Source: Anadara kagoshimensis
Lineage: Eukaryota; Mollusca; Bivalvia; Arcoida; Arcidae
DNA: 64,000 bases
Direction: 5' to 3'
Assembly (NCBI GenBank): GCA_021292105.1
Contig: CM037870.1
Span: 61,902,167 to 61,966,166, forward strand
A model generated the notes under the pieces. The model was not told the DNA's origin and made no database searches. It worked only from the letters and a program-made list of their open reading frames with translations. Positions within the stretch are counted from its first letter, which is position 1, and every line of letters begins with the position of its first letter. Shown here in pieces: positions 1 to 64,000 of this stretch. Made by a program: the position numbers and the translations under genes.

Positions 1-761
1 TTAGTATTGTAGTGTTATACAGGTACTACCAGTACTGACTAAATATACCAACACCATGATGTATAGACATTAGTATTGTAGTATTACACAGGTACTACCA
101 GTACTGACTAAATATACCAACACCATGATGTATAGACATTAGTATTGTAGTGTTATACAGGTACTACCAGTACTGACTAAATATACCAACACCATGATGT
201 ATAGACATTAGTACATGTATTGTAGTATTACACAGGTACTACCAGTACTGACTAAATATACCAACACCATGATGTATAGACATTAGTATTGTAGTATTAC
301 ACAGGTACTACCAGTACTGACTAAATATACCAACACCATGATGTATAGACATTAGTATTGTAGTATTACAGGTACTACCAGTACTGACTAAATATACCAA
401 CACCATGATGTATAGACATTAGTATTGTAGTGTTATACAGGTACTACCAGTACTGACTAAATATACCAACACCATGATGTATAGACATTAGTATTGTAGT
501 ATTATACAGGTACTACCAGTACTGACTAAATATACCAACACCATGATGTATAGACATTAGTATGTATTGTAGTATTACACAGGTACTACCAGTACTGACT
601 AAATATACCAACACCATGATGTATGACATTAGTATTGTAGTATTATACAGGTACTACTAGGACTGACTAAATATACCAACACCATGATGTATAGACATTA
701 GTATTGTAGTATTACACAGGTACTACTAGGACTGACTAAATATACCAACACCATGATGTAA
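1..761. repeat. 69-bp satellite array, about 11 copies, cut by the window edge
   Basis: Head-to-tail copies begin near 1, 70, 139, 208, 283, 352, 419, 488, 557, 629 and 698. Each starts TTAGTATTGTAG, carries GGTACTACCAGTACTGAC in the middle and ends ATGATGTATAGACA. Copies differ by a few substitutions and by small insertions (CATGT in the fourth copy, GTAT in the ninth). The last two copies have ACTAGGACTGAC instead of ACCAGTACTGAC, so they form a subgroup. The array is probably longer to the left of the window. No coding capacity is seen, and the monomer is unrelated to the SINE-A derived arrays further right. Confidence 0.97.
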
Positions 762-941
762 CTATTTACATGTCAGATAAAAATCAAAACTATAGGTAAC
801 AGTAAAATATGGAATGTGTTGACACAATGAATTCTGTAAAGGTGGGGGTGGGGCTAGTTGTACAGTAAAGAAAGAGAAACTAAATCAGGATAATGTTGTA
901 TGTGTTTTACTATTGTGAAAATTCAATATTCAGTCTAAAAC

Positions 942-1225
942 AGTATAAGTTATACAGGGCTTTGACGGGGTACATGGGGCCGTGTAACCTGCCAAAGCCC
1001 TGTATAACGTTTTTGTCGCCCTTCAAAGCGTTAACAGTTTGATTTTTTTAACTTCCATTTCGTATTTTGTGTGACTTGCGTACGTTGTCGCCATGTTTGT
1101 TTACAGTAACTAGACGTCAGCGATGTACGAGTTACTTCCCTTTTACCGCTAAACGTCGCATGCGTTCATGTACCCCGGCAGATTTCCGAACATCGTTCCA
1201 TGTACCCCGGCAATTTAACCAATTG
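942..1225. mobile_element. Hairpin-bearing, CpG-rich short repeat element (unclassified)
   Basis: The segment holds a perfect 16-bp inverted repeat, GTTATACAGGGCTTTG at 949-964 and its complement at 993-1008, with a 28-nt loop. A CGGGGTACATG phrase in the loop is found in the opposite sense near 1170 and 1200 (CATGTACCCCGGC, twice). CpG content is visibly higher than in the flanks (GTCGCC, GCGTTAAC, GACGTCAGCG, CGTCGCATGCG). The structure suggests a non-autonomous mobile element rather than a gene. Its true ends are not clear to me. Confidence 0.45.
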
Positions 1226-1414
1226 CTATGCGAGAAATTTCTTTGAAGAGTGACAAAACATTCTGTACTTGCACTGATCACAACAGATCTCACTGACTAA
1301 ATTTGAATATCAATCAAAATGCTGACTGAAGGTTACAGTGCTAATCACTTCTCAACCACCTACATTACAACATTAATAATTCACAAGCTAGCCTCAAATC
1401 ATACTTGAACCATA

Positions 1415-1555
1415 TTCTAGTATGAGCAAAGTCAGTTTGTTTGCAGAAGGTCAGTCAGGTTTCAGTTTTTTCAACTCCAGTTTCCTCCACCATACAGAAC
1501 TGACCACCCAATACAAGTGGAAAAAATCTTGAGTCATAAAACACTGTGACTGATA
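1415..1555 (+). mobile_element. SINE-A, degenerate 3' part
   Basis: The order of phrases matches the SINE-A body: TAGTATGAG, AAGTCAGTTTGTTTGCAG, CCAGTTTCCTCCACCAT, AACTGACC, ATACAAGTGG and TCATAAAACACTGTG. The tRNA-like head is missing, and several internal deletions make it an old copy. Confidence 0.6.
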
Positions 1556-2459
1556 TACAGTGTATTGAAACAGGACTAATAGTTGGCCTGATTTACAGTT
1601 TTTCAGCTGTCCATTTTAAAGATTTGTAACAAAAATAGTATTTTTCATTTTCATAATTTTGGCTATTTGGCCACTAATTTTCACAATTACAATCACAAAA
1701 GATTGATCAACAGCCCTTCTAAATTGACAGTACAGAAGTACATACATCCAGATTTTACACCCACTAGTTGATTGAGTCAGTCTACTAATGGTGATGCAGG
1801 TTATTTTTATGTTTTTGTTTGTGTTAAGGCTTCTGTTTTCACCATTGTACATACTACCGGTACATGATTTAAGTGTCTGTAGTCTGCGTTCATTGTGTGA
1901 TCCTGACAGCGAACAAGTAACAAGGACCACTGTTTGAGTAAGATGTCATCCATGTTACATGAACACGACCGACTTTGATAATAGAGAATTGTGGGATGTT
2001 GTTTTTACAAAATTTGTAAAAAAAAATTGTATTTGAAAATGTTAGATTTGATAGATTATTAAGATTATACACAGATTTTTAACACATGTGTGGTCCCTTT
2101 TTTCAAAATATATGAATATCATGGATTTATTTTGATAGGTTATTGATAGATTTTCAAAGCATGTGTGATCTTTATTTTTCAAGTTTGAATTTTTCTGTAT
2201 TTCAAAATATTTTCGAATTTGAAATTTCCGTTTGTGAATTATTTATTTATTTTGTTTGGTTGTTGATAGATTTCTTATGACATGTGTGGTCTTTATTTTC
2301 CAAATTTCCCAAATTTGAATTTTTCTGTATTTCAAAATTTGAAATTTCTGTATACAAATATGATACATTATTTTGATAGATTGTTAATAGATTTTTAAGG
2401 GCATGTGTGGTTTTTATATTTTCCAAATTTTCAAAATTAAAATTTTTCTGTATTTTCAG

Positions 2460-2567
2460 GAAGACGGAGATACATCAGTAGGTCCGGTTTATCTGACATC
2501 TCCGGATATGGTGGAACAGACAGTTACCATAGTTACACCTATACGTTACCTAGCAATGGATATACAG
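2460..2567 (+). CDS. SVIL: Supervillin-like gene, first visible exon (internal, 108 bp)
   Basis: A pyrimidine-rich tract ending TATTTTCAG precedes the exon, and a GTGTGT donor follows TATACAG. Read after two bases that complete an earlier codon, it gives about 35 residues rich in Gly, Tyr and Ser (RRRYISRSGLSDISGYGG, then TDSYHSYTYTLPSNGYTG). This frame was chosen over the frame that starts directly at the acceptor because its composition matches the next exon and because its one left-over base joins the next exon as GG-G (Gly) to continue PALGNYSSGLS. No ATG is present, so the exon is internal. Membership of the supervillin-like gene rests on phase and composition, not on a recognised domain. 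Confidence 0.6.
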
Positions 2568-3288
2568 GTGTGTATGATATTATTTTATACAGTAAAACCT
2601 CAATTGATGGAGTATTTGTTCATTCAGATTTTTGCATTATAAATATAAGAGCATTTAGTGATAAATAGAGAAAGATTTCAAAAGAAAAATGACAGGTTTG
2701 TGAACTGAAGTAATCAAGATCACCTTATAGACAGTCTGCTCAAAGTGGGAGGCTGTGGGTTCAAACCAAAACTCGGTCATATAAACATGTACATGAGACT
2801 GTAAAATTTAAGATACTGCTTACTTGCCTGTCTGGGGATCAATATTAAGAGGGGAAAGTATCAGTATTGATTGGTTTACATAGTGTCAATAAAATGTGAA
2901 TGGGGGAGGTATATGCTTGTCTGTTGCATACTGACTTGTTGATCTAGCACCTTAAAGTCTCTATCAGTGTGCACTAGTAAAAGACAGCCCTCAAACCATA
3001 CTTGCACATTTCATGCATATTAGAACTTTTTCTTTGAGTAATTCTTACTTACAGATAAATCAACCTTCTCTTGTAAAGAATAGCTGAAATATTGCTTATG
3101 CTACGTAAAACCACATTCAATCTGTTGAATTACATACAACTTGGTGTTGCTGTACAGCTGTAACCATTGACACATCAGAAATCTGACTTAGAAATCAGAG
3201 ATATTTCAATTTATAGAATGAATATAGCACATACCACCTTGTACAGAAGATCTTGTGTGAATTTTTCAAAATACCTATCTTTTTTCAG
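2568..3288 (+). other. Intron between visible exons 1 and 2 (721 bp)
   Basis: The intron is bounded by GT at 2568 and AG at 3287-3288 after CTTTTTTCAG. It contains a SINE-B head fragment at 2724-2785 (GTGGGAGGCTGTGGGTTC, a tRNA B-box-like phrase). The remaining AT-rich sequence shows no further structure that I can support. Confidence 0.55.
2724..2785 (+). mobile_element. SINE-B tRNA-like head fragment
   Basis: It matches the SINE-B head at 51925: AGTGGGAGG, TGTGGGTTCAAACC, then CTCGGTC. It carries a B-box-like GGTTCAAACC and breaks off before the SINE-B body. Confidence 0.5.
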
Positions 3289-3663
3289 GGCCAGCATTAG
3301 GAAACTACTCAAGTGGCTTGTCACGTATGACGCTATGTCAAGACTAGGTCGTAACTATGACAACAGTAAATCAAGAAACTATGATTCGTCTGTTCGATCA
3401 TATAACTACGGCAACAGGGACCCAGCTAGCTCATCAACTTATGGCTTATCTTCTGGTAGAAATTATGAATCTCGGGATTATGACACTGCTTCGGGAAACT
3501 ACAGCATAGGGAGTAGAAAGTTTGATGTAAATCCTAGCTATGACATTGGAACTTCTAGAACTTACGATACAAAACCTAGTACTTATGAATCTAGTTTACG
3601 AGGATATGATGATGCTTTGTCTGGTTCTGCAGATTTGAAGAGCTCAAGATTAGGATCTTCTAG
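3289..3663 (+). CDS. SVIL: Supervillin-like gene, exon 2: tyrosine-rich disordered segment
   Basis: The acceptor is CTTTTTTCAG and the donor AG|GTATGT. From about 3340 the reading runs MSRLGRNYDNSKSRNYD and then about 100 residues with tyrosines at near-regular spacing (NYD, NYD, SYNYG, TYG, NYES, DYD, NYS, SYD, TYD, TYE, GYD) among Ser, Arg, Gly and Asp. This is a low-complexity, probably disordered segment. The first bases continue exon 1 in another frame (PALGNYSSGLSRM), so one frame shift lies between about 3305 and 3345. The exon ends with AG, which joins T of the next exon to make Ser (SSRLGSS-S-FGRND). A function for this segment cannot be read from the sequence. Confidence 0.7.
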
Positions 3664-3748
3664 GTATGTATATATATATATATCAGTAAAGTAAGACCTA
3701 GATTCATCTTCATCATTTGTTTAGTCAGATTTTGGTGTTATAAAGGGA

Positions 3749-4110
3749 TTGGAGTGGATTCCCAGTCATGATTCTGATATCCAGACTGTCAGTTCTGGGA
3801 TGGGGGAGTGGAGTGATGTACTGTTATGTCCCAGTCATGATTCTGATATCCAGACTGTCAGTTCTGGGATGGGGGAGTGGAGTGATGTACTGTTATGTCC
3901 CAGTCATGATTCTGATATCCAGACTGTCAGTTCTGGGATGGGGGAGTGGAGTGATGTACTGTTATGTCCCAGTCATGATTCTGATATCCAGACTGTCAGT
4001 TCTGGGATGGGGGAGTGGAGTGATGTAGTGTTATGCCTAACTCATTATTCCTATATCCAGGCTATCAGTTCTAGGATGGGTGAGTGCAGTGCAGTGATGA
4101 AGTTCAGTTA
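3749..4110. repeat. 69-bp tandem array derived from the SINE-A 3' end
   Basis: Four nearly identical monomers start near 3763, 3832, 3901 and 3970, followed by one or two decayed copies up to about 4110. The unit reads GGAGTGGAGTGATGTA, CCCAGTCATGATTCTGA, CCAGACTGTCAGTTCTGG. These phrases are the minus-strand 3' end of SINE-A (compare GGAGTGGAGTAATGG, CCAGTCAAGATTCTTTC, CAGTCAGTTCTGGG elsewhere). Because 69 is a multiple of three and the unit lacks stops in two frames, the array yields meaningless open frames. Confidence 0.93.
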
Positions 4111-4244
4111 CATAGAGATATGGTGGATTGAAGTTAAATTGTGGTGTTTACATCCATAGTTTGGATTCATTCCCTTATATTAAGACTGACAATTCTAGAA
4201 TGGTGGAATGTAGTGAAGAAATGGTGCTTTATGCTTCTAGTCAA

Positions 4245-5700
4245 GATTTTTTCACTTACATTGGTCAGTTCTGGAATTATGGAATGAGGTGGGGTCGAGT
4301 ATTGTGGTTTCATACCCCAGTCTAGATTCTTTCACTTACATTGGTCAGTTCTGGAATTATGGAATGAGGTGGGGTCGAGTATTATGGTTTCATACCCCAG
4401 TCTAGGTTCTTTCACTTACATTGGTCAGTTCTGGAATTATGGAATGAGGTGGGGTCGAGTATTATGGTTTCATACCCCAGTCTAGATTCTTTCACTTACA
4501 TTGGTCAGTTCTGGAATTATTTTATGAGGTGGGGTCGAGTATTATGGTTTCATACCCCAGTCTAGATTCTTTCACTTACATTGGTCAGTTCTGGAATTAT
4601 GGAATGAGGTGGGGTCGAGTATTGTGGTTTCATACCCCAGTCTAGATTCTTTCACTTACATTGGTCAGTTCTGGAATTATGGAATGAGGTGGGGTCGAGT
4701 ATTGTGGTTTCATACCCCAGTCTAGATTCTTTCACTTACATTGGTCAGTTCTGGAATTATGGAATGAGGTGGGGTCGAGTATTGTGGTTTCATACCCCAG
4801 TCTAGATTCTTTCACTTACATTAGTCAGTTCTGGAATTATGGAATGAGGTGGGGTCGAGTATTGTGGTTTCATACCCCAGTCTAGATTCTTTCACTTACA
4901 TTGGTCAGTTCTGGAATTATGGAATGAGGTGGGGTCGAGTATTGTGGTTTCATACCCCAGTCTAGATTCTTTCACTTACATTGGTCAGTTCTGGAATTAT
5001 GGAATGAGGTGGGGTCGAGTATTATGGTTTCATACCCCAGTCTAGATTCTTTCACTTACATTGGTCAGTTCTGGAATTATGGAATGAGGTGGGGTCGAGT
5101 ATTATGGTTTCATACCCCAGTCTAGATTCTTTCACTTACATTGGTCAGTTCTGGAATTATGGAATGAGGTGGGGTCGAGTATTATGGTTTCATACCCCAG
5201 TCTAGATTCTTTCACTTACATTGGTCAGTTCTGGAATTATGGAATGAGGTGGGGTCGAGTATTGTGGTTTCATACCCCAGTCTAGATTCTTTCACTTACA
5301 TTGGTCAGTTCTGGAATTATGGAATGAGGTGGGGTCGAGTATTATGGTTTCATACCCCAGTCTAGATTCTTTCACTTACATTGGTCAGTTCTGGAATTAT
5401 GGAATGAGGTGGGGTCGAGTATTATGGTTTCATACCCCAGTCTAGATTCTTTCACTTACATTGGTCAGTTCTGGAATTATGGAATGAGGTGGGGTCGAGT
5501 ATTGTGGTTTCATACCCCAGTCTAGATTCTTTCACTTACATTGGTCAGTTCTGGAATTATGGAATGAGGTGGGGTCGAGTATTGTGGTTTCATACCCCAG
5601 TCTAGATTCTTTCACTTACATTGGTCAGTTCTGGAATTATTTTATGAGGTGGGGTCGAGTATTATGGTTTCATACCCCAGTCTAGATTCTTTCACTTACA
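4245..5700. repeat. 80-bp tandem array derived from the SINE-A 3' end, about 18 copies
   Basis: The unit TTCTTTCACTTACATTGG, TCAGTTCTGGAATTATGG, AATGAGGTGGGGTCGAG, TTTCATACCCCAGTCTAG repeats at exactly 80 bp without indels. The differences are few: ATTATGG against ATTGTGG, single changes such as TCTAGGTTC, and a TTTA for GGAA block near 4520 and again near 5640, 14 units apart. The last monomer continues directly into the rest of a minus-strand SINE-A (5690-5855), so the array grew from that SINE's tail. Confidence 0.97.
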
Positions 5701-5855
5701 TTGAGGCAGTCATTTCTGGGATGATGGAAAAAAATACTAACCTCTGGCAAGCAAACCAGTAAAGTTTTATCACACTAGGATCTACTTTAGTGGGAGTCAG
5801 TGCTAAAGAGAGAGGTTCTGTGGTGAATAACACCTTTAATGTCGGATTTATCTAG
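5690..5855 (-). mobile_element. SINE-A remainder, parent copy of the 80-bp array
   Basis: After the last monomer the sequence runs TTCACTTACATTGAGGCAGTC, then TTTCTGGGATGATGG, a CTCTGGCAAG phrase, TTTTATCACACTAGGATCT, GTGGGAGTCAGTGC and AGAGAGAGGTTCTGTG. This is the SINE-A order read on the minus strand, from core to tRNA-like head. The head itself is too decayed to show an A box. Confidence 0.65.
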
Positions 5856-6547
5856 AAAGAAACTTAGCAATATTATTTATTTTTCAAGTTTTGCCAATTT
5901 TGATTGTGAAACTTCAGGGGCATGTTTAAATTAAATTTTCTCATGAGATAAAAACTATTTACATTTCCAACAGCTAAAGTGCATCTATTGCATTACTAGT
6001 AAATAAATATCACCATTAACTTTTATAATTTCAAATGTGTTTACATTTTTGTATGTTTGGAAATATTAAGTGCATTCTCCTATCGTGTCATCAAAGTGCA
6101 ACTCTCGATATGGTACCAGAATGAACTAATACTATGTGAATATTGATCACTTATTTATAAATGGATGGTAGAAAAATTGAATTCACAAAAATTTATTACG
6201 TAATATTTAAGTGACAGAATTATCTTTCCCGATCTTGATGATATTGCCGTATGCAGCATGACTCAAAAAATAGATCTATGATATGATATTTTTTACCTCA
6301 TGTCATAGTTAATTTTGTATTTTAGCTATGATATAATTTTGTAGCTCCATATTGCCACATAAATGTAACATGACTCAAAAAATAAGATCTGTGATATAAA
6401 GATATTTTAGCTGGTGTCATACTTAATTTTGTACATAAACCTTGATTATGGATTAGATAAATCCACTCACTTGACTTGTCAAAAAAATTTGTCAAAAAGA
6501 CTGCCCTGTCAAAGCTGTCTTTAAAGACCACCGCCTATGTAAAGCCA

Positions 6548-6660
6548 GGGGCCTTGGTGGCAGACAGGTCTGAAGTTCATGCCCACAGACCACAGCACCT
6601 TTTACCCCCTCAGTTCGAATCCCACTCAGGACAGATCCTAGTATGAGAAAGTTTTTAGTA
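6548..6660 (+). mobile_element. SINE-A 5' part with tRNA-like head
   Basis: GGGGCCTTGGTGG opens the head, CAGTTCGAATCCCACTC contains a near-perfect RNA polymerase III B box, and GGACAGATCCTAGTATGAG plus AAAGTTTT is the SINE-A body start. The copy lacks its 3' half. Confidence 0.8.
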
Positions 6661-6949
6661 AATGCAACATGACTCAAAATATCTGATTTCTGATATAAAA
6701 AAAAATTCAGTTCATGTCATAGTTAATTTTATATGCCATTCTTGATTGGAGATCAGACTAATTTTACTCACTTGTCAAAAATTTGTCAAAATATTGGCCA
6801 GTGTACAGTATGTCAAACCTGTCTTTTAAAAATAAACAACTCTATGTTAAGCTTAACTGCTTTTAAAGATCAGATTTCTTGTTTGTATAATAATAAAACC
6901 TGTATATAAAGACCACCCATGAGAAACCTAAAAAACCTGAAAAACTATT

Positions 6950-7232
6950 TATTTTATTGATTGATTAAATCAGGTTTTACGTCCAAGTCAAGAATATTTC
7001 ACTTATATCAAGACATCACCAGCTAAAGGTGCAGTGATAAATTTTGACCTCTGCAGTGTGCTCAAGGCAATGTTCAGGAAGGATTATTTTATGTTCTAGG
7101 ACTGCTGTGACATGGGGCATTGGTTTTTAAGTTCTCTTCCGAAGGACCCTGTGACTTTAATTGTGAAATGCCAAGTGCTTGACGAAAAAACAGTCAATAC
7201 CATTTTGCAACTCTTGGTCAGACACAGCAGGA
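6950..7232 (-). mobile_element. SINE-B, 5'-truncated copy
   Basis: On the minus strand it reads tail to body. A TTGATTGATT run (the tail) comes first, followed by TCAAGAATATTTCACTTATA, CATCACCAGCTAAAGGTG, CTCAAGGCAATGTTCAGG, CATGGGGCATTGG, CTTCCGAAGGACCCTGTGAC, GCCAAGTGCTTGACG and TTGCAACTCTTGGTCAGAC. The tRNA-like head is absent. Confidence 0.8.
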
Positions 7233-7450
7233 GTATTTATTTTATGATCAGACTTGTCAAACATGTAACTTGAATAGTCCAAAACCAGAAACTTTATGAA
7301 ACTTCACAGGGACAATATATGGGTGAAGCAGACTTGTGATCATGCACATAATTTTGAAAACATGGATTTCCCTTGTGGGACACTTTTGAAATAGCATCCC
7401 ATTTCCATTATATCTTGTTTAATTTTTGTTTTGTTTTATATATTTTACAG

Positions 7451-10400
7451 TTTTGGTAGAAATGATCGGTATGGTAGTAGTAGTTCTGACACTAGAGACA
7501 AAGACGTGGATTCTGGTTACCAAAGGTCATACAGAGGTCATGATGAAACAAGGAATGGTAAACATGAAGCATTTAGTACTGATCATAGAATAGAACCACT
7601 CTCCTTTAGAAGTAGATACAGAAGAAATAAAGAAGATGAGACTGATGATAGTCTGGCAGCAAGCTCTTGGAGACCTGTGTCTGGTCAGGAAAAAACAAAA
7701 ACGGAAAAATTAAGTCATAGACTATCAGGTGATAATGACGATGTTGAGATTTTATCAGGCAATTAGGGTTAACAACTCGCACAAAAGACAGACATTTTGA
7801 AAGGGACGATCAAAGCACATCATATAGACCAAATCAACCAGACGACAATTTACCAAAAAGAAAATTACAATCAAATATGGTGATAAACGATCAGATTCTT
7901 GTAGGGAAGTTGCCTCACCAAGGATGTATGAATCTGAAAAACCAGGATCTCAAGATGATACAAGTCCCATAGTATCTTCATCATCTGCTCGTAGATTGAT
8001 GAGAATTTTATCAGAGGAAAAAGATGAAGAGCCTAAGGAAACAACAAAGATGCCAGATTCAGACAGTGGTCCAATTATATCGTCCTCATCTCAGCGGAGG
8101 TTACAGAGAATGTTATCAGAGGACAAGGAATCTCTTCCATCTCCTGAAAAGCGCAACACATCAATTTCTGATTCTCGTAAAAAACGACTAGAAAGACAAC
8201 AACAGCACATGAAATCAGGACAAGAAGAAATAAAATCTAGTCGAGGTGAAAATGAAACTAAACGCGATAGTGAACAAGCTTCTGTATCTGAAATGAGAAG
8301 AAATCGATTGGAAAGAGTGGAAAGGGAAAGGAAACTAAGTCAAGATGAAAGTAAGCCAGGTAATACACAAAGTAAGGTTGACGTCAGTGAGGACAAACGA
8401 TCAGCAGGAATTTCTGATTGGAGAAAAAAATGGGGTCAGGATAAAGAGGCATTAGAGTCAACAACAAAAGGTGATTTGTCAACATCAGTATCGTCATGGC
8501 GAACCAAATATGCAGAAAGGCAACAAAATAAGGAACAGAAGGACACAAAAAGTTCTGTGGAAGCAAAAGAAGAAACTAAAACGGATGAAAATGCAAAAAG
8601 TGCAATAACGGACTGGAGGAAAAAGAGATTACAAAAAGAAAGCACTGATGTTGAAAAAGTATCAGAGGATAGTAGGAATGTCTCACAAGAACATAAACAT
8701 GTCCGACCTGATTCTGGTGAATTCAAAGTAAGTAAGGATGCTGTCAAATCAATATTACTAATGTCCGATAGTCCCTTGTTAAGGGCCAGATACAATGAAG
8801 CTAAACGAAAACGTGAATTATCAGCTGAAAAAAGCCTAGATCAGCTCAAAGAAGTTTCGCAAACACATTTCGAAGAGAAAGGAAAATCTGTTGTGCTTGA
8901 TTCTAGGGATAAAACTAAAGGTTACCAAGAAAAGTCTGATCATTCACAAGTAAAATCAGGACAGAATAAAGACTCTAGTCAAGTGAAAAAAGAACCACAG
9001 GATAATGTTAGTATAAAACAAAAACAGGAATATGGATTATCACATCAAAAATATGGAGAAACAAAAGACACTAGTGTAAAATCTGAAACAAAACAAGAAC
9101 CTTATAAAAACAACAACAAAAAGAGGAATCAAAAACAGCTCCACCATGGAAACTTTCTCAAGCATGTGAATCTGGTACAAAAGTGGAGAAAAGGATTGAA
9201 AAACCAGCAGAAATTGATTCAAAAGCACCAAAACCACAAGAATCAAAAGTCTCAACACAAAGACCTTGGCAGACTAGAGATGTCAGTACAAAACCAGAAA
9301 TAAAAGAAGAAAAGGAGAAAACAGCAACAACTACACAAAAACAAACACTACAATCTGATGTATCAAAGAAAGATAATCGACAAGAGAAAATGTCAATTAT
9401 ACAGGATGTTAAACAAGGAAGAGTGAACACGACAAATGTGAAATCTGAAAATGATGAAAAAGTGAGCACAAATCAACAAAATGTTGTACCAGATAGCAGC
9501 ACATCATCTGTTATTGATTCGCTAAATTTTGAGGAAATGTCCCAGTTATCAAGAGCAGAGAGGATTGCCAAATATCGTGAGGAAAGGAAAAAACAACTTG
9601 CCTATATCGCTGATAAATTTGGAACATTAGGTGAAAGCGATAAATCCAAAGATGTAGTGCCATCTTTGTTTATTTCGTCACAAGCAAATTCTCAGTCGTC
9701 CCCCTTTTCTAGGTCTAGAAGCCTTCGTGAGCAGTCCCCGCAAAAATCTGTAGAAGTTTCAAGGTCAAAAAGCTTAAAAACTGACAGTTCAAAAGTTGAT
9801 AGTAAAATTTCTGAAACGACTAAAAAAGATTCAGAACACTCTCTGCTTGATAAAGCTCGGCAGCGTTATTTGCTCGGGACAGACCTCGGGCAAAATCAAC
9901 CTTCACAATTCAAAGATGATTCTGTAACTGCTAAAAGTAACTGTTTGTAATGAAAATGAGGACTCAAATATTGATAAACGCCGACGGCAACTTCCATCCA
10001 TACCTGCAGCTTTGGGTCAGGATGAGGTTGAACAAAGTGATGAACTGTTCATTCCGAAGCCATCGAGACCACTTAGTTGGCATGGCAGGAAAACTGAAAG
10101 TGTTGTAACTAAAAGTGAACCCAAAGAAAAAGCTCAAATTTTTCAAACAAAAAGTATACCAGAATCAACAAAATTACAAAATAAACAGAAAGAATCTATG
10201 AAAGTTTTAAAAATGTAGAAAAAACAGACAAACTTGAAATCAGTAACAGTTCAGATTCTCCAAAAACTCATAAAAAATTGCTTTCTCCAAAATCAGACAA
10301 AAAGTTTTCTTCCAAAAAACCTGTTTCTCCTAAAACTGAAAAGAAATCTTATTCTCCAAAAAGTGCAAAAAAATCTGTGTCTCCTAAAACTGATAAAAAA

Positions 10401-12217
10401 CCTATTTCAGACTTTGGTAAACAGGTGAACGTGTCTCAAGGTGCCAGTGGAGCAGTGAAACAAACAGATTCAAACAAAGCCCCATCTTCACCGAGGAATA
10501 AATCTGCAAACAAAATAACAGAAACCAAAGACATAAAACAAACATCAACAAAATCTATGGATACCAGACAACAAGTCAGCAGTGTTAAAAAACAGCCAAT
10601 AAAAACCGCTGAAACAAAACAGCCAATCACAAAAAATGAAACAAAAATTGTTGAAAAACAGCAACCTATGAAAACTGCAGAGACAAAACAGTTAGGATTT
10701 GGTTCTAAATATGCTGAAAAAAGTTCTGAAATTAAAACATCCAAAATCCCAGAGGCTAGACAATTTGTTAAGAACATGGATTCAAATCAAAGTGCAAAAA
10801 TTCATGTTTCTAAACAAATTGTTAAACCAGCTGATGATCTCAAATCAACACAATCTGCAAAAACTTCAATTGCTACCTTAGAGTCTAGAGACAGTAAACA
10901 GACTGCTAAAATAAGAGATATTAAACAGCCAGTGATAAAAACTGCAGAATCTGAAAAACTGACAAAAAGTCTTGGCACAAAACCCTCAGTTTCTAAAGAC
11001 ACACCTGTCAAAACAAATGTTGATATAAAAACTAATATCAAACAAGACAAGACGGTTAGTGATTCTAAGTCTACAGGGAGTGTTGTTAAGGCTGTCTCCA
11101 AATATGGACAAAAAGACGTCACAGCCGTATCTAGGCTAGGTGACAATGAACGTACACAACAAAAAGAAGTTACAGGTCAGTTCAATCAGGGTAAGTTAGT
11201 TAAGGACAGTGCAGTAAAAATACAAAGTGAAAAAGTGTCCACAGAGAAAAAAGATCTTCAGCAAAACGATATCAAACCACACCGCAGAGTTGGAACTCTT
11301 ATCCGTGTAGGCAGCAAGGGAAGTGAGGATGACATACATTCCAATGTCAGTGACATTAAAAGTGACAAATCTCAACCAAGTTCCGAGACAGCAGCTGTCA
11401 TCCAAGATGACTTAACCAGTTTATGTAAGGCTAGTGTTATAGATGAAGCCCCATTGTCAAATATTTCTGAAGCTGTAGCTTTCATCGAACCAGTTAGTTC
11501 TAAGTCATCAGATCCATTTGTTAAAACTGTCAAAGGTGAAGGATTCAGTTCTGTAAAGGATTTAAGTGTTACACAGACAGAAATGAGAGTCTCCCCCGTT
11601 AAAATGTTTGGCGAAGATTCTGTCTCGGCAGACATGATTCCATCTAGTGATAATATTGTCTCATCTGTTAAAATCTCTGAAGAAGCTCATAAAAGTTTGT
11701 CTCGAGCCGAATTATCTCCTACTGCAGAAGTTAAAGTTGCATCTGCAGAAGAAAAAGCAAAATCACCGTCACCTGAGGAAACAACTAAAAAAGTGACAGA
11801 AAAGTTAAATGTACCTGGTGAGGATGCAAAGAAAGTTCGACAGAGTTCATTGAAAAAGAAAATTCAGAGGGCAAGGTCAAAATCACCTGCAGCCTCAATA
11901 TCAAGGAGCAAGTCCATAACAGAAAAAGAACTCCAGGCACAGATATTTTCAATTCCTCAAAAAACTCCGCAAAAGCCAATACAGAAACCTCTCCGTAAGT
12001 TGTTTGAGTCACCAGATTTGGACGAAATTTTAAGTAAAAATGCTGAATATTTATCTGATCACGAACTAGCAAAAGCCCAGGCTGGACAGGCCAAAAGCAA
12101 AGAAGAAAGAAAACTAACTAGCAATGAACAACCAAAGCTTCGAAGATCATTGAGGAAAAAGTTAATAAAACGCAGAAAATCAGAATCTGACAAAACATTA
12201 ATGGAAGCCAAGCAAAG
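7451..12217 (+). CDS. SVIL: Supervillin-like gene, giant exon 3 (4.8 kb): disordered N-terminal region with the conserved supervillin motif
   Basis: A TATTTTACAG acceptor and an AAAG|GTAAGT donor bound about 1,590 codons. Near 9549-9602 it encodes SRAERIAKYREERKKQLA, which matches human supervillin SKAERIARYKAERRRQLA almost residue for residue; this is the basis of the name. Supervillin binds F-actin, myosin II and membranes at cell-matrix sites. In order, the exon holds seven short S-[IV]-[ST]-x-W/S-R-[KR] motifs (7966-8640), Lys/Glu/Ser-rich spacers, the conserved motif, an SPK repeat block (10285-10410), ETKQP-type repeats (10530-10760), and a basic end with RSLRKKLIKRRKSE (near 12146-12190) that could act as a nuclear targeting signal. 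Five frame shifts interrupt the reading, near 7750, 7860, 9115, 9935 and 10200, several beside A runs. The protein style is unchanged across each, so assembly indels are more likely than decay. The length far exceeds the vertebrate equivalent. Confidence 0.92.
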
Positions 12218-12377
12218 GTAAGTTAATGATTCTACTATGTCCTTTATAGATGGAAGAAATATTGTGAATGAAAAACTGAAATCATTTATTTTTGTGGTGT
12301 CCAATTTAAAAAAAAACATTATCATTTGGTGGATTGGCAAAGTCATATTTGGGATTACCATTTAAAATTAGTTTAGA

Positions 12378-13032
12378 ATATTTCTTCCATCTTCCTATGT
12401 TTGAAATAGAGATTTCTGCTTGAATAAACGATGGTAGGAATTTCTATCTTCACCTCCATGTGCGTTTATCTTCACCTACGGATTTTCAGTGACGTCACAA
12501 TTGAAAACAATTAAATGACGTCATATTGTGGAGACATGACATCATCTTGCGGGAAAATGACAACCCAGTCTCCAAAATTTAGAAATTTTCACTGCATTTC
12601 AAATGTTTATTTTGGTAGATAAGAATAAATAGCTTTGTTTTTTAGTTTATACATTTTGTATAAATCAAAATCGAATACATTCTGTCCGATGGTCATATTT
12701 ATTTTTATGTAAAACGTTAAATAACAAAGTAAAATTTACAAAGATGGCATCGATGCCGATGTAACTGATACTTGAAGCCAAAAATTGTCATCAAAATGGA
12801 AGAAAAAGAATCAGTAGTGAGTTTATCCATGTAGGAAAGGGAAATCTAACCTTCTGGGTTGAATATTTCTGTCAGGGACTCGGCAAGCCTCGTCTCCGAC
12901 TGAAATATTCAACCCCTCGGGTGGTATTTCCCTATCCTACATGGATACTCATGATAGATTCTATTATTCTTCCATCTTCCTATGTTTGAGATAGAAATTT
13001 CTGCTTGAAGAAACGATGGAAGAAATTTCTCG
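12378..13032. mobile_element. Composite fold-back element with ~70-bp direct terminal repeats
   Basis: Near-identical ~70-bp blocks lie at about 12378-12447 and 12964-13032 (CTTCCATCTTCCTATGTTTG, then TTCTGCTTGAA, then AAACGATGG). Each block has complementary ends (TTCTTCCATC against GATGGAAGAA). Between them is a long imperfect palindrome at 12818-12953 with arms near 65 bp (ATCCATGTAGGA, GGGAAAT and GGGTTGAATATTTC, each in both arms) and a 2-3-nt centre. I read it as a fold-back type non-autonomous element. No coding sequence and no clear target duplication were seen. Confidence 0.6.
12490..12544. promoter_or_regulatory. Three CRE/ATF-like sites in 55 bp
   Basis: Perfect TGACGTCA palindromes, the consensus for CREB/ATF bZIP factors, sit at 12490-12497 and 12516-12523. 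A one-base variant TGACATCA is at 12537-12544. They lie about 270 bp inside the intron after exon 3 and inside the fold-back element. Use as an enhancer is inference only. Confidence 0.4.
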
Positions 13033-13573
13033 GGGTTAAATGTTTTGGTATCCAGAATATAGTAAGGTGTCAAATTTTCTATTTTAAAAAAAAAAAAAAA
13101 AATCTTTTACAATAAATTCATTTCCTTTCCACTTAAGAATAATAAAAATGAAACTTTCTAAATATCTTTGTTTAGAAAATATTAAATCTACTGAGTACAT
13201 ATTGTTTCAATGTCACCTCTGTTTGATTGTCAGGAGAATAGATTTACACATCCATAAGGTAATTGAACTTATGGTAGGTGAGGCCAAAAAAAAAATGTTC
13301 TGTGTTTCTGGTAACCTTATAGACACTACTTATTCTGGTCTTACCCAGATTGTGTCTTTAAATTTATACGGACACTGTAGAAGATTGAATACATGTACTA
13401 CTCTATATATAGCCCAAATGTTAAAACAAAAATATATCAGAAAGGTTGGAGTTCCTTTTGTCCCCACCCCTTTATCTATTAGATTTACCATTTTGCGAGT
13501 TCCATGAAAGGTTCTGCAATCTAAAATTAAAACTGTAACAGGAAAAGAACTATGCAATAATTATTGATGGCAA

Positions 13574-13735
13574 AGAGGTCTCTGTGGCTGGGTTGTTGTA
13601 AACACTGACATCCTTGTATAAGTAAATTTGTAAGTTTGCTGGCACTCCAGTTTCCTCCAACATTCCAGAACTGACTGTCTGGATATAAAAGAATCTTGAT
13701 GGGATGAAACACTTACCAATAATTCAATCAATCAA
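13574..13735 (+). mobile_element. SINE-A with internal deletion
   Basis: A GTCTCTGTGGCTGGGTTGTT head is followed by TAAGTTTGCTGGCACTCC, AGTTTCCTCCAACATTCC, AGAACTGACTGTCTGGATAT, AAAGAATCTTGATGGG and AAACACTTACC. The B-box region is missing. Confidence 0.7.
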
Positions 13736-14352
13736 ATCATCTACAGAAATCTTTTATTCATTCATTTAAGGCTATTTTTATCCAAATTAGATTTTAAGTG
13801 GAGAAGGCAAATTTTAATCTTTACATAAAAATCACCTATTCACCATATATTTGAGAAATACTATCAGAAAACAGACATGAATTTTTGGCTTGTACAGAAC
13901 TCTTATATGCTAACTATATTTTTTGAGAAATGTTATCAGAAACACAGAAATTATATTTTAGGCCTGAAAATAGAACCCTTTTGAAAAAATCATAATAATA
14001 AAGACAAGTGCCTTAACTTTATTTAACAAGTTAGAACTGAAAAAAAATTACCACTTTAATTCTTTAGAGCATTAAGGTATTCATGTTGATAATGTCAGTG
14101 ACCCTGACAGATTTCTCTCTTAATGTGTACCTGGTAATCTTTTAAAACAGTTTGATTTCAAATTTCATTTTTTTACCTGTAATTAAATAAATATAGGTCA
14201 TACATCAATAGTTGATGTAACTGCACAGGTGTGTACCAATTGTACTGCAAAATACCACAAGTTTTTTCTTATTTATCATTTTCAAACTGAAATCAATCAT
14301 TACTAGATATAAGCACCTGTATCATCTTTGTAGGGGGTCTGTGAGTGGGTCT

Positions 14353-14535
14353 GTGGGCCTCAGAGGCTTAGAGGTCTAAAGCAATGGTATAGTGATCAAG
14401 GTGCCTCTCTACACTTAGGTATGAATCCCACTCCTGGCACATACTAGTTTGAGTTGGTTTTCTCTGGACACTCCTGTTTCCTGCACCATCTCTGAACTGA
14501 CTTCTTGAATCGTGTGTAAAACTACACTCTAATAT
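14353..14535 (+). mobile_element. SINE-A, nearly complete
   Basis: GTGGGCCTCAGAGGCTTAGAG forms the head, TATGAATCCCACTCC the B-box region and TACTAGTTTGAG the body start. GGTTTTCTCTGGACACTCC and GTTTCCTGCACCATC form the core, and GAACTGACTTCTTGAAT and GTGTAAAACTACACTC the tail. Confidence 0.8.
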
Positions 14536-14947
14536 GTACCTGGTAATCTTTTAAAACATTCCGATTTCAAATTTGTTTTTTTTTACCTGTAATTAAATAC
14601 CTGTACATACAGGTTATACATCAATAGTTGATGTAACGGCACAGGTGTGTACCAATTGTACATCAGTTTTTTTGTTGGTTTTTTTGAGTCGCCCACACAA
14701 AAGTTTTTTTTCTCGTTCATCAATTTATTGAAACTGCACTAAACTCCTAGAATGTAAACACTTGTGCCATCTTTGTGGAGGCAAGTGGTTGGGTGGTTTA
14801 AAGTTGTGAACTTGTACCAGGAAAGAGAAATATTGCAAGTTTGGACCAGGAATCAAACCCCCAACCTCTCACAAACTAGGCACATGTTTAAAGCAGACAG
14901 ATACATTCCTTCCTTTCGAATTTCAACCAGGTTCAAACTGCCAGACC

Positions 14948-15150
14948 TGTATAATGCCAACCTCTCACTAAACAAATAGTGATGGTGGATTGTGGAGGTT
15001 TTACTGTGCTTGACTTGTTTAATGCCAACCTCTCACTAAACAAATAGTGATGGTGGATTGTGGAGGTTTTACTGTGCTTGACTTGTATAATGCCAACCTC
15101 TCACTAAACAAATAGTGATGGTGAATCGTGGAGGTTTTACTGTACTTAAT
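14948..15150. repeat. ~69-bp repeat, three copies
   Basis: AATGCCAACCTCTCACTAAA recurs near 14952, 15021 and 15089, each time followed by CAAATAGTGATGGTG and TGGAGGTTTTACTGT. The copies differ by only a few bases, so the duplication is young. Confidence 0.9.
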
Positions 15151-15344
15151 AAGTCATGCTGTTACCTCTCTCCTTATGGTCTGAGTAGAGTTTCTGTGTT
15201 TGCTTATCCATCACTAAATGTTTTAGCTTTAAATGATGATAATTAATAACAGCTACATTAGTATTCTTCTCTAACATCCTATAATGAAGGTTAAACATTA
15301 AATGTTCTCTGGGAGGGAATGCACTGTCTCACCTATTTCATGAG

Positions 15345-15630
15345 TGGGGTGGAATACTTGTGTTTTATGACCCAGTCAAGATTTTTTTCTCTTATATTGA
15401 GACAGTTCTGAGATGGTGGAGGAAACCAGAGTACCATGAGAAAACCAGTGACTTTCATCAAGAAAACTGACCAAGACTTGAAAAGTGGAAGTTCTTTCAC
15501 CATGCACTTGACATTTTGAAATAAAAGGCACAGGTTTCTTTGGAAGACACCTTAAAATTGATGCCCCCATGTCATGGCAATCATGGCATGCTAAAGAACC
15601 CTCCCTGCACATTGCCCTGAGCATAAAATA
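15345..15630. mobile_element. SINE-A (minus) joined to SINE-B body (plus)
   Basis: The left half (to about 15468) is a minus-strand SINE-A 3' part: GACCCAGTCAAGATTT, TTATATTGAGACAGTTCTG, GGTGGAGGAAACC. It then turns abruptly into plus-strand SINE-B body: ACCAAGACTTGAAAAGTGG, CACTTGACATTTTGAAAT, GATGCCCCCATGTCATGGC, GCTAAAGAACCCTCC, GCACATTGCCCTGAGC. The switch point coincides with the GACCAAGACTTGAAA start of the SINE-B body. Confidence 0.7.
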
Positions 15631-16329
15631 TGACTGAACAAATGGTGGTGATGAATCATGATTTTAAAGTATTCAAATTTTAAACCTAAAACCTTACATC
15701 TATCTATAAGGAATAAACTCAAGCACTAGTGTTGAATGTTTTGCCATTATCATATAGTTAACATTTTAATTTTCGAACCCATCAATTTAAAAATCCTTGA
15801 CTTCTATTTGGTAATATCTGAAAAGCATTAAAAATTAATGATGCATGAAATTGAGTTGTCAGAATTTGTGGTTTTGATTTAGCACATAATTATTAAGTGG
15901 CATACAAATGAAACATTTTTATTTAGTGAAGTAATGTGGGTCAGTGTTTTGGCACTGTTAAAATGTATGCATTATAAAACCATGTAATCAGGAATTTTTT
16001 GCTATCAATTTTGCACATATAACTTTTCAACTACCAGTACATGTACTTTGAAATTTACCTTAATAACTAGTGAAATTTTGCTTTATATGTTAATTTTTAT
16101 CATAGTTTAGAATAAAATCCATTTCAAATTCAAGATAGTTATGTATATGAAGAGGTATAATAATCTAAAAACTGGCAGGTCTATCAGATTTTACAGGTCC
16201 CAGTGTAAAATTTTAAGACCACAGACCTTGGTTGGACCTGTGCATTTTAAATCCCTGAAAGAAACGTCAAGTGTAAAATTACAATGTAATATTGATATTT
16301 AGTACCAAGCATGAACTCTTACACGACAT

Positions 16330-16420
16330 GGGTTGTGCAGTTGTTCAGTGGTTAAAGCATCAGCCTTTAAACCCAAGGGATCTTATCACTGTGGGTTTGA
16401 TCCTGGTAGACTGCAAGTGA
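16330..16420 (+). mobile_element. tRNA-like SINE head, family uncertain
   Basis: TTGTTCAGTGGTTAAAGCAT resembles an A box (type II tRNA style) and GTGGGTTTGATCCTGG a B box at 16391-16406. No recognised SINE body follows. It is a tRNA-derived relic rather than a working tRNA gene because the arms do not pair into a cloverleaf. Confidence 0.45.
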
Positions 16421-17251
16421 AAAAAAACTTTATTGCTTTATGTGGTCTGAAGTGTTTATCCGGAATATTGGACAAGTGCATGAGAACATGTACTTTTAAA
16501 GATCACCACAAATGCCACTAGTTACAAAGGAAAAAAAAATGTAAAAAACTCATGCAGCATATAAGCATAAAGGTTAATGTACAAACTCAATCCAAAAACT
16601 TGGGAAAATTAAGAAAAACACATAACTTCCATTGGGGAAGTGAGGCTGCATGCTCTGGAATGGCAAGCACCTCATTAGCTTGATAATAAGTGTCATAAAT
16701 AGCTGAAAAATTGCTGACATTAAAACAACCAATCAACTAACTGACATGGCATGATTTACAGCCCTTTCAGTGAATTTTGAAGTAGAAGACTAAATTCTTA
16801 AAGTAGGCAGCAAGTTTGGAGTATTGTGTATTGCAAACTGAATTCAGAAAAGTGTGGAAGTAGGAGACAAACTTAATTCAAATATCAAACAAGTAGCAGA
16901 TAACTTTTGTCACCTTGCTGGCTTTATTGACACCCCTGGGATAATTGTTAGGCATGTGAAAGTTCTGAAAGTGAAAGTTAAGCCCACAACTTACGACATG
17001 CCTACTGTTTCTTGTCAGTTAATACTAGTTGTAATTACCTTCATTAGATCTCAGTTGGAATAGTTGTTGATATATCCTTACTTCTAACAGAATATTCCTG
17101 GCAGTACATCAACTCACAATCTGTTAAAAGGATAATTTATTTGAAAGATTGTTTTACGCAGTTTTCCTCTTGTTTCTATATATTATCTATACCCGTGTCA
17201 AGCAAGTGCTTTTTTGCACAACCACTTGATAAGTTGATATTGAATACATGT

Positions 17252-17360
17252 AGTTGAATAGGGTTTTATGTTGCAATCAAGAATATTTCACTTGGGATGT
17301 CACCAGCTATAAATTTTGCCCAGTGTGCTCAGTGTAATGTGCAGGGAGGGTTCTTTCCTT
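17252..17360 (-). mobile_element. SINE-B 3' fragment
   Basis: GGGTTTTATGTTGCAATC, AAGAATATTTCACTTGGG, GATGTCACCAGCTATAAATT and GTGCAGGGAGGGTTCTTTC reproduce the SINE-B tail read on the minus strand. Confidence 0.75.
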
Positions 17361-17535
17361 GAACAAAATCTGTATACACATTGTCTATTTTTCACCCTTT
17401 TCTTTTCAAAAAGGAAAACTGTTTTAATAATGTTCCCATGATGCCATAAATTATGGGAATTGAAAATTTAAGTTGATTTCTCTGGTAAGGCAACCTTAGA
17501 GACTTTTGTGAATAAATAATTAACTTCAATTTTTT

Positions 17536-17563
17536 GGGTGGGGGTGGGGGGTGGGGGGGAGGG
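17536..17563 (+). other. G-rich tract able to form a quadruplex
   Basis: GGGTGGGGGTGGGGGG followed by TGGGGGGGAGGG gives more than four G runs of three or longer separated by single T or A bases. That is a textbook G-quadruplex pattern on the sense strand of the intron. Function is unknown. Confidence 0.5.
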
Positions 17564-17889
17564 TATTAGAGGCACCATTTCAAAAATGCTAAGAATGAAA
17601 AATGGACAACATGATATTTTTTTGTAAGATATATTGATCACTAATTTTTTTTTAATTATATACATGTACTATATTTGCCAGAATCAATAACTTAAAAACC
17701 AAAAAAATTAAAAAAAAAATTGAAGAAAATTCTTTACCTCCTTTTCATTCTTCACAACTTGATTAGTGATTTTTTTCATTACTGACAAGCAGTGTTTTTT
17801 TTTTTTTTTTTGTTATTACAAACAGCAGTGTCAGGACTATTTAGTGTAGCAAGAAAGAAGGAGTTGTCTCCCTTTACCCATGTTGTACT

Positions 17890-18050
17890 GCCTAGGTTTA
17901 CTTGGGACACATCCTAGCATGAAAAAGTTTGTCAATTTGCTTACCAAAGGCTGGTGGTTTACAAGGGTACTCAGGTAATCTCCACCATCCCTGAACTAAC
18001 CACTTTGACATAATGATAGAATCATAATGTGGTGTTAAATTCCAATACTT
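17890..18050 (+). mobile_element. SINE-A lacking the 5' head
   Basis: TTTACTTGGGACACATCC, AGCATGAAAAAGTTTGTC, TTTGCTTACCAAAGGCTGG, TCCACCATCCCTGAACTAAC and AATGTGGTGTTAAATTCC follow the SINE-A order. The sequence is strongly diverged. Confidence 0.65.
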
Positions 18051-18474
18051 TTCTTCACTTTCTCTTGTAAACATCAGATAATGGCTGACTGCATCTGAGA
18101 AAGAGGTTTTCCATGTAAATTGTTATAGGTTTCAACGGTGACTCTGTATATATGACTATTAATATAGGACAATTTACCTAAACATGATTCTTTATTATCA
18201 TTTACATGTACAGTAAAACAATAATTGTGCCCATTTGATCAGTCAGTTTTGGTGTTATAAAGGGGTTTGGCCATAAAATAGGGAGAACAACATATTAGAA
18301 CTAGACTTTGGGATTTGGGACCTCAAAACACAGTAAACCCTTGTTATAATAATTAAACCTTGATAAGTTTGCAACCTCAATTCTTGCCATAGTATGCTGA
18401 AATCTAAAAGTATCTATAATGTTTTTCTTTATAAACATCCCAACACCTAAATCTGAGTGAACAAATGGTAGTTT

Positions 18475-18915
18475 ATTGTACTAAATTGATAATGTGGCGA
18501 GTTTAGAAAGTGTTATAATGAGGTTCTGCATTGTACTAAATTGATAATGTGGCGAGTTTAGAAAGTGTTATAATGAGGTTCTGCATTGTACTAAATTGAT
18601 AATGTGGCGAGTTTAGAAAGTGTTATAATGAGGTTCTGCATTGTACTAAATTGATAATGTGGCGAGTTTAGAAAGTGTTATAATGAGGTTCTGCATTGTA
18701 CTAAATTGATAATGTGGCAAGTTTAGAAGTGTTTATAATGAGGTTCTGCATTGTACTAAATTGATAATGTGGCGAGTTTAAAGTGTTATAATGAGGTTCT
18801 GCATTGTACTAAAATTGATAATGTGGCAGTTTAGAAAGTGTTATAATGAGGTTCTGCATTGTACTAAATTGATAATGTGGCAAGTTAGGGAAGCATTATA
18901 ATGAGGTTCTGCTGT
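18475..18915. repeat. 55-bp tandem array, 8 copies
   Basis: The unit ATTGTACTAAATTGATAATG, TGGCGAGTTTAGAAAG, TGTTATAATGAGGTTCTGC repeats from 18475. The first four copies are identical. Later copies carry single-base indels and substitutions (GTGGCAAG, AAAATTGATAA). The GAGGTTCTGC end, read on the minus strand, is a GCAGAACCTC phrase related to the CAGTAAAACCT units at 19870. Confidence 0.95.
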
Positions 18916-18985
18916 ATATAATTTTTTGTCAAAATTGAATAATTTAAAAAACATTGTAATGTAATTATTTATTTTCGTTTATCAG

Positions 18986-19543
18986 AGAAGATGAAGAAGA
19001 GGAAAAAGAAGTTGATAGAGAGGAATGGAAAAGGGAGATAACTCTTGTATCTTCACCGGTGGTTAGTTTAAGCAAGGAGCAGGGAAAATTAAGTACAGCA
19101 ACACAAGGTTTCAAAATGTCAGTTCTTCTAAACAGTCGTGCAAATACATCTCCTAATAATCAGGAGATTAATACAAATATCAGTACTGATAAAACAAGGA
19201 CATCAGGCAGGAATTGATATGATTCAGCCTGTTTATTCTAGAGTTAAGGAAATCATATCGTCAAGGGATACTGATAAAACCGCGCAATCCATTCTTCTTA
19301 GAGATTCTGAAACCACACTCAGAGTTAAACTGGGCTTCTAATGTCATTCAAGATGGAATTACTAAAGAAACTTAAATGTCATGACACTTGGTGTTAGTCG
19401 GATGGCGCCTTTCCCAGACCTCCACAGATAGTGATGTGTTAGGATACAGTAGCACAGCGGATAGTCAGAAGTCTGAATCATCAAAGAAGAAAGAATGGAT
19501 AAAAGTTCATTGCGGAAATCTTCACTTAATAAATCTGATTACG
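18986..19543 (+). CDS. SVIL: Supervillin-like gene, exon 4, with many frame shifts
   Basis: The acceptor GTTTATCAG and the donor TACG|GTGAGT bound the exon. AG from exon 3 plus A gives Arg, followed by EDEEEEKEVDREEWKREIT, LVSSPVVSLSKEQGKL and NSRANTSPNNQEINTN. Later segments in other frames read DMIQPVYSRVKEIISSRDT, WASNVIQDGITKET, NVMTLGVSRMAPFP, STDSDVLGYSSTADSQKSES and finally DKSSLRKSSLNKSDY. About five frame shifts are needed (near 19205, 19330, 19375, 19418 and 19490). The amino-acid style is that of the rest of the gene. The left-over G joins AT of the next exon to make Asp. I cannot tell whether this is a poorly assembled exon or a decaying one. Confidence 0.72.
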
Positions 19544-19564
19544 GTGAGTAACTTTATCTACTTT

Positions 19565-20195
19565 GTTGTCAGTAAAACCTGCTATAGTAGCAATCTCTAT
19601 ATAAAGACCACCTGGCCTCGGTTTCACAATCATTCCTTAGCTAAGATTTGACTTTACTTAAATTTAGCATATTTGGTAATTTCTTTTTGAAACTACTGAT
19701 GAATACTATTGTCAAAAATAAATGCAGATGTTTTAATCTAGAAATAATCTAAGATTGACACCTTAAATTCCTGATTAATCTTCAAAATTAACAAATTAAA
19801 AGGATTGAAATTTTTCAAAATTCAAGTTAACGAAACTCTTAGCTAAGAAATGATTGTGAAACCGGGGCCTGCCTATGCAGTAAAACCTGCTAAAGTGACC
19901 ACCTCTATATAAAGACCACCTGTCTATACAGTAAAACCTGCTAAAGTGACCACCTGTATATAAAGACCACCTGTCTATACAGTAAAACCTGCTAAAGTGA
20001 CACCTCTATATAAAGACCACCTGTCTATACAGTAAAACCTGCTAAAGTGACCACCTCTATATAAAGACCACCTGTCTATACAGTAAAACCTGCTAAAGTG
20101 ACCACCTCCATATAAAGACCACCTGTCTATACAGTAAAACCTGCTAAAGTGACCACCTCTATATAACAACCACCTTGTATACAGTAAAACCTACT
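19565..20195. repeat. 51-bp tandem array of a CAGTAAAACCT unit
   Basis: A solo copy lies near 19569. Tandem copies follow from 19878 with starts near 19880, 19931, 19982, 20032, 20083 and 20134. The unit reads GTAAAACCTGCTAAAG, TGACCACCTCTATATAAAG, ACCACCTGTCTATACA. Single diverged copies of the same motif stand elsewhere, for example near 6893, and inverted near 54735 and 56925, so the array grew from a dispersed short repeat. Confidence 0.9.
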
Positions 20196-20288
20196 GTCTA
20201 AAAAGTCTATATTTCTTTTGCATTGTAGATTGTCTTTGTATACATGTTTTACTGTATTTTCTCTATCGTGTCATTTTCAGGATACTCT

Positions 20289-20300
20289 CTCTCTCTCTGT
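20289..20300. repeat. Short (CT)n run
   Basis: A simple CT run of about 12 bases. The surrounding CATTTTCAGGATA phrase occurs twice (near 20272 and 20310), which suggests a small local duplication. Confidence 0.7.
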
Positions 20301-21471
20301 CTTATTATCATTTTCAGGATAATGATCATGCCCAACCTGTATTTGATTAATCCATGTCTGTTTCATTCTTTAGTAACATCACCTCTCACCTCCTTCTATC
20401 TTTCCACCCATTTATTTACATGTTCTTCCCTGTCATTTTGAGATTGTTTGATACTGAGATGATTATGTGAATTTGTGAGGATGTGTAGGATGTAAATATG
20501 ATGGTATTAACAAGCCTGTTATAAATTAGCATTTAAACGATCATTAATTAATTCCTTTCTTACTTATATACATATAATTTACCTAATAACATTTCGGGGT
20601 TAAAGTCGTTAAAACTGCCTTCATGCCTGTCAGACCAAAGGTAATCATTAGACAAGGTGGGAGGAGATAAACTCTGTCATAAATAAGAATCCTGGTAATA
20701 CTATAATTATTTAAACATTTTGTATTGTCAAAGAGAACCTTTAGTATACATTATCAAGGTTGTATTACATTGCTTCATTACATACATATATACACACGCC
20801 AGGGCAGTCAGAGTATATCATTACGCTGCCACTGACATCGTTTGTTGGTCTTAGCTGGTGCACAATTATTTTACCATTCTGAATCGTCAAAGAGTTCCAC
20901 CCATCCATTTCTGATATATATAAAAGTACCAAGTCAGTATATATACACATGCCAGATCAGAGGTAAGTCCAGAGGATTGATTATTATTCTGTTTTGTCCT
21001 GCAGCATCAGGGCAGAATACTTTTTATGTATGTTGTATATGTTTTTATACCCGTGTTACTATTCATATTGCTTTATCAGGCCAAAATATTTTATATACAT
21101 GTAATTGTTACGTAATGATTGTCATCTTTTGGTATGTGATCTGCTCTCAATATTGAATCAAATCAGGATAATTGGATTTGTTTTAGGTATGTGTGGTGGG
21201 TTTTTCCATCAGGGTATAATATAGTTTTTGTTTAATTGTTTGGTGGAAATTTTTAGAGTTTTTGGGGACATCTTTTGATGATTTAATTGTGTAGATTTTT
21301 CTGAAAACTTTTGCTTCATCTTGTGGTATTATATTAGAGTATTTTATACATGTGTTATCAGTGTCATTCCTTATATCTACTTTATTGATAACTGTATTAT
21401 TATAGTTTACTAAGGACTAATATAAGTATTTAATTAATTAACCAAATTTTCAAAATTCATCATGCTGAAGG

Positions 21472-21572
21472 TTGGTGGGTTCCTCCATCATTCATGAACT
21501 GATCTCTTTTATATCAGTGAAAGAGTTTTGACTGGGGTGCAATATACCATTACTCCACTCCACTCCATCTAT
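21472..21572 (+). mobile_element. SINE-A 3' part
   Basis: GGTGGGTTCCTCCATCATTC, ATGAACTGATCTCTTTTATA, TCAGTGAAAGAGTTTTGACT, GGGGTGCAATATACC and ATTACTCCACTCCACT form the SINE-A core and tail. Confidence 0.75.
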
Positions 21573-22096
21573 TGTCATGGTGGTTTCTTACTTTTGTTTC
21601 TGTGTTTCCTCCCAGCATCCTAAAGCACTTTTTAGGCAACACACTTTATTCCGAGCTCTGTAATCAAATAAATGAAATAAAGTTCACCACTGTACTATAC
21701 CCCTAGCATTTTATTTGTGTGGAACAGTTATTTACAATTAGATATATAATATCCTATCCGTTCATGTTTTCTAATATAAAAGATGGTATTCTGGGAATTT
21801 CAGATGAACTTCCCCACATACATTGAAGGAAACTATATACAAAGATGTTATATACATGTATTATGAAAATAAATAATATTTTTGTTGGTCAGGACAGTAT
21901 TGGATAACTGGGTTTAATTTGTGTTACTATTTTGCTGTTGGGGATTTCACTGGCCCATTTAGGAAATTTAAGTAATTTTTTCAGGGGAATCTCTCTACAT
22001 CCAATAGTTATTTTGATCAAACACAGCCTGTAGATTCTGAGGTTTTGGAAATGATTGGTTGCTTGTTGTTTTGTCACTAATTTTTTTAATTGTGAG

Positions 22097-22303
22097 GGTG
22101 CCTTGGTGACTGAATGGTTTAAAGTGAGCACTTGTTAATCACATCACCTCTCAATTGGGACAGATTCTAATGTGGGAAAGTTTGTCAATTCACTTACCGA
22201 AGGTTGATGGTTTTCTCCAGGCACTAATGTTTTCTCCAGCACTCCAGAAATGGCCTCTATGATATAAAATGAATGAGTCTTGACTCTGGTGTAAAACTCC
22301 ATT
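22097..22303 (+). mobile_element. SINE-A, near full length
   Basis: GTGCCTTGGTGACTGAATGG carries the A box. The B-box region is decayed (CACCTCTCAATTGGGAC). GTTTGTCAATTCACTTACCG, GGTTTTCTCCAGGCAC, TGACTCTGGTGTAAAACTCC and ATTACTGCACT follow in order. Confidence 0.8.
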
Positions 22304-22929
22304 ACTGCACTAATTATGAAATTTAGAGTGTTATATATGCATTGGCCATCTTACTTCACATTGCAAACCCCAAGAATAAATCATAATGAGGAATATGGGA
22401 TATCTGCAGCTTTGAAATGCAATGGATTTTAAGTAGAATGCTAGGAATATAGGAATATATTCCTGAGTTTTGATAGTAAATTGACTTTTGTCAGTTGATC
22501 TCTGTAATAGTTTTAAAGGGGCAAGATACTTAAATTAATAATTTAATATAGGGACTTGTGCAAGTCTAGTAGAATGCCTGAACAACTCAGTCAGTTATAT
22601 CTATGGCCTCCATTATTTGCTTAGTAAATGTCCTGAGTTTCCATGCATATGTATTATTTCTTCCAAGTTGTAAAATTTAAAGTGTATATAGGTTTAAATT
22701 GAGCTATGTTATACAGTTATTTAGTTATGTTTGGGTAAACACAGCAAGGCAAGCCCATCTTTAATATTTATAAGGTGGTTTGTGTTTCAACTTTTATTTA
22801 TAACAATTAAATAAAATGAAATTGATGCTTAAAATGACAGATTTTTTTTGGAAAGTTGATATTTTAATAATAAAAAAAGTAAGGTAGCTATGGACATCAA
22901 AAATATATTGAGTGTGTGATGTATGGAGG

Positions 22930-23262
22930 AAGGGAGTTTTACGCCCCAGTCAAGATTATTTCACTTATATCTCTGAGATGGAGGTAACTAGAGTGCCCAA
23001 AGAAACCCACAGATTCTTGGCAACAGAACTGAATTTTGCCTGTGCATTGCACTTATGACATTATACAGCAGGGTTCTTTATGGTGCCAAGCCTACCATGA
23101 CATGTGCCCTTGTTTATTTTAAGTTCCTGTCTAAAAGAACCTTGACTTTCATTTGCATAATGCTAAGTGCTTGGCGAAAGAACTGTCACTACCCACTTTC
23201 AAGTCTTGGGGTCAGACCCAGTCAGGGATCGAACACACGACCTTCCACTTATAGAGCATTTC
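22930..23262 (-). mobile_element. Chimeric SINE: SINE-B head and body with SINE-A 3' half
   Basis: Read on the minus strand, the element begins with a SINE-B head (TCGATCCCTGACTGGGTC) and body (AAGACTTGAAAGTGGG, TTCTTTCGCCAAGCACTT, AAGAACCCTGCTGTATAA). Near 23028 it changes to SINE-A core and tail (AAGAATCTGTGGGTTTC, GGGCACTCTAGTTACCTCC, AATCTTGACTGGGGCGT). Either a recombinant SINE or one SINE inserted exactly next to another would give this order. Confidence 0.7.
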
Positions 23263-25189
23263 AAACAAAGACTGTTGGGATAATTTTGTATTGTAAGACC
23301 TTTGTCTTGTTTTTGAATCCTTTCCACACTTTATATATGTATGTAAAATTCTCTTCTTATTTGAAAATAAAATATGATTTAAACTAAATTTAATTTCCCC
23401 ATTTTTAACCTCACCTTTACTTTTAAATAAATAATTACAATTAAATTTAGACTTTGTATTTCAAGTGGATAATTATAGAACCATAACATCAACATCAACA
23501 CATGTATGGTTATCCTCATAAATGTTTGATTGATACAAACTCCCTTATATTGATTATTATCTGTGGCCTGAGTCATCAGGACATTTAAAATACAGACATG
23601 AGCCACCTTAAAAACTAGTTCAACCCAGGGCGATTTAAATTCAAGACATATATTGAACTTTACTGGTGCTATTATTATTGTAAGCGAAAATTCCCTTTTT
23701 AATGGGTCAAAGGTCAGGGGTTAAGGATCACACATACGAATACAATATGATTAACCCACAACAGGATTGATCTATTGAAGGATAAAATTTATAGATTTAA
23801 TATATTGGAGTAAAAAATCCTGACAGTTTTTATTGGAAAAAATATTGTAAACACGCTGGATGTCTGTTTTTATGTTTACCTGAATTTTTAACGATGTTGA
23901 GACCGTGGAGGGCTAATCATCGACCAGGTAACAATATATATTGCATTATTTTGATTAGTTAGAATCATTCAGTTGTATTAATACAGGTAGATTATAGGTA
24001 TTTATTCAACTGGATTTTGACAGGTGTAAACCATAATAATATTTTATTGCAGGTATTTATATTTCATATTTTATAGGTGTAATGTGTATTTGATGTATTT
24101 CATGTATCAGTTTAATGTTGATGCTGATGACAAAGACATAAAATTGATTCTTGCAACAATCAGACATCGTAATGTGAGTCATCCCCTTTATATAGAAGGA
24201 TTTGCTATTCCTTCAGGATGTTCTATGACATAACTTTTCTTCCTCCTTTTCCATTTCTTGTTGATTTCTAGATCTGACTTCTTTTCACTTTATTTGGCAA
24301 TTTATTACAACCAAATTATTGAAATTTTCATTTTTGTTTTAAATTTTATTTTTTATATTTAATTTTTAGATTTTTATTTGAACCAATCCAAATTTTTTTT
24401 CCCTGTTATTTGCAGCATAAATTCGTTCAGATATATTATAGGCCTGTAATTTTTGTGTAACAGAAGGAAATACAGTACGTATATTTTATGCATGTGATTT
24501 TCTGTGTAACAGAAGGTATATAAGAACAGAAATATTGACAGATATCATATTCTTTATTACGTAAGCCAGCTTAGTTGCCTAGTATATAAACCAATGATAA
24601 TAAATGTTTACACAATAAGATCTGGTTTAGATCCTCAAACTATTGATAAAAATATACAGCAAGACCTTGTTATAATACCCATTGATACTTTTGGCACCTC
24701 ACTTATCACAAACTACTAGTATTTTGTCAATTTTGTCTAGTTGTTCTTTTTTTAATTCTCCCTTTTTTCGGTCATTCCCTTTATAAGGCAAGGAAACTGA
24801 CATACTCAGAAAAAAACACCAACCCTCTGCAGTTGAACTGACAAACATTCTCACCCTTTTTGTACCTAGGCGGAGAGAGTTGCTAGGATCTGTAAAAACC
24901 TCATGTTTTAGATCACTTGGTCTCCGAGGACCACTTATATTTGATGGAAAAACTTTCAGTTTTAATCAGCTTAGATAGTGCATTTCAGATCTTGGAAAAA
25001 AGTATGAATTGAAACCCTATAATATGTTACCATAGCTCATAAATGGCTACACATATACTTTTCCAGTTATTGTTATTCTACCTAATAATAATATTTACAA
25101 AGGGAGAACATTTTAATTTCTTACTTTTTCTTTACTATATTAAACAGCTCTAAGCTGTTATGATAATTTCCCAGGTCTTACAACAGTCT

Positions 25190-25235
25190 ATAGGTAAACA
25201 ACATTGACCTGTCTGTTTGACCTTTCATTAAGAAT
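25190..25235. mobile_element. MITE-1, single terminal repeat
   Basis: TATAGGTAAACAACATTGAC followed by CTGTCTGTTTGACCTTTC is the MITE-1 terminus seen at 34473 and 54289. The opposite end is not found nearby, so the copy is truncated. Confidence 0.7.
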
Positions 25236-25593
25236 ATTCATATAGGATGATCCACCCAATATTTGGATTTGCAGTTAATATATAAACATTGGTTGTATGT
25301 ATCGTTTTCACCAATGTAGAGAAAATCAACACCTGTGAACCCTGTACATGAATGTACTGGTTCATAATAAATATTCAAATTAAAGGTTGAACTCCAAATG
25401 TTCATGTCTTTGAGGTTACTTTAATTTTGAGTTGTATAATTACATATATGTCTGCTGTATTGTGTGCTTAAGGCTCAATATAAGTACTTTAACATACTAT
25501 TCTTTATATCAATATTTGAGAAGCTACTAGTTATATTAACCAGAGGTAGACTATGTACTCGTATAAGTTATATTGAAAAATGAAGGATTTGAG

Positions 25594-25697
25594 TGGAGTG
25601 GAGTAGTGATGTTTAATGCCCCAGTCAAGATTTTTTCACTTATATCCCAGCTGTCAGTTCTTGGATAGTTGAGGAAACCAGAATGCCCAGAAAAATT
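25594..25697 (-). mobile_element. SINE-A 3' part next to the 75-bp array
   Basis: GAGTGGAGTAGTGATG, TTTAATGCCCCAGTCAAG, TTTTTTCACTTATATCCC, AGCTGTCAGTTCTTGG and GAGGAAACCAGAATGCCC read as SINE-A on the minus strand. It stops 40 bp before the array. Confidence 0.8.
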
Positions 25698-25737
25698 TGA
25701 TATATTGCTGCCTGTTAGTAATATTGAAATATTAAGG

Positions 25738-27695
25738 ATTGGAGTGGAGTGGAGTAATGGTGTTTAATGCCTCAGTCAAGATTCTATCACTCATATCGAA
25801 ACAGTCAGCTCTTGGAAGGTGGAGTGGAGTAATGGTGTTTAATGCCTCAGTCAAGATTCTATCACTCATATCGAAACAGTCAGCTCTTGGAAGGTGGAGT
25901 GGAGTAATGGTGTTTAATGCCTCAGTCAGATTCTATCACTCATATCGAAACAGTCAGCTCTTGGAAGGTGGAGTGGAGTAATGGGTTTAATGCCTCAGTC
26001 AAGATTCTATCACTCATATCGAAACAGTCAGCTCTTGGAAGGTGGAGTGGAGTAATGGTGTTTAATGCCTCAGTCAAGATTCTATCACTCATATCGAAAC
26101 AGTCAGCTCTTGGAAGGTGGAGTGGAGTAATGGTGTTTAATGCCTCAGTCAAGATTCTATCACTCATATCGAAACAGTCAGCTCTTGGAAGGGGAGTGGA
26201 GTAATGGTGTTTAATGCCTCAGTCAAGATTCTATCACTCATATCGAAACAGTCAGCTCTTGGAAGGTGGAGTGGAGTAATGGTGTTTAATGCCTCAGTCA
26301 AGATTCTATCACTCATATCGAAACAGTCAGCTCTTGGAAGGTGGAGTGGAGTAATGGTGTTTAACGCCCCAGTCAAGATTCTATCACTCATATCGAAACA
26401 GTCAGCTCTTGGAAGGTGGAGTGGAGTAATGGTGTTTAATGCCTCAGTCAAGATTCTATCACTCATATAGAAACAGTCAGCTCTTGGAAGGTGGAGTGGA
26501 GTAATGGTGTTTAATGCCTCAGTCAAGATTCTATCACTCATATAGAAACAGTCAGCTCTTGGAAGGTGGAGTGGAGTAATGGTGTTTAATGCCTCAGTCA
26601 AGATTCTATCACTCATATAGAAACAGTCAGCTCTTGGAAGGTGGAGTGGAGTAATGGTGTTTAATGCCTCAGTCAAGATTCTATCACTCATATAGAAACA
26701 GTCAGCTCTTGGAAGGTGGAGTGGAGTAATGGTGTTTAATGCCTCAGTCAAGATTCTATCACTCATATAGAAACAGTCAGCTCTTGGAAGGTGGAGTGGA
26801 GTAATGGTGTTTAATGCCTCAGTCAAGATTCTATCACTCATATAGAAACAGTCAGCTCTTGGAAGGTGGAGTGGAGTAATGGTGTTTAATGCCTCAGTCA
26901 AGATTCTATCACTCATATAGAAACAGTCAGCTCTTGGAAGGTGGAGTGGAGTAATGGTGTTTAACGCCTCAGTCAAGATTCTATCACTCATATAGAAACA
27001 GTCAGCTCTTGGAAGGTGGAGTGGAGTAATGGTGTTTAACGCCTCAGTCAAGATTCTATCACTCATATAGAAACAGTCAGCTCTTGGAAGGTGGAGTGGA
27101 GTAATGGTGTTTAATGCCTCAGTCAAGATTCTATCACTCATATAGAAACAGTCAGCTCTTGGAAGGTGGAGTGGAGTAATGGTGTTTAATGCCTCAGTCA
27201 AGATTCTATCACTCATATAGAAACAGTCAGCTCTTGGAAGGTGGAGTGGAGTAATGGTGTTTAATGCCTCAGTCAAGATTCTATCACTCATATAGAAACA
27301 GTCAGCTCTTGGAAGGTGGAGTGGAGTAATGGTGTTTAATGCCTCAGTCAAGATTCTATCACTCATATAGAAACAGTCAGCTCTTGGAAGGTGGAGTGGA
27401 GTAATGGTGTTTAATGCCTCAGTCAAGATTCTATCACTCATATAGAAACAGTCAGCTCTTGGAAGGTGGAGTGGAGTAATGGTGTTTAAGCCTCAGTCAA
27501 GATTCTATCACTCATATAGAAACAGTCAGCTCTTGGAAGGTGGAGTGGAGTAATGGTGTTTAACGCCTCAGTCAAGATTCTATCACTCATATAGAAACAG
27601 TCAGCTCTTGGAAGGTGGAGTGAGTAATGGTGTTTAACGCCTCAGTCAAGATTCTATCACTCATATAGAGGTGGTCAGTTTACGAAAGGTGGAGT
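25738..27695. repeat. 75-bp tandem array derived from the SINE-A 3' end, about 26 copies
   Basis: The unit GGAGTGGAGTAATGGTG, TTTAATGCCTCAGTCAAG, ATTCTATCACTCATAT, GAAACAGTCAGCTCTTGG is the minus-strand SINE-A 3' end. The first nine or so copies read CATATCGAAAC and the rest CATATAGAAAC, with a sharp border near 26465. Single-base indels are confined to copies near the two ends (about 25926, 25985, 26192, 27489 and 27622), while the middle is almost uniform. The array leads straight into the remaining SINE-A at 27690. The 75-bp unit has no stop in several frames, which creates long but meaningless open frames on both strands. Confidence 0.97.
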
Positions 27696-27932
27696 AGAGT
27701 ATTGGTGTTTAACGCCATAGTCAAGATTCTTTTATTTATATGGAGGCAGCGGCAGTTTGTAGATGGTGGAAGAAACTGGAGTGTCAGGAGAAAACCATCA
27801 ACCTTCTTCAGGTGAACTGACAAACATTCTCACACTAAGAGCTGCCCCAAATGGGATTCGAAATTAGATGGTGAAAGACACTGTGATCCATAAATGTGCC
27901 TTTTATGCTTCTCAACCACCAAGGCTCCATTG
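27690..27932 (-). mobile_element. SINE-A, parent copy of the 75-bp array
   Basis: It runs on from the last monomer: AACGCCATAGTCAAGATTC, GATGGTGGAAGAAACTGG, AGTGTCAGGAGAAAACC, GGTGAACTGACAAACATTC, CACACTAAGAGCTGCC, AAATGGGATTCGAAATTAG (B box) and CTCAACCACCAAGGCTCC (A box side). This is a complete SINE-A from tail to tRNA-like head. Confidence 0.88.
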
Positions 27933-29002
27933 AAAAATTAATTAAGGGCTAGTGTACAAGCAAGTACTGTACCGTGAGATAGGTTTGCATATTTTAAAAT
28001 GCTTTCATTCCATTGCATCAAATGAGAATTTAATTGGTATATGAGTTATAAATCAGAATGAATATTGCTGCCTGATGATCCCTAGTACTACCTGTTGTTG
28101 ATTTGCAATTTAAAATTCAAAATAAAACTTAATTCAGTATTAAATTAATTTTTTTTCTAGAATTGGTTAAAGTTATATTTAAATTACCAACACTTACTGG
28201 CACCATTACTTATATATGTATATATAATTTCACATATGAATTTTGGATTTCTTTTATACAATTTTGCAAAATTTAATTTGGATGAAAAAAGTGAAATTTA
28301 ATTTTCATATCACTCTTATGCCTAATGATATGGGAAAAACTAATTACTACATATTTAGTTAAAACGATTATTAAAAAATAAATGAAACATATAATTTCAA
28401 GAACCCAATTTTAAACACTTATGAGTTTTACAAAAATTAAATCTAAATTAGTTTTCCCAAAATAAGTAGTTCTTGAAATTGAAAATTTTATTTCAAGCTT
28501 AAAAAACACAATGGTTGCATTTATTTAACTGTAAAACTCAAAAGACATAAAATTGATGGCAGTTATTTTAGTTTTGTTTTATAAACAAATTGCAAAACGT
28601 AGATAAAATTCCTTACTTTGGTTGATAACATTCCGTGATTTTTTGCAACATTTTACTTGAAACAAACGCATGTATTCTACAGATGCATGTGCAGTATGAC
28701 ACACCAGGCAGTCAAGAACCTACAAATCAATCTTTATTATGTATAGCTGGAAAGAAACCATTGATGTCAAAACAGATGAAATTGAACATGTATAATGCCA
28801 GCTTGGCAAAAGAGAAATGGTCTGCTGTTTTGAAAATGACTTCTGTATGCCCATGTTGTAACTCTGTTATCCATGTGATCATGAGATGGGAATTCTTATA
28901 ACTGGGTCCCGCTTTCTCTTCTATAACACTGTCTTCCACCTTCGTTTAGCAATATGCTTGAGGCTTTTATATAGATTTGAACTTCATTTTATTTTGATGG
29001 AC

Positions 29003-29305
29003 CCCTATTGTAGCCCAGTTGGTAGAATGCTTTGTATTCACTTTGAATGTGGGAGGTTAGGGTTCAAACCCCTGGCAGTTCTGACCAAGACTTGAAAAAA
29101 AGGTAGTGACTGTTTTTCACCAACACTCTGCATTTAGTATTGAAAGTCACAGGGTCGCTCAAAAAGAGACCTTAGAAACTGATGCTCTGTGTCACAATGG
29201 GCATTATATGCTAATGAGCCATCATTGCACATTGCTATGAGCATATTGCAAAGATAAAAAAAATTCTTCAACTTTACCTACAGCTGGTGACATCAAAATA
29301 ATGTA
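29003..29305 (+). mobile_element. SINE-B, near full length
   Basis: GTAGCCCAGTTGGTAGAATG is an A-box region like that of tRNA-Ala, and TTAGGGTTCAAACCCCTGG is the B box. The body follows: TTCTGACCAAGACTTGAAA, GTAGTGACTG, AAAGTCACAGGGTCGC, GTCACAATGGGCATTATA, GCACATTGCTATGAGC and TACAGCTGGTGACATC. The expected 3' tail phrase is decayed. Confidence 0.85.
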
Positions 29306-30019
29306 ATTTGTATGGGAAACGTCAATTCATGTAATACCATGTCCAATGAAAATGATTGTTCCACACAATTATTGTGGGGCATCACATGGTAGTCTATCAA
29401 ACTCCCAATTTTCATTAGACAGTCAACATTTTCTACAATTTCAAAAAATTAAACCAGAAACATTTTCTTTGTTTACATAGAACATATAAATAAAAATCAC
29501 CTGGGCCATTTTGTTTACTGCATTACATTAACTTTTAACATTTTTATGCAAATTTTTTTGTAAAACATCAAATTTTAATTTGCTTGAAAACGTGACAGTG
29601 TTGTAAAGTGTTGATGTTTTTAGGTTCACACATGGTATGTTGTTGTTTTTTGTAAAGTTTGTTATTCTCTGTTTGATGGGATAAAATGCTGGTTTGATGG
29701 TATAAAACGTTGAGATGTATCTATCGCTGTTGTGGACCATTAATCTTTACATTTATATATAAATATCAAAAGATGAGAAACAGAGAGATGTTTTATTGAA
29801 AGTAGAGAGTGCACTTGAATGAATTTACATTTATATTGAAAAAAAGTTCCCCAACTAGACTAAACAAGGGATAAATTTATTTGATTTTTATTTTGATCAG
29901 CTGAAATTGAAAACAGTCTGTGTCGTACTTATGATACATTAAAACATGGTTTTCCTGTGATCTACTTTTTAGTATTTCAGTATTTTTTCCAAAATTTTAC
30001 AAAGGAAAGGATAAAAGGA

Positions 30020-31625
30020 AATGTTTTTCTTCAGTGTACAATGTGATACCCCTGAACATTTGTTTGCCAAATTTATTTGTATTTCTATTGAATTCCAGAT
30101 CCAGATGTTTTCTCTGGAAAAAAATATATTACTAGAAATGATATCTTTGAAATCTGGCAGCGTACAATGTGATCATTACCTTGTAATGTTTGTGTGGGAT
30201 ATTTTGGAGAATTCCAAGAATAGCATCGTTTTTTATGGGAAACCCTTGACTTGTGATTTCATATCCAATGGAAAAAATAGGGTTCCTCTCTGTACCATGT
30301 GATCAACACCCCTTAACGTTTGTGCGGAACATTTTGAAAAATGTTTACGTCCAGAATTCCCGAAATAACATCATTTGTGTGTGTGTGTGGGGGGGGGGGG
30401 GGGGGGGGGGGGAGAATGGGAACTGATATGATTCCATATCCAATGGCAATAATATTTCTGTACAAACATTAGGTGATATTACAGCGGTGAACCCCATTGT
30501 TACCCACAAACATTGTGAGGTATCATGGTGGTGAACTCCATTGTTCAACACAAACACATTAGCTAGTTTAAATGAGTATGTGCCAGACCCTATTCCATAG
30601 CCTATTGGATATCAATAGCATTCATTACAGAATGCATTTTACATTAAGATATGTGTTTTTCTAGGTTTTCATCCTTTTGTAAAACAAAATGAAGAATCTT
30701 CCCTTTGTTATATTTGTTTAAAAACCAAAAAACTAGAGAATCTTTTGCCTTTTTGACAGATTCATGATCATGAAGTAGGGTAAAGAATTGGGAATAATAA
30801 TAGTACACTTTCATCTAATGTGTCCCATCTGTTTCAACATTATGTTCTTTTTCCAAAAGTACGGGAAATTTTGTGCTAGCACAAAAATGAGTGATGTCAT
30901 CAGTTTTGATGTGCAAGCTTACACTCATCAGAACAGATATAGTTGCATGAGTATGCAGAGCTTTGTGTTAAAACATATTTATTTTGGTTATAAAAGGCAA
31001 GTATGTATGTTTTGTTAAAAATTTTGTAAAGTATCTGAAAAAGTGATTGCAAAGGTAATTGTAAAAAAAGAATGGTAGATACATGCTAATCAGACCTTTC
31101 AAAATGATTTCAAATGGGATTATCCACTGTACCACATGATACCCTCTAACGTTTGTGTGGAACACCTATTTCCAATGGATATGGCATTGCATAAGATGAT
31201 GTTTTCCTTTAAAAATTATGTTTTTCCAGAATTAAGGTTTTCCAAAACATTCCGCACAAATGTTTGGAGGTATTGATCACGTTATACAGTGCAAACCCCA
31301 TTGGATATTTTTCAGCTTTCCTATTGTTTCAATAGTTGAACTGCCTGGAGCCAAATTAGGTTCAAAGGATATGACGTATCTCCTGAAGAGTTGGATTAAC
31401 TAGGTTACAAAAAATTCAGTATCCCGCAAAATAATATGAAAAATGTTTTATTGGTATGGCCCTTTTGCAATGGATTCACGACAAATTACGGATTCAACTA
31501 TTATTGAGAAATAGAACAGCACAAGTTCATACGCTTTTTGTAAATTGCATGCTAGAGTTCACTATGCCATGATATATATGTAGTGCATTTATTTCCATTG
31601 GATAAGGAATTGTATAAGATAAAGT
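30020..31625. repeat. Cluster of diverged repeats in both orientations, hosting a later insertion
   Basis: Phrases recur at irregular spacing on both strands: GTACAATGTGATACCCC or GTACCATGTGATCAACAC, AACGTTTGTGTGGAAC, TTTCCAATGGATATGG, and the reverse set AAATGTTTGGAGGTATTG, GATCACGTTATACAG. Copies lie near 30040, 30165, 30290, 31130, 31240 and 31590, and again beyond the Helentron-like element near 34000-34140. The family is unclassified and carries no coding region. Confidence 0.6.
30377..30412 (+). repeat. (GT)n followed by a run of 24 G
   Basis: Alternating GT from 30377 to 30388 passes directly into an uninterrupted G run at 30389-30412. Homopolymers of this length are hard to sequence, so the exact number is doubtful. 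Confidence 0.85.
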
Positions 31626-31626
31626 T

Positions 31627-33968
31627 TTTTAGCTCACCTGACCGAAGGTCATGTGAGCTTATGGCATAGCGCAGCGTGTGTATGTGCGTGTGTGCGTGTG
31701 TGCGTGTGTGCGTGTGTGCGTGTGTGCGTCGTTAACACCTATTTTCGACTTCTCCTCTGAAACTACTGGACAGTTTTTGATGAAACTTTGTCAGAAGTAT
31801 ATATGGGTCGGTGCAATTCAGATTTGTTCGTGGCGTTGCTATGGCTACCATAACTAGGTCAAGGTGACATAGGGGTGCAAAAATCTTTAAAAATCTTCTT
31901 CTCTCCGAAAGTACTGATTGGAGAAAAAATCTGATGTGATATTTGGCTTCTCTAGGGTCTTAAGTCTATAGTTTGTTCATTTTGTGAAATTCGGATAAAA
32001 AATAGGTTACGCGTTTTTGCGTTTAATTTTGAAAAAAATCGTAAAATAGCTTCAAATTGTTATAACTTGACTATTTGACCAGATAATGACATGGGGTTTT
32101 CAATTTTGACATCTTCTTGTTAGTATCTTCAAAATGAGGTCAAGGTCGATTGTGAAGGTCGTGACCTAATTTTTTTTACCTCTGATTATAATTATTATCT
32201 CGAAAACTATAAACTTTTTGTATAGGCATGTATATTAGAATGTTGTAGGTATCTATACAACGATCATTTTGATGTATAGAAAAAGGTCATGGGTTCAAAG
32301 GTCAAGGTCACAGATGCGAAACAATACCGAAATGGTTAATTATCTCGAAAACTATAAACATTTTGTATAGGCATGTATATTAGAATGTTGTAGGTATTGA
32401 TACAACGATCATTTTGATGTATAAAAAAAGGTCTTGTGTTCAAAGGTCAAGGTCACAGATGTGAAACAATACCTAAATGGTTAATTATCTCGAAAACTAT
32501 AAACTTTTTGTATAGGCATGTATATTAGAATGTTGTAGGTATGATACAATGATCATTTTGATGTATAGAAAAAGGTCATGGGTTCAAAGGTCAAGGTCAC
32601 GGATGTGAAACAATACTGAAATGGTTAAATTTCTCGAAAACTATAAACTTTTTGTATAGGCATGTACATTAGAATGTTGTAGGTATTGATACAACGATCA
32701 TTTTGATGTATAGAAAAAGGTCATGGGTTCAAAGGTCAAGGTCACAGATGCAAAACAATACCGAAATGGTTAATTATTTTGAAAACTATAAACATTTTGT
32801 ATAGGCATATATATTAGAATGTTGTAGGTATCGATACAACGATCATTTTGATGTCTAGAAAAAGGTCATGGGTTCAAAGGTCAAGGTCACAGATGCGAAA
32901 CAATACCGAAATGGTTAATTATCTCGAAAACTATAAACATTTTGTATAGGCATGTATATTAGAATGTTGTAGGTATTGACACAGCAATCATTTCGATGTA
33001 TAGAAAAAGGTCATGGGTTCAAGGGTCAAGGTCACAGATGTGAAACAATACTGAAATGGTTAATTATCTAAAAAACTATAAACTTTTTGTATAGGCATGT
33101 ATATTAGAATGTTGTAGGTATTGATACAACGATCATTTTGATGTATAGAAAAAGGTCATGGGTTCAAAGGTCAAGGTAACAGATGCGAAACAATACCAAA
33201 ATGGTTAATTATCTCAAAAACTATAAACTTTTTGTATAGGCATATATATTAGAATGTTGTAGGTATTGATACAACGATCATTTTGATGTATAGAAAAAGG
33301 TCATGAGTTCAAAGGTCAAGGTCACAGATGCAAAACAATATCGAAATGGTTAATTATCTCGAAAACTATAAACTTTTTGTATAGGCATGCATATTAGAAT
33401 GTTGTAGGTATTGATACAACAATCATTTTGATATATAGAAAAAGGTTATGGGTTCTAAGGTCAAGGTCACATATGCGAAACAATACGGAAATGTTTAATT
33501 ATCTCGAAAACTATAAACTTTTTGTTTAGGCATGTATATTAGAATGTTGTAGGTATCGATACAACGATCATTTTGGTGTATAGAAAAAGGACATGGGTTC
33601 AAAGGTCAAGGTCACAGATGTGAAACAATACCGAAATGGTTAATTATCTCGAAAACTATAAACTTTTTGTATAGGAATGTATATTAGAATGTTGTAGGTA
33701 TCAATACAAGAATCATTTTGATGTATAGAAAAAGGTCATGGGTTCAAAGGTCAAGGTCACAGATGCAAAACACTACCAAAATGGTTAATTATCTCGAATA
33801 CTATAAATTTTTTGTATAGGCATGTATATTAGAATGTTGTAGGTATTGATACATTGGTTATCATGATGTAAAGAAAAAAGTCTTGGGGTTTAGTATTTAT
33901 GTGTTCGTTAAATCTATCAGCTAGCCATTAGTTATCAGGTGAGCGTATCAGGCCCATGGGCCTCTTGT
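31627..33968 (+). mobile_element. Helentron-like non-autonomous element 1 with tandem core
   Basis: The left end is T-rich followed by AGCTCACCTGACC-GAA-GGTCATGTGAGCT, a hairpin. The right end has TCAGGTGAGC (33935-33944), complementary to the left GCTCACCTGA, then a perfect palindrome AGGCCCATGGGCCT at 33950-33963 and CTTGT. A (GTGTGC)n tract (31675-31727) follows the left end, then a unique stretch (ACTTCTCCTCTGAAACTACT, GGTTACGCGTTTTTGCG), then about 12 core repeats of ~145 bp. Subterminal inverted repeats, an internal tandem core, a 3' palindrome and T-rich target fit non-autonomous Helentrons (HINE). No Rep/helicase gene is present. Confidence 0.7.
32187..33870 (+). repeat. ~145-bp core repeats of Helentron-like element 1, about 12 copies
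   Basis: Each monomer reads GGTTAATTATCTCGAAAAC, TATAAACTTTTTGTATAGG, CATGTATATTAGAATG, TTGTAGGTATTGATACAACG, ATCATTTTGATGTATAG, GGTCATGGGTTCAAAGG, TCAAGGTCACAGATGCG. Starts lie near 32334, 32479, 32623 and 32768 (spacing 144-145). Monomers differ by roughly one base in twenty. Eleven of them carry the GTTCAAAGGTCAAGGTCA phrase or a one-base variant. Confidence 0.93.
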
Positions 33969-34472
33969 TAATGAAAATTCTAGTTCTGGGAATTTGTGAC
34001 AGTGACATAAAGAATTTCCAAAACAATAATCCACACAAATGTTCAGGAATATTGATCACATAATACACAGGGGAAACCAATTTGTGATGGAACATGTTAG
34101 ATGGCAATAGATACACAATTGTTTGGAGTTTAGATCATGTTGTACTCTAGTGAATTTCATTTAGATCAAATCTAGACTTCTGAAGACTGGGTGAGCTACC
34201 AAAGGTCCTACAAAAGAAAATAAATTTATCAAACACAGCAAAATTTATATAAAACTTTAATAAAGATTTTATACCAAATAACCCTCAACTCTTTTATTAT
34301 AATTTTGATAGATATTGATTAAGTCTTTATATAAACCAGATCTCTTAAGTTTTTCAGGTGTTCCAAAAAATCAAATTTCAATACACAAATGTAAGTTACA
34401 GAATAGGTATGAACTATTAAGTAATTTGTATTTAAGTAATAACCTTTGATTTTTACATCTACCTACATCTGT

Positions 34473-34686
34473 AGGCAAACAACATTGACCTGTCTGTTTG
34501 ACCTTTAATTTAAATATTTATTTTGGACCAGTACATTTATGTATAGGGAACACAGGCGCTTATTTCATGTACATGCATTGTTTATGTACTAACTACGAAT
34601 TCTAACATTGCCCCTTTATTGGATAGATCATGTATGAAAATTCTTAATATAAGGTCAAGCGGACAGGTCAATGTTGTTTGCCCATA
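34473..34686. mobile_element. MITE-1, complete copy
   Basis: The left end GTAGGCAAACAACATTGACC, TGTCTGTTTGACCTTTAATT is mirrored by the right end AATATAAGGTCAAGCGGAC, AGGTCAATGTTGTTTGCCC. That gives terminal inverted repeats of about 34 bp. The inside shares TTATGTATAGGGAACACAGG with the copy at 54289. TA next to both ends would fit a Tc1/mariner-type target, but this is inference. No coding sequence is present. Confidence 0.85.
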
Positions 34687-35032
34687 CCTGGGTATTGATG
34701 ATGTGTCACTGTAATACATTTTTTATTCCACCTGTAATTTGTATGTATAGGTAAGATGATACTCAACTTAACCCTCCAATATATATTTTTTGTGACCATG
34801 AAATTCTATTTATTATATATTTTTTTTAATTTGAAAGAGCATTAAATTTCAGTAGATGCACCGACTGATATTAAGGTAGAAAAATACTTAAGTTTTTTGC
34901 AATAACTCGTCAGTCAATATAAATATTTGCTGGTAAATGTTGTGGAAAGTTTATCTTTTTCTTCCAAATGCCTAAAAAATTAATTGATGCAGTGTAAAAC
35001 CAGATGCAACCTCCCAAATATATTAGTATGGG

Positions 35033-35300
35033 GACAAGGCTTTGGTGCCTCACACCACCTGGTTCAAATTCCAATTACGGTAGATAGATCCTAGTTTGAG
35101 AAAGTTCACATCCCAAAGGTCATGGTTTATATAAGTATTCATAGTGATGAATGGATGGTGGGAGAATCCAGAGTGTCAGGAGAAAACCATTACCTTTTGG
35201 CATGTGAACTTAAAAACTTTCTTGCTATAGGATCTGAGAGTGGGTGGTGAGTGGCACTGTGAGCCCATACTTTAGACCACTAGGCCACTGAGGCCCCTTG
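35033..35300. mobile_element. Two SINE-A parts facing each other
   Basis: The left part (35033-35135) is a plus-strand SINE-A head and body start: GGCTTTGGTGCC, CACCTGGTTCAAATTCC, GATCCTAGTTTGAGAAAG, CAAAGGTCATGG. The right part (35150-35300) is a minus-strand SINE-A core to head: GGTGGGAGAATCCAGAG, CAGGAGAAAACCATTACC, GGATCTGAGAGTGGG and TTAGACCACTAGGCCAC, then TGAGGCCCC. Together they form an inverted pair with a spacer of about 15 bp. Confidence 0.8.
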
Positions 35301-35681
35301 CTTGGTTGGTTGGTTGGTTGAATGTTGCTTAACATAACATCAGCAATTTTTCAGCTATTTGCGATGAGAACTATTTTATTAATCTCTATGGATTAATCTA
35401 TGAACAATTTCGTGTGTGCATGTGAAGTGTAAGTGTGTTTTATTTGTCTGCCTTGTACTAGCGTGCACTCGGGGCAACTTTAAGGTGCTAGCTCACAGAG
35501 TCAGTATGCATCAGACAAGCGTACTACTCCCCCAGTCCATTATACTTAAACTAGTAAAGGCCAACAGCAAGGAAAATCCACTTTTCCACATGTGGTCTGA
35601 ACGGGACTCAAACTCACAGTGGTGAGAGACCCTGGATTTGTAGACTGATGTCTTATCCATTAGGCCACCCCAGCCTTTCTT
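35301..35681 (-). mobile_element. SINE-C (tRNA-Arg-like head), flanked by a 10-bp target duplication
   Basis: AGGCCCCTTG stands at 35291-35300 and again at 35682-35691, so the element spans 35301-35681. On the minus strand it starts GGGTGGCCTAATGGATAAG, ACATCAGTCTACAAATCC, with B box GTTTGAGTCCCGTTC. The GTGGCCTAATGGATAAGRC opening is that of metazoan tRNA-Arg. The body contains CCACATGTGGAAAAG, GGGGGAGTAGTACGCTTG and AAAGTTGCCCCGAGTG. The 3' end is a run of CAAC units. It landed in the tRNA-head end of a SINE-A. Confidence 0.88.
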
Positions 35682-36389
35682 AGGCCCCTTGAGATGAGTA
35701 AAATTGTTTCTTGTTTCTGTAAAACTTAAAAATTTCTTATATAATGTATGTTTAGCAATATGCAGTCAATGACTTAATAAAACTAAGTCAGCTGTTGTCA
35801 GAGAAAACAGGTTTTTACATTGATATGCTTTTAACCTGAAATTGAAAAAGAGTTGCATCTATTTACATGTACTTTTAAAATCTATGCAGGTGTCTTTATG
35901 CCAGATTTTAAGAAAATTTTATTTTACCTGTATGTGAATTTTAATTCAATTTTATAAGGTTTCAAAATACATCTATGTGTATTTTAACACATTTTTATTT
36001 TACCTATTTGAATTTTTATTTAAATTTTAAGTAAATAAAATATGTGTTAATTTTTTCTGAAGTAAGAATACTTAATTCAAATGATATGTCATTATGATGG
36101 ACATGTTTATTAAGAGGATAAATAAAAAATCTCTTTTTATATACATTTTTTTGTTGTTGTGAGAGATGTAGAATATTGACTGTCTTCTTAATAATGGATC
36201 AGAGAGCCCATGGCATGGATCTGCTTTATTATGTCCCCCTAAATGAAGTGGTTGGAATATAGTATTTGCTCCACTTTTTCTGCCGACATTTTGTCTGCTA
36301 CATCACAGGGACAATCTTTGGTTAGAGTAGATGTGACATTGGTAGTTTGTATTTTGATTATATACATAGATGTGAAAACATAGATTCCA

Positions 36390-36550
36390 GTCCAGCAGTT
36401 CCTGTTGTGAGAAAGTTTGTCAGTTACTTTGATGAAGACCATGTTTGGTTTTTTTTCTGAGTATCCCAGTTTCCTCCACCATTCTTAATTTGACTGCCTA
36501 ACTGTCAAAGAATCTTGGCTGGGTTTTAAACACAGTTACTCCTCTCAACT
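36390..36550 (+). mobile_element. SINE-A 3' part
   Basis: GTTGTGAGAAAGTTTGTC, TTGATGAAGACCATG, TTTCTGAGTATCCCAG, TTTCCTCCACCATTC, AAAGAATCTTGGCTGGG and AAACACAGTTACTCC follow the SINE-A order. Confidence 0.75.
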
Positions 36551-36660
36551 TCTTTTCACTGTAATTTATGATTTAAAAACTCTGCACATGTATATAATTT
36601 TATTGAACACTATCTGTTGGGTGGTGCATAATTGTTTTGGCCTGTCTATTATTTCTTCTT

Positions 36661-38560
36661 TTTTAGCTCACCTGAGCCAAAAGGCTCAGATGAGCTATTG
36701 CAATCTATCACCGTCCGTCGTCCGTCGTCCGTCGTCCGTCGTTCGTCGTGCGTCGTCCGTCGTCCGTCGTGCGTCGTGTGTAAACTTTACATTTTAATCT
36801 TCTCCTCCAAAACTACTGGGCCATATTTCATGAAACTCTGTGACTATCATGCCTAGGTAACAGCCTTTCAAAATTGTGTTCGGGGTTTGGCCACGCCCAA
36901 CAAGATGGCCGCTGTTACTAAAAATAGCAAATAGACAAAAAAATCTTCTTCTCTGAAACCAAAAGGTGCAGGCAAATTTTGATTGGATATTTGGATTCAG
37001 CATACCTGGGAACATTAAAATTGTGTTTTTCATGAAAATTAGACAAAAAATGGGTTACGCGTTTTTTGCGTAAAAGTACGTAATTTTTAAGATGAGACAT
37101 TTATTGTTATAACTTCATAACGGCTGAAGATAATTGTATGGAGTTTTCACTGTTGATCTTGTCTTGCAATTTTCTTTCAATTGATGTCAAGGTCGAAGGT
37201 CAAGGTCATGTCCCAGTTTTGACCTTTGATAAAAAATGCTATTTTTTAACATTTCTTGTGATAATGGTAGGATTTTCAGTTATTTGTAGGTATTGACATG
37301 ACGATCATTTTGATACATAGATCAGGGTCATGGGTTCAAAGGTCAAGGTCACAGCTGTCCAAGAATACCAAAATAGTTAATTATCTGCAAAACTATGAAT
37401 TTTTTGTATAGGCATGTATATCAGAATATTGTAGGTAATGGCACAATGGTCATTTTGATATATGAATAAAGGTCATGGGTTCAAAGGTCAAGGTCACAGA
37501 TGTAAACAAGTACTGAAATGGTTAATTATCTCAAAAACTATAAACTTTTTGTATAGGCATGTATATTGGAATATTGTAGGTATTGGCCTAACAATCATTT
37601 TGATATAAGAATGAAGGTCATAGGTTCAAAGGTCAAGGTCAAAGATGCGAAGGGATACTTAAATGGTTAATTATCTCAAAAACTATAAACTTTTTGTATA
37701 GGCATGTATATTGGAATATTGTAGGTATTGGCCTAATGATCATTTCGATATATGAATGAAGGTCATAGGTTCAAAGGTCAAGGTCATAGATGCAAATGAA
37801 TACTTAAAAGGTTAATTATTTCAAAAACTATTAACTTTTTGTATAGGCATGTATATTGGAATATTGTAGGTATTGGCCTAATGATCATTTTGATATATGA
37901 ATGAAGGTCATAGGTTCAAAGGTCAAGGTCATAGCTGCGAACGAATATGTAAAAGGTTAATTATCTCAGAAACTATAAACTTTTTGGATAGGCATGTATA
38001 TTAGAATATTGTAGGCATTTGCACAAGATCATTTTGATATATGAATGAAGTTCATAGGTTCAAAGGTCAAGGTCATAGATGCAAACTACTACTTAAATGG
38101 TTAATTATCTCAGAAACTATAAACTTTTTGTATAGGCATGTATTTTAGAATATTGTAGGTATTGGCCTATCGATCATTTTGATATATGAATGAAGGTTAT
38201 AGGTTCAAAGGTCAAGGTCATAGATGCAAATGAATACTTCAATGGTTAATTATCTCAAAAACTATAAACTCTTTGTATAGGCATGTATATTGGAATATTG
38301 TAGGTATTAACCTAATGCACATTTTAAAATACAGATGTTTTAGCTGTTTATATTATATTGTAGCTAGACTTTAAATATGTTATATATAGCATCCTTATAT
38401 AATAATTATTATAATTAATTTGCAAGAATACTTGCATATTATTGGCCCTTACTGCTGAAAATTTTGATATTCTCTTTTATTAATGTCATTGACCATTGAA
38501 CCTCTGCATAAGATATGTACTCTTCCTCAGGTGAGCGTAAAGGCCCATGGGCCTCTTGTT
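36661..38560 (+). mobile_element. Helentron-like non-autonomous element 2 with tandem core
   Basis: The left end is TTTTAGCTCACCTGAGCC-AAAA-GGCTCAGATGAGCT (hairpin from 36665). The right end has TCAGGTGAGC (38527-38536), the palindrome AGGCCCATGGGCCT (38541-38554) and CTTGTT. A (CGTCGTC)-type microsatellite (36713-36778) occupies the place where element 1 has (GTGTGC)n. It is followed by the same unique stretch (ATCTTCTCCTCCAAAACTAC, GGTTACGCGTTTTTTGCG) and about seven or eight ~146-bp core repeats. It is a sister subfamily of element 1 about 2.7 kb away, in the same orientation. No protein is encoded. Confidence 0.72.
37240..38335 (+). repeat. ~146-bp core repeats of Helentron-like element 2
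   Basis: The monomer reads GGTTAATTATCTCAAAAAC, TATAAACTTTTTGTATAGG, CATGTATATTGGAATATTG, GGCCTAATGATCATTTTG, GAATGAAGGTCATAGG, TTCAAAGGTCAAGGTCA. Seven units carry GTTCAAAGGTCAAGGTCA without change (near 37334, 37479, 37623, 37768, 37914, 38058 and 38202). Diagnostic differences from element 1 (TTGGAATATTG for TTAGAATGTTG, GAATGAAGG for GAAAAAGG) show that the two arrays were homogenised separately. Confidence 0.92.
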
Positions 38561-39794
38561 TTAATCAGTTCCATAAATGTTAAATGATTTGTATTGGAAC
38601 TGTTGGTGGTTACATGAATGCAAAAATATTGATGTTATAGAGGAATTTTTTTTTTGAAAATGGCCCCTTTTAAAAAAATCTTAGATTGAAGACTTGAAAA
38701 TTAGTGTTTACTTCAAAACCTTATAATTCTAGAGACCTCTGATAACCTTATAACAGTAATGGGGATCAAACATGATCTTTTACTTCAAACCCTCTTTTCA
38801 TCCTTATTTACAATTGCCATCTATGTATATAACATTAAATGACACTTTAAGGTCCTAATCTATAATGTTTAATTTTGATAAAGTAAGTACCCCAACATAA
38901 ATATGATAAGATATATATATTGTTTGAATTCTGTCATTTGTCAAATATTGTAATATAGTCCTGATATAATGTACATTTTGTGCATTTATATATCACCATA
39001 GAATACACCATGATCAAATTTTTTTCTGTGTTTGAAAGTGCCAGGTTGCAAACTTTGAAGTATTGTCCAATATGAAGATATCAGTGTTTTGTCAAATCAG
39101 CTTATTTTGGTTAACCATTTTGTTTTCTCCAGAAAACCCATGTGTAAAGATGAAGAATTTATAAAAAAAAAACAAAAGTTGGCAAATATTGCAGTATGAT
39201 TTTAATATTATTATTCAAATACATATCACTGTGATATTATAAGTTATACAGACTTTTGGTAGTAGAATTTGTCATTTAAAACCCCAATTGAAGGGACCAA
39301 ATCAGGAAATGACACCCATTGATCCAAAGTTGTAATAAAACATCTTGATTCATGCTATAGAATCCCTGGCTTTAACAGCTGTGTAAAAAAATCAGCAGAG
39401 CTTCAAAAGTAAAAACAAAAAAACCTGTTCATTTAATAATATTGTCAAAATTAACATAAATATTCTGGTTTTAACCTTGTGTTTTACTTTAAAATTCATG
39501 TTTTTGTATATAATATGTACATTTGTATCTTATTAACAGTATTCCTAACCTTTGGCAATTCCCAAACTTGCCTATCCAGTATGAATAATTGGATTATTTA
39601 TTTTCCGGGTCACAGACATTGCATATTTTAACCAAATTTTGAAATTTTCAGACAGAATTTATTAGCTTAAAATAGCAGTAATTAAACCGATGTAGTTTTT
39701 TACACCAGACAAAATTTCCTCAATTATTTCTTGATTTACTCTTTGCAAACAGGTGTTGTAATTTAGCAAATATCAGTACTTATAGTTAATTCTG

Positions 39795-39960
39795 AAGAGT
39801 GGTGGAGTGGTGTAAAATACCACCTTACATATAAAGACTGCCACTTGGGATAGATTATTATTTTAGAAAGTTTTCTGTGAATTAGTGATTTCTCTGGGTA
39901 ATATGGTAAAAATCTCAACCATTCTAGAACTTAGTGAATGTGATTCCATCCATTGGTGAA
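39795..39960 (+). mobile_element. Very degenerate SINE-A
   Basis: ACTTGGGATAGATTATTA, TTTTAGAAAGTTTTCTG, GATTTCTCTGGGTAATATG and CAACCATTCTAGAACTTAG line up loosely with the SINE-A body and core. The match is weak and the ends are unclear. Confidence 0.35.
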
Positions 39961-40282
39961 GTTTGAATTATCTCCCTTTCTAATTTCTTGCTTTTCAGAC
40001 ATTTTCTGCCAAATTGGCCATAATTATTGTCTTGCAATACATGATGGGTGGCCTGTCACTGACCTTTCCATGCAACAAAAGTTTTTAAGAGTTTTAAAAA
40101 TATTTTATTTAAACATTTTAGTTCACTGTACATGTATCTAAATCTTTTTTAAATGTTACCTGGTGCAAAACAGTATAATAATCATCATCGGTGTCATTTT
40201 AATGAAGGGGTCATTTCAAAATTTAATTTCCATTTAATTTTTTTGTCAGTCTTTTTAGCAATGCACTCGTTCTAAGTTCAGG

Positions 40283-40535
40283 AGAGTGGAGTAATTGAAT
40301 TTTACTTCCCAGTCAAGATTCTTTCATTTACTCAGTACATTGAGGCATTCAGTTCAGGAATGGTGGAGCAAATTGGAGTGCCCAACAATTGGTAACAAAA
40401 CCACTTACCTTTGGCAAGTGAACTGACAAAGTAGGATCTGTCCCAAGTGGGATTCTAACCCAGGCTGGGGGAGTCACTGTGATCCCCATAAGCACATGCT
40501 TTAGCCTTAATTCTCAAGCCCACCAAAGAACATAA
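40283..40535 (-). mobile_element. SINE-A, full length
   Basis: GAGTGGAGTAATTGAA, CCCAGTCAAGATTCTTTC, CATTGAGGCATTCAGTTC, GGAATGGTGGAGC, CCTTTGGCAAGTGAACTG, GGATCTGTCCCAAGTGGG, ATTCTAACCCAGG and CATAAGCACATGCTTTAG show the whole element from tail to head on the minus strand. The head end (CTCAAGCCCACCAAAG) is slightly decayed. Confidence 0.88.
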
Positions 40536-43500
40536 GACAGAGAGAAAGTAATGGCTTTGCTGGAGAAGGCAAGCCTTGTTTCATTAGCAAAAACTTATAC
40601 ATACATAAACTCCCACATCACAAACTCTTTTGGACCAGTAGAAATGAAGCATGATCACAAGTATGTAATTGACATAGGCAAAGTGGTTTAAATTGCTGTT
40701 TGTCAGATCAAAGCATTTCCCACTGCCTAACTTAAAATCAGTTTACCATAGATCCTAGTCATAAGTCAGTAATTTAATTTGCATATTTTTTATAAACTAA
40801 TTAACATTTTTTTCCTAAATTTGACTAGAATGACAGACTAGAAAAAACATGCTGATTTTGATACACCCCCACTAATTGTCATTTACAGGGAGTTGAAAGT
40901 CATCAGGTCACCATATTGTCTGAAGTAGAGCAAAAATCAGAAAGTATATAAAATTACTTATTTAACAAAAAATTCTATTTTAAGAGGACAAATGATATTG
41001 AAACATGAAGTTAACTACTTATGTGTTGTCTGATTTTCTTGTTCATGAGAAAATTTATTGTTTGGATATATGAGGTTTTTCCTTGGTTCTATTTTTGGGG
41101 AAAATACTTATGTTGTACCAGTAGTTCTAGAAGGTGACACAAACCTTCTAGTAAACTGCCAAAGTTACATACTACTGTAAATAATTCACCATTATTTTGG
41201 ATTTTAAAACTGGATTTTGGAATGTTTTGTAGTGGTCTGAATTTTGGAATATGTAATGGTAAAAAAAAAATTGGAATATTTTGTAGTGGTTGTTGTGATA
41301 AAAAAATTTGCAATGTTTAGTAATGGCCAAAATATTTGAATTTTGAATGACGTCTTATCATAGTATTAAAGGGAGATAACTTTCATCAGTTTTTAGTGTC
41401 ATGGTCAATCTAAATTTAAATAGAAAATGAAATTTTCTGCTTAAGATTGCCTAGTAGAGATTATAATGTCAAAACTGACAAAAAATGTTGCTGATTTAAT
41501 GCCAGTATGTTAGACAATGGTCAGCATCAAAGGGGAGATAACTGTTTTTTTATTACATGGATTTTAAGTAGTTGTTGCCCTATAAGAGCATTTATTGGTG
41601 AGCACTTCATTGGGAAAATGACTGGATAATCAAAGGTGTGTTCAATCCCTGTACATATCAGATGATATATGCCAAGGAAAATTTTTAGATAAAATGCAGT
41701 GTGATGAATAGTGATATTGATGTTTGAGATTTAAATTAATTTGTATCAATCAAGAGCCATCATTAATGATTAAAAGTTAAACAGACTGCCATCTGATTGA
41801 TGAATCTGTTACAGACACATTACAATGCAATTACCTGTGATTACCTGTAACTACCTGTGATTTTACCTGTAATTTTAATGGATTTTAACTATCAGAATGC
41901 ATTTGTAATCATTAGTTATTTGTATATTCTGGATTTGGTGAGTTGTTGACTACAGGGCAGAATTAAGTCTGGGTCTAACAAAATACAAAAAATACATACT
42001 GCATTATAAGTATTTGTAGATAGAAAATAAGCTTTACAATACACTTGTGGCTTCCAATAGTTTGATAAGGATTATAGTGCTCATGCAGAGCCTGTACAGT
42101 TTCGGGTCAGGTCTAGTTTTTATAAGGTGTTGTATAAAAGGGAGATAACTCACTGAAATTTGTTATCTACTGTACTGCATTTAAAAAAAAAAGATTTTCA
42201 GAAAGGATTGTTTTATTAATTGAAGTATTGCAAAATATGCTTATCCTTGTCTGTGCCAGAAAGAGCAACTTCTGATTGAAAATTGTCGCTGAAAAATTGC
42301 TGATGTGATGTTTTACAACATTACAACCAACGAGCCAACCGCCCAGGCATCCTGTGTAAAATTAACATGTCCCTACAGGCCTGTCCTGAATGGACCCCTG
42401 GAACTTCTGATTAATTATAAAATCATCTTCATAATTTGAAATATTCATGTAACAATCAAATCTACTTATATATAAAAAGTTTTAATCAATATTTCATATT
42501 TTGCTATAAAGTGACAATGTTTGTGTGTTCCAGTACAATGATATTCTAATCTTTTGACCTATCGGTTTTTCATATTTATATACAGATACATTGACAGATG
42601 TTACTCCATATTGTGCTTGACTTCTCGCTGTCACGTTCATTGTTTTTACACATAATGTATCAGTTATGATATCTGCATCTAGATTGGTGGGGAATTTATT
42701 TTTATTCACTGCGGACAATATTGGAATTTCAATTCTTTAAGTCAAATGGATTATGGTTGTATTCATAGTGTGATTGAATGTTGTGATTTTCTGTCATTTT
42801 TATTTTGAACACAGCTATAGTTAACCAGTTTACAAAAAATCTATTTCTGCATCTAAAAAAGTCCACATTTACAAAATTGGAGTGAAAAAAATAATTTACA
42901 GACAAATTGGGGAATTTGTGCTTTATATATAATAAGGCAATACAGACAGTTGTTTTGTTCTTGACTTCTAGCTGTTGCATTGTTTCTATGCATGCATTCT
43001 ACAAGTTGACTTTCAGAGCCATTTCCTGCATCTAGGATTTAATATATAACACATATTAACTAATAAATTTGAAGAAAATTTGTCTTTATTCACAGACGGT
43101 TTTGGAATATTAGTCATATAACCTTGAGAACTGAATAAGACTGTTGAACTTTTGTAAAATATTACATTTGGGATTTTTGTGTGTGACTGATTCATACTAC
43201 AACCACTGTGGTGATACATGTATTTTCTTTCCAATTTTTGTGGTTTATTGTTGAAACACAAATGTTGACAATGGCGAACATTTAAAATTTCAACTACTCT
43301 AAAAAAAATCATTTCATTTTATTTCTCTATTTAGTTTTTTGCTTTTTTAATCATTGAAATTTTAATTTTCTTAAAAATTTAAAAACTTTTTGAGAGAAAG
43401 ACATCCCTGTTCATTTACCAAAGACCGGAAAACCATTGTAAAATTTGTAATAGTTAAAAAAAAAATCAAAATTCAGTATAAATAAGAAATATGTTTTAAT

Positions 43501-43883
43501 GAAGAGAATTTTTAGTAATTTTTAGCAGAGCTGTTTAACTGGAATGTTTGGTGTTTAAATTTTAAATGGTTATAAAAAAATCAAATTTTGGCATAAAGCA
43601 ATATTTTTTTAAATAAGGAGAATTTTACAGTTTTAGTGGAGACCTAATGCTCAACCAAAACTTTTTAATAAACTGGAATGACCAGTGTTTAGGACCCTAC
43701 CTTAACTGAAAAGTTAATTGACCAATAAAATAATAGCCTCAGACATCAGAACAGGTGTATAGACTGGTCAACAAAAACAGATCATAATAAAAATGTTCAC
43801 ATGTCCAGTGCAGTAAAATGGACAGGAGATGACCTATCAAATTGATTTTATTAAGCTAATTTTATGTAGATATAGTATACAGA

Positions 43884-44090
43884 ACAGGCCTGTCGAAAAT
43901 TTAACACTGTGCTATTGAAAAGAAGACAACGGTCGTTGGCCATACAAGGATAGCTATTGGCTGATAAGTATCTCAGTAATAGATAGACAGCTACCGGAAA
44001 GCTGTCAAGATTAAGCTAACGAGGAGCCGAGATGAGCCTCTGATTAGGCAATAATTTGTTAACTCATGGTTAAACTTTGGACAGGGCTGT
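43884..44090. mobile_element. MITE-2, complete copy
   Basis: CAGGCCTGTCGAAAATTTAA at the left mirrors TTAAACTTTGGACAGGGCTG at the right, so the inverted ends are about 20-25 bp. TACAGAA directly precedes the left end and follows the right end, a possible 7-bp target duplication. GAGGAGCC inside is shared with the copy at 51613. Ends starting CAG and a 7-8-bp duplication would suit a hAT-type MITE, but the second copy shows only TA. Confidence 0.7.
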
Positions 44091-45572
44091 ACAGAAGGTA
44101 ACTATAAATCAGGTGTATAGGTCAAACAGACAAAGAATATCATCTTATATCATCATGCCCAGGGGGCGTCACAGGGGGGTGGGCAGGTATTAACTCATCC
44201 ATTGCCATTCAACACCTTTAAACAACAGAGCTAAAAGTCAGTCAGTTAAAACTGTTGTTTGTCAACAAAAACTACAGGAAATGTTTGACATTTGACTTTT
44301 TTCTTCCAAAATTAAGGAAAATTTATAATTATGTTTTGGGGGAAATATCTTTATTTATATTATTGATTCAGTGACAGTTTTACGATACACAGCTAGAAGT
44401 CGGCAAAACTTTGTTTGTCAACAAAAAAACTATTTGAAACAGGTGTTAAGTGGTGTTCTGCATGCATGGATTATTTATTGAATTCAGATTACATACTCAC
44501 AAATATTGATTGAGAATTTGCAGTATTGTGAAAAATATTTTGTTGATGGATATGTGTGCTTATATACTGATGGGATATTGATTGGTCATCTGTTTTTGTT
44601 TTATGGGAAATTTAAAAAAAGTGCAATTTGTGAAAAGCATGGGATAAAATAATTATGTGTGCGACATTTACCAGATTGGATTTTGTATTGTCTTTTATCT
44701 CTCTGATGTACAGTGCAGAGTCTATATCACTGTCAATTGTATGATTTCTAAAATTCAGATAATGGATTAGTTCTGATGCAAGCATTATTGATTATTTTTT
44801 AAGGAGTAATAAGAGTGAGTTATCTCCCTTTTGTTGTGGTCAGTATGAAGAGGAAGTAGTGCCATGTCAGGTCTGTTGGAATTTAATGAATTTAGGGCTT
44901 TGCAATAAAAAAATAGCACCAAAGTGACCATATCTCTTTTTTGAACTATTTTCCCTACTTTTATGAAATTTGATAAAGTGAAAATTTTGTTGCAGTTGTG
45001 AAGACATGGCTACTAAAGACAGATGACATGACTCTGACATACACATGCTTCTGATTTTGATTGTACTATTATACTAGAAGTGCCTAAGCAATATTTGTTA
45101 TGTTCACGAGTTTTAACTTTACAAACTAAAACTCATATAATTTACTGCATGACGTGGTTGGACTAGCAGATTTTTAGGATATGACAATGCAGCCGGTTAT
45201 TTATAAATCAACCTTCACCTTGGTTTTTAGCCATAATCACCATGGAAACTACAAAGGTCCCAGAATTTATCAGATTAATAATAAGCAAACAGGTGAGATT
45301 GAAGGTTTAATTTATTTTAGGTTTATAAATTATTTTATTTTTTAGTTTAATTGTGTGAATTTAGTGATTTAGAATTTCAATGGGAATTATTACCTCTACA
45401 AATTTATAAAAATATGTTTAAACCAGCTCTCAAAACACAATTTAAAATTCTAAATCTGTGCATAAATGGCAAAATTACATTTCATACATGTATATCCATT
45501 TATAGAAAATCCGTTCTCAGGGGTGATGACATTTATATTTAGAGAGAAACATTAGAATGACATGCATTCCAA

Positions 45573-45574
45573 AG

Positions 45575-45619
<45 letters not shown>

Positions 45620-45620
45620 T
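45573..45620. repeat. (ATC)n microsatellite
   Basis: About 15 uninterrupted ATC triplets are followed by a short CCACCACCACC run. A second CCACCACCACC run lies near 45820. In translation these give runs of Ile, Met or His on the two strands, which are not genes. Confidence 0.95.
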
Positions 45621-45934
45621 CCACCACCACCAACACCCTAGGTTTCCATAAATTTAAAATAATTAGTAGCCAAATTTCCAAAATTTGTGAAAATATAGTC
45701 CTTTTTAAAGTATTTTTCCACAAATTTGCTAAAATAAGTTACTTTTTGAAAGAATTCCTCAGAAATTAGTAGCCAATGGCGATTTTGGCTACCAGGAATG
45801 GAAACATAGAACACCTGGTGACCACCACCACCACCCACCAAACTTTAATTTGACTTTCATGTTCAGTCTACAAATGTATATTAAAGACAGCTATAATGTA
45901 CCTACAGTGAACAGCACATAGTCAAATGGCTTTA

Positions 45935-46020
45935 GAGATGTATGCAGTAATGTGTTTTATGCCAAGTCAAGATTCTTGCACTTAAATAATGACAGGCAGT
46001 TCTGATTGGAATTTTGGAGT
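45935..46020 (-). mobile_element. SINE-A 3' part, left side of a nested insertion
   Basis: GTAATGTGTTTTATGCC, AAGTCAAGATTCTTGCAC, GACAGGCAGTTCTG and GGAATTTTGGAGTAAGCC read as SINE-A tail and core on the minus strand. The rest of the element resumes at 46430, beyond a SINE-C copy. Confidence 0.7.
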
Positions 46021-46030
46021 AAGCCAGCAT

Positions 46031-46406
46031 ATGTTGATGTTGTTGAATGTTGCTTAACGTCGCATAAGCAATTTTTCACGACAAGAACTACTTTATTAAT
46101 CTCTATGGCATAATCTATGAACAAGTTTGTGTATGCGTGTGAAGTGCGAGTGTGTTTTATGGTCTACCTTGTACCAGCGGGTACTCAGGGCAACTTTAAG
46201 GTGCTAGTCAGTCACCGAGTCAGTACACTGCAGACAAGTGTACTACTCCCCCAGTCACATTATACTGACACCGGTGAACCAGTAAAAGCAAACAGCAAGG
46301 AAAAATCTCTTTCCCACATGTGGTCTGAGCGGGACTCGAACTTACAGCAGTGAGAGACCTTGGATTTGTAGACTGACGTCTTATCCATTAGGCCACTGCA
46401 GCCTCG
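46031..46406 (-). mobile_element. SINE-C inside a SINE-A
   Basis: It is the same element as 35301-35681: TTGAATGTTGCTTAACGTCG, TTTATTAATCTCTATGG, TGTGTATGCGTGTGAAGTG, GGGCAACTTTAAGGTGC, TACTACTCCCCCAGTC, CACATGTGGTCTGAGCGG, GACTCGAACTTACAGC and GTCTTATCCATTAGGCCAC. The tRNA-Arg-like head is at the right end. It splits a SINE-A (45935-46020 and 46430-46530), so it inserted later than that SINE-A. A clean target duplication was not found. Confidence 0.85.
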
Positions 46407-46429
46407 AAAAATACCAAAATGAGATGAGA

Positions 46430-46530
46430 CTAAAGTATATTAGGATTTGCCAGAGTGGGATTCAAACCTAGGTGGTTACAGGTGCTGTGCTCTCTAAGCT
46501 GATGCTTTAGACCAGTCATTCCCCTCTCAT
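46430..46530 (-). mobile_element. SINE-A head part, right side of the nested insertion
   Basis: TATTAGGATTTGCCAGAG, TGGGATTCAAACCTAGG (B box), TGGTTACAGGTGCTGTG and TGATGCTTTAGACCAG match the SINE-A head read on the minus strand. Confidence 0.7.
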
Positions 46531-49500
46531 GGCTTTAAAAAAATTCTTAAGTGATAGAGTTATTTTTTCTTTTGTTGTAACTTTAATCCAATCATTTATG
46601 GATATTGATGTTGTGCATTAATGTGGTGTAAATTTGACATGATCGAGACAGTGCTAATACTTATAAATTGATATTTGATTTACCCACCAGATTACGAAAT
46701 GAAAAAAAATCTGATAAAAGTTGTAAAGAATTGGATTAGTATAAGAATGGTAAAATTTGGGTTCATTTGATAAATAGATTTACATAAATTTAAATTCTTA
46801 ACCACCACCTTCTCAGATCAAATCTTCAATTTTCTTGTGTGAGTTATAGCATTCAGGACAAAAAAAACATTAATATTACGCAACCATCAAGTGTCTGCAC
46901 ATGTGAAAACAGGATTACGGTTATACTTAATTCATACTGTTGTGAGTTTGTCATTTGTTCTATGGGATCTCAACATTTCTGCCAGAATCTGTTGACATTT
47001 GCATGAATATAGCATTGAAAATGAGTGACAAAAATTTTATGGATTTTATGTGCATGCAGGATAAGTACCTTAAATAAGCCGCCGTCAGTGAGAGTCAGAT
47101 CTACTACCGTCATCCAGTTGTGGCAGGCTTTTCTTCCATGTGGGTTCTGCAGGTGATGAGTACTTATTCACCACTACCAATAATCTGTTAACTTTTGCAT
47201 GACTAGTTTTGAAAAATTGTGGTAAAAAAAATTAATGGATTTCATGTGCATGCAGGGGTTTTTACCGATATTTTGATTTTTGATGGAATAAACATGAAAA
47301 AAATACATGCATTCAAATTTAGTTCTTAACACTTTTGCTTGAATATTAGCACTAAACTAAAGATTTAAATTTAATGTAATTAAGTTGCAAAAGTCGAAGG
47401 GAATTCATGTGCATAAAATTGGACCATCAGCTAATAATGGTACTTTAGAATATGTTGTTGTTTCTGTTGTACTTGATGGAACTGCTGGTTCATGGGAAAA
47501 TACAAGCAGTTTTTATTTGGATTTAAATATATTTGTTTGAACAGTCACAAAAGAAAAACATGTGTTGGGTATTAAGGTGAAAATAATCGCTGATATAAGT
47601 AAAAGGTATATTGTTTAGGTCTGTACAATAGGGGTTAAAGGTCAGGACAATTTTAGAAGGATTTATTGTAGTGCCTGGTTATCCAACAATAGACCTTTTG
47701 TTTGTGTGATCTATATAATAATAAAATACCCCAAAAAACGTCTATATTATTTTTATTTACAACTTAAAATTTTGTTGATAAATGAATTCTCTTTTAGTGT
47801 ATTTGTATGTAAAAGTAAATGGATTTCTAAAAATTGGACATTTAACATTTATTTTAGAAAATTTACAACTTAAATTTTGTTTATAAAAGAATTCTATTTG
47901 TGTGTTTTAAAAATGAATGGATTTTTTTTTAAATTGGACATGCAATTCAGTGACCTTTTTAAGACTACATAATTACTTGATTTCCTTAACATTTGGAAGC
48001 ATTCCACATGGATTAATGAAGTTGTGCTTTTTCAAAAGTGGATCATTTATTAAGGAGCTGACTAAGTGGATCATACAAGGATTTAGCTAATTCTTCAAAT
48101 TCTTGATATCTATTCATCATTGGTTCATTTATAAAAAAAATTACGCGTAACAATGCTTAGTTTTTTTGGAGAGTGAATCTTGTTTCAGAAGCTTCTTGAA
48201 AAAAAGTTTTGACCTTTTGAAGGCTTAGTTTTTGAAGGGTTAATCTTAATTCAGGAGTTTCGTAAAAATACAAATAAGAGATTTGACCTTTGGTGACCTC
48301 TGAAGATCAATATATCAATATTTGACCAGTACATGTCTGTGCCTTTTAAATATGTGGTAATAAGTTTTTAAGGATTAGCATTTTAGCTGTTACTGAATTA
48401 CCACTGTTTGGTACCTGCCAAAATTGGATTAGAGTGTTAAAAAGACTAAAAACATATCCTAAGGAAAAGAATAACTAAACAGCACCCAGTTTGACTGGTT
48501 AATGTTGAATTTTTTATTGTTGTAAACTTTGTAAACTTTATTGTTTATTTTGGACAGGTTAATTTAAAGTTACCAATACAAAATTAATATTCTTCCTCAA
48601 AGTCAAGTACAAAGTAATTGTATACTGGAATTGATAAAAAAAAGGTTTTGAACATACCAATATAGGATGAATTAACATTTTTTTCAATATACTGGTGCTT
48701 TACTTTATAAAAGCAATTGGATATTGATACAGGGACTTCATTGTTGTTTAAGATTCCATATAATAATACTTATAATAGTACAAAATTTCAAAGGAGGTTT
48801 AGTTGTTTTTCTGCATTTTAATTTAACAAAATATTGTGCCACACTTTAATTTTTGCAGACAGTGGTAAAGTTAATTTGTCAGGGAATTAATACAAACTTA
48901 TAATATGAGATAAAAGTTTACTGATTAAAAATTGATGAGGAAAAATTAATAGCAAGGCAAAGTGATTGGTTGAGAAATTTTTGTATCAAACAAGTGGTTG
49001 GAATCTTATACTGAAGTTGAGTCGAAAAACACCAGTATATCAGAAAAGGTGGATGAACAAATAAACAGGACTTGTTAATGGACACCAATGCAGTATTTGA
49101 ACCTACAGCTTGATAATGTAAATAACAGAGGAGAGGATTTAGGAGTGAGAAAAAGAATTATGTGAAGTGTAGGATGTTGGGACTAAAATAGTTATATCGG
49201 AAAAAATATTGGCAGGAAAACGGACAGAATTTTGAAAGAGTAACTCGCTAGAATTCTGCAAAAGTAATTAATTGTTTGTATAAATTATAACGGTATATTG
49301 ATGATACAAACATAATTATTGTGTGTGTATAGTGTTTACAAACTTTTCATTATCGGATCAGCGTTCAATCTCCTCGTGGGTGATTATTACATAAAAATAT
49401 TGCCAGTTTTTGTTTTTATCTTTATAAAGAACATGTGTTTATTATTACACTAACAATAAACAACGACCAGCATGACAGTACATGATAGTACATGATAGTA

Positions 49501-51612
49501 CTTCAGTATTAGTACCAGTAACCATAGGTAGAACAAGATAAAAGGAATAGAAGTAACATTTAACAGGAAAACATCGAGATTATTGTATAATATGTATTGC
49601 CAATATCTGAAACTTCAGGTTTTATGAATTTTGTTGAAACAACATTGAATAGAAAAGACTGAAGATTATTGTGAAAAATATCTGAATTTATAAATGCTGC
49701 GGAAATATATGTAAAATTGAACATAAAGACTCAAGTTAATGTGAAATACTGAGGTTAAGGTTTACATTAGGCTGGTCAGTCAATGTGTAGACCAACGTGT
49801 AGACCAATATCTGCAATATTGTAGAAAATGCATTGAACAGGAAAAGAATCGAGATATTCATGAAATACAACATTAATATTATCTGCAATTTCAGGATTTA
49901 AAAATATTGCAGAAATTTTCCTCTAATTCTATATTGTAACTACATCAGATCATTTTAATGAAGTTGTTTGATGTTCAGGAAAAGGGAAAATCTCTTGTAT
50001 ACATGTATATAAAATATATACTTTGGAGAATTTTGAAAATCTAAGCATCGATTTTAGATGATAAATAAATGTTTGTCTAATATCAGCTGTTTAAGTGGCC
50101 AATAAAAAGATACAGAGCAGTGGAAAAAGAAACAATCTTATAAATTATACCAGGAATATCTGTGAATTCAGGATTTATTAGGCAGATTTTGTAATATCTA
50201 TTGGTGCGATGATGCTATAAATGTAAGGAGTTGGCCGTGGATTTCCTTGGATAATCAGCTGTTAGGTGTGCTGTTTCATGTCGAGTTATCACTGGTCTTA
50301 CAAGTTAAATTAAGCATTTCTCTGTGAAGTTAACATTATTATCATGAAATATAATAGTGTTCAGAAATGTGTAAAACATAACAAAAAACTTATAATATAA
50401 AATTTTAACTGTTCTGTTCTCTTTAACCGAGTTAGGATGAAATTTACAACTTCCCAAGAATGTTCATTTCTTACCTTAGTGTGTATATGACATATATTTT
50501 ATAGTTTTAACTTCATTTTTCATATGTCTGAGAAATTAAGTTAATTTTTACCTATCTATGTGTGTGTATACCTTAGGTGTTTTAACTTCATTTTTCAAAA
50601 CGTCATTGAAATTAGTTTTTCTGTGTGTCTACATCGTAGCAGATTCAACTTCATTTTTTACAACGTCTGTGGAAATTATAAGTTATTCTTAACCTACTGG
50701 TATATATATGTATATCTATTGCATTTTAACTTCATTTTTCAAAACGTCACCTGGATTACCGGTATATGCAAAAGAAATGCAGTATTATAGATGCTTTGTA
50801 CGTGTCTGACATGAACTGGCTACTTACTCACCGTATTACAATTATGACAGTACATAATTAAAACTTTAAGTACTATCAGTTTCACGAAAGTGCAGATTTA
50901 AGACAGTGGAGAACTGGTATCAGTACTTAAAATCTCGAGACATTTTTTGACACAGTTTTTTTTCTTACCTGAAAAAGTGTAACCAAATCGGGTGGAAATC
51001 TAGAGAAAAAAGTATGAAAATACCTTAAGGGATGGTTGAATATTTATGACAAGTTTCTACTATAAATTAATATCTTATGTCTGGGAGGTATTTTTGAGAA
51101 AACTGATCATTATAATAAAGTAGGGACTGTATATAAGGATGACCATCTAAACACTGGACATTGGATATTGAAAGTGACCGCCTAAACATTGGACATTGGA
51201 TATTATTACCTGAAATAATGGGTGTTCATTTAGAGGAAAATATTATGTTTTGATATTCTATCATGTGTATAATGTTGTAATGTTGATCGCTGTCCAGCTG
51301 TCCGATTTATTTAGTCCAGACAAACTCCATGTTAATTGACCATGTAATTTGTCAACACTTGAGATAATTTATGTAGTTTTGGATGTCCCTCATGGATTTC
51401 AGTTATTTATGTTGATGTTTTTGTTTGGTTACTGGTTATTCTTGGACATGTCATTCGTGGATTTCTGATCGTAATTATTAAGTTTTTTTAATATGCCTCT
51501 CATGGATTGGAAAGATTATGTGTCAAATTTTTTCCAGTGGATTTTTACACTTTTTGGATACATAAATATACCATGTAAGTATTTTATTTGAACCTGATTA
51601 TGAACATTCACT

Positions 51613-51706
51613 ACAGATCTGTTGAAAGTTTAACACTGAGCTAATGATAAGGAGTCAAGTTCAGCCGAGTGGACAAGATATGGATAGCTTAGTGACTGAA
51701 AAAACT

Positions 51707-51763
<57 letters not shown>

Positions 51764-51824
51764 CTGCTGTCGAGATATAGGCAACATACGAGGAGCCAAG
51801 GTGTTAAACTTTCGACAGGTCTGT
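51613..51824. mobile_element. MITE-2, copy with an expanded (GA)n inside
   Basis: CAGATCTGTTGAAAGTTTAA at the left mirrors TTAAACTTTCGACAGGTCTG at the right. ACACTGAGCTAA and ACGAGGAGCC are shared with the copy at 43884. TA flanks both ends. The (GA) run at 51711-51762 lies inside the element. Confidence 0.75.
51711..51762. repeat. (GA)n microsatellite
   Basis: An almost pure GA run of about 50 bases with one interruption (GAAAGA), inside MITE-2. Confidence 0.95.
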
Positions 51825-51889
51825 ACCGAAACTTTCAGTAGACAGTGGTGGGGAGGGGTAGATAGGTTGGTTGGTTAGTTGGTTGGATT

Positions 51890-51924
51890 ATGATTATGTT
51901 TACACCCCCATCCACATCAAAATG
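51890..51924 (-). mobile_element. SINE-A tail, left side of a nested SINE-B
   Basis: GATTATGTTTACACCCCC is the diverged SINE-A 3' tail on the minus strand. The element continues at 52250 after the SINE-B insertion. Confidence 0.6.
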
Positions 51925-52237
51925 GTGGTAGAGTGCTCGCTCTGTAAGTGGGAGGTTGTGGGTTCGAACCCCGACCGGGTCTGACCCAAGACTTGAAAGT
52001 GGATAGTGACTGTTCTTTTGCCAAGCACTTGGCATTACGAAATCACGGTTCTTTCAGATGGGAACTTGAGATAAACGGGGTCCCGTGTCACCGTGGGCTT
52101 GGCACGCTAAAGAACCCTGCTGTATAATGCCATCAGTGCAACACACAGGCAAAATTTCTGCACTTTCGCCTATAGCTGGCGACGTCTCGATATAAGTGAA
52201 ATATTCTCGACTGGGACATTAAACACCATTACTCACT
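51925..52237 (+). mobile_element. SINE-B, full length with perfect 12-bp target duplication
   Basis: CACATCAAAATG stands directly before (51913-51924) and after (52238-52249) the element. The head is GTGGTAGAGTGCTCGCTC (A box, like tRNA-Ala) with GGTTCGAACCC at 51961-51971 (perfect B box). The body follows: TCTGACCCAAGACTTGAAAG, GCCAAGCACTTGGCATTACG, GTGTCACCGTGGGCTTGG, GCTAAAGAACCCTGC, CTATAGCTGGCGACGTCTCG. The 3' tail is TATAAGTGAAATATTCTCGA, CTGGGACATTAAACACC. It is the best-preserved SINE in the window and probably the youngest. Confidence 0.95.
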
Positions 52238-52249
52238 CACATCAAAATG

Positions 52250-52552
52250 ATTTTACTTACATTGAAGCAGTCAGTTTCATATGGTGGGGGAACCTGGAGT
52301 GTGTGGGAAAAATGCAACCTTCAAGTTCAAGTTCATTTATTCACTCAAAAAGAAACCAGAGGTGATACAAGGGATAGAATTATTATATTTACATTATAGA
52401 TATGCATGTCTGATAAATATGCATGTCTGGTTTAACAATACAAATACAAAAAATTAGGATCTGACTGAATGTGATTGAACTGTGTGATAAGAGTCACTGT
52501 GATCTGGGACATGTCACTTTAGACCCCTTTAGACCACTAAGCCACCTAGACC
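52250..52552 (-). mobile_element. SINE-A, right side of the nest, with an inserted stretch
   Basis: ATTTTACTTACATTGAAGC, AGTCAGTTTCATATGGTGG and AACCTGGAGTGTGTGGG are core. Then about 120 bp of other sequence intervenes (from TTCAAGTTCAAGTTC to TTAACAATACAAATAC). AAGAGTCACTGTGATCTGG and TAGACCACTAAGCCACC complete the head. The foreign 120 bp is of unknown origin. Confidence 0.7.
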
Positions 52553-53414
52553 TTAGTGGGAGTTGAGAAGGTAAAGTTAAATTGTCTGTTGAGTTGAGAG
52601 TTCGGTAGGGAAGTTTGAAGTGAACTGATAATGATATGGTGGTGTTTAGTGTTAGGTAAGGGACGGTTTGAGTTTGATGACCTTGGATTTACCATTGACA
52701 GTTTTTGGGAGGGGGATTGGGAGTTTGGATTCTGAATTGATGGACATTTTGCCCTCACCCACAATGATTTTCTATCAATAGTAAAAAGCCTTCCTCTCTT
52801 ACCTTCATTTAAAATTGTTCGTAATGGTTTGATTCCATGATCTAGGCTTTTTCAGTCAAAAATAAAATTTTAGTGGAGGAAACAAATGGAAGTGTTTCTA
52901 ATTGTTAAGTCACCTAAAATGTTGCAGATATTTAGCCAGCGTTATAAAAGAATTTTTTCTTAAGATTGTGTGATCATAAAACAAAGATATATTTTCTCTT
53001 GGCCTCATTAGTAATCATAATGATGATAATTTTAGTACCGGTAATTGTGTGTACACATGTCATCTGTAAGAAATGCAGGATTTGAAAACGCCTTGTTAAA
53101 ACATACGGAGTTCATAATGATTACCTTTATTTACCTGTCTGTTACGCAATATCTTCATTGTGTAACGTCTTGTTATAATTTGAACCAACTCCTACATACA
53201 GGAAACACCTAAATTATATTATATACATGTGTAGTAACTTATTACACGTGTGAGGTCAAGTCAGGTCAGTTAGTTTGTATATATTTCATTGTGTTTTAAA
53301 GATGACTTAATTCGTCTTATGAATGAAGAATTGTGAATAAGAAGCTAATTATCATGTTAGGTAAGGTACATCAGGTAAGACTGCCTTTATGATGTAACTG
53401 GAAAGGGGGGAAAT

Positions 53415-53485
53415 GCAGTGGGCTCAAACCTGGAACCTTTCTAATACTAGTGGGATGCTTTTCCAACTGAGCTTCAGGACCATGT
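53415..53485 (-). mobile_element. tRNA-like relic
   Basis: On the minus strand CTGAAGCTCAGTTGGAAAAG resembles an A box and CCAGGTTTGAGCCCACTG a B box. It has no clear cloverleaf, so it is probably a SINE head of another family. Confidence 0.4.
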
Positions 53486-53544
53486 ATCTAGACTGGCTTT
53501 ATTTTTTTTATTTAACTACCTTGGATTGAAACTGTCTGATTACA

Positions 53545-53668
53545 CCAGTTTGTCAAGATCAGTGGTTTTTCCCCAGTTGCTCCAGTTTCCTTCACCATCC
53601 CAGAACTGACTGCCTCAATATAAGTGAAAGAAACTTGACTGGGGTATAATACACAATTACTCCACTTA
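53545..53668 (+). mobile_element. SINE-A 3' part
   Basis: GTGGTTTTTCCCCAGTTGC, TCCAGTTTCCTTCACCATCC, CAGAACTGACTGCCTCAATA, TAAGTGAAAGAAACTTGACT, GGGGTATAATACACAATTAC and TCCACTT form a well-kept core and tail. Confidence 0.85.
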
Positions 53669-53754
53669 CCATACTTTAGTTGTCATCTTACTCATTACCA
53701 CAGTCTTGTTTTTGTTTTTAGAGGAGGGAGGGGGCATTGTTGGTATTGTGAAGA

Positions 53755-53913
53755 ATCTTTCTCTCTTTCTTTCTCTCCCAAATAACTCTCTCTCTCTCTC
53801 TCTCTCCCAGATAATTTTTATAGTCCTTTATGTATTTTGAAGCCCATACATCTCTCTCTCAATCTCTTTCATCGTATTATCTCCTGGTGAATCTCCTCTC
53901 TCTTTCCCATGTG

Positions 53914-53946
<33 letters not shown>
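53755..53946. repeat. (CT)n-rich tract, several blocks
   Basis: CT runs lie at 53758-53778, 53787-53810, 53850-53870 and 53918-53945, separated by a partly repeated CCTTTATGTATTTT phrase (near 53826 and 53958). Confidence 0.9.
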
Positions 53947-53949
<3 letters not shown>

Positions 53950-54288
53950 AATATTCCTTTATGTATTTTAATGGTCAAGACCACAGGTTGTATAGTAGAG
54001 AGCCCAACCCAGGAAGGTTTAATACAATAAAATATTAAGTTACTTTTAACCCTAATTGACTCTAATGAGTGTCAAGCTGTCTTTAAAGAAAAAAACACCA
54101 TTATTGTAGGCATTAAGAAACACCCTGAGTCATAATTTTTTTTTACTTCCAAAATATTTAATTGTCTGTATAAAATCCAGGTGTGCATTTCATATGATAC
54201 CTATGTTACAGTTCACCTGGGCTTTAGTTTATTATTTTTTGTGGTATGTATGTAATACAATATTTTTATTATTTACATATATAGGCAA

Positions 54289-54523
54289 ACAACATTGACC
54301 TGTCTGCTTGACCTTCAATTTAAATACACAAATGTACTTTTTATGGACAAGAACTTTATGTATAGGTAACACAGGCGTTTATTACCTCTACATCATCAGA
54401 AACAAGTATAATGTCTATGTATTAACTAGATATCCTAAAACTACCTGTTTGCAGGGTTGATCCTATTGTAACAATATTCCTAACAAAAGGTCAAGCAAAC
54501 AGGTCAATATTGTTTGACTATAC
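54289..54523. mobile_element. MITE-1, complete copy
   Basis: TATAGGCAAACAACATTGAC, CTGTCTGCTTGACCTTC at the left mirrors AAAAGGTCAAGCAAACAGG, TCAATATTGTTTGACTATA at the right. The inside shares TTATGTATAGGTAACACAGG with 34473-34686. The ends TATAG and CTATA suggest TA at the insertion point. Confidence 0.85.
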
Positions 54524-54848
54524 ACGCCTGTGGTAGATGTAAACATTTCATACTTATACTCAGTCCAGTTGGTATATAGGTGTAATGGCCAAGTTTTGTT
54601 GCCACATTATATTGTAGCTCACCTGGACAGATAAAGAAGGTCCATTGCATAATGTCAACATAAACTATTCAATTACTCAATTATTACTCATTAGAAACTC
54701 AATATCAACATCAGTGCACTGAATAAATATAAACTTAATATAGACAGGTGGTCTTTATGACCTATAGCAGGTTTAATTGTATTAAAATATTAGAATTACA
54801 TTCATTGTTAATGTATAGTAGATCTCTATTGCTGAATATGTGTCCAAA

Positions 54849-54974
54849 AGAGAGAGATAGAGAGAGAGAGAGAAAGAGAGAGATTAAATAAACATTAATA
54901 AACACACAGCCAGATTGTTTTATTTGAGAGAGAGAGAGAGAAGAGGGAGAGAGAGAGAGAGAGGAGAGAGAGAT
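54849..54974. repeat. (GA)n blocks
   Basis: GA runs at 54849-54884 and 54927-54972 are separated by about 40 bp of AT-rich DNA. Confidence 0.93.
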
Positions 54975-55596
54975 TTAAATTCAATAAACCTGCATAGTCC
55001 ACATATTTTATCTGTAGTAACCACACTGGTCCATTGTTCTCAATTAAGTGTCCTCAGCTGCGGTAGGACTTGAGAGTTTTCACACTCGTACATACAGTAG
55101 GAGTCCTGGGATAAGATCACCAATACATTCTGCTAGTAGTGGTATACAGTTGTTTTTGGCTTTGATATGGCAGTAACATTCAAAATCAAATGTGTTCTGC
55201 CAGTGTGTGTTCAGTGTTTAACTCACAGGAAACCAACTACCTTATGTGTCTTGGACCTTTATACTGGTTTTCTCAGTGTAAAACACTGTACAGCTATTGT
55301 TGACCATGATGGAGAAAGCATTGATTTCATACAGTGCAGAAGCACCAGTTTGGTAGGTCACATGTTGGAATTACCTACAGGATAAATAATTTCTTTAAAA
55401 CCTGAAATTTACAAAAATTCAAAAACAAAAATGTAAATTGATACTGTACTGTTGTTATTTAGTAGATTACTATATTGTATTTTATTGTATACAAGTTGCT
55501 GATACTGACTAAAGATTATATTTATTTCAGAATGCTATCCATTAGCTTGTTTAATCCTATATATTCATAGCTGGTATTTTATCTTTTCTATTTTAG

Positions 55597-55655
55597 ATAT
55601 AACTACTAGAAGAACGGGAGAAGTTACAACAGAAGAAACAGCAGACAGTTTACAG
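55597..55655 (+). CDS. SVIL: Supervillin-like gene, exon 5 (59 bp)
   Basis: A CTATTTTAG acceptor and a CAG|GTAAGT donor bound 59 bases. AT completes the split Asp codon from exon 4, then ITTRRTGEVTTEETADSLQ is read without a stop. Phase, strong donor and a fitting join on both sides are the support. There is no domain, and the segment is too short for its own identification. Confidence 0.62.
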
Positions 55656-55735
55656 GTAAGTGTGCAATAACACAATAACAGTGAAACCTTGATAACTCAA
55701 AGTGCATTGTGTCTTAATTTTGACTTCATTTTATC

Positions 55736-55963
55736 CAAGGGAGTCTCATTGGCAGAATGCATCTGAAGCAAGTGCTTAGGGATTGCAACATCTTTCAGTA
55801 TCTGGGTTCCGATCCCACTAGGGCAGATCCTAGGGTGAGAAAGTTTATCAGTTTCCTTGCAGTTTTCCAGGTACTCCAGTTTCCTCTACCACTTATATCA
55901 GTTGGAGAATTTATCTTCACTCAGGTGTATAAACTAAAGCATTACTCCACTCTACTTCTGACA
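55736..55963 (+). mobile_element. SINE-A, full length
   Basis: CAAGGGAGTCTCATTGGC head, TATCTGGGTTCCGATCCCAC B box, GGGCAGATCCTAGGGTGAG, AAAGTTTATCAGTTTCC, CCAGGTACTCCAGTTTCC, TCCTCTACCACTTATATC and GCATTACTCCACTCTAC follow in the SINE-A order. Confidence 0.82.
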
Positions 55964-56577
55964 ATTAACTATAAATTGTTCATAAAAATTCATGATGTCC
56001 AATTTATCCAGGAATTACTGGTTGTAATTTCAAACTATTAACAAATAAAAAAAAAACTTTGGGACAAAACAATGACTTTAAATTAATTCTGGTAATAAAG
56101 AAAATGATTTTTGAATTATCAATGTTTTACTGTAGATGCTAGAACTCTCAAGAGTCCCTATGAATATCTAAATTATTGCAAAAAGGTTGAAGTTTTTTAA
56201 GGTCACAAACTAAAACTTGTACCTGGCTTGAAAAAAATTATATTGCAAAACACTAGATGACATTGAAAATTTACAGTAAAATGCTAGAATTATGCCTTGT
56301 ATTCATAGCAATTCATATGATAATCTTCAAATTTAGTCTTTTCCTAGACCTGCATGTTTAATATCAAGCATAATGTGTATTGCATTTGCATTTGTAGTAG
56401 TAACATTTTATTTTATATCAAGTTTGTTTGGTGTGTTCAGTGTTAACAAATTGTAAAACATGTCTGATCTGATATGGGATTTCTGGATTCCTTTATCAAG
56501 AATTAATCTGCTTTTTTAAGTAATAAACAATATTTGCGTATATTTCATATATATTCTGTATAAGAAACTCACCCTAG

Positions 56578-56883
56578 AGAGTCTCTAGACCTGTTTTGAT
56601 AGAGTTCTCACTGAGCCACAATCTAAGACATGAAAAAAGTGGCCATTTTTTGCTAAGCACTCCAAATCTTGAAATGAAAGCAGCCAGGGAGTCATTCAGA
56701 AGAGACCTTAAAAATTGATGCCACATTTCACAGCAGGTGTGGCACAATAAAGAACTCTCTTTGCACATTGCCCTGAATGCACTGCAAAGGCACTTTACTC
56801 ATAGCTGGTGATGTCTTGATATAAGTGAAATATTCTTGACTGGAACATGAAACCAGTCAATCAATCAATCAATCAATCAATTT
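56578..56883 (+). mobile_element. SINE-B with (CAAT)n tail
   Basis: The head is decayed (GAGTTCTCACTGAGCC). The body is clear: CTAAGACATGAAAAAAGTGG, TTTGCTAAGCACTCC, TTGATGCCACATTTCACAGC, AAGAACTCTCTTTGCAC and CATAGCTGGTGATGTCTTGA. The tail is TATAAGTGAAATATTCTTGA, CTGGAACATGAAACC, then five or six CAAT units. Confidence 0.88.
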
Positions 56884-57900
56884 ACACCTGTTAATTGCAA
56901 ACCTTATACATATGGTTTATAAAGAGGTGGTCACTATATGGTGGCAATAAGCTTTACTAAAATATATTTTGTTTTTAATTGCTTCTGTTGTGAAATGACA
57001 TTGGTCAACTTGCTGACCTTTCTAAACCACCACCTTTAATTGAACAAGGTGAAAAATTGAAGTCTTACAGCTAGATGTTTGGTCAATTGACCATACCTTA
57101 CAGGGCATTTTAACACCAGTATTGTACATAAACTTCCCCTATAAAGTCTGGTATAGTGTTGGTTTATTACAGACAGACTCCATCTTAAACAAATCAAGTA
57201 CAACCTTAAATAGTTATAAAATGCAAATTTACAATCATACCACACCCCAGTGTTTATCAGTAATAGAAATATACACATGTATATGATTAAATCTCAGTTT
57301 TTGAACCAGGAGTATCTATGATTAGTGCCTTATTTAGCCCTCAAATTTCAATTAAAAAATAGACATTTGATTTACATTTGAAGTCAAAATTGGAATCCAG
57401 TCTTGGTTTATTTCTATCAAAATGACATCTACCGGTATCATTGTAATGTTTGATAACTGATGATGTATGATGTTTTCCTATATGGCTTAAGATAAAATTA
57501 TATAATATAAAACATGGTTTTGTCTGAAGAGTTAATAACATTAATTCTAAAAAATGCTCAAGGGATAGATTGTGAATTGGTGGCACTGAAGATACTATAG
57601 AACAGGGCCCACCATATATTTGGTCAACCTTGACAGAGTTATCCCCCTTATATACAATTTTATTTTAGTGCAGTCCCTCAAACATCAACCATATATTTTA
57701 GCAAAGTTGGACAGAGTTATCCACCTTATATAAAATTTTATTTCGGTGCAGTCCCTCAAACATTCATTTGGTCAATCAGACAATCATATATTTTAGCCAA
57801 GTTCAACAGAGTTATCCTCCTTATAAAATTTTATGCAGTGCATTTGCTCAACCATTCATTACACCATTTGTTAATTTTAGTATTTATCATTTTTTGACAG

Positions 57901-58077
57901 GTTCACAATACACATTCTCATAGTCATTCAACAAATAATCACTATGACAACACCCTGCATGATAATAATTCCCAGCATGCAAATGGAAACACCCAGCATG
58001 CAGCAGGAAGAGCAGTTCATTCTTCTGCATTAGATCATAAGTCTGTGTTGCCTTCAAAATTTAATATACCATCCAGG
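57901..58077 (+). CDS. SVIL: Supervillin-like gene, exon 6: His/Asn-rich segment
   Basis: TTTTTTGACAG and AGG|GTAAGT bound exactly 59 codons in phase 0. They read VHNTHSHSHSTNNHYDN, then TLHDNNSQHANGNTQHAAGR and KSVLPSKFNIPSR. The segment is rich in His and Asn (more than ten of each) and probably disordered. It joins exon 5 and exon 7 without splitting codons, so it could be skipped without a frame change. Function is unknown. Confidence 0.75.
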
Positions 58078-58526
58078 GTAAGTCTTTATGGAATCCAGAA
58101 TTTACAGCATTGTGAAAGAGCCATGAATGGCAAGGGTTTTATATCTGCAAGACTAAGAGGAGCTACACATTTGCAGCAATTATCATTTTTATTATTTTAA
58201 TACAGATTCAATTTTATTTCAATGTAGCCAATTTTGTTTTATTAATCAATATGTTTTATGCTTTATAATAGCATTCATTGTATTTGCCTGCTATACATAT
58301 TATGGCTACAAACCAACACACATGTTTTATTTGAATTTGAACTAAAACTGAGCCTGATAAGCCGATTTCAAATTATCTTGTGTAAAATTATCATGCTTAT
58401 CATATGAGAAGTCTTGGAAAATATCAAAGTCATTGCTCCAGCATTTGAATATTTAAATTGAATTTTTTTCTATTAAATCTGTATTTGCGCTTATCACAGC
58501 ATGCAGGTAAACCCTAATTTGTACCA

Positions 58527-58768
58527 AGGGGTCTCAATATGCTGAGTGGTTTAAAGTGTGCACTTACAAATCACAGTACTGTCCATTCACTGCTTAGGTT
58601 TTAATCCCACTTCCCGGTCCTAGTGTGAGAAACTTTGTTAGTTCACTTGCTGACAGTGTGTTGTTTTTTTCTGGACACTCCAGTTTCCTCCACCTTTCCA
58701 GAACTGACCAACTAGATTGTAAGTGAAAGAATCTTGGCTTGGGCAAAAAACACTATTACTCCATTCCA
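58527..58768 (+). mobile_element. SINE-A, full length
   Basis: GGGGTCTCAATATGCTGAGTG head with TGAGTGGTTTAAAGTG (A box). The B box is decayed (TTAGGTTTTAATCCCAC). The body is CCTAGTGTGAGAAACTTTG, TTAGTTCACTTGCTG, TTCTGGACACTCCAGTTTCC, TCCACCTTTCCAGAACTGAC. The tail is AAGTGAAAGAATCTTGGCTT, AACACTATTACTCC. Confidence 0.88.
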
Positions 58769-59118
58769 ATATACCCCCATTGTGTACTGGTAATCTTTTG
58801 CATTATGTTGTCAAAATGTTTATCATACCATCCTGTCAAGGTCAGAACCACAAACCATATAATTATTAGTTCTGCTATTTCTTTTATTTTTGTGATTTTT
58901 CCAAAAAATCATCACCATGGTTACCTACAAGAATAAATGTATTATCCTGATCAGTGATCAGTCTCTCTGTAATACTTGGCTGCCATCTTGTGACAGAAAT
59001 ACCAGGTGTGTGGGTAAATCGGTGATGAGGTAACAGATAAATCATCAATTAATGGGAAACCTATCAGTCAAGGGCAGTCAAATTCTGAATCCATGGTGTA
59101 GAGGTCATTGTTCTTCTT

Positions 59119-59119
59119 C

Positions 59120-59182
<63 letters not shown>

Positions 59183-59183
59183 T
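59119..59183. repeat. (ATTT)n microsatellite
   Basis: About 16 uninterrupted TTTA units, which translate into meaningless repeats of Leu, Phe, Ile and Tyr. Confidence 0.96.
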
Positions 59184-59318
59184 TTTCAAGTTGTGTATTC
59201 ATTATTTTTTGTGATTTATGCATACATGCATGTGAAATAGAAGAGAGTTAGAGAGAGAATTTCAGTGTAACCCAGTGCATGTTTTGATATGTATTTTAAT
59301 TTTGAGAAAGGGAAGAAA

Positions 59319-59323
59319 GGGGG

Positions 59324-59360
<37 letters not shown>
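59319..59360. repeat. G run and (GA)n microsatellite
   Basis: GGGGGG precedes about 16 GA units. Related short GAGAGA runs lie near 59241 and 59392. Confidence 0.93.
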
Positions 59361-59363
<3 letters not shown>

Positions 59364-59536
59364 TTTTGTGCTTGCATGCATGTGAAATAAGAGAGAGAAA
59401 ACGAGATGTGTGTTTTTTGAGAAAGAGGGCCAGAGAGGTTTAAAATATTAGTGGGGATATGAAGTACACATATTGGAGATAATTTAATAAATATTCTTCA
59501 AGTTCCTTTACTCCATGTATATATTGTATATTTCAG

Positions 59537-60996
59537 GTTTTATCTGGGATTTCTAAATTTTCTAATGAGAGTGCTGATAAATCAAAGGAAACTACAAAGA
59601 AGGAGGAAGACAGAACTCCAAGGAAAATAGCACGCCAGAAAGACTTTTCGTCCCTGCTACAAAAATTTTCTAGTTCCGATCAATCAGGTTCGGAAAATGA
59701 ACAAGGACAGACTTCTCCAAGACGGAAATTTGGTTTACATCGACAGGAAGCTTATGCGTTAAACAGTAGTGACGATTCTGGTGTTGAAGGGTCCAGAAGG
59801 ACACCAGAAAGGACACAAAGTTTACGTCTAAAAAAGTCTCCCTCACCAGAACAAAATATGGAAACTAAGGGTGTTCAACGAGCAGGAAGTTTTAAATCAG
59901 AATTCATGAGGAGGAGTTATAGTCCTAAATCTGAAATGCGTGAAAGATTAGCGGCACAATCAGATAAACCAACAGAAGAATTGGCTTCTGTTCTTAACAA
60001 GCGACATCAGGTTGTTGATGAACAAGATAAAATAGGACAAGAGATGGAACGACAAAAAATCTCTGATAAAACTATTGAAAAGGAAAGTAACCTGACATCT
60101 GCTGCTGAAGTTGAGGAAGTTATAGCTGATTCTGAAGTAGCCGCTGCTCTTAGATCACGCAGGAAAGTAATGGATGTCAATACCGTTACTGACGAGCCTA
60201 AATTAGGGTCAAAGGTCATCTCATCTCACGAATCATCCAATAAAACTTCATCTCATCAGGATGAAAAATCAAAAACTGTCATTGCTAGTTCTGAGGAAAC
60301 CAAGTTAGAACTGGCAGACATCGATACAAGTTTAGCTGTACTTAATGCTGTCACAGAAAACATCTTAGAAAGTGATGACAATGTTAAAAGTCGGGAAAGT
60401 AAAACACTGGCTGATAACTTGTCAAAAGTACATGTTGATTCTCCAGAAGAAGTTGTGCAATTCATTAAAGACATTCAGAAATCTCCAGAGGTTTCAAAAT
60501 CAGTGCAATCAGTAAAAGAAGTTCAAAGTGAAAATTGGGAGCCAAACACCCTCTATGCACCATCCAAATCATCAGTAACTCAATCAGAAAAATTGTCATC
60601 AAAAATAGAAGTTAATAAAAAAGATACACAAGAGAAATCCACAGAACTTAGTTCAAGGAGTAAATTATCTGTAATGAAAGAGAAATTTGCTTCTCCTGTC
60701 TCTAATGTTTCATCACCGTCATCATCACTGTCATCATCGAAGCCGTCATCAGTAATGTCATCATTAGCTAAGTCATCAAGTTTAAAAAGAACTGAATCAG
60801 TTGGTCGCTCTGAGTCTATGGATCACCGACCAAAGGGTATATTAAAACGAACTCCGTCCTTAAAACAATCAGGAATTATTGTAGATCCAGAATTAGCCAA
60901 TATTTTACAAAAGCGCAGAATTCAGCAAGGTGATGTGGAAGAGGAAGGTGATTCCACTGGAATATCAGTGGAAAAAGACATACAGGAAACTCTCAG
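59537..60996 (+). CDS. SVIL: Supervillin-like gene, exon 7 (1.46 kb), intact reading frame
   Basis: GTATATTTCAG and CTCAG|GTGAGA bound 486 codons plus two bases, open throughout. The sequence is disordered and basic/Ser-rich: DFSSLLQKFSSSDQSGSE, SPRRKFGLHRQEAYALNSSD, RTQSLRLKKSPSPEQ, and a Ser-rich block near 60700-60790. A short motif recurs three times: ELASVLNKRHQVVD (59979-60020), VAAALRSRRKVMD (60139-60177) and ELANILQKRRIQQ (60890-60930). HRPKGILKRTPSLKQ resembles the region around RSILKSQ in human supervillin, which supports the gene assignment weakly. Several R-x-x-S sites (RTQS, KRTES, KRTPS) would suit basophilic kinases or 14-3-3 binding, by inference. Confidence 0.92.
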
Positions 60997-61104
60997 GTGA
61001 GAATATTAGTATGTTGTAATGGTGTTTAATGTTAGATGGTACAGATGTTCTCACTAGTATGTTGCACCTTGGCCTGATTGTGAGTCTATTTTTTTTTATT
61101 TCAG

Positions 61105-61189
61105 TAATGAAGTTAGAAATGATGTGACATATAGTCATATAATACTGGTATTAAGGAATTCTTGTTTTGTTTTTGCTTTTGAAATATGA
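61105..61189 (+). CDS. Possible alternative terminal exon (low support)
   Basis: A strong acceptor (nine T, then ATTTCAG) precedes 61105. Joined to the AG left by exon 7 it reads SNEVRNDVTYSHIILVLRN, then SCFVFAFEI and a stop at 61187-61189. This would give a short isoform ending before the gelsolin-like part. No polyadenylation signal (AATAAA) follows closely, so it may equally be chance. Confidence 0.2.
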
Positions 61190-61341
61190 AAACAAGCTAA
61201 AGCCGTAAAGAAATTTCTCAAAATACACCAATTTACAGGTCTCTTTCAAAGGTGTGGATATGATATCATTACACATATGTACATGTGTGAACTTACAGAA
61301 TGTTTCAGTTAAAGGGAGACAACTTCAACTTGCATACAGTG

Positions 61342-61500
61342 AAATGGAGTGGAGTAATGGTGTTTATACCCCAGTCAAGATTTTTTCATTTATATCAAGA
61401 TACTAGTAGTCAGTTCAGGGATAGGGGTAGAAACCAGAATACTCAGGGAAAATCACTAACTTTTAGCAAGTTAACCGACAAACTTTCTCAATATTATGTT
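61342..61500 (-). mobile_element. SINE-A, 3' two thirds
   Basis: GGAGTGGAGTAATGGTG, TTTATACCCCAGTCAAG, AGTCAGTTCAGGGATAGG, AACCAGAATACTCAGGG, TTTTAGCAAGTTAACCGAC and AAACTTTCTCAATATTA follow SINE-A on the minus strand. Confidence 0.85.
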
Positions 61501-61677
61501 ATGCCATGGTGAGAGTGCATTAATATACTATGTACTTGTATATATATATATTATTTATATAAAAAATAATAATATTGAATCTGTTAAACATTATAACCTA
61601 TTATCCATTCCATCCTTCACTTTGGATGAAAAAGGACACTACAATGATAAGAGCACATGCTATTTTTATAGACATCT

Positions 61678-61900
61678 GAATGAGGAACCTCAGTGGTCAC
61701 TCTTACTGATTACAGCACCTTATCATGGCTTAGGTTCAAATCCCACTGAGGATGGATCATAGTTTGACAGTTTGTCAGTTGGTTTGCCGAAGATCGGTGG
61801 TTTTCTCCACATGCACTCAAGTTTCCTCCACCATCCCAGAATTTACCACCTAAGTAAATGAATTTTGACTGAGGCATAAAACACATTTACTCCACTCTAT
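61678..61900 (+). mobile_element. SINE-A, full length
   Basis: GAGGAACCTCAGTGGTCAC head, TTAGGTTCAAATCCCACTG B box, GGATGGATCATAGTTTGAC, TTGGTTTGCCGAAGATCGG, GGTTTTCTCCACATGCAC, AGTTTCCTCCACCATCCC and ATAAAACACATTTACTCCAC follow in order. Confidence 0.85.
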
Positions 61901-62457
61901 TTCAGTCCTAAGTAGGTGTCTGTTTTATTATTCTTCTGATTCACATGAAGATAATGTAGCACATTTGGCAACAACTCTCCCTCCATGTCTGTTCTGTCAT
62001 CAGAAATGTTTTGGCACGGCTTCAGTTTGGATTGAAGTACATTCTTATATTTGTTAGCTTTAGTTACAGAGGAAATGAGATTAGCTCATTACTAGAAGGT
62101 GTGACATAGAAGATGTTGAAATTAATTATTTTTACTGCCATATGAGATGATGTAATGGTATTTTTATTGTGTGTACATGTAACATCCATTTATTGGTACA
62201 TGTGTTTTTATGTTTCATAAATGAATCTTTAATAATATTTGCTGGTATTCTCTGATTTGAAATTTTTATTACAGTATTTCCTCGATTAAAATCTGCACTA
62301 AAACTTTCTCGACAAAATTAAAAAAAAATAATAATAAATTAAATAAAAAAAATAAATAAATAAAAATTTGAGAAAGGTTGGTGGGTTGAGGGTGAAATTG
62401 TCTGTCTAGGATTAAATGAACAATGAAAATACAAATGTTGATGAAGTGAAGTTGAGT

Positions 62458-62675
62458 ACCTGGGGTAGTGGTGATTTATCTTCCAGTCAAGAATCTTTCA
62501 CTTATATTCAGTTGACCAGTACTGGGATAAGGAATATAATTGGAGTAAAAAAAACATCAATCTTTAGCTAGCAAACTGACAAACATTTTGACATGGAAGT
62601 GTCTGTGTGGGGTTCAAAGCTAGACAGTAAAAGGCACAATGATCTGTGAGTTACACTGTAGATCACTTGGTCCTG
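62458..62675 (-). mobile_element. SINE-A, full length, diverged
   Basis: TTCCAGTCAAGAATCTTTC, AGTTGACCAGTACTGGG, CTTTAGCTAGCAAACTGAC, AAACATTTTGACATGG, GTGGGGTTCAAAGCTAG (B box) and GTAGATCACTTGGTCC (A box side) follow on the minus strand. Confidence 0.78.
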
Positions 62676-63097
62676 TAATAAAGCAGAACCTTTTTGGTTG
62701 AAATATGCCCAGAGACCTTAAAACGCAGGTCTAAATGGATAAGTGGCCTTTAACTATAGTGGGATGTCATGTTCATAGAAATCTTTGGCTATAGTATAAG
62801 GGAGAAAACTCTTACAACATTCCATGCACAGGAGGCCAAGTTATGCAAACTAAATATAGCTTAGTATATGCTCCCTGCCCATGGTTTTATAAGAATTAAG
62901 ACAATTTTCTGATAATTAAGGATTTGCTGATTTAATAATTGACAAAAAATCTAAAACCATATTATTATACTGTAGTATATTGTTATGTGGAGAAGACACA
63001 GGGTAAGCATCCAGCCATTGATATTTGTCTGTTTTACAGAATTTTTTATACTTTTGCCTCCTGATTTTACCATTGTCATACTGTTTATATTCGCTCA

Positions 63098-63346
63098 TCT
63101 GCTGTACATTGAATTTGCTCAACTGCTGTACATTGAATTTGCTCAACCCATGTGGATTTGCTTGTCTGCTGTTAATTGGACTTGCTCATCCACTGTAAAT
63201 TGGACTTGCTCGTCTGCTGTAAATTAGACTTGCTCATCCACAGTACATTGAATTTGTTTGTCCAATTTACATTGGATTTGCTCAACCGCGTAGATTTGCT
63301 TGTCTGCTGTAAATTGGACTTGCTCATCCACAGTACATTGGATTTG
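63098..63346. repeat. Degenerate ~24-bp minisatellite
   Basis: GCTGTACATTGAATTTGCTC and variants (GCTGTAAATTGGACTTGCTC, CAGTACATTGGATTTG) recur about ten times at about 24-bp spacing. As 24 is a multiple of three, both strands show short repetitive open frames without meaning. Confidence 0.9.
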
Positions 63347-63608
63347 GTAACCTTTATTTTGTTTCCATCAATACAATGTATTTTGTATTTGTATATTGTT
63401 GCCATATCATTTGTCAATTTTGACTTGCCATTCCTCTACCCTAAAAAACCAGAAGACTTTACCTTGTAATTGTATTTATCCCACATATTGTTTAATGTTG
63501 TAGAGAGATTGTTGTGTGTCAATCATGAAAAATATGTGATTACATAGGCATTTAGCAGTCAAGATTGCTGTAACTAAAGTGTCTACCATAGTATTTGCTT
63601 CATTTTAG

Positions 63609-63715
63609 AAGATCAAAACTTTTTCACATTAGGATTTGTCTGGAATGAGATTCAATATAGGCCAGTGAGAAGCATGGTGTTCTATATATTAGTGCTCTAG
63701 ACCATTCGGCTGCTT
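63609..63715 (-). mobile_element. SINE-A head part
   Basis: TCACATTAGGATTTGTCTGG, AATGAGATTCAATATAGG (decayed B box), GTGAGAAGCATGGTGTTC and GCTCTAGACCATTCGGCTGC correspond to the SINE-A head read on the minus strand. Confidence 0.65.
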
Positions 63716-63992
63716 AAATTTGGCCATTACAAGCTTCAGGAAACTTTAAGATTTACATTTAGGTAGCCATAGAACCTGTTTTTTATCAGCTGTAATTACT
63801 GTTGTCAGTTTTTGTAGATGTTGTAGTTAGTATATAATATTGAATCATTGTTAGTGCTAAGCTCTTTTCATGCTACATCACCCGGTACCTACAAACTAGC
63901 TATATTAGTAAACATTTTAAAGCAGACATTTTAGATTTCATTAATCATAAAATTCAAAAATGTTCTTTATTTTGAAATCCTTGTCTCTGCAG

Positions 63993-64000
63993 TAGTCGTT
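63993..64000 (+). CDS. SVIL: Possible start of the next supervillin-like exon, cut by the window edge
   Basis: TCCTTGTCTCTGCAG is a strong acceptor. The AG left by exon 7 plus T gives Ser, then Ser and Arg, keeping the frame open for the eight bases visible. The codon phase fits, but eight bases cannot prove it. Confidence 0.4.

Follow-up and report, generated by a model that had tools for sequence, protein, structure and literature searches.

The 75-bp tandem array in the window, the stretch of 64,000 nucleotides that was analysed, is best explained as a SINE-derived satellite array, a reading to which we give a probability of roughly 0.6. An old duplication at the short word CTCCA in the tail of a SINE-A element would have been followed by exchange or slippage, which multiplied and homogenised the 75-bp units. 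The array is contiguous with a SINE-A (S2), and a homologous copy of the locus carries the SINEs without any array. The features are compiled in Table 1.

Table 1. Features of the 75-bp array locus and of the other SINE-A tail arrays in the window
Feature	Position	Strand	Evidence and remarks
69-bp SINE-A tail array	3760-4091	-	TRF, SINE match; same join
80-bp SINE-A tail array	4239-5703	-	TRF, SINE match; same join; SINE body attached (5650-5830)
Possible target-site duplications	25573-25592, similar to 25723-25743 and 27929-27947		Weakly supported; scores vs 2000 random pairs
S1, tail (3' part) of first SINE-A	25594-25695	-	BLAST vs SINE 27690-27932; alignment to L002; SINE consensus vs L002
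Spacer, 48 bp	25696-25743		Aligned to L002, which has the S1 head and inter-SINE sequence there
75-bp array, 26 units	25744-27693	-	TRF, unit table and counts
Transitional unit adjoining the SINE	about 27615-27693	-	Unit table; first third of older type, remainder of array type
S2, SINE-A contiguous with the array	27690-27932	-	Head 27932, tail 27690; consensus 11-225 at 80%

TRF called the tandem array at 25744-27730 with a period of 75, 26.6 copies, 98% matches and a score of 3736. The unit comprised SINE-A positions 146-220 only, on the minus strand, and matched the SINE consensus (146-225) at 81% with an E value of 2e-18. Counted in the register of the SINE, 26 units were present besides S2's own tail. 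Along the minus strand, the head of S2 (27932) was followed by its body, its tail (27690), the 26 units, the 48-bp spacer and the tail of S1 (25695-25594). The initial annotation had described a head-to-tail array of about 26 SINE-A 3' ends with the SINE still attached, and a partial SINE-A in the same direction to its left; all of this was borne out. It had also taken S2's own tail for the last monomer. In position and register this tail is indeed the first unit, but its sequence is diverged, with just 76% identity to the array consensus.

Two types of unit stood in blocks. The 16 units on the SINE side carried TTTCTATATG, the nine on the far side carried TTTCGATATG, and a single transitional unit adjoining the SINE was graded towards the attached S2 tail in the unit table. 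Judged from this pattern, the graded borders and the blocks of unit types are the trace expected of local unequal exchange. The stretch 26190-29432 was identical to the assembly, which is the window's own source and hence no independent confirmation. An open frame of 425 amino acids on the minus strand (26164-27441) runs through the array; it can remain open since the unit length of 75 is divisible by 3, and it is likely to be meaningless. Pfam DUF7535 scored with an E value of 1.7e-14 for this frame, but no single stretch passed, and five further long frames in the window matched no Pfam family.

SINE-A elements are dispersed and about 240 bp long; they have a tRNA-like head, and their tail ends in short repeats (ACTCCACTCCA). 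Their consensus was taken as a rough majority over 15 copies. S2 contains the A-box-like TGGTTGAGAAG and a degenerate B-box-like stretch that is readable in the sequence. When five copies were scanned for pol III boxes, both the A and the B box were exact in one (L007), two (L003 and S2) had an A-box match in the head only, w58543 had a box match only outside the head, and w40526 had none. Rfam gave no tRNA match for the heads of L003, L007 and L004 at E values up to 5, and neither Rfam nor ARAGORN gave one within the window; the heads may have decayed beyond recognition by tRNA models. The label SINE was based on the boxes, the size, the copy number and the common 3' end. The AT-rich flanks of the two SINEs were compared as possible target-site duplications. 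In the window 7, 30 and 28 of 2000 random pairs scored equally high, the comparison with seven such pairs including SINE bases, and in the homologous copy 19, 21 and 25 of 2000 did so.

This homologous copy was found when the 1.115-Gb assembly was queried with the SINE, which gave a 92% match (L002) 830 kb further along the window's own contig. The counterpart of the window lies at about G000:C14:62735095-62793700 (62.735-62.794 Mb), with main blocks of 91-99% identity; the gaps fall mainly on arrays and on 36.6-38.6 kb. At 200 kb to the right, a probe still matched the counterpart at 99%; at 200 kb to the left, a probe had no counterpart. The second copy may be a large duplication or else the other haplotype, left unpurged in the assembly, and it serves as a homologous locus under either origin. 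At L002 both SINEs stood in tandem, the first with an internal deletion and its head present (67% to the consensus), the second at 79% to the consensus. The window had 26 of the 75-bp tail units and the homologous copy none. Since L002 has the tandem pair and no array, such a pair does not suffice to produce one. A homologous locus bearing the array but no SINE-A, named by the initial annotation as a refutation of its reading, did not turn up; the single homologous locus identified had both SINEs and no array. As a genome query, the window sequence 25688-25752 found no other place, which does not prove absence.

The flanks of the two copies differed at 8 of 1268 aligned bases on the left and 8 of 1502 on the right. 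In S1 the tail differed at 11 of 55 bases and the rest at 2 of 47; in S2 the values were 9 of 41 for the tail and 9 of 190 for body and head. Because the divergence is concentrated in the SINE tails as compared with the flanks, one of the two copies must have had its tails overwritten or exchanged. Other arrays also differed in size between window and counterpart: the 51-bp array had 6.4 and 24.9 copies, the 55-bp array 8.0 and 2.0, the 68-bp array 3.0 and 2.0, the 69-bp tail array 4.8 and 5.7, and the 69-bp array at the window start, where it is cut, 10.9 and 3.1, respectively. At the corresponding places of the counterpart, neither the 80-bp tail array (18.3 copies) nor the two 145-bp arrays (11.7 and 7.2) were called. 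Conversely, a 51-bp array with 3.3 copies, at 16401-16570 of the counterpart, had no call in the window. The 78-bp and 24/48-bp arrays were equal in both.

The position at which one unit joins the next was the same at all of the examined loci with SINE-A tail arrays. In the consensus CTCCACC stands at position 146, and CTCCA recurs 75 bases further on at the 3' end (221), so that the join leads from position 220 back to 146 at the common CTCCA. Fourteen array loci were compared: the window 75-bp array, the window 80- and 69-bp arrays taken as one locus (WIN80), and L028-L039. The step from consensus 214-225 to 142-150 was found in 180 of 184 neighbouring unit pairs, in at least one pair at each of the 14 loci, and in all 26 neighbouring pairs of the window 75-bp array. 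The four non-conforming pairs, two in WIN80 and one each in L037 and L033, were alignment breaks or overlaps. The L loci had been found with a 75-bp dimer probe, which favours the observed join, and were the better-scoring ones among the matches listed. A check free of the probe was made on TRF arrays of the window with a period of at least 20; three of these resembled the SINE over more than 24 bases, and all three used the join. A point against a duplication at this word is that the consensus has a direct repeat of only 5 bp there, a length reached by 0.7% of all possible joins and by 2.1% of possible joins that end close to the 3' end. An array at the other repeated word, CACCATT (149 and 208), was considered and dropped, as the 61-bp period of L058 proved to be the same join with an inner deletion.

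Genome-wide, an exact 17-mer of the tail occurred 1408 times and continued 460 times into the 21-mer of the join; the reversed-pattern control gave 0 for both. The 460 joins are not 460 events, because many are repeated within arrays or dispersed copies. For contig C1, the 100 places listed gave 41 tail loci by hand count (places up to 3 kb apart merged), 8 of them with the exact join. Many exact SINE tails, often 79 bp apart, were spread over 6.6 kb at C1:29389137-29395721, apparently a longer tail array whose period deviates slightly. Among 20 further join loci sampled, nine (L057, L059, L060 and L063-L068) were copies of one dispersed sequence that bears an old tail array and is 94.5-99.6% alike over some 720 bases. 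L050 and L051 formed a pair, as did L061 and L062, the latter two without a second tail. L052, L053 and L056 showed a SINE body, one full tail and then a second tail filling most of 75 bases. Together with L040-L043, the nine copies make up two dispersed sets (93-99.6% alike) that carry degenerate old SINE-tail arrays as passengers. No match above 300 bp was seen between the two sets in the stretches compared; they could be parts of one element.

A whole or partial SINE body stood at the 5' end of the array at 8 of the 14 loci (window 75, window 80, L031, L032 and L034-L037), with an alignment break of 10-12 bases before the array at WIN80 and L037. No locus had a SINE body joined to the 3' side of its array, and six (L028, L029, L030, L033, L038 and L039) had none joined to the array at all. 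L033 and L035 had other same-direction SINE pieces some hundred bases off the array.

The age of the first duplication was approached through 11 loci, a non-random sample, at which a first tail attached to a SINE body is followed by a second one; L058 was dropped, and derived bases were counted against the consensus. In bases 1-19 first and second tails had 5 derived bases in common (3.9 expected, p 0.32) and differed by 21%, compared with 24% between loci. In bases 20-75 they had 30 in common (12.8 expected, 0 of 5000 permutations) and differed by 14%, compared with 21% between loci; 19 of these 30 came from L052, L034, L035 and WIN80. The tails are thus kin within a locus in bases 20-75, and no such kinship was seen in bases 1-19. 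Our preferred reading is an old duplication of the tail at or soon after insertion, two times that are indistinguishable here, with later exchange rendering the 3' parts similar.

A tree was built on 75 columns from 114 rows, made up of a subsample of units together with 12 single tails; 55 of its 93 inner forks were open. Units clustered by locus, with 38 label changes as compared with a mean of 92 in shuffles. The nine sampled 80-bp units formed one branch (SH-aLRT 98), and six of the nine sampled rows of the 75-bp locus, the core units, formed another (SH-aLRT 95). Outside the core branch stood the tail of S1, the transitional unit and the attached tail. The core units grouped with the C10 arrays L028 and L029 (SH-aLRT 88) and were 86-88% identical to L028, L029, L032 and L033, compared with 76% to the attached tail. 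Because L028 (7.9 units) and L029 (4.5 units) interleave in the tree and have flanks in common, they are copies of one array locus. Identity within arrays was 0.81-0.98 with no clear trend over 4-40 units at 13 loci, the WIN80 figure pooling two arrays. An independent origin of the 75-bp array had been proposed. Identities and tree agree with an expansion separate from that of the 80-bp array, but the window arrays have one join in common, and that they derive from their own attached tails cannot be shown.

According to the preferred reading, the last 75 bases of the SINE would have been duplicated at the common CTCCA at or soon after insertion, giving a two-tailed SINE. Later unequal exchange or slippage between 75-bp units, suggested by the pattern of units, would have multiplied and homogenised them, and the unit adjoining the SINE body and the border tails would have been left as old, diverged relics. 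The last step, a change in unit number, is visible as the difference between 26 units and none in the homologous copies. The array behaves like a minisatellite, and no function is inferred. The initial annotation had instead let two tandem SINE tails seed the expansion by unequal exchange, as in a double-insertion model. The two same-direction SINEs are truly in tandem, most clearly in the copy without the array, and their flanks are weakly alike. Exchange between them would, however, yield a unit of some 230 bp including inter-SINE sequence, whereas the observed unit has neither this sequence nor a SINE head. Moreover, the join is present at L031, L032, L034 and L036, where no second same-direction SINE was found in the short flanks examined, and L002 has the pair without an array. 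Such seeding is very unlikely.

Alternatively, slippage or unequal exchange could have taken place recently at the CTCCA of this very SINE, and independently at each locus, without an old dimer. This would agree with the single join at a direct repeat at 14 of 14 loci and with the absence of the array from the homologous copy. It is nonetheless improbable, as the units differ by 24% from the attached tail while the flanks of the two copies diverge by 0.5%, and bases 1-19 of first and second tails lack locus-specific kinship. The closeness of the core units to other arrays, in particular L028 and L029, and the concentration of divergence in the SINE tails would fit an import. Ectopic exchange or conversion, acting between the tails of SINEs at different loci, could have brought in the array as a whole or its units. 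Among the 40 candidates scored (of 963), however, identity outside the window reached 87% at most, so that no donor came to light, and the transitional unit is graded towards the attached tail; we consider an import unlikely. As to the common join, one two-tailed source SINE can account for it as well. It is possible, if rather doubtful, that new SINE-A insertions often carry two tails from the outset, either from a two-tailed source gene or by slippage in reverse transcription, in which the growing strand at the internal CTCCAC would slip back onto the CTCCA-rich 3' end. If this were true, each such insertion would be a ready-made satellite seed, and a library of these 75-bp seeds, all with the same join, would lie scattered through the genome.

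The array on the preferred reading matches a known route from mobile to satellite DNA, the SINE-derived satellites (sSats) of squamates, whose tandem units come from part of a SINE (Vassetzky et al. 2023, PMC10702118). The squamate sSats resemble the window array in that their terminal unit is longer and extends through the SINE as far as its terminus, and in having one unit at many loci with locus-specific homogenisation; some units, as in sSat3Gja1, include the SINE 3' end, as does the window unit (PMC10702118). Greater homogeneity at longer loci is a further trait of sSats (PMC10702118); the 13 array loci compared here showed no clear trend with unit number. Genome and SINE are different, the window unit is the last 75 bases, and an array-less homologue is at hand (PMC10702118). 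A subtelomeric preference is described for squamate sSats (PMC10702118). Of two array loci placed here, the window array is 10.8 Mb away from the end of its contig, and L039 is no more than about 16 kb away from a contig end. Among molluscs, PcH-Sat of the limpet Patella caerulea likewise has a SINE-like segment, but its unit is 179 bp long with a Nin-SINE-like segment of 118 bp, unlike the 75-bp unit (PMC11121367). It makes up about 10% of the limpet genome and is mainly pericentromeric, and its abstract does not mention an attached SINE (PMC11121367). Within a limited literature collection, no other report of SINE-tail arrays of this kind in molluscs was seen, and four pieces (14-15 bases) of the SINE-A tail matched no paper. 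Double insertions of transposable elements are described as a substrate for satellites (McGurk and Barbash 2018, as summarised in PMC9659126). According to this summary they resemble L002 in that a pair of elements comes to stand in tandem at nearly the same target, but the resulting repeat includes the junction between elements, whereas the window unit lies wholly inside the tail of one element (PMC9659126).

With its attached SINE, graded borders, homogenised core and array-less homologue, the locus is a clear case of a dispersed element turning into a satellite. Given the single join at the examined array loci, the timing and mechanism of the first duplication become testable by a survey of SINE copies.

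Some further repeats of the region were noted. The 51-bp array at 19868-20192 has a stretch of 24 bases (87.5%) in common with SINE positions 157-180, which may be chance or an old relic. The 145-bp arrays (32194-33887 and 37284-38325) contain AAGGTCA words and are missing where the C14 counterpart aligns with them; the first of them sits in an element at about 31625-33969 that the counterpart lacks. The right flank of the SINE locus from 28149 (28149-29400) has a 99% copy at C19:35438506-35439757. This copy is uninformative on the array because it has window sequence only from 28149 onward, beside a repeat element; the 3.3 kb beyond that element are unlike the window, save for the element's own end. 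The neighbouring C19 element itself has 145-bp arrays that resemble window 31625-33969.
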